Below are positions 1-64,000 of a stretch of 64,000 nt of DNA, piece by piece (position 1 is the first letter of the stretch; each line of letters starts with the position of its first letter). The DNA comes from Pegea sp. RAD2-039 (taxonomy: Eukaryota > Chordata > Thaliacea > Salpida > Salpidae), in assembly GCA_034620365.1 (NCBI GenBank), contig JAQGEQ010000193.1:1-64000 (forward strand), read 5' to 3'. Both the position numbers and the translations under genes were made by a program. The notes beneath the pieces are model-generated. The model saw nothing but the letters and a program-made list of their open reading frames with translations, was not told the DNA's origin and did no database searches.

Positions 1-239
1 ATCTTAAGCAATTTACAAACAAATTTGCAGTAGTATATTTTAAATATTCCCATTAAAGGAATAATTTTGAGAAAAATTTCAGTTTACTAAATTTGATAAT
101 AGTATAAAGTATTTTATTTGAATGGTATATAAAATATGTTTTAGTATTATCTATTCTCTATTTGTTCTGTTTCAAATTTATAAGAAAATAAATTCATTCT
201 TGGTGCATTATTAATAGTTTATTTATTTTTGTTTATTAG

Positions 240-790
240 ATATATGATGTCACAATGAGTTTTACTTTAATAATGGGCTGTAAGCTTATTAAGAAAAGTG
301 AAATATTTTGTCAAGGATGATATTCGTTTCACAAAGCTTAGCTGGATATCAGATATTACATGGTGTTCCATTGAAACAATGATCATATGGTTGTGAATGA
401 TATGCTCTTCTGATCTGCAGAAAACTAAATTCAGCAAAGCTGGACTCTTCCTCGCCTTATAGTGATGTTAAAGAGTAGACATAGGGCTAGTAATAAGATG
501 GAAGTAGTTTTTCCTAAAAACTAGAGAGTAGTATGATCAGGAGGTTTTGGAAACTGATAATTTCACAGAAGAATTAGTCTTAGCAACCATATCCTACGCT
601 TTGTCAAGATCTATCATCTCAGAAACAATTTTAAAAATGTTGGAGTAGGAAAGAAAGGGAGTGTTGCCATCATCGGTTAAAAAAACGCCATTAGATTATT
701 TGTTTAGCAAATAAGCTTTATTCTCTGGTTCCGTCTAAAGTTGTATGTTTTTATCAAGCAAGAGAGGTACTAGTCAAATAGATGCTAAAA
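240..790. other. Conserved, somewhat GC-richer non-coding block in the duplicated 3' flank
   Basis: This block and its partner near 37,790-38,350 are less A+T rich than their surroundings. Read on the minus strand, copy 1 gives a coding-like but interrupted reading. The two copies differ by a one-base change in a T run that shifts the frame. It may be a decayed coding or mobile-element remnant carried along in the duplication. No family is recognised. Confidence 0.3.
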
Positions 791-1280
791 GTATTATTTA
801 TAAGCACATGATTTTTTTAATTTGTATTGCTTCTATCTGTTTTAACATATTACATTTTTTTCTCATATTTTTATCAAACTTTTCTAACCTTCCACTTTCT
901 ATAGTTAAATTATTCATCCAATAATAGGTAAATCAATTTAGAAATTCATAAGACTGAGCTTGTAACTCAAAAGTAGCTTAAACTAAATTTTTTTTTCTTA
1001 TTCAATTTTACTGCTAATAAATTACTTCAAAAAACTTAAAATTATAGATTTTTCAGACTTTATTATTAAAACCTTTGAAAATATGTTTACTAAACACCAA
1101 GTAGTCAGCAAATGTCGCAGCATTTAACAAACTATCGAAAACAAAACGAAATGCAAAGATTACATAAACACATAATTATAGCTAGTTTATTTTAAACAAT
1201 AAGTTACTTTGCAGTGTTTGTTTTGATGCAAAGTTTGCAGTAAACAAACTACTTGCAGAATTATTTTAACGCATTACTTT

Positions 1281-2363
1281 CTAAACACAATTACATCCTG
1301 AAATTACCATATCTTCAACTTTTGAGATGACAACATTGTTGTTACTTTCACGATATATAATACTGAGTGGCAGCATTTCCTTAGGAGCACAACAGCTCTT
1401 AGTTTGGTCTTCTGTCAAATAATCAGTTGCATGAGCTAGCATTTTTCCTCTCATCGTATCCCGAGTATGAGCATAATTACATCCACCGGTACAGTACTTA
1501 GCATTAAAGCTTTTTGGGTAGAGAACCCAATCCATGCCCACTTGTTCAAAATTAAGTTCCATGTCAAACAAACAGCAATGTAGATTTACATTCTTCCCAG
1601 AGCACTCTGATGGTGTCTGAGAGCCAGAAGAACGTTTTCCTCTTTTCAATAGGGTTGTATCTTCCACAAGTGCAGTTTGCATGTAAGGTTTCTGAAAATT
1701 CATTAATTTTATTATTGTTTGTAAACAATATTAGTGAATAATAACAACATATGTCTTATTTTTACCATCTAGTTAATAAAATATTTAATTAAAAGTAATA
1801 TTTGATAAAAATTAGAACATTAGATCTGGAACTATTTAACCCTTCAACATTTTTTATTTTATATTTTAAAAATTTCATGAAAGAATTATATTTTTGATAA
1901 GATTTTTTTCGAATCTGTAAACAGCTGTTAGCTTGGTACAAAATTTAGCTCGAAATAAACCATCTGATTTTCAATTAAACTAATTTATCAAAAACAAAAT
2001 AGAACATCACTTTTTTAAAGAGGAACTATTAATTGAAATATTTGTTAGTTAATACAAGAATATCTAAACTGTAAACAAAATTTGTAAACAAAACTTACAA
2101 GCTTTTCTTCATTGGTCGTCAATACAATATCTTGAGCATCTTTTGTAGGTATTACTTTCATCAGTTTAAACATATTTTCATTAATTAGCATTCTATTGAC
2201 AGAATCAGTTATCTCAATTTTTACCCAATGACCTTTGTCCGATTTGATGGGAATAGGAAGTGTTTGACCTGTAACTGAAATGTAACTTCCGTTTTCTGCT
2301 TTTCCAAAATGTATTAACGTGATTTGAGCAACACTTGGTACAAGTCTTGTGGTATTAGGAAGA
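1281..2363 (-). pseudogene. 5'-truncated GDF8/GDF11-like TGF-beta ligand gene (duplicate copy)
   Basis: The terminal exon (1,281-1,691) is intact. It encodes the end of the prodomain, a furin-type site (RGKR) and the whole mature cystine-knot domain with nine cysteines and the final GCNCV. It differs from the full-length paralog at 38,834-39,244 by only two residues (N for H, E for D). An intron with preserved GT and AG ends separates it from an exon-2 fragment (2,099-2,363) that is still open but carries about nine amino-acid changes. Homology then breaks. Upstream, the frame meets a TAA within five codons, and no acceptor lies between that stop and the break. Exon 1, with the signal peptide, is absent. 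As it stands it cannot make a secreted precursor, unless the terminal exon is spliced to an unrelated upstream exon. An AATAAA lies about 90 bp past the stop on the minus strand (1,186-1,191). Confidence 0.85.
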
Positions 2364-4065
2364 AGTTTAGAAGTTTATTCACTATTTCTAAACAGATATT
2401 TATTAGGTAATGTAGAAGTTATAATGTTTATTTACATAAACAGCCATAAGCAATTTTAATAATGTAATTTTAGTTTTGAAACAACAATTATATTTTGTAA
2501 TAAATTCTGTATATAATGAAACGTTCGAATTATTAAAATTGTATTGGAATTACCTCTGTGATGATTTGTTATGTGTGAGTAGAAAATATATTAGATGGCT
2601 AAGCACAGGATCTTCTGTATTGAATTTCGTTTTTGTTATTTTTTAGAACAATCTTTATTTAGTTATCTTTGTTGGGAAGTTGTACATACAGAAGACAGGA
2701 CAGTTTTATTGTTTGATTGTTATGTTCTATTTAAACTAACATAACTACTTGAAATAAGAATCGTTATTTCTTTAATGATAGTTAATAGAAATGTAATATA
2801 GTTCTAGAAATTATTGATCTATTCTTAGTTACGTTTATCATCACCACAAAAGTTGTGGTATAAGCGATCTACTACTATACCAAGTTGTAGATTGAAGTAT
2901 TACCACTAATATTAATTAATTACAAGGGGTATAGACAATTTGCAACGTAAAAGATGATATTATTGATTGAACAAAAAGTTTAATCATATATTCTCATATA
3001 CTTACAAATTTTTCTATTAGAATATAGATATAGTAAATTAGGTTATATTAGCATTGATAGCTTAAGTATTTAATTCCTTAATAATTAGAAAATGTTGTGT
3101 GTCCACAAGAATCTTGCTGCCTAGTTGAAAGAGTTTTTAGTTAAAAATTTCTAATTTTGCATTAACATATTTCACAAGTATTTGAATTTCACATATGTAA
3201 AGGTTTTGAAATATTTTTTTTAGATTACTTATGAATATTTTAAAGAGTTGTTATTATTTAAAAAACTAAAATATTTTTAGGTGATTCCTAATGTAATTTC
3301 TTATTTTATATATAACTGTATATACTTTTTTCTCCAACAGATTTTATTAAGCACTAATTTGATCGCGTGAACTTTTAAAAAGTTAATTTCTTTGATTAAA
3401 TACATTATTCAACGCAAGATAAAGCTGAAAAAGTAAGTTCAATCTAATTGTCGTTTTTAAAAATAATTGTTTAATTATTTTAGCAAACTTTTTTGTAAAT
3501 TATGGTAATACAACTCACAAATTTTGATGTATTTTTAGGGAAAAACATTATTTTGAATACTTGCTTTAGTTCTTATTAATTTATTTGTTAAACTTTACAT
3601 TAAAATGTTTAATTAACATTAAACAGTTGAAAGCAATATCTTCAGAAAAAAATTAGTAAATAATTTTACTTTTCTTATTATTTATCTCAATCACTTTAAA
3701 GTTTAAACAGCGTTTTTTATATTCTATTGAACTTTAAATAATCTTATTGAAAGAAAGCTCGTTTTTTAGATCTCATCAAAAGTACTGATAGATTTAAAAT
3801 AAAAACAAATATAAGAAACTCAAGCTTATTTATACGCTAGCTAATATCTTAGATTTAAAGTAATTATATTCTTTGAACGTTTATTTTCAAGAAAAGGATT
3901 ATTAGTTAGGTTTGAGCTTTATTAAATAAATAATCAGTGCAATTATTAGTTTCTAACAGATATTTTAATTTATATTTTTAAATAGTTGTTGAAATAAACC
4001 TCAATTAGTTCTAACCAGTTGATTAGTGACTTTAAATCATGTGACTTTAAATATTGTTGTTACAG
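2364..4065. other. Intergenic, A+T rich, no gene seen
   Basis: This interval lies between the truncated TGF-beta copy (minus) and the FGF-like gene (plus), so the two are arranged head to head. I found no long open frame or repeat pair. The region just upstream of 4,066 would hold the FGF promoter or a 5' UTR intron, but no core promoter motif is convincing. Confidence 0.5.
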
Positions 4066-4079
4066 AATCAGGTTGAAAA

Positions 4080-6527
4080 ATGCAACATCTTATACAATTG
4101 GTCGTGTTACTTTTGTGTCTTGTAAATGTAACTTATCAGGTATGTTTAAAGGTTTTGTCATCAAAGCATCTTATTAAATCAAAACACTTAAATGAATTTA
4201 TTGGGTTTTTGGTAAACGTTTTAAAGTTAAAATATTTATATCTACAAATTTTAAAAACTTGCATTACTTAATCTGATTTTGTTGTTAAGTAAAATGACTT
4301 AGGCAACAAATTTATTATGTTTAAAAAATTTCAAAATAATTTTTATGTAAATATAAAAATTTCAAAAAATCTAGCAAATAATTATAAGTGGAAATAAAAG
4401 TAGAAAGTTGAATGTAATTTTCTTATTTCTTAAAAGTTTATGAAATATTTTATAAACAACATAAAATATTTATTTATAAATAATAATCTGTAGTTTTTAT
4501 AATAGTTTTAATAAATAGCTTGTTAACTTTTCGAAATTTTTCTTTTAAAATCCAATATTTCGTGATGCTTTTTGTTATTTCTTCTTTTTTATTATTACAA
4601 CAAAGATCAAATTTTCATTTTAGTTAAAATTTCTGTTGATTTATTTTGTTGTGATTGACATTTCATGAAATCAACAAAACATAAAAAATCTAATAGAATT
4701 GTAGCTAATTTGTTAAGTTTGTAAAATTTGTAAAATAAATAACGTCAAAATAGAATACAAAAAAAAATTAATAAGTATATTTAAGCATAATTTAATCCCA
4801 AAATTATCAACTTGTAATCAACATTGTGTTCAGTTTATTGCACGATGCTCTGTACTATTATCTAATCACATACGCTTGTTAGGTAAAAGGAAGTTTGCAT
4901 CCTTATTTTCTTCCATATTCTACTTCAGTTTACGATTTAAATTGTGCAATGTTGGCAAAAATTTGTTTAATTAGATGATTTTATTTTGTAGCAAGGTGAG
5001 GAGATGGAAGTGCCACAAAATGGTCTAAGTCAAGTTGAAATTAACACTGAACGATACTGTTCTTTATATCATTATGATTCTGGTGGATATGTAATGTTCA
5101 TGCAAAATTCAGGCTTTCATTTGAATACTACAAATAAAAGTAAGTTTGTCTTCTCACTAACGTTTGAATTACCCAAAATGGTTTCTCTGTAAATTTTGTT
5201 CATTTTCACTTTTATTCCATTTCAGTTTAAATATTTTATGTGGCAAGTTTAGAATATTCACTTAATGTTAGTTGGTAGTTATCCTAGATGTTATAAGTTT
5301 CAGGTGAACCTATTGTTTTGTGGAAATACCAACCAGCTTTGTAAATAATATTTAAATGCAAATTTTACTATTACTTTATCACAAGTTCTTAGAGTCTTTA
5401 ATACACCGAAGCTTATTGAAAAACTAAAGTCTGAAACTAAAAAAAAGAACTGAAGGTCTTAGATTATTTAATTTTCACTTAATACGTAAATGCTTTCCTT
5501 TGATGTTTAATTGAATTATGAAATAATTCTGTTTTTCATTTGAAGATCAACTTTTATTCAAATCACATGGAATAAGTAAATTAACCATACAGGATATAAA
5601 ATCTTCAAAATATCTTTGCCTTGGAAAAGGAAGAAAGATTTTAGCCAAAGTAAGTTAATTAAAAATTAGAGTCTGTTAAGTTATGTTTATTTAGTTTTGT
5701 TTATTTAATTTTAATGAAAAGTATGAATAATATTTATAATTTCAACGAATTGATAATAAGTTGTTTAGTAACAAAATTAATGAAGAAATGAAAAATAGTT
5801 TAGTTTAAAATTACTAAAATAATCATTTTTACATTAAAATAATATCTTATATAAAATAAAATTTTTTAAGTGACTTAAAATGTAATGTAGACAGATTATT
5901 ATTCTCACTTAGTTTATGTTTTTGTGTTTAAATTATTTTAATTTGGATAAAGTTAATTTATCTAATTTCTTTAAATGTCTGTAAAATGATTTTCTTATGA
6001 ACATTTATTGAGTTATGAAATCATTTATTAAAATTTTAATACTTTATAAAGCTTTTAAATACCTTGGTCACTCTAAATCAAATTTATTAATTTGTTAAAA
6101 CCGTGTTTTCACCATTTACTTGTTTCTGATGTTTTAAATTAAACGTTTTAATCACAATTTGACGTTATTATGTTCTCAATGAAAACATGAATAATAAGAT
6201 TAAAACAAAAATTTTTCATGTTTTTACTTTCTAATTTGTTTGTTTCAATGCTTCATAAATAACAGAGTAACAGAGATGTTCAACATTTTCTTTACAAAAA
6301 GATTTTAAGTTGTCTTTTAGTACAAAGTTAATTACATTTCAACTATTTTTTCTCAGCAAGTACCAAACAGTCATCAATGTATATTTTATGAAACTGAAGT
6401 TTCTGGATATGAGTACTTTTATACTATTTTTCACCCAGCTATAGGAAGTGGCAAAAAAGAAAGAAGAAAATATTTGTCATTTGGAGGAAAATCTGAAAAC
6501 AAAAGAAAGTTTGTTCGCAAGTGCTAA
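4080..6527 (+). CDS. FGF-like secreted growth factor, four coding exons, 160 aa
   Basis: The exons are 4,080-4,139, 4,992-5,139, 5,546-5,649 and 6,357-6,527 (stop TAA). All junctions have GT-AG ends and the phases agree (0, 1, 0). Exon 1 is a signal peptide (MQHLIQLVVLLLCLVNVTYQ). Exon 2 holds the first beta-trefoil strands (ERYCSLYHYDSGGYVMFM) and an N-glycosylation motif (NTT). Exon 3 has the FGF-type KYLCLGKGRKILAK block, comparable to the family's YLCMN..G.LY motif. Exon 4 has the C.F.E....Y..Y region (QCIFYETEVSGYEYFYTIF) and a basic stretch, GKKERRKYLSFGG, where FGFs have their heparin-binding WYVALN...G segment. FGFs are secreted ligands of FGFR tyrosine kinases, with heparan sulfate as cofactor. 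At 160 aa it is short but covers the whole core. An AG at 4,064-4,065, 14 bases before the ATG, looks like an acceptor for a 5' UTR intron or a spliced leader. The family call rests on motif pattern. Confidence 0.72.
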
Positions 6528-9500
6528 ATCTAAATTCTGCATTCATCTCAAATTTTTCTGGAACAAGTCTCTTAATAATTCTAAATATTTTAACATCATT
6601 CGCAATTTAATACAAAACTCTTAAGAATTCTTTTCAAAAGTCCAATTTTTTTCTATTTTAGACAAGCAGTTAAACAGTTTTAAGGTAAAGGCTGATAATA
6701 CCTTCTAAGAAAGGAATTGAAAGATTTATAAAGTAAAACGAACAATTCTTTTATAAATTTGAAAAAAAAATATTAAAGTTAGCAAAAATGTAATAATTTA
6801 ACAGTGATTTTTTTGACGGCTTAAAGTTTACAAACAGTTAAAAAATGATAAAGTTATTTTAAAAGACATTTAAAAAAGTAAATGTTCAGTTGTGATGAAA
6901 TTGATTGATGACCATCATCTTTTATAAGGATCTTTTATCAATTGTTAAGGTTTTCTCATAAAAAATTTGGTTTGTCAAAAATAATAATTTTTTATGAAAA
7001 GGATTGTTAGTTTAACTAACTTGTTCTTTTAGTTAGTTGTTGTTTTCGCTTTTATTTGCTCTATTTTATTGAAAAGTTTATATTTAATAGATTTATGTTA
7101 GATGAGTTGATTTAGTGTTGGTTAATATACAAATAACATGATTTTAATTTAATTGAAGTTATAGTTAATCAATTTTTTATCAAATATCAACACTTTGTAT
7201 GATTAAAAAAAGAATCAATTGAATTTAATATACTGTTTATTTTTTTAATTAGATCTTATTTAAGTAGGTTTTAAACGTTTGAATAAATAGTAAATCCAAA
7301 TATATATTGTTTTTAATGTCGACGTTTCAAAGCAAAATAATTTTAGTTATTTAGAACAAGAATTTTGTTAAAAGATTTCTATACCTAAAATTTCATCATA
7401 ATCTAATGTAAAAAATTAAGATGAAATATGTAATGAAATTCAATACAGAAGATCATGTGATTATTTAACTAATATATTGTAAATTGTAAACGATTTCAAA
7501 GGATTATGATCAGAAACTGCAATTTTATATACAATAATTATCTTCAGTTTATATAACAGCTTACTACTACAAATGAAAATTAATATTTACAACATGAAAA
7601 TAAAAGAAATTTCAAATAGAAATAAATCACTGACTGACGTAAAAAGGAATTTTTGGTTTCTTGTTTAAATTTTGATCATTTGTATTTATAAGATAGGAAA
7701 TCTTTTCGATAATTTTTACTACTTTAAAAAACAGAAAATTTATTTGTATTCTCCTTACGCCTCCATGATTATATTACTGATATATAATGCTTCTTACAAA
7801 AGTATTGGTAAAAATAAATTCAATTATTATCAAATTTATTGGGTTATAATTTATGTTTTTCAGTTATCTTAGTGTTATGATTGTCGTATTTTTTGTGATA
7901 CCATTTTGAAAATTGATATATTCAGTGGAAATTATTAAATATTAGAACTTCTGACGTAAACAGTAATAGTTTCACTGTACGCGAGAAGTATTTATGTAAA
8001 TGAGAATAGTCATGTGACAAGAATGAGGCCGTAAACTGAAGTCAGTTCGAAATGTAGCAAATTCTTGTTTTTAATTTTGCAGGTGGTTACATCCACGAAA
8101 TGCAATGGAAATGCAAATCAGTGGAGAGATGGTACGTTTTTTTATCCACCGTGCACTCATTACCGATTTACTTTGTTTATATACCATCCAATTCGGTTAA
8201 AGTTTAAAGTTTGTGGGATTTTCGAAATTTTCAATTTTCGTAATTTTTTCAATTTACTTTACAAGATATTAATGAGATTATTTCTATTGTTTTCTTCTTA
8301 CTTAATCATCAATATTATCTCGGTATGACGTCACCAGCGACGCGCGTAACGTTTTAAGGATAACTTAGACTTGTTTTGATTAACTTTTAGTTGGTCAAAT
8401 AAAGTTTATAAAAAGAGTTTATTTAATTTTGAAAACAAAATAAGAAATAGTTTAGTAAATGTTAGTTTTAAAAGTTTTTGAATAAAGAAAATTATTTGAT
8501 TAACTTTGTCAAGTTAGACATTAATACTCTGATATGATCTCTTACAAAATTTAAAGACTATTATTATCTTCGTTTTTTTAAATTTAAACCTTCTAAAAGT
8601 ACACACAGTTAATCAGATGTTTTTGAAATTATTCCGTTCGTTTATCCAATAAGAAATAGTAAGTTTGTTGTCTATTAACTTGGTGTGTTGTAATTTAATA
8701 AGCTTTCTAGACGTGATTAAAACAAAAATAATGAAAAACAAAATAGTTTAAAAAATGTTTTCTTTCCATCCAGATATCTTACTAAAATGCTCTAACATTA
8801 CATTTATAGTTTTTTACTAATATCTTAATTAAATTAACTATTTCACTAATTAATTAAATTTAATTGTCTTATCTTGTTTAGTATCTATTCTGTTGGAAAA
8901 ATTAAAAAAATATTTAAGATATTTAGCACTTCTTGAAAATTATCTCTAACAAAATATATAGTTTTCTGTATATACAATCACTCTAAACAAACAAATTTTA
9001 TTAAATTCCTTCGAATTTTAATAAAAATAAAAATTATATCTAATAAGTGAATTGAATTTTATTAAAGAAAATTAAATTTAAACTTGAGGTTAGTTTCAAA
9101 TGTAAATGCTTAATAGAATGAATGACATTTAAACAGAAGAAATCCAAGATTATTTACAATTTTGAATGTAATTAAAATTTTTACAGATTATTTACAGCTT
9201 TACTGAGAGCCAAGTCAAGAATGTTGGATTAAACATTAAATCAAGAGATTTTAATAATATCTCTACTAACATCTATAAGTGAAGAATAATTTATATCATT
9301 GATATATAGTAGCGTTAGCTTATCAATACTAACTTCAGATATTCATCAAAAGTGAAATGAAAACAATTACACAACAAACCATTACATTTATGAAAATAAG
9401 TATGTTAGTTATGATTTATTCTTACCAGCTTTAATTAAAAGTGATAAACAACTGAATATTGAAGCCAATAAACTGTTAACATAAATTCCTGGTATTATAA

Positions 9501-10080
9501 ATTTCAAACGGTTTTGTAGTTCATCAGTGTAAATGGAATTATGTATAATATATTAGGATATTATGTAAATTAGTTATTTCTTTAAATAAATATGCTTACT
9601 TCAACATAATAAAAGTACAAAAGTTTAGAATTTGCAAATGATTCAACAAAGATACTTGTTTACTTTCGATAGTGTCTTTTAGAATTAGAAAAATTTCAAA
9701 TGAAAAATTGTAGAAAAAGTTTTATGACATTGCTACCTACCATTAATTTGGAAATAAGTTCAAGGATTGAACTAAACTGAAAATATCAGTTTTCTAAATT
9801 TTCTTAGTATCTTTTTTGTTTACTTTTTCTATGAAATGTTAAAATCAGGATTTGAATTATATCATTAGTACTATATTAATGATTTGTCTAATTTGTACTA
9901 AAACAGTTGAAAATTTCTTTTTTTTTTGGTATAGACGAAAACAAATTAAGGTTAGTTTTTTGGAGCTCATAGAAATGATTTTTTCAAATGAATTTTTATC
10001 TTAGTTATTAATATTTTAATAATTATTAACAAAATGTTTTCTGCAGGAATTATTTATTATTATTGTTTATTATTATTGAT
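6528..10080. other. A+T-rich intergenic sequence without a supported gene
   Basis: The open frames near 7,672-7,872 and 8,065-8,328 have composition expected of random A+T-rich DNA. A short patch at 8,083-8,131 is bounded by a good acceptor (ttttaattttgcag) and a GT donor and is open in all three frames, but it cannot be connected to other exons. A TGACGTCA palindrome lies at 8,326-8,333, next to a small CpG-containing patch (gcgacgcgcg). Confidence 0.4.
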
Positions 10081-10082
10081 TA

Positions 10083-10480
10083 AGGTAGCGTTAATTGAAA
10101 ACAAATAAGATTACGTACTTCGTTAAAGTAGTATAATGAAATCAACACAACGAAAAAATAAAAAATGTGGAATTATTAAAATGAATCATTCTATATATTT
10201 GTTTACTGATGACAGTTTCAGTGAGAGTTATTAACAAAAGAATGACACAACACATGAAAGAAATTAACAAGCTCAAAGAATTCTTTTATATCATTGAATA
10301 CAATAAATCTTTTTGTTAAATGCAACTGAAAGTATCAGTTTTCAAATCTCTTAAGATAAGTATCTTCACATTAAAGAATTGATAAGATCGTAATAAACTA
10401 GATGCTTTATATAACAACGTGTTTGCCTTGTGTTTGTAGGCTTTAGAATAATTGTTCATGCTTTTAACGCGCTACTTATT
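10083..10480 (+). repeat. Dispersed repeat R1, copy a
   Basis: R1 begins near gttaattgaaaacaaataag. It continues with gattacgtactt, ATGA(A/C)ATCAACACAACG, a gaatgacacaacaca block, a ctgaaagtatcagttttcaaa block, and a ccttgtgtttgt block. Further copies lie at about 15,285, 15,880, 17,560, 59,880 and 62,335, with an inverted one at 59,150-59,330. No long coding frame is shared, so a non-autonomous element or a decayed terminal segment of a larger element is likely. Confidence 0.75.
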
Positions 10481-11140
10481 TCCACAAACTAAACTTTAAA
10501 ATAGAAGTAAAACAGAAGAAATTACTAATTTATTGATCTTTGTTGCTTTACTGCTATCTAGCGATACGATTTCTTAATTAGTTAGTTGCTAGTAATTTAC
10601 AAAACTTATTTATATGACTGAACTAAACCGTCTTTTCTAAACGACAGTAATAAACTCAAATTAATTTTTAATTAGTAGTAATATCTATTATTAAAAAATT
10701 GTTTTGTATAAAATATTATATTTAAATTAATAAAAAAAAATTTAATTTTGATATTTAATTTTGATTAAGACTATTTCAAATCATTAATAACTTAAAATTT
10801 TCATAACAAATGAAAAAAAAAATGATTAGTTTTAATATATACTAATCTAAATTCCAACTTTTAAAAGTTGTTTATAAACTAATTCTTTAAAATTTTATAA
10901 TTAATCTGATTAATATAATCAATTTTTTAATAGTTCACTTTTTATAAACATATTTTAAACCTTTGCATTGCTTAATACTATGATTTCTACCAACTGCTTA
11001 AATTTACAAATTTCTATAGAGAGTTTTAAGATCATAAAAATGCCAAAAGATTTACAAAACTAACTTTTCTCTATCAGCTTAAACCTTATCAGTTTGTTTC
11101 ATATTTCGTTTCGCTTTTATTTAAGTTAGGATAAACAATT
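10465..11140. repeat. Direct duplicate of 13,060-13,735
   Basis: Both begin at gctacttatt and share cacaaactaaactttaaaat, gatctttgttgctttactgc, a ttccaacttttaaaagttgt block and tcagcttaaaccttatcag. They diverge after agtttgtttcatatt. The distance between copies is about 2.6 kb. No coding content was seen. Confidence 0.8.
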
Positions 11141-11879
11141 TAAAGTAACCATTTCTAGCTAAGAAGATCTTTTAGTGAAAAACTTTAATATTGTAGCAAT
11201 CCTTTTCAGTTCAGTTTAAAAATTAAATCTGCGGTCTGAATGGAAAACGTTGTAAGTCATCAATCTTTAAAACTATTTTTTGATTGTTTCAAATCTGGAT
11301 GTTTTCAAGAAGAATAAACTTGAGTTGATTCAAACATTTTCTAGAATTGAAAATTTCGTTTCTTTATTTTGTTAATTAATGTTATGAAAATTAGTAGTCG
11401 AAAACACATTTGGTTTTCATCTTTATGATTTTAGTTGTTTAACTTAATTTTGCATTAGAATCCAAAACTAGTAAATGATTTATGTAATCAAAATTTCGTA
11501 ATTTTTAAAGTTAATTTTAATGATAAATATATTGTTAATTAAATAAAAAAGATGTTTATAAAGTACAATGACTCAATTGAATATGTTACAGCGAGTAAAA
11601 AAAGATATAATTTTAGTCACTAAGAAATAAAAACATTTTTAAATAATATTCAGATAATTAGTTTTAAGACGTAAATCTAAAATTGTAAATATAAACTAAC
11701 ATCTAGAAGATGTTTATAAACTATGATAAGCAAATTTATACCAAGTCTCATTAATATAATCAATTTTTTAAAACTTAAATCTTTTGTCACCTTACTCTAA
11801 TACACCTTTTTTTCATTCAACAATATTAACTTTTCATTACAGCTAAAAAGTTTAAAATAATTTTCACTATCTCTAGAAA

Positions 11880-12015
11880 AGTTAGTTTTTGTTGAGCACC
11901 ACAAACTAAAGATTAGGATTGCTCTATATATAAGCTTAGTATTCCAAAATACTTTAGATAAGAGTTAACACTGAAATGAAAATTTTTGGAACCGTTCATG
12001 TAACGGTGAACTTTC
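11880..12015 (+). repeat. Inverted-repeat arm, partner 14,190-14,330
   Basis: The sequence aaactaaagattagga and, about 100 bases later, ttggaaccgttcatgtaac recur as the reverse complement near 14,205-14,320. The arms enclose about 2.2 kb that includes one of the direct duplicates (13,060-13,735) and a SINE. This may be a composite or foldback element, or a local inverted duplication. Confidence 0.65.
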
Positions 12016-13059
12016 AAACAATGCAGATCTTTTAGCTTGACCTGATTTTGTCGTACAATAAAATTTCAGGCTTAAGTAGTTAAAGTTTTTTAAACAATCG
12101 CAACTTAGTTTAGAATAATCAAAATTATTTTACAGTGTCGAATTCGTTTGAAGAAAAATACGAATACACTTATTTAAAAAAATGTCAATTTGTTTTTTAA
12201 TGAGACAGAAAAGAAATCAAAATAAACAAAATCATTAACATTTTTCCAAGTGACAGATGACAATTTATTGACTATAGAGTATTTTGTTACGCAGTCTAAT
12301 TAATAGCTCATTTATGGTATTTTCTGTTATATTATTGTACATTAAATCAAAGATTCATAGCAAATCTAGTTTTAGACAAATTTATTCAATATATTTAGCG
12401 ACTTATACAGGCTGGTACACAACTTATCAAGTGTTTGTTTTATCTTGAAACATTTAAAAATACTTGCAGAAGCTTACAAACAACAAAACTAATAAGTCAG
12501 GGTTTAAATTAAATAAAAGGAAAATTAAAATTATTTAAATAAAATAAAAAAAAAATAAAAACTTTTATCTATTTACATTTTATCAATATTTTATTGTAAT
12601 TGAATAAAAAAAAGTTTTATGACAGAGCTTATCTGTTGAAATACCATATGCGTTTACATTGAAGTTTTTAGATATGAAATCTGTTCAAAAAATGAAAATA
12701 ACAAAATAGAAGCTACTTAAAATAAAGATTTTGATTTAATTTTGTTTTTATTTTATATATTATAATTAGTTTATTGCGCAATTTTGACAAACAGAATTAC
12801 AGTTCAGTTAAATTTCTCTAATAAAGAATTCAAAACAAAATGTACTTTGGAAAATCATTATTTAACTTTATTTTAAACTTCTATTATTCTTTTGTAGGTA
12901 GATATGTAGGATGTGTTAAAGATATATTAAAAGAAGTCGTAGAAAACAAAAGTAAAATATCAACCTATTTCATCTTTCAGCTTTTTATTTTCAAAAGTAA
13001 GTTATTACAAGATTTGCATCGAAGAGTAGAAAATAAATATCCTATAAACTTTTCTAACA
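12016..13059. other. Spacer inside the inverted-repeat region, no gene
   Basis: A+T-rich sequence with homopolymer runs. The short open frame at 12,840-13,088 runs into the duplicated non-coding block and has no codon bias or recognisable motif. Confidence 0.4.
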
Positions 13060-13735
13060 TTAGTATGCTACTTATTTTCACAAACTAAACTTTAAAATAG
13101 AAGTAAAACTGAAGAAATTACTATTTTATTGATCTTTGTTGCTTTACTGCTTTCTAGCGATACAATTTCTTAATTAGTTAGTTTCGATTAATTTACAAAA
13201 CTTTCTTATATTATTCAACAAGACAATCTTTTTTAAACTACAGTAACAAACATAAAATAATTTTGTTTAGTCGATGTAATATCTACTATTATATAAAAGT
13301 TTTGTATAAAATATTATATTTAATTTAATAAAGTACTTTAATAAGAAAGAAAAACTGTAAAAAAAAATATTATATTTAATTTTAATTGAGACAATTTCAA
13401 ACCATTAATAAATTAAAATTTCCATTTTATTTGAAAAAAATAATAATTTTTTTATATACTAACCTAAATTCCAACTTTTAAAAGTTGTTTATAAACTAAT
13501 TCTTTAAAATTTTATAATAAATCTGACTAATGAAATAAATTGTTTAATAGTTTACTGTTGATAAACATATTTTAAACCTTTGCATTGCTTAATGCTATGA
13601 TTTCTATCAACTGCTTAAATTCAATGATCTTTATAGAGAGTTTTAAGATCAAATATATATCTAAAGCATTTACACAACTAACTTTTCTGTATCAGCTTAA
13701 ACCTTATCAGTTTGTTTCATATTTTGTTTTGCTTT
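13060..13735. repeat. Direct duplicate of 10,465-11,140
   Basis: Second copy of the ~675-bp segment described at 10,465. Indels in A and T runs distinguish the two. It lies just before the SINE insertion site. Confidence 0.8.
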
Positions 13736-13810
13736 AATATTAAAGTTTTAATTTTAATTTAAAATTTTATTTTGTAAATTATTGTTATTAATAGCTAACT
13801 AGAAGCTTTT

Positions 13811-13997
13811 TTATTTTATTTTATATATATAAATGCGAAGGAGGGTGCCTAAAGAGAGCACATCTCACTAACACACATTCTCACGGGTTTTTATGGTTTT
13901 TCTCAGGAGTTTTATATGTCTCCACCTGGGGTGTAACCCGGTACTTCCTAGCTAGAAGGTAGGTGTAGTAACCGCTTCGCCACCAAGCAGGGTTAAA
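13811..13997 (-). mobile_element. tRNA-derived SINE with target-site duplication
   Basis: Read on the minus strand, the element starts with a tRNA-like head. It has an A-box-like GGTGGCGAAGCGGTTA (13,969-13,984) and a B-box-like GGGTTACACCCC (13,928-13,939), so it looks derived from a tRNA gene transcribed by RNA polymerase III. A body and an A/T-rich tail follow. The flanks at 13,788-13,810 and 13,998-14,020 are a 23-bp direct repeat with one mismatch, containing TAATAGCTARCTAGAAGCTT. This is the signature of LINE-machinery retroposition. The GC content stands out sharply from the surroundings. Confidence 0.85.
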
Positions 13998-14189
13998 TTA
14001 ATAGCTAGCTAGAAGCTTTTAAAGATACATGCTTTTAATAACTGATTTTTGAAACTTAAACAAGAATTGACTTAACTAAACCTTAAAATTTTAATTAGTG
14101 CTAGTACTATAGAAATTAATTCTTTAAATTCAACGTTTCTTTAATTGTTCTAACTCAGTCTTGAAAAAGCTGAAAATTTACTATGTTTT

Positions 14190-14330
14190 AAATTACACTG
14201 TTACATGAACGGTTCCAAATAATCAATTGAATTTATTGTTAGTGTCTTTAGTGCTAAAATTTCTTAAATAATAAGCCTATTTATAAGTTGTCCTAATCTT
14301 TAGTTTTTGTTCTCAAAAAATAATGTTTCA
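14190..14330 (-). repeat. Inverted-repeat arm, partner 11,880-12,015
   Basis: It contains gttacatgaacggttccaa and cctaatctttagttt, the reverse complements of sequences in the 11.9-kb arm. Divergence is considerable between these blocks. Confidence 0.65.
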
Positions 14331-15284
14331 GCGATAAGGTAAAAATATTTAAAAGTATCTTGGGTGAATTGAAATGTTTTTATTATTGAATGAAAAAAAT
14401 CTATATTACATTAAATAGCAATTTTCAGGATTTAATTTTCAAATTTTATTTTATTTGTTACACTTGCTATCTTATCTTTTAACATTAGTTTAAAAATAGT
14501 TTTAAAAGGTCAATTTAGATTTAAAATTTAGATTAGTAAAGATCAAAATTAGTTACTTAGTTGATTATTTTACAAATTTTAATTCTTAAATGATTTTAAA
14601 TCACCTCAATTAAAATTTAATTGAAAAATATATTTTTTCCACATTTAACTATTTTAATTAATTAAATATTATCTTAAATATTAAATATAATAATAAAGAA
14701 AATTCGGTTGTCTGGTATATTAAATGCCTTATATGACAACATACTTTCTTTGTGTTTGTGAGCGCATTTAAAATAATTTTTCATGCTTCTAACGCAAATG
14801 TTAAATCATAAATATGTTTAAAATCATGTTCACTCCAACTTTATGCTTGGAAAGTAAATATATTTTTTCATTGATATAATTTTTAGTCTTTTTTTTTGGT
14901 TTTTTCAGATTTATTTTGTTTTTGTTTCTAAAATAGTTTTATGTTTTTGAATGTCAGTTTTTTTTCGTCTTAAAGGCTCAATAGTTTTGAATCAGTGATT
15001 TTTAACTGGTTGACATTTTCACTTTTATTAAGTATTTTAAACTATAACAAGTTAAGAGAATAAATTTTGATTAGTAATATTTTGATTTAACTTCTTCAAC
15101 TTAATAAAATTGTTTGATAGATTGCAGAATTTAGATTAAGCAGTTGCAAAAATATCGATGTTCTCAGAAGAGTTGAAAACAGAAAACCAGTCAAAACCTG
15201 ATAGAAACTTGTTTATACCATTATAATTTTCAAAGTAAAAATTCTCTATGCTTAAAGCTTTAAAACATTTTTTTTATAAAAATG
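14331..15284. other. Intergenic, with a fragment of R1 tail at about 14,700-14,830
   Basis: Only the R1 tail is recognisable (atgccttatatgacaacata followed by ctttgtgtttgtgagc). The remainder is A+T-rich DNA without a gene. Confidence 0.45.
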
Positions 15285-15510
15285 TTTGATAGGTCAAATA
15301 AGATTACATACTTCTTTAAAGTAGTATGATGATATCAACACAACGAAAACAGAATAAAATTGTGAACATTTTTAAATGAGTCATTATACATGTTTGTTGA
15401 CTGAAGACAGTGTCAGTTAAAGTTTAATATACAAAAGAATGACACAACATATGAAAGAAATGAACAAGTCCACAGCGTTCATTATATCGTTGAAAAACAG
15501 AGATCTTATT
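15285..15510 (+). repeat. Dispersed repeat R1, copy b (5' part only)
   Basis: It carries aaataagattacatac, atgatatcaacacaacgaaa and the gaatgacacaaca block of R1. It ends soon after and is followed directly by the tRNA-like piece at 15,553. Confidence 0.7.
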
Positions 15511-15552
15511 GTTTATATAGGAGTAGTTTTGTTTTAAGCTATACTTTAATGG

Positions 15553-15625
15553 TATATTAGTTTTGCCAAGCAGCTATGATACCTGTCTACCAAGCATGGG
15601 GCTTTGTTCCGGTTGCAAATGAACA
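15553..15625 (+). mobile_element. tRNA-like repeat head (SINE-like)
   Basis: The sequence ttttgccaagcagctatgat resembles a tRNA A-box region. It is followed about 40 bases later by ctttgttccggttgcaaat, a degenerate B-box. The copy at 63,097-63,170 is slightly better preserved (gccaagcggttatgat). It is probably a decayed tRNA-derived SINE rather than a working tRNA gene, since no acceptor-stem pairing is evident. Confidence 0.5.
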
Positions 15626-15879
15626 CATATTACTTACAAGAAAATTCCAAATATACAAACAGGTAAAGAGCCATTGAGTCCTATAAACTGACAACAAATA
15701 CATATTACAATATTACAATACAATATTACAACTCATAAGGCCTTTGAGTCTTGTAAACTGACAACACTCATAAGAGATGCAAGACTACGAATTCGAAGAC
15801 ATAATGAGATCTGATAGACAATTGAAAATGCTTTAATTATTTTGAAGCCACAATTGCTTAATTAAGTTTATTAACTTAT

Positions 15880-16190
15880 AATAGCATCATTTAGAGTTTA
15901 ATAAACAACAGTTGGCGCAAAAAATAAAAGAACAAGTTCACAGCATTCTTTTATACCATTGAATGATGCAGATTTATTCGTAAAATGCAACTGACAGTAT
16001 CAGTTTTCAAAATTGTGGATTTGTACAGCGCTAATTAGAAGAATAATTTTGATATCGTACAAAATTAAATGTTTTATATAACAACATTTTAGCTTTATGG
16101 TTGTGATTTCAACTAAACGACCTTTTTAATGCTTCTTACGCAAATGTTAAACTATAAATAAGTTTAAAACATCTTAATAGAATAACGTTT
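15880..16190 (+). repeat. Dispersed repeat R1, copy f (partial)
   Basis: It shares the gacagtatcagttttcaaaa block, the ttttatataacaaca block and cttacgcaaatgttaaactataaat with the other R1 copies. The 5' end is missing. Confidence 0.65.
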
Positions 16191-16497
16191 ATGCTTTGAA
16201 ATTAAATAAAAAATAATAAATAATAATGAAAAATGGTGATAAAGTTCGGAAATTGTAAACTTTTATGTTTTGAATAATGATTTTTTTTAATTATCCTTAT
16301 TAGTTAGCTCTTAGATACCTGAAAACAATTTAATGTTTAGTTATTACTTTTATCATTAGTTTTTATAAAACCAGAATTCTATTTTGTTTAGAAAATATAG
16401 GCAACATGTAGAAATTTAAATTCATTTTTATGCGATTACTTACAACCACAAACATTAAACTGAATACACTGTATATAAAAACCAAATTTTTCTTACA

Positions 16498-16670
16498 GTG
16501 CAGTTGTCACAATTCGTCCCGATGCAATCTGTACTATATTGTGTTTCTTGCTATAAAGTGTAGATTATAGCGGGCCAAATATTCATAAAATTCAATTGCA
16601 AGCATTGCATCTGCTGTCGGTTTGATTCTCTTACAGCCATATGACCAGCGATTTGTAAGAACATTTGTAA
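16498..16670 (-). other. Coding-like conserved block (possible decayed exon)
   Basis: On the minus strand one frame reads GCKRIKPTADAMLAI, then YEYLARYN, then HFI. The duplicate at 63,447-63,610 keeps the same frame with four conservative-looking changes. Both copies share a downstream in-frame TAG and TGA. In the second copy a possible GTAAGA donor follows HFI; here it reads GCAAGA. It could be one exon of a lost gene or part of a transposon. No family is recognised. Confidence 0.35.
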
Positions 16671-17559
16671 GAGAAACTTGTAAATAAATAAAATTCTACT
16701 TTTTCAAACATAAAGTTCTTTAGTCCTATAAAATAGTACGTAATATTTCAGGATTGAAATAAAAGTTTCATTTTAACTTCTTTGTATTTCCTTAATTTTC
16801 TAATTTATCGTCTACAAGTAGTTAGAAAGTTGCATGGGAAAACTTGTTACAGACATTTAACACTTACATGTCTACATTCAGTTTACTCAATAAAATTTAC
16901 TGTTTGTGAATAAGTTACTCTACTGTAGATAGCTTGCTTATACTTTTATATCACGCAGTTAAAACACAAGAAGAAATTATTTTACTGGAACTGAAATCAT
17001 GTAAAAGAATAAGATTTATAAATAAATTATCAAAACTGTAGTTGGAATTATTCTATGTTTACAAACAAAAGCTGATCATGTTCTCATCGAACTGAATCTA
17101 TTGGTTTTTTATTTCAAAAACTGTATAGGCTGTTGAAACAGATTAATTTAATTTTTTTAAAAAGATAAATTCTATATAAACTGACATTGTATTATGGTTT
17201 TCTAAAGGAATAAAGATGTTTTTAAAATATATTGTACAACCTTGTAAGCTAAACAAAAAAAAACTTTTTATTTCTACATGAATACACGTTCTTCTTCTTT
17301 TAATTTAAAAAACCAAATAAATTAATTTAGTAGCATTAAGATTAAAAACCTGCAGTTTTATAAACTTGGTTAGTTCAAAATGTAAATCATAATTAAAATA
17401 GAATAAAATTTGTTACAGAAACAATACTGCATTAAAAAGTTCAAAATGCAAAAAAAATGTTTTTATTTAAAACGTCGTCTTCTAAACAAAAACAAATGAA
17501 TTTAATTTTAACAATACTGTTATATACAGATTGTTTATCATAACTGTCATCATGCTACG

Positions 17560-18160
17560 GTTAATTAAAAACAAATAAGATTACGTACTTCTTTAAAGTA
17601 ACACGATGACATCAACACAACGGAAAATAAAAATTGTGGAGATTTTTAAATGAAACATTCTACATATTTGTTTACTGAAGACAGTGTCATTTAGAATTTA
17701 ACAAGCAAAAGAATGACACAAGATATGAAGGATATAAACAAGTCCACAGCCTTCTTTATATCGTTAAATAAAGGAGTTCTTTTTGTTGAACGCAATTGAC
17801 AGTAACAGTTTTCAAAATTAGTAAAAATGAAAGTATTTTACAAGAAAATTAAATGATAATTAGATGATAAATTTAACACCTTTAATCACAACATACTTTC
17901 CTTGTGTTTGTGAGCTTATTTCAAACACTTTTTCAATGCTTTTCACACAAAGATTAAATTATAAGCACGTTTAAAACATCTTAACAGATGAGTATTTCTT
18001 CTTTGAAATTACATGTTTACGTTACACGTTTTAAAAAGAAGTTTAAAAAAGTGAAAAAATTGTATTGAAACTATTTAAACTTTATTTAAACTACTTTTGA
18101 TAAATGATCTTGCTTTAAAATAAGATTCGCTATTGGCAGATTACCTATGAAAGCCAACTA
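17560..18160 (+). repeat. Dispersed repeat R1, near full-length copy c
   Basis: This is the most complete copy, at about 600 bp. It starts at ggttaattaaaaacaaataa, passes through the ATGACATCAACACAACGG and gaatgacacaaga blocks and ends with ataagattcgctattggcag. The terminal motif ccgctattggcag also occurs alone at 18,380-18,425. Confidence 0.78.
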
Positions 18161-18464
18161 CAAATACTCAAAAGAATTGATTTCAAATCTTCTAAATCTT
18201 ATGCTGAGCTAGTTGATTTATTAATTTTATTTACAATAATACGTTTTTATTTTTTACAAATATTCTGTGAACACAAACAGTTAATATATAACGAGAATTT
18301 TAAGTAAACTCAAACTAATTCTAAAAAAAATTAAAAGTTTCGAATGTAGGAATGAAAAACTAAAAAAATTTATTTTTTTAAATGACCTTGATTCAAAATA
18401 GGATCCGCTATTGGCAGACTATGTATGAATCTTCTTTGAAAATACTCTGAATTTAATTATTTTG

Positions 18465-18560
18465 CTTAGCAAAGCTGTTAAGTTGTACATCTCTGAAGTA
18501 TATCTGTTATCAAACTCGCCTTATTAACGATAAGTCTCTGGTTCGAGTCTGGGTGGACTC
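18465..18560 (+). mobile_element. tRNA-derived repeat with intact B-box
   Basis: It shows ttagcaaagctgttaagttg, an A-box-like stretch, and ggttcgagtct at 18,540-18,550, a near-perfect RNA polymerase III B-box (GGTTCGANTCC). A second, 3'-truncated copy lies at about 19,255-19,330 and shares agctgttaggttgtacatct and attaacgataagtctct. The spacing and lack of a closed acceptor stem argue for a SINE rather than a tRNA gene. Confidence 0.6.
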
Positions 18561-18599
18561 ATATTTTTGACATAATTAAGTCAATAGAAATCCTTATAA

Positions 18600-19800
18600 A
18601 AGGGCTTATTTATTTTATTTATTTTATTATTTAGTTTTTCATATATGTGAAAGCACAATTTTTAACAGCGTTAATCTCTTTGTTTAATCATTACTTAATT
18701 AATAATAAAAGTAGGAATTATTAAGTCAACTACTTCTAAGTAAAAACATACAAACTGTTTTATTTGCTAAAAGTTCTGAGTCAAATATTTTTGATTTTTT
18801 GGGACTATATTTTGATTTGAAAACATATATATATAAACAAAATTTATTAGAAATTATTGAATTACAAAGCTCTAGAATTTTTTTTCTGTAGCCATTAATT
18901 GTATAAAAGATTTTATAAGAAGATATAAACACCTAATTTATAACTCTATAATCTTTTGGTTCAAAATTTTTAGAAAATGGAGAATAATTAAACAATAAAT
19001 GCAAACAATAAATCTTTGTAAAGAATTTTTTTTTTGTAAACTTAATTTTAAACTAATTTATTTTTCTATGGTTCTACAAATTTTATTTGTAAACTGAATA
19101 TAATTTTTACACAACAATAATATATGTTGAAACTTATTAAATTTTGCTACTAATTCATTTATTTTATTTTGCTATTTATTATAATACTACAAGATGTTAT
19201 GGTAAAAAATCTATGTTTCTAGTTAAAATGAAATTAATTAAACCTAATTATTTGTCAATAAAGCTGTTAGGTTGTACATCTCTGTAGTATATCTGTTCTC
19301 AAACTCACCTTATTAACGATAAGTCTCTACTTTTCTTGTCAAATTTATTTTTCTGCTAAAAAAGTTTAAACTGAGCAAAAAAAAGGGAATATTAATTAAC
19401 ACAAATAAAAATAAATTATTCAACAAATAATAATGATTAAAATGTAAAAAAAGTTTAGCAAACTTGAAGATAAAACAAGTTTATAGTAAGTCACTACAAA
19501 AAGCATAAAATATGAATACACCGTTTGATAAAATCAATAAGATAAATATACAATATTAAAACAAGCAGTGAATAAAGCTTAATACTATTCTAATTCACAA
19601 AGCTGTTAATAATAATTTTTGACTGCTAAGCTACAAATTTAATGCTTTGAATTTATTAAAGTCGCAACTGAAGTTATCGTAGAATATTGTATAACTGGTA
19701 AGTGTAAGATCTTTTTAAACTAAGCTTATTAGTTAATTTAACTCTAAATCATAAATGAGTTATTCATTAGATTATCAATCCTTATTTTGCAAACACAGTT
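18600..19800. other. Intergenic sequence, no gene; partial tRNA-like repeat at 19,255-19,330
   Basis: A+T-rich DNA. The 68-aa open frame on the minus strand at 18,726-18,932 has no supporting features. Confidence 0.4.
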
Positions 19801-19809
19801 TTGTTGTAT

Positions 19810-19990
19810 AGTTCTAAGTTAGCAGTCAACTGAATTAAATTCTCAATAATCACAAAACTTATACAAATCTATTCTTGTCTAATTAGAATCTAACTACTAG
19901 AGCATTATTTTTTCAACAAACTGAAATTAAAATTCTCTGCTTTGAACCTATAGCTTGATCGTCAACGATTCTAAGCAAATGCTCAAATTC
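19810..19990. repeat. Duplicate of about 20,790-20,945
   Basis: The two share ttttcaacaaactgaaatta and gattctaagcaaa, with scattered substitutions. They are in the same orientation about 1 kb apart. Confidence 0.75.
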
Positions 19991-20789
19991 AAGATAATAT
20001 TGTCACCAGTCGAAAATAGAATGATAATGTTTCTCAAATTTTATCTTATATTTATAAAAAAATTGTTTTCTGCTTGTTTAGATTAGCATGTTTTGAAATT
20101 GTTCTATCGATTGTCCTATAATTGTAAACAAAAATATTAAACTATTTAAGACTGCTTTACAATATTTTAGACTATTACGATCAAACCTTGCAGTCAAAAA
20201 CAATTGGATATTTGGGCGGCTATATTTTATTTTCCAGATGGTTTGATTTAACAACATTCTATTATTCCAATAATATTTACATAAATAATAATAGTAAGTA
20301 TAATTATATTTATTTATATTACACTAAATAACTTAATCTAGAAAGATATAGCTTCAATGTACAGGCAGGTTGTCCTTTATTTGCAAGTTTATATAAATTG
20401 CTTGCAGCAGCTAAAAGTACAGAAAAAAATTCAAAAAGAAATTGAACTGATTTTTGAAAATCAGTGAAAAATCAATTTTGTCAAATTTCGTTTTTTACTT
20501 TATGTATTCATACAATCTCTATTTTGCTGTTATCTACTAGAATTTTAGATAAGCATTTAAAGACATGTTTGTCCAGTTTCCACGAACGTCTTAAATTGTC
20601 AAATTTTTACTGTTTGAATCATAATGTGTGTAATTGTAGCTTTGAAAGCTAGTCACTAACCAACAAGGTTTAGCTAAATAATCAACTTTCTACATCAATA
20701 TAGTTGGGTTTCCAAGAAACGGTTCAAAAGGTTTCAAAGGCAAGGTTTTATTTCAAGTATCACAAAATGGCGAAGACACTTTGCAGTTA

Positions 20790-20945
20790 ACTGAATTAAA
20801 TCCTGATTAAGTCATAAAACTTATTCAAATCTAGTCTGATTTAATTAGAATCTTACTACTTGACCATTAGTTTTTCAACAAACTGAAATTAAAAATCTCT
20901 GCTTTAAACCTATAGCTGGATGGTCACCGATTCTAAGCAAACACT
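20790..20945. repeat. Duplicate of about 19,810-19,990
   Basis: Second copy of the short local duplication. No coding content was seen. Confidence 0.75.
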
Positions 20946-21282
20946 CAAATTTTTAAAATCATCTATTTTAACAACATCTTTAACTAAATCTTTATCAATG
21001 GCATCATCATCAGATTTAGTTTATTTGATACTTTTATTAGTCAAATGAAGTTGCTGTTGAATTTTTTTAAGACATTGTGTAGCAATAAGATCAATTGAAA
21101 ACCCCCAGTACTAGTTCTATTACTCATACTAAGGGTCTTGGTGCTATTACTGATCTAAACAAATCAGTATTATAAATATCTTATATGAAAATAATATATT
21201 ATCTATAGTGTAAATATGTCACTGTTGGTCATAGATAATTTCTTATTTGTGATTACGTATAACACTAGAAACTTTATAACTT

Positions 21283-21395
21283 AAGATTTTCATTTGCAAG
21301 CAGTGAATGTTTTAAAGATCGGCAAATAAATCATATACCGCAGTTGAATAGTAGATTATTTCCCGTTAGTGTTGGTTCATAACTTTCGTTTCGAG
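21283..21395. repeat. Duplicate of about 22,632-22,745
   Basis: Both contain ttcatttg(c/t)aagcagt, gaagatcgg or aaagatcgg, and gtgttg(g/c)ttcataactt. The copies are clearly diverged. The DNA between them (21,400-22,630) shows no gene. Confidence 0.65.
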
Positions 21396-22631
21396 GAAAG
21401 TGGTGATTGAACGAAGTTTTTTCTATTTACGTCCTTAAGTAGCTCACTGTATTTTCTTTAAAAGTATTTTTTATGAAGAATGAACAAAAATAGATTTTCA
21501 TGATGGGTTTTATCAACATGTATATACTTTAAACTATAAACTTAGTTTGGAAGATATGGATTAAATATTCCAAATGATTAAAATTGTATTGCTTAGTTTT
21601 AATTCAGAAGATTGATAATAATATTTACAGATTAACGCGCAGTTATCATCAAAAATAGATTTTAGGCATTTTCTCAATTAGCCATTTTGTAGTAAATCTT
21701 AGCTTTATAAAAAGGTTAGATTGCAGTTTCTTACGAAAGATAAAAACATTAATAAATGAAATGAAATAAAAATGCAAACGGTAATAACAGAAAATTAAAA
21801 TATTAAACTTACTAAGTAACAAAATAGTATGAAGTAATTAATAAAGCAGTTAATAATCTTGTGTCGCCACAGGTAATCTTCTATTTTTACTTTAAACCCT
21901 ACATTGCCAAACCATTTGTATGCCTGATTCTATTATAATACATATTATAAAAAATATAATCTTTATGTTAGATGTTATAAATATTATTTTAAAATAATTT
22001 AGATTTCTTTTTGTTACCCATAAAATAAATAGGAAACTATTTTAAGTAAAAGGATTATAAGAAAAATAGTTTATTATCTTGTTATGATTTTAACGAATTT
22101 TGTTTAAAAATATTTTAGTGAATTTAAAAAAAACATTTTCAACAAAACGTTTAAGAAATGACCCTACGCTGTTTTGCGTTCTATTATCTTTTAAATCTAA
22201 GAAATCTTATGATAACATAAAATCTTATGACAGTTGTTAAAACAAATAAAATTTTATGTCAACAACTAAAAAAACATTTCTGAGAATACATACAAACGTC
22301 TTGTAAATAAATTTTTAGTTGTCAATAAAATGTTTATTTATGTTTTAGATAAATTGAACAAAGAAATTTGCAGTCTACAAAACGTTTAGGTGATTTTATT
22401 AATGTGAAAAAAATAAATAAAGTTTAATAAAAATACAAACTTTTGGTTATAAGCTATTCTTTGTAATCTTCAAATAAATTATTTCTTTTTTAACTAAACT
22501 AAACAGGTGATGTTTGATAAACAATATTTCTAATATTAATGATACAACAGAAAAAACCAAATCTCATAGCATTAGGAACATTAAAAAAGAAAAACTTTTA
22601 GTAGATAATGAAAAGGCTTAGTTAATAAAAA

Positions 22632-22745
22632 AATGAGTTTTCATTTGTAAGCAGTAAAAGTTTTGAAGATCGGTTAACAAATCATATTTTGTGGCTGAAT
22701 AGTAAATTATTTTTAGTTAGTGTTGCTTCATAACTTTTGTTTATA
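22632..22745. repeat. Duplicate of about 21,283-21,395
   Basis: Second copy of the short repeat. It lies about 660 bp upstream of the 239-aa ORF. Confidence 0.65.
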
Positions 22746-23408
22746 GAAAAGTCTTTCTCTGTTAATAAATTGAAGCACAGTAAAATTTTATGCAACAGAA
22801 AGATATCAGTACATGTAAGTCTTTGCGTGCACTAGCTTGTACCAAAAAACTAAATTAGTTTTTGCTAAATGGTAACAAAATAAACAATAAACGATTGTTA
22901 GATAATTTTCAAAATTATCTTCTTACAAAATAACCAAAAATTAGAATCAATAGCTCACGTCACTTAAAACGAGAGAAAAAGAAAAAAAGGTTTATTGACG
23001 ATATAAAATTGAGCTATTTAGTAATAGGTTCTCATTGTTATTATGTAGTTGCCTCAAAAAGTTGTTTAGAGAGTTGCAGCTGTTTTTGATATTTTCTTTA
23101 ATTTTTTTTAGTTTAAAACTAAACCTCTTGTTAAATATTTACAAAAGTTTAGTAGTGATAACAGATTTTACTTGGAAAATTGTAGAACCTTTTTATAGTT
23201 TTTAGTTAGTTTTATGAGAAATAAAATGAGTTTTTAAAAATTTGTTTATCATAGCTATTGTAAAAGTTTTGATAAACGTTTATGAGAAAAAAACAGACAT
23301 TACCAGCGAAGCCATTAATTACTTCTATTTTTAACACAGCTGATATTTTATTTAATCTTACTTTTTTAATAACACAATTTTTTTCAGCCTTAAAACAATA
23401 GTTATAAA

Positions 23409-24128
23409 ATGAAAACCTTTATAATTTTATTTGTGTTGTGGCTCTGCAAAAATTTGGAAAAAAAGTTTTATAAGGAAAAAATTCCAGAAATTATATGTTT
23501 TTTTGTAATCATTATGAGTACTAAGCATCATCAAACTGAACCAAATATTCCCAAATTTGGATCAAATGCTGTTAATGGAAGCACCCTCACAAAGAGCACC
23601 ATAATTGATTCCAAAATAATAGATGCTTATTCAACTAATAATGAGTTAAGTTGTTTATTGTACGGTTATCCTGTTGATGATTGGATACTAGGACAAATTA
23701 ACAATACCAAAGTGTTGAGCTCTCTTTTGAATTTTGTAGCTGTACATTCATTTGCAGTATCTTATTTTGAAAGCTTACTATCCTATTACAAACAAAACTT
23801 TAAAAAAGTAGTGAACTTTCAAGTAACAACAATAAAAGAATGGTTTCATCAAATTGGACAAACTACTGATATGTCTAACGAAACTGATTTTAATGGAACT
23901 TGCTCTATAAAAGTAGCTCCAGCTTCTTTCATAACTGCAAATAGCGATGCAATTACTATCAGCATGAACTATCAAATGATTGGTTATTGTTTTGTTGCTT
24001 TTATGATAGGAAAACTTTTCAAAATTTTGACAACAAAGTTAATTCTGAAACTGGGGTGGATTTATAATAAATGCATTATGCTTCTTGGTAAACGAATTTT
24101 ACGTACATTTAAAATATATCAAAAGTAA
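23409..24128 (+). CDS. Hypothetical single-exon membrane-associated protein, up to 239 aa
   Basis: This is the longest non-repetitive open frame in the window outside the recognised genes, and its composition is not low complexity. Two starts are possible. The first Met gives a hydrophobic N-terminus (MKTFIILFVLWL). The second, at residue 36 (MSTKHHQTEP), gives a soluble N-terminal region and may be the true start. A hydrophobic segment near residues 192-206 (MIGYCFVAFMIGKLF) is followed by a basic, partly hydrophobic tail, which suggests membrane attachment near the C-terminus. Potential N-glycosylation motifs (NGS, NNT, NET, NGT) occur. An acceptor-like ttttttttcag lies about 20 bases upstream of the first ATG, so upstream exons or a spliced leader are possible. 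No family is recognised. An intronless retrocopy is an alternative. Confidence 0.45.
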   Translation: MKTFIILFVLWLCKNLEKKFYKEKIPEIICFFVIIMSTKHHQTEPNIPKFGSNAVNGSTLTKSTIIDSKIIDAYSTNNELSCLLYGYPVDDWILGQINNTKVLSSLLNFVAVHSFAVSYFESLLSYYKQNFKKVVNFQVTTIKEWFHQIGQTTDMSNETDFNGTCSIKVAPASFITANSDAITISMNYQMIGYCFVAFMIGKLFKILTTKLILKLGWIYNKCIMLLGKRILRTFKIYQK

Positions 24129-24440
24129 GTTCACTGAGGTATACAAAGTTAATTGCCTTTCTGTGAGGTATAGCAGTATCCATATCCACCTAACAAATAA
24201 GAGGTTTGAGATTGAATATTGATGTGCACACATTTGCGATTAGAAAACTCGGTTGCCTGTCTACCAGGGCAAGTTGATTTTGTGACAACTGAAATCAGGT
24301 GAGAGAACCACTAACAAATGGAGGTCGCAATCAAGTGATGATCACCAAATTGTAGGACTTTGTCCAAATATGGAGTATCTGAGATCGCAGCTATTACACA
24401 AAAGTGTTTGCTGGGTATGCCTCTCCAGAAAATAAAAGCT
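24129..24440. other. GC-richer patch downstream of the 239-aa ORF
   Basis: About 300 bases are clearly less A+T rich than their surroundings and include ggttgcctgtctaccagggc. An AATAAA near the end (cagaaaataaaagctg) could be the polyadenylation signal of the preceding ORF. It may be 3' UTR or an inserted tRNA-like or other element. No second copy was seen in this window. Confidence 0.3.
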
Positions 24441-27400
24441 GTTTAAATTAAACGGTGAAATTAAAATATTTTATTTTATTTCATATATCCCCATATAATT
24501 TTTTGACATACAAAAGAATATATTAGTACGTTTTTTTGTTGATTTGTTAATTATTTGGAGGTTTTCTTAATTTCTTCTATTACTTTTCTAGTTTTTGTTT
24601 ATTTTGTTTAATTTGTCGTTATTTAACACCTAAAATAAAATAAAATGAAAAGAAACTGATAACTTGAAAGACAGAAAAGATTTTACTAGGATTTTGATTA
24701 AATACTTTAATTGTTTATTTAACTCTTAGTTACGACAAATACAGCCTTATAATGTCTTCATTAAAATACAAAATGTGTACTAACACAAGATTTTCCAATA
24801 AGAACTGATAGTTACTCTTAGTTAAAACAAAATTCAGTAAACATTTGACCGACGAGAAATTTTTCTATAAATTTTACTAGAATTTGTGGCTATTGTTTAA
24901 ACAAAAGTTTCAAATCTAAAATTTAAAACCGACGTTTCATATGATCACAAAAAATCAAATATTTTCAATTGTTTAAAAAACCTGAATAGATTTACTAAAT
25001 TTAAAACTTCAGAATAGATTCAGTTTTTAAACACTTAGAGAAAATTTGAAAAACAAAATTGTTAAAGGAATTGCTTTTAGCGATTTATTATTTATAGTTT
25101 TTGATCTTTGGACTCTATATGTAAAAGAATGTTATTTTCATAATTTTTGGAAGCAGATATCGATCGAAATTGTTTTGCTAAATATCATGTGATAGTAAAA
25201 CAAACAACTTTCTGCATTTCTAAAAACGTGAAGCAGATGCTCTAAAGATAAAAAGTTTGATAAAAACTGTTTGATTTAATAAGCAGAATTATATGGAGAC
25301 GACAAACAAACTGAAATTTGTTAAATATTGTTTTACTGTTATTACCTCAACACATTTTCATTATTATTACAAATAAACTCGGCTAAGTTATCTAAAGTGG
25401 TTCAACTGTAAAAATGAAATTACAATGCCCAGAAAACATTGGCAAAAAATTATTTAAAATACATTACAATAAATTCTAAAAGTTATTTTGAAATTTTTGT
25501 TTAATTTTAAATGTTTATTTTTGTAAATCTGATAAAATTTTATAAGTTTTTATAATGTTTTTTGATTACTTATGATAAAACAACATAATAAATTTTAATT
25601 CTTTGTTTTATTTTTAGCTAAAAAAGTTATTTGAATAAAAAGATTAAGGGTATTTCCTTAAATTATTGTAATTTTTAGTGTTCTTTCTTATAAATAAAAA
25701 TATTTTGTGATAAATAATTCTAAGATGAAAATTTATAACTAAAATGTACTACAGTAAGAATATCATAAATGTTAAACACAGGTTTTTTATAAAAAAATAT
25801 AATAAATGTTCTCTTCCAACAAAAGCAAATACATCAACCAATCAAACGTTTCTTGTTTCTCCAGTAATATCAGAGTAAAAATCTACATCTATGTTTTGCG
25901 CAGAAGACGTCACCATGCAAGATATTTAAAATATTCTATACATAAATAAAATGATAATATAATGAAAAGTCTACAGTTTATAACTTTAAATTTTAATCTA
26001 TTTTTCAAACAAACGCAATTATGAATATTTCACATGATAATATATTTGAATAACTTTAAGTTTATTTCAAATGATTTTTTAGGTAGTAAAATACAATTTA
26101 ATTAAAAAAGTAAGATATTAAAAAAAAGTATTTAAAAACTGTGTTGTATCTTACAAATAACTTCGTTTATATAAAATATTTTAAAGCAGTCAACTGTAAC
26201 ACCAATCGACAAAAGAAACTGAGAACAGTTGAAAACTTTACCTTTAGATCATTTTACCGAAAGTTCAAAAAGAAAATGAATTTTTGGGAGCTCCAAAGGG
26301 AATTATACTAAATATTTCAGTAGTTAATTTATAGTGAAACATTTTCTTTGGAAAACCAAATTCCATTTTTCAATAGTTTTTAGTACTCGGCAAATCTAAG
26401 ATTGATTGTTCATATGTCTGCTTTAACTGGAAGTTTAAAGTATTTTAGGCTTTGTGCTCTGTAGAGCTCACTTCAGTTTTGCTAATTAAACCTTGGTATT
26501 ATTCTATCATCTAACTTTAAATGGCGCAATTATATTTCCAAACATTTTGGAAAATCAATCAACCCTGTTTTCCTTATTATAAAGACCCTTAATTATAAGG
26601 ACCCATGCTTATTTATCAATCTTTTCCAATTGTACGTACGTCCAATTCTTGAAGCAAAATTATGAAGAAAATTATAACACCAAACTTTTTAATAATAAAT
26701 AATTTATATAAAATATTTTTATAAATTAATTAGTTATAGAAAATCGAATTATATTAAACCTTACATATTTAATTTATTTACCAAAAATTTAAACTTACTT
26801 ACTAAAACAGCAAATCTAAAGTAAAAAATAAAAACTTATCTAATCATTGATAATATGTAAATAAATTTACTTAATAAACGGAAAAACAAATAAAAATATA
26901 TTCAAAACTTTTGATATCTGCAGATACTTTCATTACGATATCAAATTTGTTTTCTTCAAAAATCTAATATTTTTCTGCAAAATCAGTGGTTAGTGTTCAT
27001 TTTTAACAATTAAACGATAATCAAAATTGACTTTAACGTATCTCACTGGCTTTGTATCATTGTTTAAGTCGAGTTTGAAATTGATGACATAACTATTAGG
27101 GCGATTTGATTGCTATAAATCGTTTAGTTTTAAAACTATGTTAGAATTTGAACTTGTAAACCTTTTTATAAAGTTTTTTTAACTCTTTTTTGACTTTTTA
27201 TTACTGAATTATTTTAGAAAAAGTTAAATTATTCAGATAAAAGTTAAAGTTTCCTACTAACCTAAGTCTACTCTAAGAAGTTTTTATATAATTTTAAACT
27301 TTCAGATTATCTGGGATATCCTAAAAATTGATATGAAATTATTTTACCAGAATTTAGAATAAGAAGAATCATATCCAAGATTTTTTCGATGAATTTTGGT

Positions 27401-27815
27401 TCTACAAATTGCTTTTTATCATACTGTGCCTAGCTTATTAAACTTTTATTTTCAGTTTTACATCTAGTTGTAAAGTATAATTTTGTAAGTTTTGCAAGTA
27501 ATTTATAAAATATAATTTATTAAGTATATTTTCTTAAAGTATTCATAACTCTTATACTACTCTCAAATTTCAAATAAATATTTTAAAACTAGATAGTATA
27601 TACTTAATTACTTTTTACTGAATTTGAAAAACAAAACTTATAATATTTTTTTCGAAATGAATCAAACTTTAAACTTTTAATCTTTCACTTGTTGCAAAAT
27701 TTATTATACGAATTTATTATATGATATCTTTAATTTTCGGTTCTAGTTTTGAGTAATGGACTCTGTATAATTATCCTTCGTGTCTTATTCATTTCAAATA
27801 TATTTACATAAAGTA
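24441..27815. other. Long A+T-rich interval without a supported gene
   Basis: I saw no exon with convincing flanking splice sites, no repeat pair and no RNA gene. A short imperfect palindrome (ccttattataaagaccctta) lies near 26,571-26,590. Confidence 0.4.
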
Positions 27816-27860
27816 AGTAGTATTAGTAGTTGTACTAGTAGCAGTAGTAACACTTGAATT

Positions 27861-28236
27861 TAGTAGTTGTAGTAGTAGTTGTAGTAGTAGTTGTAGTAGT
27901 AGTTGTAGTAGTAGTTGTAGTAGTAGTTGTAGTAGTAGTTGTAATAGTAGTTGTAGTAGTAGTTGTAGTAGTAGTTGTAGTAGTAGTTGTAGTAGTAGTT
28001 GTAGTAGTAGTTGTAGTAGTAGTTGTAGCAGTAGTTGTACTAGTAGTTGTAGTAGTAGTTGTAGTAGTAGTTGTAGTAGTAGTTGTAGTAGTAGTTGTAG
28101 TAGTAGTTGTAGTAGTTGTTGTAGTAGTAGTTGTAGTAGTAGTTGTAGTAGTTGTAGTAGTAGTTGTAGTAGTAGTTGTAGTAGTAGTTGTAGTAGTAGT
28201 TGTAGTAGTAGCTGTAGTAGTGGTTGTAGTAGTTGT
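27861..28236. repeat. Minisatellite, 12-bp unit tagtagttgtag, about 31 copies
   Basis: The array is built almost entirely from alternating TAG/TTG/TAG triplets, with a few single-base variants (taatag, gcagta, tactag) and one shortened unit near 28,110-28,150. An imperfect lead-in starts near 27,816. Because the unit is a multiple of three, it is open on both strands (poly-valine one way, Leu/Gln-rich the other); these frames are not genes. It lies about 260 bp beyond the stop codon of the seven-exon gene on the minus strand, so it may fall in or near that gene's 3' end. Confidence 0.95.
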
Positions 28237-28498
28237 TTGCTTTGTATGAATTTTATATTTTTTTTATAAGAGATAGTTTTCATTTGTTTCATAATAAATC
28301 TCTTTTTATGAATTATTTTAAAGATTTAAAGTTTTAGGATATTATTTTTCTCTAATTCTACTAAACTATAATGCTTCAATCATACAGAAATTTTAACTAT
28401 ATTAAGTAGCTTCATGATATTTTATTGACATATAAAAGCATTCATAAATATTATCTTAAAAAACTTTAAGACCAATGAAGCTTTTAAGTTTCTTTTAT

Positions 28499-29954
28499 TT
28501 ACTTGTTTATGGATTCATATGCAGCTGGAGTATAATAAAATAATCCAGGTTCGCCAACTGATGGATTATTCATCCGTAAATTCCGATTATATAAACCAAA
28601 TTGTTGATAATTTTTATCATCAGATGCATTTGTGTAATGTGTAACATCTGGAAACAGTAACAGTTATAAAGCTGATCAATAAAGATTGATGTTTTTAATA
28701 AGTTAATATTTTTGATGAAATACCGTTTTTTGGTTCAGTTGGTTGACGAAATTGAAACTGACTGCTGCCAAAATTGTTTATATTTTGGTTGCTAGTATAT
28801 ACTACAGAAGTTTCAATGTTATTTCTATAATTCATTCCATTTGTTGAAATCTTGTTTACTTCATTTGATAAGTTTTTCCTTGCATCATTTTGGATTTGAT
28901 GATTCATAGTCAGCATAGAAGATTTATCTAAAATACAGATTACAAAAAACTATTTTCAAGATGATGATAACACTTTTAAGAAGTTATTATTTATGAAAGA
29001 TAAAAAAATTATATTTAATTATAAAAACTCGATGAATAATTTAACCATTAAGTTTATAAATTTATACTACAATTAATATTTTGATGAAATAGTATTAAAC
29101 AAATAATTCAAATATACTTGATGGCTGAATGGCAGAATATCTATCAATTGCAGTATTTTCATGTTTCCGTTTATTACCAGATTTATCTTCAAAAGTATTC
29201 TTTGAAGTAGAAGCTTTGTCAGTTTTGCTTTTAGACTGATCAAAGTGTGGCATTTTTATTTGACAATTTTTTTCATCTACAGCTGACTCTAAATTGTCAG
29301 ACTTGATTCTAACTGTTAAAACAAAATAAATATTTTACGAAATCAAAGTTAACAAGTTAAATTTTATGATTTTTTTGCCTAGTTTTTGTTATATAAAAAC
29401 GTAATTAGTAATTCACAAATAGTTTTAAACTAAACCTTTTGATAATAATTTTAATCCAAACTGTATGTCCTCTTCTTGCGCTGCAAAAAACATTTTAGCT
29501 TTCTGTTTAATTTTATTTTTAATAATTTTACTTACGACGAAAATTAAGCAATTTGTAGAAGGACTCCTCGTCAACATATGAAGAATAACCCATAAAATCA
29601 GAAAAAGAAATCCCTCTTGTATTACTCTTATTTGTTTTCCTATTTCCAAAACACGAAATATTTGAATTTTGTTAAAGAGCTTACAACTAAAATTTTTAAC
29701 AGCTTACTTGTAAACTGGTTTACTTTTCGATATTTGATCAACTTTTATTTCAGTTGAAGATTCCAATAATTTAAGGGTATTAGGAGAAATAGCTTTTTCA
29801 TCAATAATTTTTTTTGAAAACTTTTCTGTAATTTAAATATTATTATCAAACAAACTTAATATTAACAATAATAATTAACATCTAGTAGAAAAAATGTAAA
29901 AATAACAATAACAAAACTACCTTTATCAGATCTTGCTTCATCATTAGAAGACAT
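28499..29954 (-). CDS. Orphan seven-exon gene, 282-aa hydrophilic protein
   Basis: In transcription order the exons are 29,954-29,921, 29,825-29,708, 29,639-29,536, 29,480-29,436, 29,312-29,118, 28,927-28,724 and 28,647-28,499. Each junction has GT-AG ends, all phases agree, and the total of 849 nt is 283 codons with a single stop at the end. That consistency is strong evidence for a real gene. The protein starts MSSNDEARSDK, without a signal peptide. It has a compact more hydrophobic segment in exon 3 (ISFSDFMGYSSYVDEESFYK), then LKLLSK, a Lys/Ser-rich middle with a possible nuclear signal (NKRKH), and a Asn/Gln-rich C-terminal half ending PAAYESINK. Introns are short, about 70-200 bp, unlike those of the FGF-like gene. 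An AATAAA overlaps the bases right after the stop. I recognise no domain. A nuclear or RNA-associated role would only be a guess. Confidence 0.75.
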
Positions 29955-32900
29955 TTTGAATAAAAATTTTATTATAAATTAACAGAAGACAACAAAAAAA
30001 TTCTCGGATACAAATCTCTAGATAATAAATTGATTTTATTTTAGTTAGTAATACAGAGCAAAGGATTAAATATCAGTTTAAGTTGTTAAGTTTATAACAA
30101 TTAAATATGAATACTAATAGCATTTTAGTATAGATATATTGTTGACATAAAATTTAAAAATTAAATACATCTAACCAAAAGCAAATTCAGTTAAAAGTGA
30201 AGTAATAAATAAATTAAACATTTTTTTCTTATTTATTGACAGAGAATACCATTAGTTAAAGGCTTTAAAAACTTATTTACTATGAAATTGATAAAATAGA
30301 AATATATAACTAATTAAAGTTAAAACAACATTAAAGAAATTTGCTATCTTAAAACATGTAATCTAGATATGGATAAAAAATTGTAGTATAATACTTGAAG
30401 ATACAGTTTTCATTATATTTGCAAAATTAATTACAAAATTTTTACAAAAATGATTTTTTATAAGAAAAAAAACAATCAAATGCAAATCATATAAAAAATT
30501 TAACTAAAATTTAAAACTACAAAACATAATCTAAACATAGAAAGAAAGATGAATAAGAAACTTTTAGTTTTATAATGCAGTTAATACTAATCAAATATTA
30601 AGAAAAAATCTTTAAAAGTATTTATCAAATTATATATTAGTTTTCTAAAGTTAAAAAAAGAAATAAAATTGAAATCAAAGTTTAAGTATACTAACTATTA
30701 AAATGATTAATAAATGAAACTAAATGTAAATATAATTCCATCAATATTTATCCTTAAAATTTGATAGAAGAATTACATCATATATGAAAATTATATTAGG
30801 ACTTAAATCTGGAAAAAATTTACGAAAAAGCCAAAAATTAACAAACAACTCATAACATAACTTTGTATAAATTTTCAGAAGAATGTAAAAAATGAAATCA
30901 TAAAACTTATATTTTTATTCACGAAAAGTAAATATGATTTAATATGTCATTTGTTTCACACAAAAATTTAAAAACAGTAATATATATTTTAAAAACAATT
31001 AAAAATCATAAAAAAAATATCTGACAAGCCGTCTTAAATTTAGAATATTAAGTTTACAAATAGATTATAGAAATAAAAAACAAAGGAATATTTAACAAAT
31101 ATAAGATATCTTTGGTTGACTTTATTTCTAAAGCTGCACTATGTAAAATATTGAACACTCAAAACCGGCTTAGAACCACTAGTAACAACAATCAACATAG
31201 ATGGAGCCAAAGAGCAGTATTTTTTTGATTATTTGGTTACAAAAACATTAATGAAAATGTTTATATTTGAAAAATAAATCTAAACTGAAAAGTTCTCTAG
31301 TCACCAACAGAAGTATAAAATCTTTCTACTAAAAATTATATCATGAGTTTTTTCAAACAAAAGTAAATTGTTTAAGTTACAAAATTGAATGCTTAAGATA
31401 ATTATTAATATAATAGAAATAATTAAATATTTGGTGAACAAATTTTTAGAACAGTTAATTGTTGTAAATATTTAATGTTCTACCAATATTTTTATTCAAA
31501 AATAAATTAAGATTAGCATAACAACAGAATATAACATCTATATATGTTGTGTTCATAGATTAAAAAAGAGTTTAGTTAGTGTGACACAAAAAGATAGGAT
31601 AATAAGAACTTACTTCTAAGAATACAAAGTAACAAAATGGTATTTTATAAAAATATTTCAGCCAAACTAAAGAGCACAACTAAATGTTTTAGTGATGAGA
31701 AGAGTAAAAAAATTAAAGGAAAAATGAAATTGAACTTTATAAATCTGAATATAAAGTTTAATGAAAATTTATTTGGAAAATTCTAAAATAAATTGTGATA
31801 AGAATTAATTTGCCTATTATCCATCGTCATCGAGCGATCGATTTGTTTTTAATTTATTTTTTTGATTTTATAATCAGTTTCAAAACCTAAATAATCTGTT
31901 TAGTATTTTCTGCTATTTTCAAATATAACCGAGGCCGTTTACACAAATATATAATAATATTAGATGCTATAAGAATTTAAATATCATAAAAGTAGCCAAG
32001 ATGGCAGAAGACTGCAGATAATGAAACAGCTAGATTTAAACTTACATTGTATTTTGCAAATATTTTGTCAGTGCGAAATGGCAAAGATCCTAATATTAAC
32101 AACAAGAGTGAAAATGTTGACAGTAATTAAAGTTTATGTTAAAAAAGTTCTATTAATCTTACATTAATATTTAATACGAGTATAAAAATACAAATAATAT
32201 TAAACAAGTTATATCAAACTAAAATTAGTCTAAAATTTTCTACCTTCCCTAAAAACTTAATATATAGATATATATCTGTCAGAATATAAAGTTTATTTAA
32301 GTAGTAAATATTTTGTCATCATAAAACTATAATGGTTTTAATTCAAATTGATTTTATTATATTTAATAGTATTAAGTTGTACTACTTTTAAAGTAAACGT
32401 TTAAATATCTGCTACAAAAATTTTTAGACAATTCTTTTATTGTTTATACCATGTTAGCAGAAAAAATATATTAAAATCATTCTTTATGATTTTACATAAA
32501 GAATAAATATAATTTTATTTTTTGTTTTTTATTTCATTTTAACAAAATACAGTTTGAAAACTGATTTCCTGAGAGACTTAATAATCTTTTTGTTGATATT
32601 ATTTCCAATTAAATGTATAAAATTTTGAAATTAGGTTTTTTGATTCTTTATCGATTTTCAGTAAAACTTTTACCAAAAAGCATTGTAGAGAAATTTTATA
32701 AAGTTTAATTTTGCATAAGTTTACCAAAAAGGTATATAGTAAAATATGTATAATATAATTAATAATAATATAATTAATATTATAATAAGAATAATATATA
32801 AATATACTATATATATAGCTAACATAATAATGCACTTTTTACTTTTATATTATTCTATTTAATTGATTATAAGTTTTATTGAGATATAATTATTTTTAAT

Positions 32901-33690
32901 TTTTTGTAAAATCCTTTTGTTTTGTAAGTGTTTAAACAATTTTAAAAACTTATTTGAATTAACTAAGGCTTAGTCATTAATAATTTTTAATTTTAATTTA
33001 TTAGATATCATATTTTCTTAGAAATCATCTTGTATTATATTTTACATTCGGTATTATTTTATTTAACCGAATTTACTCCAGAAGTACTTTGGTAAATTTT
33101 AAACTATGACATCAATTCTGAAAAGCTCCGGACTTATGAGCTCTACCGTAGAGGACCAAGTACTATAGTAGCCAACCAACAACACAGACCGACATCCATT
33201 TCTTTAAATAGTTATGGACATGATGTTTAAATACAAGAAACTCTTCTGAAATTACAAAACTTAGGTATATTCCTGAAAGAAGTATAAGATCGAACGTTAA
33301 TTTGGGGTATTGGAATTAACTAATTCGAAATACAAATAATCCAGCTAACACCTTTTTGTTATCCGGATTTCCTAAATTTAAAGAAACAATTTAAAGAAAA
33401 CTTAACTCACCTTTGAATGGACATCAAAAATCAATTCATGAATTGGATCTCATTGAACGTTTTATATTACTTTGGTAAGTGAATAATTTTCTTGGTTTGA
33501 TATTTCACTTATATCTTGGATAGTTCATAAAGTTACAAAGTAAAAAGTAAACTTTGAATTTATCTTCTACAACTTTATCAGGTAGTTTACGGCCATTAAA
33601 GATAAAACCAGAGGATTGTTTAATCAAAAACATTTAGTGAAACAAATTCAAAGAAATTGTGGATTAGAAACTACACCTTCTCAAAAAACT
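29955..33690. other. A+T-rich interval, no gene recognised
   Basis: It begins as the upstream region of the seven-exon gene. Long A and T runs dominate. The 78-aa open frame at 32,599-32,835 (minus) is a low-complexity Tyr/Ile run. A candidate exon-like stretch near 33,400-33,475 ends in a good donor (ctttggtaagtg) but cannot be tied to the MMP or any other gene. Confidence 0.4.
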
Positions 33691-33724
33691 TTATTATTTC
33701 TACGAGATTTTATTATTTCTAATT

Positions 33725-36700
33725 CATTGGTATTTAGGGCAGCTTAATTCAGTTCCACATGATATTCAGACTATCAAACTAACTGACATATTTATGCTAG
33801 GTGAGTTAGATGATAAGACAGTTGAGTTGATGACTCAACTACGATGCGGAGTCAGCGACGGCCCAGCTAACTATCATCTGTTTGAAAATCGCCCAAAGTT
33901 TGAAACAATGCCTGTTGGATACAAGTGAGATATTAACTAACTAAGTTTTAGAAAATCTATTTCTAAATGTGAAAAATAATTCTAAATCAATTTACTCTTT
34001 ATAGAATCGTCAATTACAGTCCCGATATGGGCCCATGTAAAACTAGAAATATCATGAAACCAGCCTTGAGATTTTGGGAGTAAGCTGCAGAAATAACTTT
34101 TGTTGAAAAAGGCCCTGATGAGCCTGCAGATATGATAATTGACTTCGGCTACAGTAATTTAATTTTGTGATGTTTTTAAAGTATCATTACTCACTATAAA
34201 TCTTTTATTCTCGAGATGAACATGGCCGTGGGTATCCATTTGACAGCGATAATGGCCTGCTTACTCATGATTGGGTTACTGATGATGGTGGTTTTGACGA
34301 TGGAGAGTTTTGGACTCTTGGAAAAGGGAAAGGTTTGTGGCCGAATCTTTAGAAAACTTTGATTAACAAAATATATATCAAAACGAGTCTTACCATTTGA
34401 TTGTGTAGAGAGAGTTTTAAGGAAAATTGCTTATTTGAATTTACTAGTTCTTAAAATATTTTTTTCATTGGTCTATTGCTTCTTGCAAATTGAGAATAAC
34501 TAACCAAAAAAAGATGAACTATAATTTAATATTTAAAAAATCTATTCTGAAACTACTTTTATTATTACTAAGTACTTTTATTTGAAATCTCAGTTGGCCA
34601 GATATATCAAGGAAACTCTGCTGTTGCTGTTTGTTATTTCCATTTTGCGTACAAAGAAAAAGAATATAGGAGATGAATTGATAACAATGAGCATCCAGGC
34701 TTCGAGAAGCATGAATGGTGTGGGACGACCAGTAATTATGACGTAGATCGCAAGTGTGGACTTTGCGGGAGTGAAAGTAAGTTTTGATTCATAAATAAAA
34801 TTCCATTCAGAAAATACAACTGGAATGTTTGTTTAATTGCTTTGTGGTTTGAAAATCAGCGTTTTGATGGTCTAAATAGTTTCAGGCTACTTTTCTGTTA
34901 ATCAAAACTGTTAATTTACTAACACAAGCTATTTTCAGCGCTGTTCACTTACGGTGGAAACGATGGAAGAGCAACTTGCTTTTTTCTTTTTGTTTTTATT
35001 GGTCAAACTTATGATGGTTGTACAAAAGATGGAAGAAATGACAAATACAGGTGGTGTGCAACAACCTCAAACTATGATGACGACGGTCAATGTGCTTTCT
35101 GTCCAGATAGTGTTGAAAAAATCATTTGACTACTTTTATTTAAAAATAATTTAAATCTTACAAACTTCAATCAAATATATCTGTTTTCAATTTTTTTCTT
35201 TTAAAACTATCTGCAGCCATTATTATTAACTTAATTTTACAAGTAAATCGTTTATACTTATTTATAAAGTGCCGGTGGAAGTAGTGATGGTGCAGATAAA
35301 CCTTGTCATTTCCCTTTCATTTTCAATGGTGATTCTTATTAGTGATGTACTGTTTTTGGTCGTAATAAAGGACGTAAATTGTGTTCAAAAACTGGTAACT
35401 ACGACACTGATGGAGAGTGGGGATTTTGTAATAATGACGGATACAGTTTTTTGCTTGTTGCTGCCCATGAAATCGGACATACAATTGGATTAGAACATTG
35501 AATATCAGCATCTGCCTTGATGTACCATATCTAAGTGCAGATGAACTTCGAGACAAAATAAACGTATAACTGGCATCGTCAACTGTAATCAAAATTAAAA
35601 CTTTTTCATTGTTACTCTTATGTCGAATATTTTGAGTTATCACAAGACGACATAAATGGAGCAAGAAGTTTATATGGAAAAAGGATATCTGCTCTTCCTC
35701 CAGTAGAGATTGAAAGATGTGGTGAAGATAATACAGATTTAGGAACAACTACGACAGCACCAACACATGTTACAACAACATTAAACGGAAGAAAAACAAC
35801 ACCACAAGCTAGCGAGAGGTAGTATAAATACCTGTTTTGTTAAACTCAGTAGTTTTTTAAGAATTAAGATATAATAGTTTAATGAAAAAACATAATAAAT
35901 ATTTTTAGATAGATTAGTTTGACTTATATATGCTCTTTAAATCTTGTGTGCTTTTTAACAGTTACAACTAGATAAAACACTGTTAGTAGTGATGATATCT
36001 GTGAGTTAACGTCTGTTGATGCAGTACTACTTTTTAATTCCGAAATCTACGTTTTAAAGGTTTGTAAATTTCTACTTTTGATATAAAAAGTTATTAAATA
36101 CAACAATTTAAATCTATTGAATATTTGAAAAAAAAACTTATCAATTTATTTCCAAACAGGGGTATTATTTTTGGAGAATAAATACCCGGAACAGAGCTTT
36201 ACGTCGTGGTCCATATGAGATGTCCGATCAGTGGTCAGGTGGTTCACAAACTGTAGACGCAGCATATAAGAGGCCAAATGATGAGGCTGTAATTCTCTTC
36301 AAAGGTAAAAATCATTTAAAGAAATAGCAAAATTTCTTTTAAAGTTACTTTATTTATTTAAACAGTTTTTTTGATAACCAAATTAAAATAGTAAAACGAA
36401 GTAAAATTGTTAAAAATTATTCAATTTAGGTCAACGTTATTGGATCTTTGATAGTTATCATCTGAAGGGTGGCGATCCAAAATATCTCAGTTCTTTAGGC
36501 TTACCACAAAACCTTCTGAAATAATACCTGGTAGTGATTTGGTATCGTACAAAAGAACGAAAACGTTCCTTCTTTTTCTCTGGTGATCAATACATTAGGT
36601 AAAGTTTTTAAAACGGTTTTCGAAAGGTTACTTATCTTGTAGTTTTTTAAAATAATTATTTCCTGTATTTATTGTATTTATAACAATTATTTTATAAATA

Positions 36701-37059
36701 ATGAAGTTAAAAAGGGAATAGATCAAGGCTATCCAAGAAATACTGAAAGTTGGATCATTGATTACACAGATTTTAACGCTGCAATATAAGATCCATACAC
36801 TAAACGTAGGCTTTCAAATACTTTGTTACAACTTTAAGTTTTAAATGAACTAGAAAAATCCCATTTCTACGAAATTTAATTAATTTTGTAAAAAGTACGA
36901 TTATTATTATTTAGATAATATATATAAGTCTTGTAACAATTTATTTGTTCAACAATTCGTTTTAGGTTATACAGTGTTTTCCGTGGAGACAAAGTCTACT
37001 TACTGCACAACTACAAATTAAAGATAAATGATGTCTACAGTCTTTTTGAATCCTTTTAA
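33725..37059 (+). pseudogene. Gelatinase-type matrix metalloproteinase (FN2 + hemopexin), degenerate
   Basis: Exon by exon it reads as an MMP-2/MMP-9-like enzyme. The propeptide (about 33,725-33,924) has the cysteine switch LRCGVSD. The catalytic domain, part 1, is at 34,005-34,153 (VNYSPDMG) and 34,216-34,332 (EHGRGYPFD). Three fibronectin type II modules follow, each on its own exon (34,594-34,776; 34,939-35,109; about 35,270 on), with WCGTTSNYD and WCATTSNYD motifs. Then come the zinc site HEIGHTIGLEH (35,466-35,498), a Met-turn ALMY, a Thr-rich hinge (exon ending 35,818) and hemopexin repeats (35,962-36,059; 36,160-36,304; 36,430-36,598; about 36,692-36,789; 36,966-37,059). In-frame stops occur at 34,081 (TAA), 34,674 (TGA at a conserved Cys position), 35,340 and 35,343 (TAG, TGA), 35,499 (TGA), 36,522 (TAA) and 36,787 (TAA). 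The second FN2 exon does not join the third in phase. No signal peptide was found. MMPs of this type degrade extracellular matrix, and FN2 modules bind gelatin in the vertebrate enzymes. This copy cannot make an intact protein. Confidence 0.88.
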
Positions 37060-37556
37060 TGATGGTTTACTGTAGACAATTCATCTTTCGACCATCCCTA
37101 ACTTCATTTTTTAAGCCTTTTTGTAAATCATATAGTTTCTATAAATACAACAAATTTACTCTTTTTCTGTCAGATTTTGTTTCAGCTAATTCTTTTAACT
37201 TCTACTTCGGTGTGTCTTAATAAAATCATAATTTCCTAAAAAGCTGAATTTTTTTAATGAATTTTACCTTCAATTTTCAATTTCATTTCAAGTTAATGAT
37301 CAAGATTTGTTTTCATGAAGTCAACAGATTTTAGTTTTAGATAATAAAAGCAAAATTAAGCAATTGACCGAATAAATTTAATCATTTTATTATTAAAAAC
37401 TATCACTCAACACTAAATCTACTAATTTAGATTAATAGAAAGCCTCTAAAACTGGTAAACAGACAATATCTAAGACTCAAGGTTGCCAATAAAAATTCAA
37501 AATTGTCAAAAAATTGATTTTTTGATCTTATTCTGCAAATATAAGACTTACACGTA
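37060..37556. other. Spacer between the MMP pseudogene and the TGF-beta duplication
   Basis: A+T-rich sequence with nothing recognisable. The segment shared with the window start begins at or before 37,557. Confidence 0.4.
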
Positions 37557-39917
37557 ATCTTACACAATTTATAAACAAATTTGCAGTAGCTAATTTTAAA
37601 TGTTCCTATTAAAGGAATAATTTTGAGAAAAATTTCAGCTTACTAAATTTGATCATAGTAAAATATATTTCATATAAATAGTATATAAATTTAGGTTTAG
37701 TATTATCTAATCTGTATTTCTTCTGTTTCAAATTTATAACTAAATAGCATCATTTTGGTGCTTTATTAATAGTTTAATAATTTTTGATTTTTAGACATAT
37801 GATGTCACAGTAAGTGTTACTTTCATAATGGGCTGTAAGTTCATTAGGAAAAGTGAGATATTATGTCAGGGAAGATCTTCGTTTCACAAAGCTTAGCTGG
37901 ATATCAGATATTAGATGGTGTTCCATTGAAGCAGTGGTCATATGGTTGTGAATGATATGTTCTTCTGATCTGCAGAAAACTAAATTCAGCAAAACTAGAC
38001 TCTTCCTCGCCTTATAGTGATGTTAAAGAGTAGACATCAGGCTAGTAATAAGATGGAAGTAGTTTTTCCTAAAAACTAGAGAGTAGTATGATTGGGAGGT
38101 TTTGGAAACTGATAATTTCACAGAATAATTAGTCTTAGCAACCATATCCTACGCTATGTCAAGATCTATCATCTCAGAAACAATTTTAAAAATGTTGGAG
38201 TAGGAAAGAAAGGGAGTGTTGCCATCATCGGTTAAAAAACCGCTATTAGATTGTTTGTTTAGCAAATAAGCTTTATTCTCTGGTTCCGTCTAAAGTTGGA
38301 TGTTTTTATCAAGCAAGAGAGGTACTAGTCAAATAGATGCTACAAGTATTATTTGTAAGTACATGAATTTTTTAATTTGTAGTGCTTCTATCTGTTTTAA
38401 CATATTACATTTTTTTCTCAAATTTTTCTCAAACATTTCTAACCTTCCACTTTCTATAGTTAAATTATTCATCCAATAATAGGTAAATCAATTTAGAAAT
38501 TCATAAGACTGAGCTTGAAACTCAAAAGTAGCTTAAACTAAATTTTTTTTATATTCAATTTTACTGCTAATAAATTACTTCAAAAAACTTAAATTTGTAG
38601 ATTTTTCAGACTTTATTATTAAAAAGTTTCAAAATATGTTTACTAAACACCAAGTAGTCAGCAAATGTCGCAGCATTTAACAATCTATCGAAAACAAAAC
38701 GAAATGCAAAGATTACATAAACACATAATTATAAATAGTTTATTTCAGACAATAAGTTACTTTGCAGTGTTTGTTTTGATGCAAACTTTGCAGTTAACAA
38801 ACTACTTGTAGAATTATTTTAACGCATTACTTTCTAAACACAATTACATCCTGAAATTACCATATCTTCGACTTTTGAGATGACAACATTGTTGTTACTG
38901 TCACGATATATAATACTGAGTGGCAGCATTTCCTTAGGAGCACAGCAGCTCTTAGTTTGGTCTTCTGTCAAATAATCAGTTGCATGAGCTAACATTTTTC
39001 CTCTCATCGTATCCCGAGTATGAGCATAATTACATCCACCGGTACAGTACTTAGCATTAAAGCTTTTTGGGTAGAGAACCCAATCCATGCCCACTTGTTC
39101 AAAATTAAGTTCCATGTCAAACAAACAGCAATGAAGATGTACATTCTTCCCAGAGCACTCTGATGGTGTTTGAGAGCCAGAAGAACGTTTCCCTCTTTTC
39201 AATAGGGTTGTATCTTCCACAAGTGCAGTTTGCATGTAAGGTTTCTGAAAATTCATTAATCTTATTATTGTTTGTAAACAATATTAGTGAATAATAACAA
39301 CCTGTGTCTTATTTTACCATTTAGTTAATAAAATATTTAATTAAAAGTAATATTTAATAAAAATTAAAACATTAGATCTTGAACTATTTAACCCTTCATC
39401 ATATTTTATTTTATATTTTAAAAATTTCATGAAAGAATTATATTTTTGATAAAAAGCTTTTTTCGAATCTGTAAACAGTTGTTAGCTTGGTACAAAATTT
39501 AGCTCGAAATAAATAATCTGATTTTCAATTAAACTAATTTATCAAAAACAAAATAGAACATCACTTTTTTAAAGAGGAACTATTATTTGAAATATTTGTT
39601 AGTTAATACAAGAAAATCTTAACTGTAAACAAAATTTGTAAACAAAACTTACAAGCTTTTCTTCATTGGTCGTCAACACAATATCTTGAGCATCTTTTGT
39701 AGGTATTACTTTCATCAGTTTAAACATATTTTTATTAAATAGCATTCCATTGACAGAATCAGTTATCTCAATTTTTAGCCAGTGACCTTTGTCCGATTTG
39801 ATGGGAATATGAAGTGTTTGACCTGTTACTGGAATGTAACTTCCGTTTCCAGCTTTTTTAAAATGTATTAACGTAATTTGAGCAACACTTGGTCCAAGCC
39901 TTGTAGTATTAGGAAGA
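37557..39917. repeat. Segmental duplication, copy 2 (partner 1-2,363)
   Basis: This is the copy that lies within the intact GDF8/11-like gene, and so it is probably the source. It covers the 3' flank, exon 3, intron 2 and most of exon 2. The conserved GC-richer block lies at about 37,790-38,350. Confidence 0.9.
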
Positions 39918-40827
39918 ATATAAAGCCACAAAGTTGATTTTTGAGCTTTAAACTTCTTTTTGTCATCTGTCATTTCAAAGTAGCAACCTTCATCACTTTC
40001 TTCAATCTTTTCGTTAGGAACTGAAACAAATATATCTTTAGAAATTAATCTATAAATCAATTTTTGTTGATTCTAGGAAATATGTATGTAAACAAATAAC
40101 AACTAGAGAACTTATTATTCATATCAACACAATATTCTAACAAGAAGATAGAAATCATAACGATAAAGCAAATTTTTTTTCAAATTTTCCAATTGTATTA
40201 GCTAACAGTCAATCAGCAAAACCAAAGATAATTAAAGAGCTAAATAATTGAAACATACAAAATGATGAATATTAACCAAACTAACAACTTCTTAATCTAT
40301 TTTTGTAACATAACAATCAATCATGTTTTTGCAAAAATATTCTTTTAAATATCCAAACAACAGCATAACAATTCAATTCCTACAACAGACTAGTAAGTAC
40401 AGAAATTCTTGCTTCCGGTTTTTCAGTAAAATTTTCAAATTAAAAAATTTAAACCGAGTAAACATATCCACTTACCGAGCTTAGACATACTGAAAATTTC
40501 CTTTGTTTCAGTTTTCATTTTTCGAGAGTTAATTTCAGAGAGTCTGTCCAAACGATCGATTCCAAGTATTTTCTTCATCGAAGCAATAGTAATCTGACTA
40601 GGTAAGTCACTTTTGCTCACGTTCGGTGGTTCTTTCATATTCAGCTTTACTAACAACTCCTTCTGAAATTGTTTGATTCTGTTGTCTTGTAAACGTTGGT
40701 GTAGCATACAGGTTTTATCATTTTCTTCACATCTATCGGTCGCGAAGAAGCTTGTTGAAGCAAGAGGTGCCATAATAACCAACCATAAGATACAACCAGT
40801 AAAAAAAATCATACTTTTTCGATTCAT
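38834..40827 (-). CDS. GDF8/GDF11 (myostatin)-like TGF-beta superfamily ligand, 376 aa
   Basis: The three exons are 40,827-40,476, 40,020-39,653 and 39,244-38,834. They have GT-AG ends and matching phases (1, then 0). The total of 376 aa is close to vertebrate myostatin (about 375). Exon 1 carries a signal peptide (hydrophobic FFTGCILWLVIMAPLASTSF) and the start of the prodomain, with KLNMKEPPNVSKSDLP matching the KLRL..APNIS prodomain motif of GDF8/11. Exon 2 has the STLWLYILP beta-strand and GHWLKIEI, typical of the prodomain arm. Exon 3 has a furin site (RGKR, residues 257-260) and a 116-residue mature domain with nine cysteines in the TGF-beta/activin/myostatin pattern (CC....DW...YCTGGC...SCC...GCNCV). 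Ligands of this class signal as disulfide dimers through type I and II receptor kinases to Smad2/3. The start was chosen because MNRKSM leads directly into the signal peptide; in-frame upstream Met codons exist. An AATAAA lies at 38,739-38,744 (minus). Activin-like is the main alternative. Confidence 0.85.
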
Positions 40828-40942
40828 TTTGTTTTGTCCGTTCAAAAAATCAGCAAATAGAAGAGGTAACATGTCAATAAGATATCTACTTTTATAACAA
40901 AAAATCACTGAAAGAAAAAGTTTTACAGATTCTCTCGTTTCA

Positions 40943-41702
40943 ACTAGGTGTATAAACAAAATTTAAACAAATGACGTCATTGCTTCTTGATAGGAAATTA
41001 TTTGATGAATCACCACTCCCATATCATATTTCAGGGTAATTAACAAAAAGTTATTACTTCAAGCTTTTAGTCAACTCTTCGATATGAGCAATATTGTGCA
41101 ACCGGTTTTCTTTGATCTTTTTTAATCACTTAAATAAACTTTTAATAAAGTCAGATTTCGACATTTTAAATTGAAAAAATAGTTAAATATCACAAATTAC
41201 TTTTATTTGATTAATTTTAGTGTCTTAAAATTCATTTATTCCACAAATGGTTTTAGAAATATCTGAGAAAATGAAAAACTTTTTTCAAAGATTTTGATAA
41301 ACTTTTTTTAGTTTAAAACTTTTACACGGATGTTAATTAGTTTAAAGTGAAATTACAACAATCAATTAAGTTAATAAAATCTTAAATTCTGGTATGATAA
41401 TTTCTAAGGCGAGAATTATTAGCACATAGTTTTTAGGTTTTAATTTAGATTAAAAATCATTTGATTAATGACACTTTCCTGTTTATTCAGAACATATTTA
41501 CGCTATCGGAACACATCAAAGAAAACCAGTTGCTTAATCAACTTGTTGATATCAGGTTGTTAAATAGTAAACCAAAGAATTATTAAGTTAAGCTTTCAAT
41601 CTAAATTGTCAGATTGCGGCTATGAATCATCAAATAATTTCCTATCAGGGAGCGATGACGTCATATAGAGAAAAATGTTTCTTTTTTATTTTTACACCTT
41701 TT
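40943..41702. mobile_element. MITE-like element with long inverted termini, ~760 bp
   Basis: The left end (from ctaggtgtataaac) contains TGACGTCA at 40,972-40,979 and then gataggaaattatttgatga. The right end carries the reverse complement (tcatcaaataatttcctatc), TGACGTCA at 41,656-41,663, and tttttacacc. The inverted termini extend for about 80 bp. The interior is A+T rich with no transposase. Related copies are at about 48,386-48,622 and 54,525-54,640. It begins about 115 bp upstream of the GDF8/11-like start codon. Confidence 0.8.
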
Positions 41703-42480
41703 GTAAATTTATTCAGCGTAATCATTACAAAAATGTAATTAAGTAGAAATTTGATCAATATTCATAGCTTTTTAGTTATAAGAAATAAATAATATAACTA
41801 AAATCAACTTATATTACATAAAATCAAATTTTATGTTGAGGTTTCAACATATGTTATGCTGATTTCTTCTTGTCCAATATAAGTTTTAAAAATTGTAATG
41901 ATTAAATCGCTTAAAATAACACCAAATTATTCCATTAAGGAGATGATTTTAACGTTTCTTTAAAAATTGTTTATTTAGTTTCCCATTTAGTAAAAAACTA
42001 ATTTAACTTTTTGGTACAACCTACAAAGAGATATTTTAATTAAGTTTTTTAATGAATAATCCTATTCTGGACAAAGTAATTAACTTTAGTAAGCCTGAAA
42101 TCAAATCTTGTTAAACTTAGTTAATTGCAAAAATTAGATTAATCCATGTTCATAAGGTAGATATTTGATTAAAAGACTGATTTAAAATGTTCAAATATTT
42201 GAATAGATAGGAAAATGTTTTATTCTAATAAAAAAATAATAAAGTTACAGGCACCCGCACACATCACGCAAACCCAAAGACCTTAACGCACTCATATCTT
42301 TCTGTTGTAGAAAATATTACTGTGCTTAAATTTAATAGCAGATAAAAACTTTTCTACAAACAAAAGTTAGGAACCAAAACTGACTGGAATTAATCTACTA
42401 TTTAGCCGTAATATATGATTTATTTCCCAATCATTAAAATCTTCACTGCTTTTAATTAAATGGATATTTTGTTTATTTAC
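41703..42480. other. Spacer with a small GC-richer patch at 42,248-42,300
   Basis: The patch (ggcacccgcacacatcacgc) stands out from A+T-rich flanks and may be the tail of an old retroposon. No gene was seen. Confidence 0.35.
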
Positions 42481-44883
42481 TATGCTTTTCCAATATCTAC
42501 TAACATTTTAAGTTTCTAAAATTCCTAATGCTATGAGATGCATTTTTTCTGTTTTATAACTAATATTACAAATATTGTTTATCCAACATCAACTTTTTAG
42601 TTTATTAAGATATAATTTACTAGAAGATTCTAAGGAACAGCTTATAACTAAAAGTTTGTATTTTAATTTAGCTGTTTTTATTTTTTCACGTTAATAAAAT
42701 CCCCTAAAAGTTTTGTAGAATGCAAATTTCTTTATTCAATTTATCTGAATCATAAACCAAAATTTTAGTGAAAACTAAAGATTTATTTACAAGACGCTTA
42801 AATGTTTTTTCAGAAATGTTTTTTTAGTTGTTTACATAAAATGTTGTTTATTTTAACACCTGTGCAACAATTTATTTTCTCATTTTTAGATTTGAAAGAT
42901 TATAGAACGCAAAACAAAGTAGAGTCACTTCTTAAACTTTTTGTTGCAAAATTTTATGTTAAATTTACTGAACCATTCATAAAAAAATTATAAATTAATT
43001 TATTTAATCTTAGTAGAGTTCTTTAAGTTTCATTTCTAAAAAGTGATGGCTGTTTATCAAATCTACCTTACTAATTGTTTTTGTTAAAGCTGATTTTAGT
43101 CATAGAGTTATTTGTTTAAAGCTTAAAGCAAAATTAATGCAACCATGCTTTTTTACTTCTTAATCTAGTTTTAATAAACTTCTCAGCTACATGAAAAGAT
43201 TTAATTATTTCGATTTTTGAAGCAAATTGAAGCATAAAATCATTAACAATATTTCTTAAGTTGTTATCCTGTTTATTAATAATCAAAATATTTAAGATGA
43301 TTTTGTAAAATTTTAAAAATGAATAAAAGAAGTCAAATGTTTTTGTTTGTTATTTTGTTTTCACACAAAGAGGTATATATCAATTTTATAAGCTTTTGTA
43401 TAGAATTTTATATTGCTTATAAAAGTATAGAGATGTAAAAACTTAAAATTTGTTTCATGGAGACTTTTGTCAAAAAGTTTTTATCAGTTTCTCAGCATTT
43501 AAAAAAGGAAATATTTTTTGTTTTATAATTATGGTAATTTAATTTGGTCAAAAAATATTTCTACAAACCTAATAGTGAATTTTTGTCTATAAATTGCTTT
43601 CTTGGATATGACTCATAGAAATTTAATCTTCTATTTTTATAAATGGTTGTATCAGCAGCTGCTTATTGAGAAGCTTGAAATCTTTTGAAAATAATTAGTC
43701 TGACTAACACTAAATGTCATTAAGGTTAAACTTTTGAACCCTTCGAATAATGAATCTAAATGACTGAATGATAAATGACACCAAAATAAAGTTGATTTCA
43801 AGAAAGCTGAGGCCACTTAACATTAGTTTAATATAAAAATTGTTCAAATAGTGTTTTACGTCAATTGCTTATAAATAACAATAACTTAAACAAATAATTC
43901 TTAAAGTATATCAATTTTTAACTGGAGTTAGATTTCAATTCAAAATTATTCATATAATTAAAAATATTATTTAGTAAATTATATAACTTAATTATTCATT
44001 AATAGTTTAATTTTCAGATTTATAAAATTATATAAAGATATAGTTTTGAAAATACTTTATTTTACAATTTTATATTAATTGTTTCTACTTTGATAACTAA
44101 AGTAAAATGAAAATATACTTATATATAATTTAATGGATCAATAAACGAAATAAAAACTAATAATTCATACATTTAAAAAATAATAAGATAAAAAATAAGA
44201 AACTTCAATAAAACGTTTTTATATATTTTCTAAATCAAGTAAATTTGTTATATAGAAAATTTGTTTAACTCTTAGAATATGTAATGATTCAAAACAATTT
44301 GACCGAAAAAATAGATAAAAAAATTTTATGGAAAATTCCTTAGAATAAAAAGATATATATACAAGAATAAAGATACTTTCAACTAATAAATAACTAAGTC
44401 ATAAAAACAGTTATTTATTTATTAAAACTAATTTATTTCTGTAAAATCATCATTTTGCAAATATAAATAAGTTTTAAAGTTGAAACTATTAATAATGTTG
44501 TAGTTGTAGCAAGAAGAAAAGTCATGAGGTCTAGTACTGATGACTTTAAATAATAATTTCAGAAAATAAATGATAATTAAAGACAATTGATAAATAAATT
44601 TTGCTTTTACCTTTAGTTATAGGTTTATAACTAAGAATCATATGCAGCAGTTAGAGCAAGTTATAACTTTCTCATACGAATAGAGTTACCTTTGAAATAA
44701 ATTGGCTTATATGTTAATTAGGTATTAAAATATCCTTAGAAAAAAACTACTATTTTTCTTTAATTATTCATTACAAATTTATTGGCACAGAATAAATTTA
44801 TTTTTTTAATAAGAGTATATACCTTTAAAAAAAAACTAAAAAAATAAATTTGTATAAAATAATTGGAAACCCTGAATATATCT

Positions 44884-44891
44884 TATAAAAG
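44884..44891 (+). promoter_or_regulatory. Putative TATA box (TATAAAAG) of heptad gene A
   Basis: The element lies in a block that is strongly conserved with segment B: ggaaaccct, then TATAAAAG here or TATAAAG at 57,004-57,010, then cctgcagtgtagggccattt. A start site about 30 bases downstream would give a 5' UTR with an intron. A possible donor (atggtagga) lies at about 45,026 and an acceptor (aaatttcag) at 45,617-45,619. The inverted copy C keeps the flanking words but not the TATA word. Confidence 0.5.
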
Positions 44892-45678
44892 AACCTGCAG
44901 TGTAGGGCCATTTCATTTCACAACTGCTAGCGACTAGTCTTGGGTGAATATCTCACAAAGGAAGTTTTTTAGAATATAGGCCTAAATAGTTTTCGATGTC
45001 TAATTGTCTTGTTACTCTGTTTTATGGTAGGATCAAATTTTGAATTACTTTTTAGAAAATAAAATTGTTTAAATATTATCTTATTTAATTTCTAATTTAT
45101 ATCTAAGTTATCATAGTTAAATTAAACCAAAGTAATTTATTATGGGAATTGTAAACTTTTTTTAAAGTAAATTTTTATAAGCTTGTTAAAATCTTTTACT
45201 GCAAACCTTCGTTAATAAACTATTAAGTTTTAATAAAGTTTTTATAACTGCTATAATTATTTATAAACGTTTTTAAATTGATTTCTTTTTTTAAGACTAA
45301 TTAATTTTTAGACCATTTGAAATCACTGGTAACTTTTGAAACATAGATATCTAATAACATAAAATAAAAGAAATTAACTCTTGATAAATTATCTGTTGGC
45401 AGATTTGTGTAAACAATATATTTACTTTAACTTAAAAACAGCTCAAGCAAAGAAAATATTTATGGCAAAAGTAGTAGTAACAATAAATAGTGTATAATTT
45501 TTCATTAACGTTTTTCCTTTACTTTTAGTGTGACTTTAGTTTTGACAAGTAGGGATTTATCTTAATCAAATAAATAAACTCATAAATTTTATATTAAGTT
45601 TTTCTGCACAAAATTTCAGTAAAGTTGTTTGACAGGACTTAAAGGAATAAGCTTAGAATACTTTTTGATTTTATCATA

Positions 45679-47595
45679 ATGTGGAATTCTACAAGTGAAA
45701 TCTATAAGCGACAGCAAGAAGAAAAACTTCGTCAACAAGAAGAAAAACGTCGTCAACAAGAAGAAAAACGTCGTCAACAGCAAGAAGAAAAACTTCGTCA
45801 ACAAGAAGAAAAACGTCGTCAACAAGAAGAAAAACGACGTCAACAGCAAGAAGAGAAACGTCGTCAACAAGAAGAAAAACGTCGTCAACAAGAAGAGAAG
45901 CGTATTCAGCGTGAACAAGAAAAGATGCGTCAAGCAGAAGAAGCAAAGGAGATAATTCGTAGACAAGACGAATACAATCGTCGTGAACAAGAAGAAAGAC
46001 GTCAACAACAACAAGAAGAAAAACGTCGTCAACAAGAAGAGAAACGTCGTCAACAAGAAGAGAAACGTCGACAACAAGAAGAGAAACGTCGTCAACAAGA
46101 AGAGAAACGTCGTCAACAAGAAGAGAAGCGTATTCAGCGTGAACAAGAAAAGATGCGTCAACAGGAAGAAAAACGTGTTCAACGTGAGCAAGAAAAGATG
46201 CGTATACAAGAAGAAAAACGTCGTCAACAAGAAGAAAAACGTCGTCAACAAGAAGAGAAGCGTATTCAGCGTGAACAAGAAAAGATGCGTCAAGAAAAAG
46301 AAGCAAAGGAGATAATTCGTAGACAAGACGAATACAATCGTCGTGAACAAGAAGAAAGACGTCAACAAAAACAAGAAGAAAAACGTCGTCAACAAGAAGA
46401 AAAACGTCGTCAACAAGAAGAAAATAGACTTCGTAATCAGGAACAGCAAGAAAGACTTCAACGAGAAAGAGAGGAACAGGAGAGAATAAAGCGTCTAGCT
46501 GAATATCAGCGAATGCAACAAGCGTCAGCAAATAACCGACAAAGAGAAATAATGCTTCGTCAACAAGAACAAGAAAATCGTCGATTACAAGAAGAAAAAC
46601 GTCGCCAACAAGAAGAAAATAGACTTCGTAAGCAGGAACAGCAAGAAAGACTTCAACGAGAAAGAGAGGAACAGGAGAGAATAAAGCGTCTAGCTGAATT
46701 TCATCTAATGCAACAAGCATCAACAAATAACCAACAAAGAGAAATAATGCTTCGTCAACAAGAGCAAGAAAATCGTCGATTACAAGAAGAAAAACGCCTT
46801 CAACAAGAAGAAAAACGTCGCCAACAAGAAGAAAAACGTCGTCAACAAGAAGAAAAACGTCGTCAACAAGAAGAAAAACGTCGCCAACAAGAAGAAAATA
46901 GACTTCGTAAGCAGGAACAGCAAGAAAGACTTCAACGAGAAAGAGAAGAAAAGGAGAGAATAAAGCGTCTGGCTGAATCTCATCTTATGCAACAAGCATC
47001 AACATATAACCAACAAAGAGAAATAATGCTTCGTCAACAAGAACAAGAAAATCGTCGATTACAAGAAGAAAAACGTCGTCAACAAGAAGAAAAACGCCTT
47101 CAACAAGAAGAAAGACGTCGTCAACAAGAAGAAAATAGACTTCGTAAGCAGGAACAGCAAGAAAAACTTCAAAGAGACAGAGAACAACAGGAGAGAACAA
47201 AGCGTCTGACTGAATCTCATCTTATGCAACAAACGTCAGCATACAAACCAAAATCAGAAATGATACTTCGTCATCAAGAACAAGAAAATCGTCGATTACA
47301 AGAAGAAAAGCGCCTTCAACAAGAAGAAGAAAAACGTCGTCAACAAGAAGAAAGAAGATATCAACGTGACCAAGAAAACTTTAGAAAACAAGAAGAAAAA
47401 CGTTTTCGACGTGAACAAGAGAGGATGCGTCGACAAGAAGAAGAAAGCCAGGTAGTTCGTCAGCATAACGAACAGATTCGTCGTGAACAAGTAGAAAGAC
47501 GTCGACAACAAGAAGAAGAGAAAAGTCGTCGACACGAAGAAAGGCTACGAAGACAAAGAGAAGCAATGTTTAAAAATGACAAGACTCACTGCTAG
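45679..47595 (+). CDS. Heptad-repeat (trichohyalin-like) coiled-coil protein A, 638 aa
   Basis: This is an unbroken single-exon frame starting MWNSTSEIYKRQ, a start shared by paralogs B and C. Almost the entire protein is built from Glu, Gln, Arg and Lys in the seven-residue unit RRQQEEK, so a long charged alpha-helix or coiled coil is expected. Higher-order units are visible. One is REQEKMRQ..EAKEIIRRQDEYNRREQEERRQQ (twice in the first 250 residues). The other begins ENRLR.QEQQERLQRE and runs to MLRQQEQENRRLQEE, starting near residues 249, 314, 406 and 485. The C-terminal ~100 residues are less repetitive and nearly identical to protein B, ending KNDKTHC. There is no signal peptide or membrane segment, so a cytoplasmic structural role is plausible but unproven. 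The family shows similar composition to trichohyalin and caldesmon-like proteins, which can arise by convergence. Antisense frames through the repeat are by-products. Confidence 0.8.
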   Translation: MWNSTSEIYKRQQEEKLRQQEEKRRQQEEKRRQQQEEKLRQQEEKRRQQEEKRRQQQEEKRRQQEEKRRQQEEKRIQREQEKMRQAEEAKEIIRRQDEYNRREQEERRQQQQEEKRRQQEEKRRQQEEKRRQQEEKRRQQEEKRRQQEEKRIQREQEKMRQQEEKRVQREQEKMRIQEEKRRQQEEKRRQQEEKRIQREQEKMRQEKEAKEIIRRQDEYNRREQEERRQQKQEEKRRQQEEKRRQQEENRLRNQEQQERLQREREEQERIKRLAEYQRMQQASANNRQREIMLRQQEQENRRLQEEKRRQQEENRLRKQEQQERLQREREEQERIKRLAEFHLMQQASTNNQQREIMLRQQEQENRRLQEEKRLQQEEKRRQQEEKRRQQEEKRRQQEEKRRQQEENRLRKQEQQERLQREREEKERIKRLAESHLMQQASTYNQQREIMLRQQEQENRRLQEEKRRQQEEKRLQQEERRRQQEENRLRKQEQQEKLQRDREQQERTKRLTESHLMQQTSAYKPKSEMILRHQEQENRRLQEEKRLQQEEEKRRQQEERRYQRDQENFRKQEEKRFRREQERMRRQEEESQVVRQHNEQIRREQVERRRQQEEEKSRRHEERLRRQREAMFKNDKTHC

Positions 47596-47976
47596 GAAAT
47601 TACTAATAAATTTCACAGCAAAATGCTTTCATATTTAAAGAAGAAATATAATAACTGATAAATATGAGAAATAATTAGAAGCTAAATATTTTTCTTTGAT
47701 GTTATTTTAAATTTTTCTGAATTTATGTTTGCATCAAAATTTAACAAAGTTTTTTGATTTTGTAAATAAATGAGTTTATGAGTATTTGCAGTTTTTCAAA
47801 CAAAGTAAAACTATCTTTGTAATTTATTTTAGCTGATAATCTTATTCGAAACCAAATATTTTTATCACAATAAGTGCGACAAATAGTGTCTAAAAAACCA
47901 CCAATTGCTAACACATTTTCAAAAACAGAATTTTTATTTTGTATAATTAGGTTATAAATTTAGAAAACAAAAGATG
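47596..47976. other. 3' flank of heptad gene A, conserved with B
   Basis: It is nearly identical to the sequence after the stop of gene B. On the minus strand, 47,745-47,920 contains a coding-like frame (LAIGGFLDTIC, then KNIWFRIRLSAKIN) that is also kept in B (58,384-58,575). Confidence 0.5.
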
Positions 47977-48285
47977 TTACACATGGCTTTTCAATAGTTC
48001 CACAAACATATAGTAGTGAGCTATAATATAAAGTGTTAATAAAATAAACAAGAGAAAATAGACAAACAGATTTTTAGGAATGGCACTGTTGAAATACCAA
48101 TCTCCTAAATGTTGTCTGAATGAGATACGATTTTCTATCACAAATTTCATATGGTATCCCATTCGCTGACATTGTATTTTAGAATTGGATGTACGTACAA
48201 TTTGAAGAATATTATAAAAAAGTATGGTCTTTAGAAGTAAGGCTGTTTTTAATAAAGTAGACAAGAGTGATTGCTTTTGCAACAT
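47977..48285 (-). CDS. Hypothetical 102-aa protein with one hydrophobic segment
   Basis: The open frame starts MLQKQSLLSTLLKTALL and has a central soluble part (QCQRMGYHMKFVIENRISF) and a hydrophobic stretch near residues 74-95 (FVYFLLFILLTLYIIAHYYMF). It ends soon after. In the B duplicate the corresponding sequence (about 58,655-58,965) has lost the ATG and has a one-base frameshift. A second coding-like block lies just downstream on the same strand (47,745-47,920), but the available splice sites do not join the two in phase. It is either a small convergent gene downstream of the heptad gene or a chance frame in a duplicated flank. No family is assigned. Confidence 0.3.
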   Translation of the reverse strand: MLQKQSLLSTLLKTALLLKTILFYNILQIVRTSNSKIQCQRMGYHMKFVIENRISFRQHLGDWYFNSAIPKNLFVYFLLFILLTLYIIAHYYMFVELLKSHV

Positions 48286-48385
48286 TATGGAAACATAACT
48301 TCTGCTTAGGAAAGGTTAGTAAAAAGCAGCTTAAAAATTTTAACTTAGTTATAGTTTTGTAGTAATAACATTAAATAAAATTACA

Positions 48386-48622
48386 CTAGGCGTAAAAAAA
48401 AGTTAACCATTATTTTCTAGATGACGTCATCGCTTCCTGATAGGAAATCATTTGATGATTCATCGCCGCCTAATAAAATTTTAGATTAAAAGCTTGAAGT
48501 AATAACTTTTTGTTATTTAAGCTGAAATATGTTATGGGATTTGTGATTCATCAAATAACTTCCTATCAAGAAACAGTGAAATTATATAGAAAATAATCTT
48601 TAAATTTTATTTTTAACACTAG
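48386..48622. mobile_element. MITE-like element, short (~235-bp) copy
   Basis: The left terminus reads actaggcgtaaaa, then tgacgtcatcgc, then gataggaaatcatttgatga. The right terminus is its inverted counterpart (tcatcaaataacttcctatc, then a taacactag end). Most of the interior found in the 760-bp copy is absent, so this is an internally deleted relative. It lies just outside the right end of segment A. Confidence 0.75.
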
Positions 48623-50180
48623 AGTAAATTTTAATTTTATATTTTGAGAAAAATATATATGTTTGTGGTATAACTAAAAATTTTTTATTTTATATTTCGA
48701 TCAATTACATTTAAACGTTAAGCAACTTGCAATAATTAAAGCTTTTTTACCTTTGCTAAATTATATTATCGACCATTTGTTTTAAAAACTTTAAAAAATA
48801 CAGAACAAAATATATAAACAATCTTTAATTAAGTAACCGTAAAACTCACATCATAAATCTAAATAATTTTATTTGCTCGTTGGCAAACAACATTAAATTC
48901 CTAGGAATATTTAGTGATAAAAACATTCTGTAATCATCATTGATATTACTATTAGACACGCTAGAGGGTTAGGAGAAAAACAATATTTGCATTACACTAG
49001 GTGCTCTCTTCTGCTACCCCAAATCCCAGTTTTTGTTATAAATCAATAAATAAAAAATTAAACAAATAAATTATCATAAAGCGCAAGAATTATTTAGGAT
49101 ATAAATGTTTGTCTTATTCTTACTGTTATAAAATTTTTTACCCGTCAAAGTGCTTTAAACCCAACTGATATTCATTATTTATTTTTTTCTGAAAAATCAC
49201 CCTGTAGTATTTTATGAGTTTAATCATTTAATAAACCAAATTTTATATTACGCTCTATATTCTTACTTTAATGAGGTTTACATTCTATAACGAAAGATTA
49301 AGGTTCAAAATACTTTCTATAACTTAAAAGTGTTGATATATTTCTACAAATTGTAGTCTAGAAGTACATTTAATCAATTCAGTTAAAATCAATGTTTTCC
49401 TGAATGGAGATCACTAAAATTATTCAAATTACTGAAAATACCATTATAATTAAACAAAGAATTCTTTCTACTTTTTTAGTGCTACGAGATTGATGAAAAA
49501 TTTTTTACAAAAATAGTTTCAATTTGTTCGTCTATATCATTCTACATGCAAAACATAATTTCATAGAAAAGTTTATAATATTTCGCTTTGTGTGATAAAA
49601 ACACATAAATAAGTATTCGAATTTTGTAAATTATTTGATTTATTTTATAAAATCACCGAATTATTTTGATAATTATGAAGCAAGATAATAACTTAAGAAA
49701 TTTTGTGACCGATATTTTGCTTGAAATTTCTTTATAAAATAAAATAGTTAATTTATTTTTCAATTTAGCTGAAAAAATTGTTTAAACTGGGTTATTTAAA
49801 AACTAATAATATAAAAATTGTTTATCAGAAAAAATTGCTATAAAATTGTTCAATAAATCTTTATGTTTTATGGCATTGAACCGATTTGAAATTTCGGTGT
49901 TTACTACTAATGTAACTTAAAGTAAAAAAAAAAATCACAACTATAAGTAATATAGTTATTATTAAAAATGGCTTAAATTATAAATTTAAATTATAATTGA
50001 AGCCAAAAAAAATTATAAAGGAATTTAATTATTTCATTAGAAAAAATGCATCTATGTATAAACTCTTTTATTACGAAGTCACATAACTTTATTAAACTTT
50101 TTACATAAACATAAATTTAGAAAACTATAAAATGATATCAAATAGAAATATTCACTTTCTAAAAATTTCTCAAAATTATT
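48623..50180. other. A+T-rich spacer between segments A and C, no gene
   Basis: A short block at about 48,990-49,025 (acactaggtgctctcttctg) begins like the MITE terminus and may be another decayed end. Nothing else was recognised. Confidence 0.35.
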
Positions 50181-50242
50181 ATTTGTGAAGATTCTTCTTT
50201 ATACATCAGAAAATGTTGCTGGAAAATATAATAATAACTTTC

Positions 50243-51160
50243 TTAGCGATTGGTTTTATCTTTTTTTAACATTGCTTCTCTTTGTCTTTGGAGCCTGTTT
50301 TCGACTCGATCACGCTTTTCTCGTTCTTGTTGAAGCTTTTTTTCTTGTTCAAACTTATAACGTTTTTGTTCCAGTTGACGATGTTTTTCTTCTTGTTGTA
50401 GTAAACGTCGTTTTTCTCGTTCACGGCGATTTTCTTCGTAATGCTGACGAAGTACTTCCTTTTCTGCTTCTTTTTTTTGCATCTTTTCTTGTTCTCGTTT
50501 AAAACGTTTTTGTTCCTCTTGCCGACGTTTTTCTTCTTGTTTTCTCATTCTTTCTTGTTCACGCTGATAACGTTTTTGCTCCATCTGATGACGTTTTTCT
50601 TCTTGTTTTTGTTGACGTCTTTCTTCTTGTTCACGACGATTGTATTCGTCTTGTCTACGAATTATCTCCTTTGCTTCTTCTTCTTGACGCATCTTTTCTT
50701 GTTCACGCTGAATACGCTTCTCTTCTTGTTGACGACGTTTTTCTTCTTGTTTTTGTTGACGTCTTTCTTCTTGTTCACGACGATTGTATTCGTCTTGTCT
50801 ACGAATTATCTCCTTTGCTTCTTCTTCTTGACGCATCTTTTCTTGTTCACGCTGAATACACTTCTCTTCTTGTTGACGACGTTTTTCTTCTTGTTTTTGT
50901 TGACGTCTTTCTTCTTGTTCACGACGATTGTATTCGTCTTGTCTACGAATTATCTCTTTTGCTTCTTCTTCTTGACGCATCTTTTCTTGTTCACGCTTAA
51001 TACGCTTTTCTTCTCGTTGACGACACTTTTCTTCTTGTTGACGACGTTTCTCTTCTTGCTGTTGACGTCGTTTTTCTTCTTGTTGACGACGTTTTTCTTC
51101 TTGTTGACGACGTTTTTCTTCTTTTTGTCGTCTAAAGATTTCATCTGAAGAATTCCACAT
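50243..51160 (-). CDS. Heptad-repeat coiled-coil protein C, 305 aa
   Basis: The frame is unbroken from MWNSSDEIFRRQ to the end QREAMLKKDKTNR. It uses the same RRQQEEK heptad as A. It then has three tandem modules of about 45 residues (REQEKMRQEEEAKEIIRRQD, YNRREQEERRQQKQ), followed by a distinct C-terminal region (EVLRQHYEENRREREKRR) shared in part with protein B. It has the same start context as A (tttttgattttatcaccatg). The TATA-like word seen upstream of A and B is degraded here, so expression may differ or be lost. Confidence 0.75.
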   Translation of the reverse strand: MWNSSDEIFRRQKEEKRRQQEEKRRQQEEKRRQQQEEKRRQQEEKCRQREEKRIKREQEKMRQEEEAKEIIRRQDEYNRREQEERRQQKQEEKRRQQEEKCIQREQEKMRQEEEAKEIIRRQDEYNRREQEERRQQKQEEKRRQQEEKRIQREQEKMRQEEEAKEIIRRQDEYNRREQEERRQQKQEEKRHQMEQKRYQREQERMRKQEEKRRQEEQKRFKREQEKMQKKEAEKEVLRQHYEENRREREKRRLLQQEEKHRQLEQKRYKFEQEKKLQQEREKRDRVENRLQRQREAMLKKDKTNR

Positions 51161-53299
51161 GGTGATAAAATCAAAAAGTAGTTAATGCCTCTAAGTCCTC
51201 TCAAAACCTAATATTCTAAACAACAAAAGTTAGTACAATATGAATAAATTTATCCGTCTAATTAAGATAACATTTTATCTAGTCATTAACAGACGTCACA
51301 CTAAAATTAAAAAACACATTTAGGAAAAATGTATACACTATCTGTTATTACTACTTTTGTCCTGGATATTTTCCTTGCTTGAAGTATTTACTATTTTGAT
51401 GTAAAGAACTTATTTACACGGCTTTGCCAACAGACATTATCGTATAAAATAATTTAATCTTTTTCAAATTATTAAATATTTTGGTTTAAAATTTTCCAGA
51501 AAACTCAAACAATAAAAAAACAATTGTTAATTAACAATTTGATTAGTCTGAATAGAAAAGTTACAGCAAATATTAAAATTCTTTTTAATAATTATGGCGG
51601 TTAACAAAAACTTAATTTAATGAAATTTTACTTATGCTATAATAAAGTAAATTGGTTTAAATTTCATAAATAATTTAAAAACTTAAAAAAGTAAAAAACA
51701 AAATCATATTCTCAAAAAGGTTTTGAAAACTAATATAATAAGTGTGGCAATACGTAATTACAACAGTCTTACTAAAAAATTAGAGAATAAATAGTATTTA
51801 GGCCAATGGTGTAAACACTTTTCTTTCTAAGATTATCACTTAGGACTAGTATCTGGCAGCTCCAACAGCAAACAACTGTATACAACAGTTTGTCTTACTA
51901 AATAGTTGGAGGGTTTCCAAACTTTTTTAAAAAATTTTATTTTTTAATTTTTCATTTTTTTAATTGTAAACAATCTTGTTAAACATATAAATTTATTTTG
52001 ATTAATAATTTTGCAATGAATTATCAAAAAAAATTGTATTGTTTTAGTTGTCATTATCTTTGTATTTTGTTTTATTAAATACAATTTTTCTATTTTGTAA
52101 ATTGTGTTTATTTATAAACTTTTCCTTTAATTTTAATCATTATAACAGTTTATAAGGAGTTAACCTAATTTTTTTTAAGTAATTTTATTTGTACCACAAA
52201 GATTTAACTCATTTTACTGCTGTTTATTATTCTTAGTTTGAAACTTGCAAAAAAGCTTGTAAATCATTAATTCATCAAACGTCCTATAATCTCATTTAAT
52301 CTCTGAAATTATTTCGTATAGTCATTAGTACTAAATTTCACGACATTTCTTCTTGTTTTAACTATAACATTTGCAATGTTTTTGATATTAAAAATTTTTA
52401 TATTTTGTAAGATGATAGCAATACAAAAATAAAATCGTTTATTAAACACATAAGTTTTTTTAACTTGAGTTTTTATTGTTGTAGAAAAATCTAATATGTG
52501 TTTATTTATTTAAAAATTTCTTTATATATATAACTAAATTTTTTTTAATTTTAATCTAATTATTTTGAAATATTAAATCTTCTGGAAATTAAATGAAAAA
52601 TAAATAAAAAAGTTTTATTTACTATTAAATCTAGTTGATTTTTAGAAAGGTTGAAAAATGTTATAAAATATTTTTGTCTTTCCCTTTTTTAACTTTTTTA
52701 TTTACATCAGTCTTAACCGAATCTTAATGATGAAAAGAAATGTAGAATCTTGAGAATGTAAATAGGCATCTCCAAATTGATTCAAAACTTTCTTAATTTA
52801 AATTTTTTGTCTTCGTGACCCTTTCCAAGAAAACTAAATTTTAATCTCCTTTACAGTATTTTCAAAACTATATCTTAAAACACGATAAATTTTATTAACT
52901 GTGAAAATTGTATTGTAAGAAATAATTAAGTTAAGCTAATAAATAATATTATAAATTTTTTAATAAAAATTTAAATATGATTTCAAACTGCTGATAAAAA
53001 GTGTTATACTTTTCGGAATTATTTGTTAAACTTATTCTTATTTATTAATAAGGGACAAACAATGAGACGTCTATAATTTTTAAAACTAAAATAAAATTAA
53101 AAAGCGTCAACTATCTTTAAAAATTTTTTTTGTCATTTTCATTCAGTGATTTAAACTCATTATTTGAAGGGTTCAAAAGTTTAACTTTGATCATACTTAG
53201 TATTAGTCATACAAATTACAAATAAAAACGTAAAAGTTTTCTTTAAAAGAAGCTGTTGACAGAGCAATCTCCAAAAACAACAGTTTAAAAAGCAATGAG
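51161..53299. other. Upstream and flanking non-coding part of segment C
   Basis: It contains the inverted counterparts of the A promoter and 5' UTR region at about 51,780-51,920. Beyond that only patches match A. No other gene was seen. Confidence 0.45.
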
Positions 53300-54379
53300 T
53301 CATTAAAAAAGAAACAAAATTATAAACCGGAAATACCTACTTAAAGTTTTTAGTTAACTACTTTCTTTTGTCTAAACGACAAAAGTTGTTTTTATCATGC
53401 TGATTTCTGTTGTTAAAGGTTTTTTTATAATAGTAAGTTATAAAAAATACTAAATAATAAAATCTGGTAATAAGCAAAACGAAAATAGTTCTTTAAATTT
53501 AAATAAATATTTTTATTAAGATATAACTTAATATTAATTAATTAGTTAATAAACCACAATCGTAATCTAATTGTAGCTCAAGTCACTTTGGAAAAACTTT
53601 AAAATTGGTTTTTGTACTTGAAAAATTCCCAATGCTATGAGATACATATTTTCTGTTTTATCACTAATATTACAAATATTGTTTATGCAACATCAACTGT
53701 TTAGTTTATAACGATGCAATTTCTTAGAAGATTATAACGAATAGCTTATTACTAAAAGTTTGTATTTAAAATTTAATCTTTTCATTTTTTCACGTTAATA
53801 AAATCCCCTAAAAGTTTTGTAGACTGAAAATTTCTTTTGTTCAATTTATCTAAATCATATACAAACATTTTAGTGAAAACGAAAAAATTCTTTACAAGAC
53901 GTTTGAATGTAATCTTGGAAATGTTTTTTCAGTTGTTGACATAAATCTTTGTTTGTTTTCACAGCTATTATAAAATTTTGTTTTATCATACGATTTGTAA
54001 GATTTAAAAGATAATAGAACGCAAAGCAACGTAGGGACAATTCTTAAAGTTTTTGTTGCAAATGTTATTTTGTAATTCACTGAACCATTCATACAAATCA
54101 TCATTCACTTATTTTATTTAAAATAGTTTTCTACTTACTTTGGATAACAAAAACAAACATCTATGTTATTTCAGTAATATTAATTTATTGTGATATTTTT
54201 TCATCAATTAATTTATTTAATTTTCGTAATGTTCTTTATTTTTCAAATTTAAATAGTGATGGCTGTTCATCAAATCAAATTTAATTATTGTTTTTGTTCG
54301 AGCTGAATTTAGTCATACAGTTATTTGTTTAAAACTTAAAACACAATTAATGCAAACAATCGTTTTTACTTCAATGAAC

Positions 54380-55235
54380 TAAGCTGAGCATTTATTTGTA
54401 TAATAAGTATTTTAAAATTATAACCAATAACCTATATTTAGTAATTACTTAAATCAACTTAGGAAAGATTATTACAAAGCTAATTAAAAATTTCTAGTTT
54501 TGTAATAATTACTCTATTTAAATTTACACTAGGCATAAAAATAAAAGTTAAACATTATGCTCTTTTTGACGTCATCGCTTCGTGATAGTATATCATTTGA
54601 TGATCACCGCCATATGACATTTTAGATTGAAAACCTTATTTAAAATGAATCTGTACTTTTAGTGATATAGTAAATTCAATTTAAATCATCCGCTTTAACA
54701 AAATATATATCACTTCTAATTGTGATTTCATTTTCTTTTTTCAATTAACATTAGCGGTAAACAGCAATGACGAGTAAAACTGTCATATATACTTAAATAT
54801 TAACAGTTTTCACATGAGATTTTAAGGCTTACTTAACTTTGTTTGCTTCTAACATAAAGCTAGTTATACAAACTTTAAACAGACAACAATAGCATGAAAT
54901 AGTTGTTACCAAAAGTTTTCCTCTTCCTTAATATCATATTTTTTTTATTTTTCTTTAACTGTTTGCAGAAAACAGAACACTGGTTAGAGAGATCTGCTGC
55001 GAAAACTTCCCATTTATTATTTTTAATGCTAAATGTCTTCATATCGCAATTGGATGCATTCTTAAAACGAAGAAAAATATGAAAGCTTTTAAATTGTTGA
55101 TAATAATTTGTCATAACGTAATAAAAGACAGAGATTTATTAAAACGTTTCATTTCTGTAGCCAAAAAAAACTAATTAATAAGCTGATAAAATTAAAACAA
55201 ACAATTTTTTAAATTATCAGTTTTTAGATAATCTA
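54380..55235. other. Insertion specific to segment B, containing half a MITE
   Basis: This ~850-bp stretch interrupts the A/B alignment. It includes acactaggcataaaa, TGACGTCA (54,567-54,574) and atcatttgatgatcaccgcc, the left terminus of the MITE family, but no recognisable right terminus. A 79-aa minus-strand frame at 54,875-55,114 lies inside it and has no recognisable motif. Confidence 0.6.
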
Positions 55236-57003
55236 GTTTCAATAAACTTCTCAGCTACAAGAAAACATTTAATTATTTCGATTGCTGAAGAAAATTTAAG
55301 CATAAAATCATTACCCATATTTCTTAAGTTGTTATCCTGTTTATCAATCATCAAAATAATTAAGATGATTTTGTATAATTTTAAAAATGAATAAAAGAGA
55401 TCAAATGTTTTCGTTTGTTTTTTTTTTCACACAAAGAGGTATATATAATTTTTATAAGCTTTTGTATAATATTTTAAATTGCTTATAAAAGTATAGAGAT
55501 GTAAAAACATAAAATATGTTTCATCTAGACTTTTGTTAAATTTTTTTATCACATTCTCATCATTTAAAAACGAAAAGATTTTTTATTTTATAATTATGGT
55601 AATTTAATTTGATGAAAAAATACTTCTAAAAACCAAATAGTGAATTTTCGTTTATAAATTGCTTTCTTGGATATGACTCATAGCCATTTAATCTTTTATT
55701 TTTATAAATGGTTGTATCAGCAGCTGGTTATTGAGAAGCTTGTAATCTTTTGAAAATAATTAGTCTGACTAACACTAAATGTCATTAAAGTTAAACTTTT
55801 GAACCCTTCGAATAATGAATTTAGATGACTGAATGATAAATCACACCACAATAAGGTGGATTTCATGAAAGCTGAGGCCACTTAACATTTGTTTAATATC
55901 AAAAAATTGTTCAAATAGTGTTTTACGTCAATTGCTTATAAAAAACAAAAACATAAACAAACAATCCTGCAAGTATATCAATTATTTACTGGAGTTAGCA
56001 TTCAATTCAAAATTGTTCCTATAATTTGAAATATTATATAGTAAATTATTTTACTTAATTAATCATTAATAGTTTAATTTTCAGATTTATAAAATTATAT
56101 ATATAAATATAGTTTTGAAAATATTTTTTTATATATATTTATATAAATTTAATTTACTTTTTTCTACTTTGATAACTAAAATAAATTGAAAAAAAGACTT
56201 ATTTTTAATTTAATGGATCAATAAACAAAATAAAAACTAAGATTTCATACATTCAAAAAATAATAAGATAACAAATAAAAAACTTAACTAAAACTGTTTT
56301 CCATTTTTTTAAACCAAGTAATTTTGTTATTTAGAAAACTTGTTAAACTCTTAGAATATGTAATGATTCAAAATAATTTGACCAAAAAAAATAGATACAA
56401 AATTTTTATGGAAAATTCCTTAGAATAAAAAGATATATATACTAGAATAAAGATATTTTCAACTAATGAATAACTAAGAGTATAAGAGAACTTTTACAGA
56501 AACAATATTCTAAGTCATAAAAATAGTTATCGGTTTATTAAATCTAATTTATTTCTGTAAAATCATCATTTAGCAAATTATAAATAAGTTTTAAAGTTAA
56601 AAGTATTAACAATGTTATAGTTGTAGTAAGAAGAAAAGTCATGAGATCTTGTACTGATTAATTTAAATAATAATTTTAGAAAATAAATAATAAGTAAAGA
56701 CAATTGATCAATAAATTTTGTTTTTACCTTTAGTTATAGGTTTATAACTAAGAATCATAAGCAGCAGTTAGAGCAAGTTATAACTTTTTCATATGAATAG
56801 AGTCACCTTTGGATTAAATTAGCTTACATGTTAATTAGGTAATAAAATATCCTTAGAAGAAAAAATAGTATTTTTTTTAAATTCTTCATTACTAATTAAT
56901 TAGCAAAGAATGAATTAATTTTTTTTATAAGAGTATACATATTTTTTAAATAAAATTAAAAAAATAAATTTTTAAAAAATGTTTGGAAACCCTCAATATA
57001 TTT

Positions 57004-57010
57004 TATAAAG
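57004..57010 (+). promoter_or_regulatory. Putative TATA box (TATAAAG) of heptad gene B
   Basis: It sits in the conserved block shared with segment A (ggaaaccct upstream, cctgcagtgtagggccattt downstream). The putative 5' UTR donor of A (ggtaggatc) reads ggttggatc here, so splicing of the leader may be altered. Confidence 0.45.
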
Positions 57011-57800
57011 TAACCTGCAGTGTAGGGCCATTTGATTTTACATCTGATAGCGACTAGTCCTGGGTGAATATCTCAAAAAGGAAGCTTTTTAGACTGTAGG
57101 CCTAAATAATTTTAGATGTCTAATTGTCTTGTTAGTCTGTTTTATGGTTGGATCAAATTTTAAATTACTTTTTAGAAAGTAAAATTGTTTAAATATTATC
57201 TTATTTAGTTTCTAATTTATATCTAAGTTATCAAGGTTAATTTAAACTAGATTTATTTATTATGGGATTTGTAAACTTTTATTGAAATAATTTTTTATAA
57301 GCTTGTTAAAATCTTTTACTGCAAACTTTCGTTAATAATCTTTAAGTTTTGAACTACTTTTTTATAATTGTTATAATTATTTATAGGCGTTTTCGAAATG
57401 ATTTCTTGTTTTTAAGACTCATAAATTTTTTTGACCGTTAGAATTCACTGGTAAAATTTGAAACCTAGATATCTAATAACATGAAAAAAAGAAATTTATT
57501 TATAACGCTTTATCTGTCGGCAGATTTGTGTAAACAAATTCTTTACTTTAACTTAAAAACAGTTCAAGCAAAGAAAATATTTATGGCAAAAGTAGTAGTA
57601 ATAATAAAAAGTGTAATATTTTTCATTAACGTTTTTCCTTTAATTTTAGTGTGACATTATTTTTGATGAGTAAATATTTATCTTATTCAAATAAATAAAT
57701 TCATCAATATTATAAGAAGTTTTTCTGTTCAAAATTTCAATTAAGTTTTTTAACAGGACTTAAGGGAATAAGCTTTAGAGTACTCTTTTACTTTATCACA

Positions 57801-58256
57801 ATGTGGAATTCTACAAATGTAATCTATGAGCGACAACAAGAAGAAAAACGTCGTCAACAAGAAGAAAAACGTGTTCAACGTGAACAAGAAAAGAAGCGTC
57901 GACAAGAAGAAGAAAAGGAGGTAGCTCGTCAGCATTATGAACAAAATCGCCGTGAACGAGAGAAAAGACGTCAAGAAGAAGAAGAAGAAGAAAAACGTCG
58001 CCAACAAGAAGAAAGGCGATATCAACGTGATCAAGAAAACTTTAGAAAACAAGAAGAAAAACGTTTTCGACGTGAACAAGAGAGGATGCGTCGACAAGAA
58101 GAAGAAAGCGAGGTAGTTCGTCAGCATAACGAACAAATTCGTCGTGAACAAGTAGAAAGACGTCGACAACAAGAAGAAGAGAAAAGTCGTCGACACGAAG
58201 AAAGGCTACGAAGACAAAGAGAAGCAATGTTGAAAAATGACAAGACTCACTGCTAG
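57801..58256 (+). CDS. Heptad-repeat coiled-coil protein B, 151 aa
   Basis: The frame starts MWNSTNVIYERQQEEK. It has only two or three RRQQEEK heptads, a block like that of protein C (EVARQHYEQNRREREKRRQE), and a C-terminal ~100 residues almost identical to protein A, ending KNDKTHC. The central higher-order repeats of A are missing. The conserved termini with a variable middle suggest that the ends are the functional constant parts and that repeat number changes freely. Confidence 0.75.
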   Translation: MWNSTNVIYERQQEEKRRQQEEKRVQREQEKKRRQEEEKEVARQHYEQNRREREKRRQEEEEEEKRRQQEERRYQRDQENFRKQEEKRFRREQERMRRQEEESEVVRQHNEQIRREQVERRRQQEEEKSRRHEERLRRQREAMLKNDKTHC

Positions 58257-58383
58257 GAAATTACTAATAAATTTCACAGCAAAATGCTTTCATATTTAAA
58301 GAAGAAATAAAATAACTGATAAATATGAGAAATAATTAGAAGCTAAATATTTTTCTTTGATGTTATTTTAAATCTTTCTGAAT

Positions 58384-58965
58384 TTATGTTTGCATCAAAA
58401 TATAACAAAGTTTTTTGAATTTGTAAATAAATGAGTTTATGAGTATTTGCAGTTTTTCAAACAAAGTAAAACTATCTTTGTAATTTATTTTAGCTGATAA
58501 TCTTATTCGAAACCAAATATTTTTATCAAAATAAGTGCCACAAATAGTGTCTAAAAAACCACCAATAGCTAACACATTTTCAAAAAAAGAATTTTTATTT
58601 TGTATAATTAAGTTATAAATTTAGAGAGCAAAAGATGTTACACATGGATTTTCAATAGTTCCACAAACATATAGTAGTGAGCTATAATATAAAGTGTTAA
58701 TAAAATAAACAAGAGAAAAAAGACACACAGTTTTTTAGGAATGGCATTGTTGAAAAACAAATCTCGTGAATGTTGTCTGGACGAGATACGATTTGTTTAT
58801 CACTAACTTTATATGGTATCTTATTCGCTGATATTGTATTTTAGAATTGGACGTACGTACAATTTGAAGAATATTATAAAAAAGTATGGTTCCTTAGAAG
58901 TAAGGCTCTTTGTAATAAAGTAAACCAGATTGATTGGTTTTGCAAAGATTATGGAAACATAACCT
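58384..58965 (-). pseudogene. Relic of the small minus-strand ORF downstream of gene B
   Basis: It corresponds to 47,745-48,285 in segment A. The ATG has become ATC, and an extra A in the stretch ccttagaagtaagg shifts the frame. The downstream coding-like piece (LAIGGFLDTICGTYF) remains open. This asymmetry is expected if the A frame is real and B decayed, or if neither is a gene. Confidence 0.3.
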
Positions 58966-59149
58966 CTGCTTGTTGGTAGTAAACTGGCAATCTATAGAGA
59001 ATTCTAATTTAAGTTAAACGTTAAACCATAATGTATTATATTTATGGTGATAATAATAGAATCTAAATTTTTATTATTCTAAACTGTTTGTTTGAAAAAT
59101 AACTAACATTTCTTTAATTTTTTATGAAAAATTTTTCTTTTCGTCATAG

Positions 59150-59330
59150 TAAGACTCAATAAAAATGTTATCATTGTTTATTTAAAAAATCTAACTGATG
59201 CTGTCGTAAGTAAACAAATGAGCAGTATAAACCATTTATTTATCTCCACATTCTTATATTTTCGTTGTGTTGACGTCATGATGCTACTTTAAGAACTCAC
59301 GTAATCTTAATTATTTTTACTTACCCATAC
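59150..59330 (-). repeat. Dispersed repeat R1, inverted copy
   Basis: The reverse complement contains aagattacgtgag, then catgacgtcaacacaacgaa, and the gacagcatcagtt words. It faces the forward copy at 59,880 across about 550 bp, so the pair could form an inverted-terminal structure. Confidence 0.65.
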
Positions 59331-59879
59331 CATGATGACATTGATAATAAAAAAAGCTTTTAATGATAAAACTGTTGAAAATAAATTAAATTAATGATGT
59401 TTAAAACGTTTTGCTATAAGCCTTTTAAATGTTTTGAGAAATCTGAAATACAAATGTCTGATTGAAAACTAGAATATTTCAGATTGAATTGGTTATATTT
59501 CTCACATTTAATATATGTTAAGCAAATTAATATTTAGTTAATAATCATTTTTTTATTTGCAAAGACACCTCTAAAAAAAGATACAATTTTTCATTTGTAC
59601 AATAACTCGAAACTAAAACTTTCTAGTAAATTCACTCAACTCTTATTCAAAATAAAAAGCTATATCTAGTAATTAAATTAAAAAGATAAAATTTAACTTG
59701 TGGTTAGTTTCAAATGTAAATTAAAAAAATTGTTTATTAATAGAAAATACTCTATTACCAAAGCGATAAGTGCAAATAAAATGTTTATGACTAAAATGTC
59801 GTTGTTCAAACAAAAACAATTGAGATTATTTTTAATAAAACTTTTCTGAATGGCAATCTATGTAATAAATGTCGTCATG

Positions 59880-60510
59880 GTATCGTTAATTGAAAACAGA
59901 TAAGATTACGTACTTCTTTAAAGTACCATAATGACATCAACACAACGAAAACAGAAACAATGTAGAAATATATGAATGAAACATTCTACATATTTGTTTA
60001 AATATGACAGCATCATATAGAGTTTAATAAGCAACAGGTGACGCAACAAGTAAAAGAACAAGTTTACAGAGTTCTTGTAAACCATGGAATGATAAATATT
60101 TTTTCGTTAAATATAACTGAAAGTATCAGCTTTCATAATTCCCAGCTTTACAACTGCTTACTGAAATGTTATAGAATGTGATATCTTTGAAAATTAAATA
60201 TTTTATATAATAACAATTTGCTTTGTGTTTGTGAGCTCAACTAAAGCACTTTTTAATGGTTTTTACGCAAATGTTCAACTATAAATATGTTTAAGACAAT
60301 TTCATACAATAGTTTTGTTTCTTTGAATTTATATAAATAAGTTTTATGTTTCACTAAGAACTAGGAAAAATAAAAATAAATCTTCTGGAAACTTCTTACT
60401 TTACTTAAATTTCAAGTTTACAGAAACCTTGCTTTACTTAAATTTCATTTAATAAAAAACCTTGCTTCGGATTAAGATCCGCTATTGGCAGATTATCTAT
60501 GGAGGATTGC
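59880..60510 (+). repeat. Dispersed repeat R1, copy d
   Basis: It contains gttaattgaaaacagataag, atgacatcaacacaacgaaa, the ctgaaagtatcagctttca block and the terminal gatccgctattggcagatta. An additional terminal fragment lies at about 60,700-60,770. Confidence 0.75.
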
Positions 60511-62334
60511 TTTGTGTTTGTGAGCAAATTTAAAACTTTTTTTCATGATTTTCATGAAAATACTAAACTATAAATATGTTTGGGACATCATAAAATAAGT
60601 ATATTTCCTTTGCAGTTATAGATCTAATTTATGTTTATACGTTTATATGAAATAATTAAATAAGAATTAAGAAAAACATTGATTTAATTTTTTTGAAACT
60701 ATTTACTTTATTTAAACTACTTTTGATAAATGATCTGGCTTTGAAATAAGATCCGGTGTTGGCCATTAGAAGTTTTCAAACTAAATGATAAGTAATCAAG
60801 AAAGGTTGTTTGTCTGTAGTATTTTGTTATCAATGATAATTTAGTTTTTTAATCAAGTATAAAAATATTTTATTACAAACTACTCAAGTTTATTCAAATT
60901 AGTATAATTATCCCAATTACTTTTATGAGATGACTTTTCTGTTGACTAATAATTACTTTTGTTTACTTGGCATATTATAATTTTCATAAAATCAATTAAC
61001 AAAACTTCATAAGGAATGGTACTTGGAAAGTAATAGCCGAGTAATACTTTATTGCATTTTAATGTTATGTTTTAGAGTTAAAAAATTAAAACCTTGACCT
61101 TCTACAAAATTGTAGAAGCTTTTAAATTTAAAGATTGTTCCATTTATTTGATATTTATATTAAAAAATTCTTAAATATATTGTACTACTACTTTTCTAAT
61201 AACTTTATGTTTTTATTGCAATGTTAAATTTTAGAAAATTCATCTAAAAACTAAACTTGTTATTAAAGCAACTAAGTTTTCAATTAACTCTTTTGCTAAG
61301 TCTTAGAACAAGATTTTGCGAGATGTCATTGCTGCTGGTTAAAAACTTACTTTCCTAAAAACAATAATTTTTCTAAGTTACAAGTTGTTCATGCTTGACT
61401 GCAATTTTAGCAAAAAATTTTTTGGAATATTTACAAGATTAAATGATTTTAAGTTTAAATGAAATTTGGTACTTGGTAACTAATAAAAAATGTATAAACA
61501 TTATAACATGTTTTCAACGTGTTTACACAAACAATTTTTAAAGTTAGTTTTACTTTAGAAATACAATTAATTATAAGCTAGACGAAAATATTATTAGAAA
61601 AATTTTATTAACGAATCCATTTTTCTGCAGCGTTTTTTGACGTTTAATTCATATTTTAATGTATGTTAAAATCAACAAAAACAAAATAGTTTAATCACAG
61701 AGTATAACTGTTGAAAAAATATGTTTCAACAAATTTATTGTTTAGTTAAAGTTCTTCTTACGATAACGCTTTTGATTAAATACGAAAATAAGTTTAGATT
61801 CCAACGAATTCAAAACAAGTTGTTTGCGAAAACTTTACAACCCACAAACAGTAGAGTAAACACTCATCATTAGTATGATGATTTTGTTCGACCTTTCGCA
61901 CAGGATATACAACCGAAAGGTATTTACAACTTGAACATATTCCAACATAGGCTATTTACATTGGCAAAAATTTGTTTTGAAATGTAATTGCTACTTTATA
62001 GCAGTTGAAATCTTTTCAGTTATTGTTTCAATTGTATCTATTATTAGCACTAGCTTTATTACTTTATCAAATTTTACAAATCTTTTTTTACACAAAAAGT
62101 TAATATAGAACAAAAACTTTTTGTTAAATCAATCTAAATCTATTAAAAATTTTAAGTAAACGAATTCTATTAAAAAAAAGTAAAAGTATCGAAAGCTTGA
62201 ATACTACATTATTTAAAATTTTAAATATGACTAAAATACTTATAAGTGAAATGTCGACGTTCAAATAAAAACAATTAATTTTATTTTACAACACTTTTGT
62301 AAAAAGCCTTGTATATCATAAAAGTTATTATTGT
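60511..62334. other. A+T-rich interval between R1 copies, no gene
   Basis: It contains an R1 tail fragment at 60,510-60,770. The remainder has no open frame or repeat worth naming. Confidence 0.4.
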
Positions 62335-62920
62335 AGCGTTAAGTGAAAACAAATACGATTAATTCTTTATACTACTAGTAGCATGATGGCATCAGCACAA
62401 CAAAAAATAACAATTTGTAAATATTTAAATTCTCAATCTACATATTTGCTTACTTACGACAGAATCATTCAGAGTTTAACAAGGAAAAGAAAGATACAAA
62501 ATTTGAAAGAAATAAACAAGTTCACAACGTTCTTCATATTGTTAAAAATCGGAGATCTTTTCGTTAAACGCAACTGACAGTATCAGTTTTCAAAAAAAAA
62601 AACTGAATTTAATAAGAAAATTTGGTTAACTTGAATGCCTTATGTGACAACATACTTTCATTGTGTTTTTGAGCTCATTTCAAACACTTTCTTAATGCTT
62701 TCCACACAAGTGTTAAAGTATAAACATGTTTAGGATATCTTAATAGAAGATTATTTCTTCTTTGACATTAGATGTTTACGTTATATGTTTACTTAATAAA
62801 TTTGAAAAGAGATAAAAAATTTATTAAATCTTTTTACTTTATTTAAACTACATTTGACAAATGATCTTGCTTCAAAATCAGATCCGCTATTGGCAGCTTA
62901 TCTATGGAAGCCAACTAATA
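62335..62920 (+). repeat. Dispersed repeat R1, copy e (near full length)
   Basis: It runs from gcgttaagtgaaaacaaata through ctgacagtatcagttttcaa to cagatccgctattggcagct. A 64-aa frame at 62,383 falls inside it and is incidental. Confidence 0.75.
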
Positions 62921-63079
62921 ATTACTTTGATTAGTAAACTAAAGGTTAGTTTTTTTGAGCTTATAGAAATAATTTTTAAAAGTGAACTTTTATCTTAGTT
63001 TAGTGCTGTTTTTATATAGTTTATAAAATTGTTTGCTGCAGTAAGTAGTTTCTATATTTAAGAACAGTAGTTTTTTTTA

Positions 63080-64000
63080 AAGTTATACTTAAATGGTCCA
63101 TTAGTTTTGCCAAGCGGTTATGATACCTGCCTACTAAGTAGAGGGCTTTGTTCCGGCTGCAAATGAACACAAAATATTTTCAAAAATAAAGTTAGGAAAT
63201 TGTAAGCTTTAAGTTTTGAATTATGATTTTATTATGTAATTATCTTTATTAGTTAGTTGTTGGATACCAGAAATTAATTTAATGATTAGTTATTACTTTT
63301 CTCATTAGTTTTTCTAAAACCAGAATTCTATTTTGTTTAGAAAATATAGGCAACATGTAGAAATTCAAATTGACATTTATGCAATCACTTCCGACCACAA
63401 ACATTAAACTGAATACACTAAATATAACATCCAAATTTTCTTTCAGTGCAGTTGTCACAATTCGTCCCGATGTAATCTGTACTATATTGTGTTTCTTACT
63501 ATAAAGTGTTGATTATAGCGGGCCAAATATTCATAATGATCAATTGCAAGCATTGCATCTGCTGTCGGTTTGATTCTCTTACAGCCATATGACCAGTGGT
63601 TTGTAAAAACATTTGTAAGAGAAACTTTTAAATAGTTAAAATCCTACTTTTTTAAACAAAAATTTCTTTAGTCCTATAAAATAGTAGGTAATATTTCAGG
63701 ATTGAAATAAAAATTTATTCCAAATTTTTGTATTTCCTTAATTTTCTAATTTATCGTCTACAAGTAATTAGAAAGTTGCATGGGAAAACTTGTTACAGAC
63801 ATTTAACACTTACATGTCTACATTCAGTTTACTCAATAAAATTTACTGTTTGTGAATAAGTTGCTCTACTGTATATAGCTTGCTAATACTTTTAAATCAC
63901 GCAGTTAAAACACAAGAAGAAATTATTTTACTGGAACTAAAAGTATTTCAAAGGATAAGATTTATAAATAACTTATCAAAACTGTAGTTGGATTTATTCT
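63080..64000. repeat. Duplicated segment, partner 15,540-17,060 (runs off the window)
   Basis: It includes the tRNA-like head at 63,097-63,170 and the coding-like block at 63,447-63,610. The last 800 bases match 16,235-17,060 nearly continuously, in the same orientation, about 47 kb apart. Confidence 0.85.

Follow-up and report, generated by a model that had tools for sequence, protein, structure and literature searches.

A disabled gelatinase-type matrix metalloproteinase gene with three fibronectin type II modules, and its open paralogs, in a tunicate genome

The window analysed here (bases 1-64000 of contig C128, GC content 25.1%, from an assembly of 105.7 Mb in 387 contigs) contains, at 33108-37050 on the forward strand, the disabled remnant of a multi-exon gelatinase-type matrix metalloproteinase (MMP) gene. 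Taken together, our results make it highly probable that a gelatinase-type MMP gene of a tunicate has died here, the copy being non-processed and duplicated after its death. The family would most simply stem from a gelatinase in which fibronectin type II (FN2) modules were already present before the divergence of tunicates and vertebrates. The locus itself is an ordinary dead member of that family and of modest evolutionary interest.

The domains of the remnant follow the order propeptide, split catalytic domain, three FN2 modules, HExxHxxGxxH zinc site, Thr-rich hinge and hemopexin, with the three modules inserted after the first half of the catalytic domain and ahead of the zinc helix. The Pfam FN2 profile recognizes the modules above its curated cut-off at 34632-34766 (E 8.8e-6), 34977-35102 (E 8.9e-11) and 35304-35429 (E 1.5e-13), and a Matrixin match (PF00413, E 1.1e-8) covers 35397-35537. 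These matches and the exon alignment bear out the gelatinase architecture, with FN2 modules between the catalytic halves, that had been proposed in an earlier note on this DNA.

All exon remnants (E1-E13) lie on the forward strand. Exon 1 (propeptide region) survives as two pieces detected by tblastn with the exon of an open paralog from contig C80, at 33108-33194 (62% identity, E 9.4e-8) and, with a stop, at 33347-33460 (63%, E 1.2e-9), separated by about 150 bases of other sequence. The other exons were delimited by alignment to the same paralog, in the case of E6-E8 together with the Pfam matches. E2 (33586-33675, donor lost) belongs to the propeptide, E3 (33800-33922) includes the cysteine-switch region, E4 (34006-34152, stop at 34081) covers the first catalytic half, and E5 (34215-34331) the end of that half with a degraded structural-metal region. 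FN2 module 1 lies in E6 (34596-34775, with a stop at 34674 that is private to the window copy), module 2 in E7 (34941-35111, donor lost), and module 3 in E8 (35268-35528, stops at 35340, 35343 and 35499, both splice sites lost) together with the motif HEIGHTIGLEH, which is kept and directly followed by a stop codon. E9 (35613-35810, acceptor lost, donor changed to GC) comprises the end of the catalytic domain and the Thr-rich hinge. Remnants of the hemopexin part begin in E10 (35964-36059, stop at 35973) and continue through E11 (36160-36303), E12 (36429-36596, stop at 36522) and E13 (36697-36810, stop at 36787, acceptor lost); a probable last hemopexin exon at 36966-37050 was recognized by eye, the paralog stretch compared ending at E13. 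The remnant that had been placed at 33725-37059 is therefore real but starts earlier, with the exon 1 pieces from 33108 and exon 2 at 33586-33675. The reading of one FN2 module per exon is correct for the first two modules, whereas module 3 is encoded together with the zinc site in a single exon. Of the two motifs described as still readable, the zinc ligands indeed are, whereas the cysteine switch reads LRCGVSD and departs from PRCGxxD; in the open C80 paralog it is PRCGVKD.

An intact paralog in the same genome, the search for which had been suggested as a check, was found at C80:622128-625764. Its 13 exons encode 719 amino acids without a stop (the model does not include the last exon), and 12 of 12 introns are of the GT-AG type. 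Pfam identifies three fn2 domains, Peptidase_M10 (PF00413, E 5e-44) and Hemopexin (PF00045, E 1.6e-16, in three stretches), while PG_binding_1 reaches 18.8 bits against a cut-off of 23; FN2 exons 1 and 2 are flanked by phase-1 introns on both sides. The window copy is 88.83% identical to this gene in exons and 82.62% in introns. The paralog is part of an array of five FN2-MMP loci near 623, 635, 643, 651 and 659 kb of C80, and the aligned exons of the other four copies are free of stops in the parts compared. The ratio dN/dS among the five array paralogs is 0.33-0.73 in all 10 pairs, and these genes are under weak purifying selection. Genome-wide, we found 59 FN2 matches (67 candidates scored) and 50 Matrixin matches (54 scored), and both domains occur together at no fewer than 11 loci besides the dead copies, namely the array, a locus at C80:133 kb with two FN2 modules, two loci on C32, one on C20 and two on C29. 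One of them was modelled, four array copies were aligned in parts, five loci were seen exon by exon, and the second C29 locus was called from FN2 and Matrixin profile matches alone. Other FN2 genes (L011 at C80:664-668 kb, L017 on C123 and L018 on C147) have no MMP domain in the stretches read, and an open frame of 1709 amino acids with three FN2 matches is present at C264:373197-377228.

The living array paralog resembles MMP-2 and MMP-9 in a probable propeptide cysteine switch, in the three FN2 modules that precede the zinc helix, in the hinge and in the hemopexin part, and has the run WGFC...GYSLxLVAAHEFGH in common with them. The FN2 insertion point of the array genes coincides with that in the solved structures of MMP-2 and MMP-9 (the query used had five wrong residues at its start), and the FN2 exons of vertebrates are also of the phase 1-1 type. 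On the other hand, the array genes differ from MMP-2/MMP-9 in the structural-metal region, where Asp is replaced by Cys (HGCGYPFDG), and in the encoding of module 3 and the zinc site by a single exon, whereas in vertebrate gelatinase genes these are found in separate exons. The families differ as well: there are two human gelatinases, whereas the tunicate genome has at least 11 FN2-bearing loci, including one paralog with only two modules, and the copy in the window is dead.

The choice posed in the earlier note between an ancient origin of the gelatinase architecture and an independent FN2 insertion was the right question, and the evidence leans towards a single insertion in the common ancestor of tunicates and vertebrates. 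With the FN2 modules removed, the catalytic domain of the C80:133 kb gene scores 155.3 bits with MMP-2, 149.2 with MMP-9, 134.9 with MMP-13 and 124.7 with MMP-20, and that of an array member 144.1 with MMP-2 and 136.8 with both MMP-9 and MMP-13. MMP-2 is therefore first in both FN2-bearing queries, by a clear margin for the former and a narrow one for the latter. Two FN2-less genes served as controls: the MMP on C265 prefers MMP-16 (158.4) and MMP-14 (155.0) to MMP-2 (129.4 bits), and the gene on C21 also has MMP-2 first, by 1.3 bits (142.8 vs 141.5 for MMP-13). In a catalytic-domain tree of 17 rows, six tunicate FN2 genes group together with support 97/99, and in the best tree they fall together with MMP-2/9 on the same side of a branch whose support is 42/41. 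A module-by-module comparison of the FN2 repeats with those of vertebrates gives no clear correspondence: only one of 22 inner branches of the module tree has good support, and by summed score the pairing 1-1, 2-2, 3-3 comes third among the six orders.

The alternative is that tunicates acquired the three FN2 modules by an insertion of their own into the same catalytic loop, and that the genes then multiplied to at least 11 loci, so that the shared architecture would be convergent. Such a scenario could draw on the unmatched order of tunicate and vertebrate modules, on the value of only 42/41 for the branch that joins the tunicate genes to MMP-2/9, on the many FN2 matches in this genome, which put donor modules at hand, and on the difference in the exon that carries module 3. 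However, the insertion point, the number of modules and their phase-1 borders are alike in both groups, the catalytic cores score best with MMP-2 when FN2 is left out, and in the C80:133 kb gene a separate exon encodes the zinc site, as in vertebrates. We therefore regard convergence as unlikely. A single FN2 insertion before the tunicate-vertebrate split would be the simplest reading of the sequences, although the trees do not prove it.

Alignment to the open C80 paralog reveals eight in-frame stops in E2-E13 of the window copy, one each in E4, E6, E10, E12 and E13 and three in E8, and the stop in the exon 1 remnant brings the number of stop-bearing exons to seven. In addition, donors are lost after E2, E7 and E8, acceptors are lost before E8, E9 and E13, and the donor of E9 is now GC, so that the copy lacks an open frame with working splice sites. 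The at least six in-frame stops noted before, and the pseudogene status they implied, are confirmed. As the introns are retained, the copy is not a retrocopy.

A second copy of the dead gene, 96% identical to the first, is present at C128:106921-110156. The two agree at 97.95% of exon sites (1771/1808) and 96.64% of intron sites (1353/1400), and seven of the eight window stops are common to both, the stop in E6 being found only in the window copy; since these seven are shared, the gene must have been dead before the duplication. The second copy has its own small frame-breaking indels in exons 2, 5 and 7. The dN/dS between the two is 0.97 over 521 codons, a value that rests on few changes (7.5 synonymous and 27.5 non-synonymous), and the copies look neutral since their split. 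Similar divergence at all three codon positions was dropped as a mark of neutrality in favour of dN/dS, because the intact paralogs show nearly the same pattern. It could be argued that the window locus still functions, through alternative splicing, stop read-through or a regulatory RNA, given that E2, E3, E5, E7, E9 and E11 are stop-free and the zinc motif is still present. However, the stops in seven exons (exon 1 remnant included), the loss of splice sites at six exons and the dN/dS near unity between the C128 copies make this very improbable, and as a protein the locus is predicted to have no gelatinase function left.

The stretch common to the segmental-duplication copies extends over 30319-37456 of the window and recurs at C128:104-113 kb and also on C36, there with part of its interior deleted; the third copy of the gene, on C36, is 97% identical but truncated, without a counterpart of window 32195-35375. 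Furthermore, C261, C267, C273 and C287 each contain 486 bases of the pseudogene at 92% identity, linked to sequence from elsewhere in the window. These four dispersed loci (L071, L070, L068 and L069, respectively) are mutually 96-97% alike; in all of them window 33693-34174 is joined to 37990-38915, the stretch before a TGF-beta gene, and three of the four are also joined to a piece of 54540-54989. By their composition, they are a mosaic segmental duplication.

Duplicated sequences are also seen elsewhere in the window. Two genes with a TGF-beta domain, both on the reverse strand, are found at 1281-1703 (PF00019, E 2.9e-23) and 38834-39256 (E 1.3e-23), within a duplicated stretch of 94% identity that comprises 1-2364 and 37557-39918. 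Long repetitive open frames rich in Q, E, K and R, at 45679-47595 (+), 50243-51160 (-) and 57801-58256 (+), have been copied several times within the window, flanks included; for the one among them that is 638 amino acids long, Pfam gives no match at E 0.01.

That the host is an invertebrate, as assumed before, is correct, but the suggested cnidarian origin is contradicted by a cellulose synthase-GH6 locus and a spliced-leader array. The cellulose synthase test was the deciding one. On C14, the GT2 region of a cellulose synthase is followed after 1.5 kb by a GH6 domain on the same strand, and the two are presumably included in one transcript. The GT2 piece matches TIGR03030 with E 1.3e-31 and 109.4 bits (a piece only, the full-length cut-off being 699.1) and PF03552 with E 1.1e-7, and the GH6 domain (PF01341, E 1.8e-8) is the sole GH6 match in the genome. 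A 16-base leader exon, which we take to be the Ciona spliced leader, has 272 exact copies genome-wide (149 and 123 on the two strands), compared to none for the reversed control. At C4:1135044-1142217, it forms part of a tandem array of units of about 200 bp that resemble spliced-leader RNA genes, with the exon, GTAAGTG and a stem-loop; GTAAGTG directly follows the exon in all five C4 units printed. An Oikopleura dioica spliced-leader sequence has no match in the genome at up to 3 mismatches. According to passages of one source, GH6 is present in tunicates, where it is fused to cellulose synthase, and doubtful in all other Metazoa (PMC7464555). Two posterior-type homeodomains, one on each strand and separated by about 22 kb, are located at C235:97051-119385. 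From this genomic evidence the host is a tunicate, i.e. an invertebrate chordate, and probably ascidian-like. A cnidarian or rotifer contig is hardly credible, unless the contigs with the cellulose synthase and the spliced leader were contaminants: for rotifers there are the size of 105.7 Mb and the GC content of 25%, like those given for monogonont rotifers in part of PMC11954553, but this reading was ruled out by the mmr-b primer (in an excerpt of PMC2746195), which has no genome match at up to 3 mismatches, by the Brachionus catalase primer (in an excerpt of PMC11219915), which has one unrelated site with 3 mismatches that does not lie in a catalase frame, and by the two posterior-type homeodomains, posterior Hox genes being reported absent from rotifers in a passage of PMC5431905, while the cellulose synthase-GH6 locus and the spliced-leader array speak against both groups.

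A gelatinase is far less unexpected in a chordate that is a near relative of vertebrates, and the corrected taxon removes most of the surprise. Some value lies in the family: with no fewer than 11 FN2-bearing MMP loci in a tunicate, one can ask whether the gelatinase design predates the tunicate-vertebrate split. By analogy with MMP-2/MMP-9, the living paralogs would be secreted pro-enzymes that stay inactive as long as the cysteine of the propeptide occupies the catalytic zinc, and their three FN2 modules would keep denatured collagen in place at the active site for cutting. The family may descend from a gelatinase that had its FN2 modules before the split. The window copy most probably lost constraint and gathered stops and splice-site losses, and the dead gene then spread by segmental duplication.

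We found no description of FN2-bearing gelatinases in tunicates in the open-licence literature, among the matches listed, and the passages on planarians (PMC3566077) and echinoderms (PMC10381214) contain no FN2 gelatinases. Among known tunicate MMPs, Ciona MMPe has been reported as orthologous to the vertebrate MMP-2, 7, 9, 20 group (in part of PMC1867822) and another Ciona gene has been named MMP2/9/13 (in part of PMC6786877); these excerpts make no mention of FN2 modules in either. Both descriptions link tunicate MMPs to the MMP-2/9 group, and in this they resemble our genes. The history of the dead copies resembles that of pseudogenes left by birth-and-death duplication, with introns kept, lesions common among copies and open tandem paralogs elsewhere in the genome. 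The only difference is that here duplication also affected the gene after its death, and fragments of it were included in dispersed mosaic duplications.
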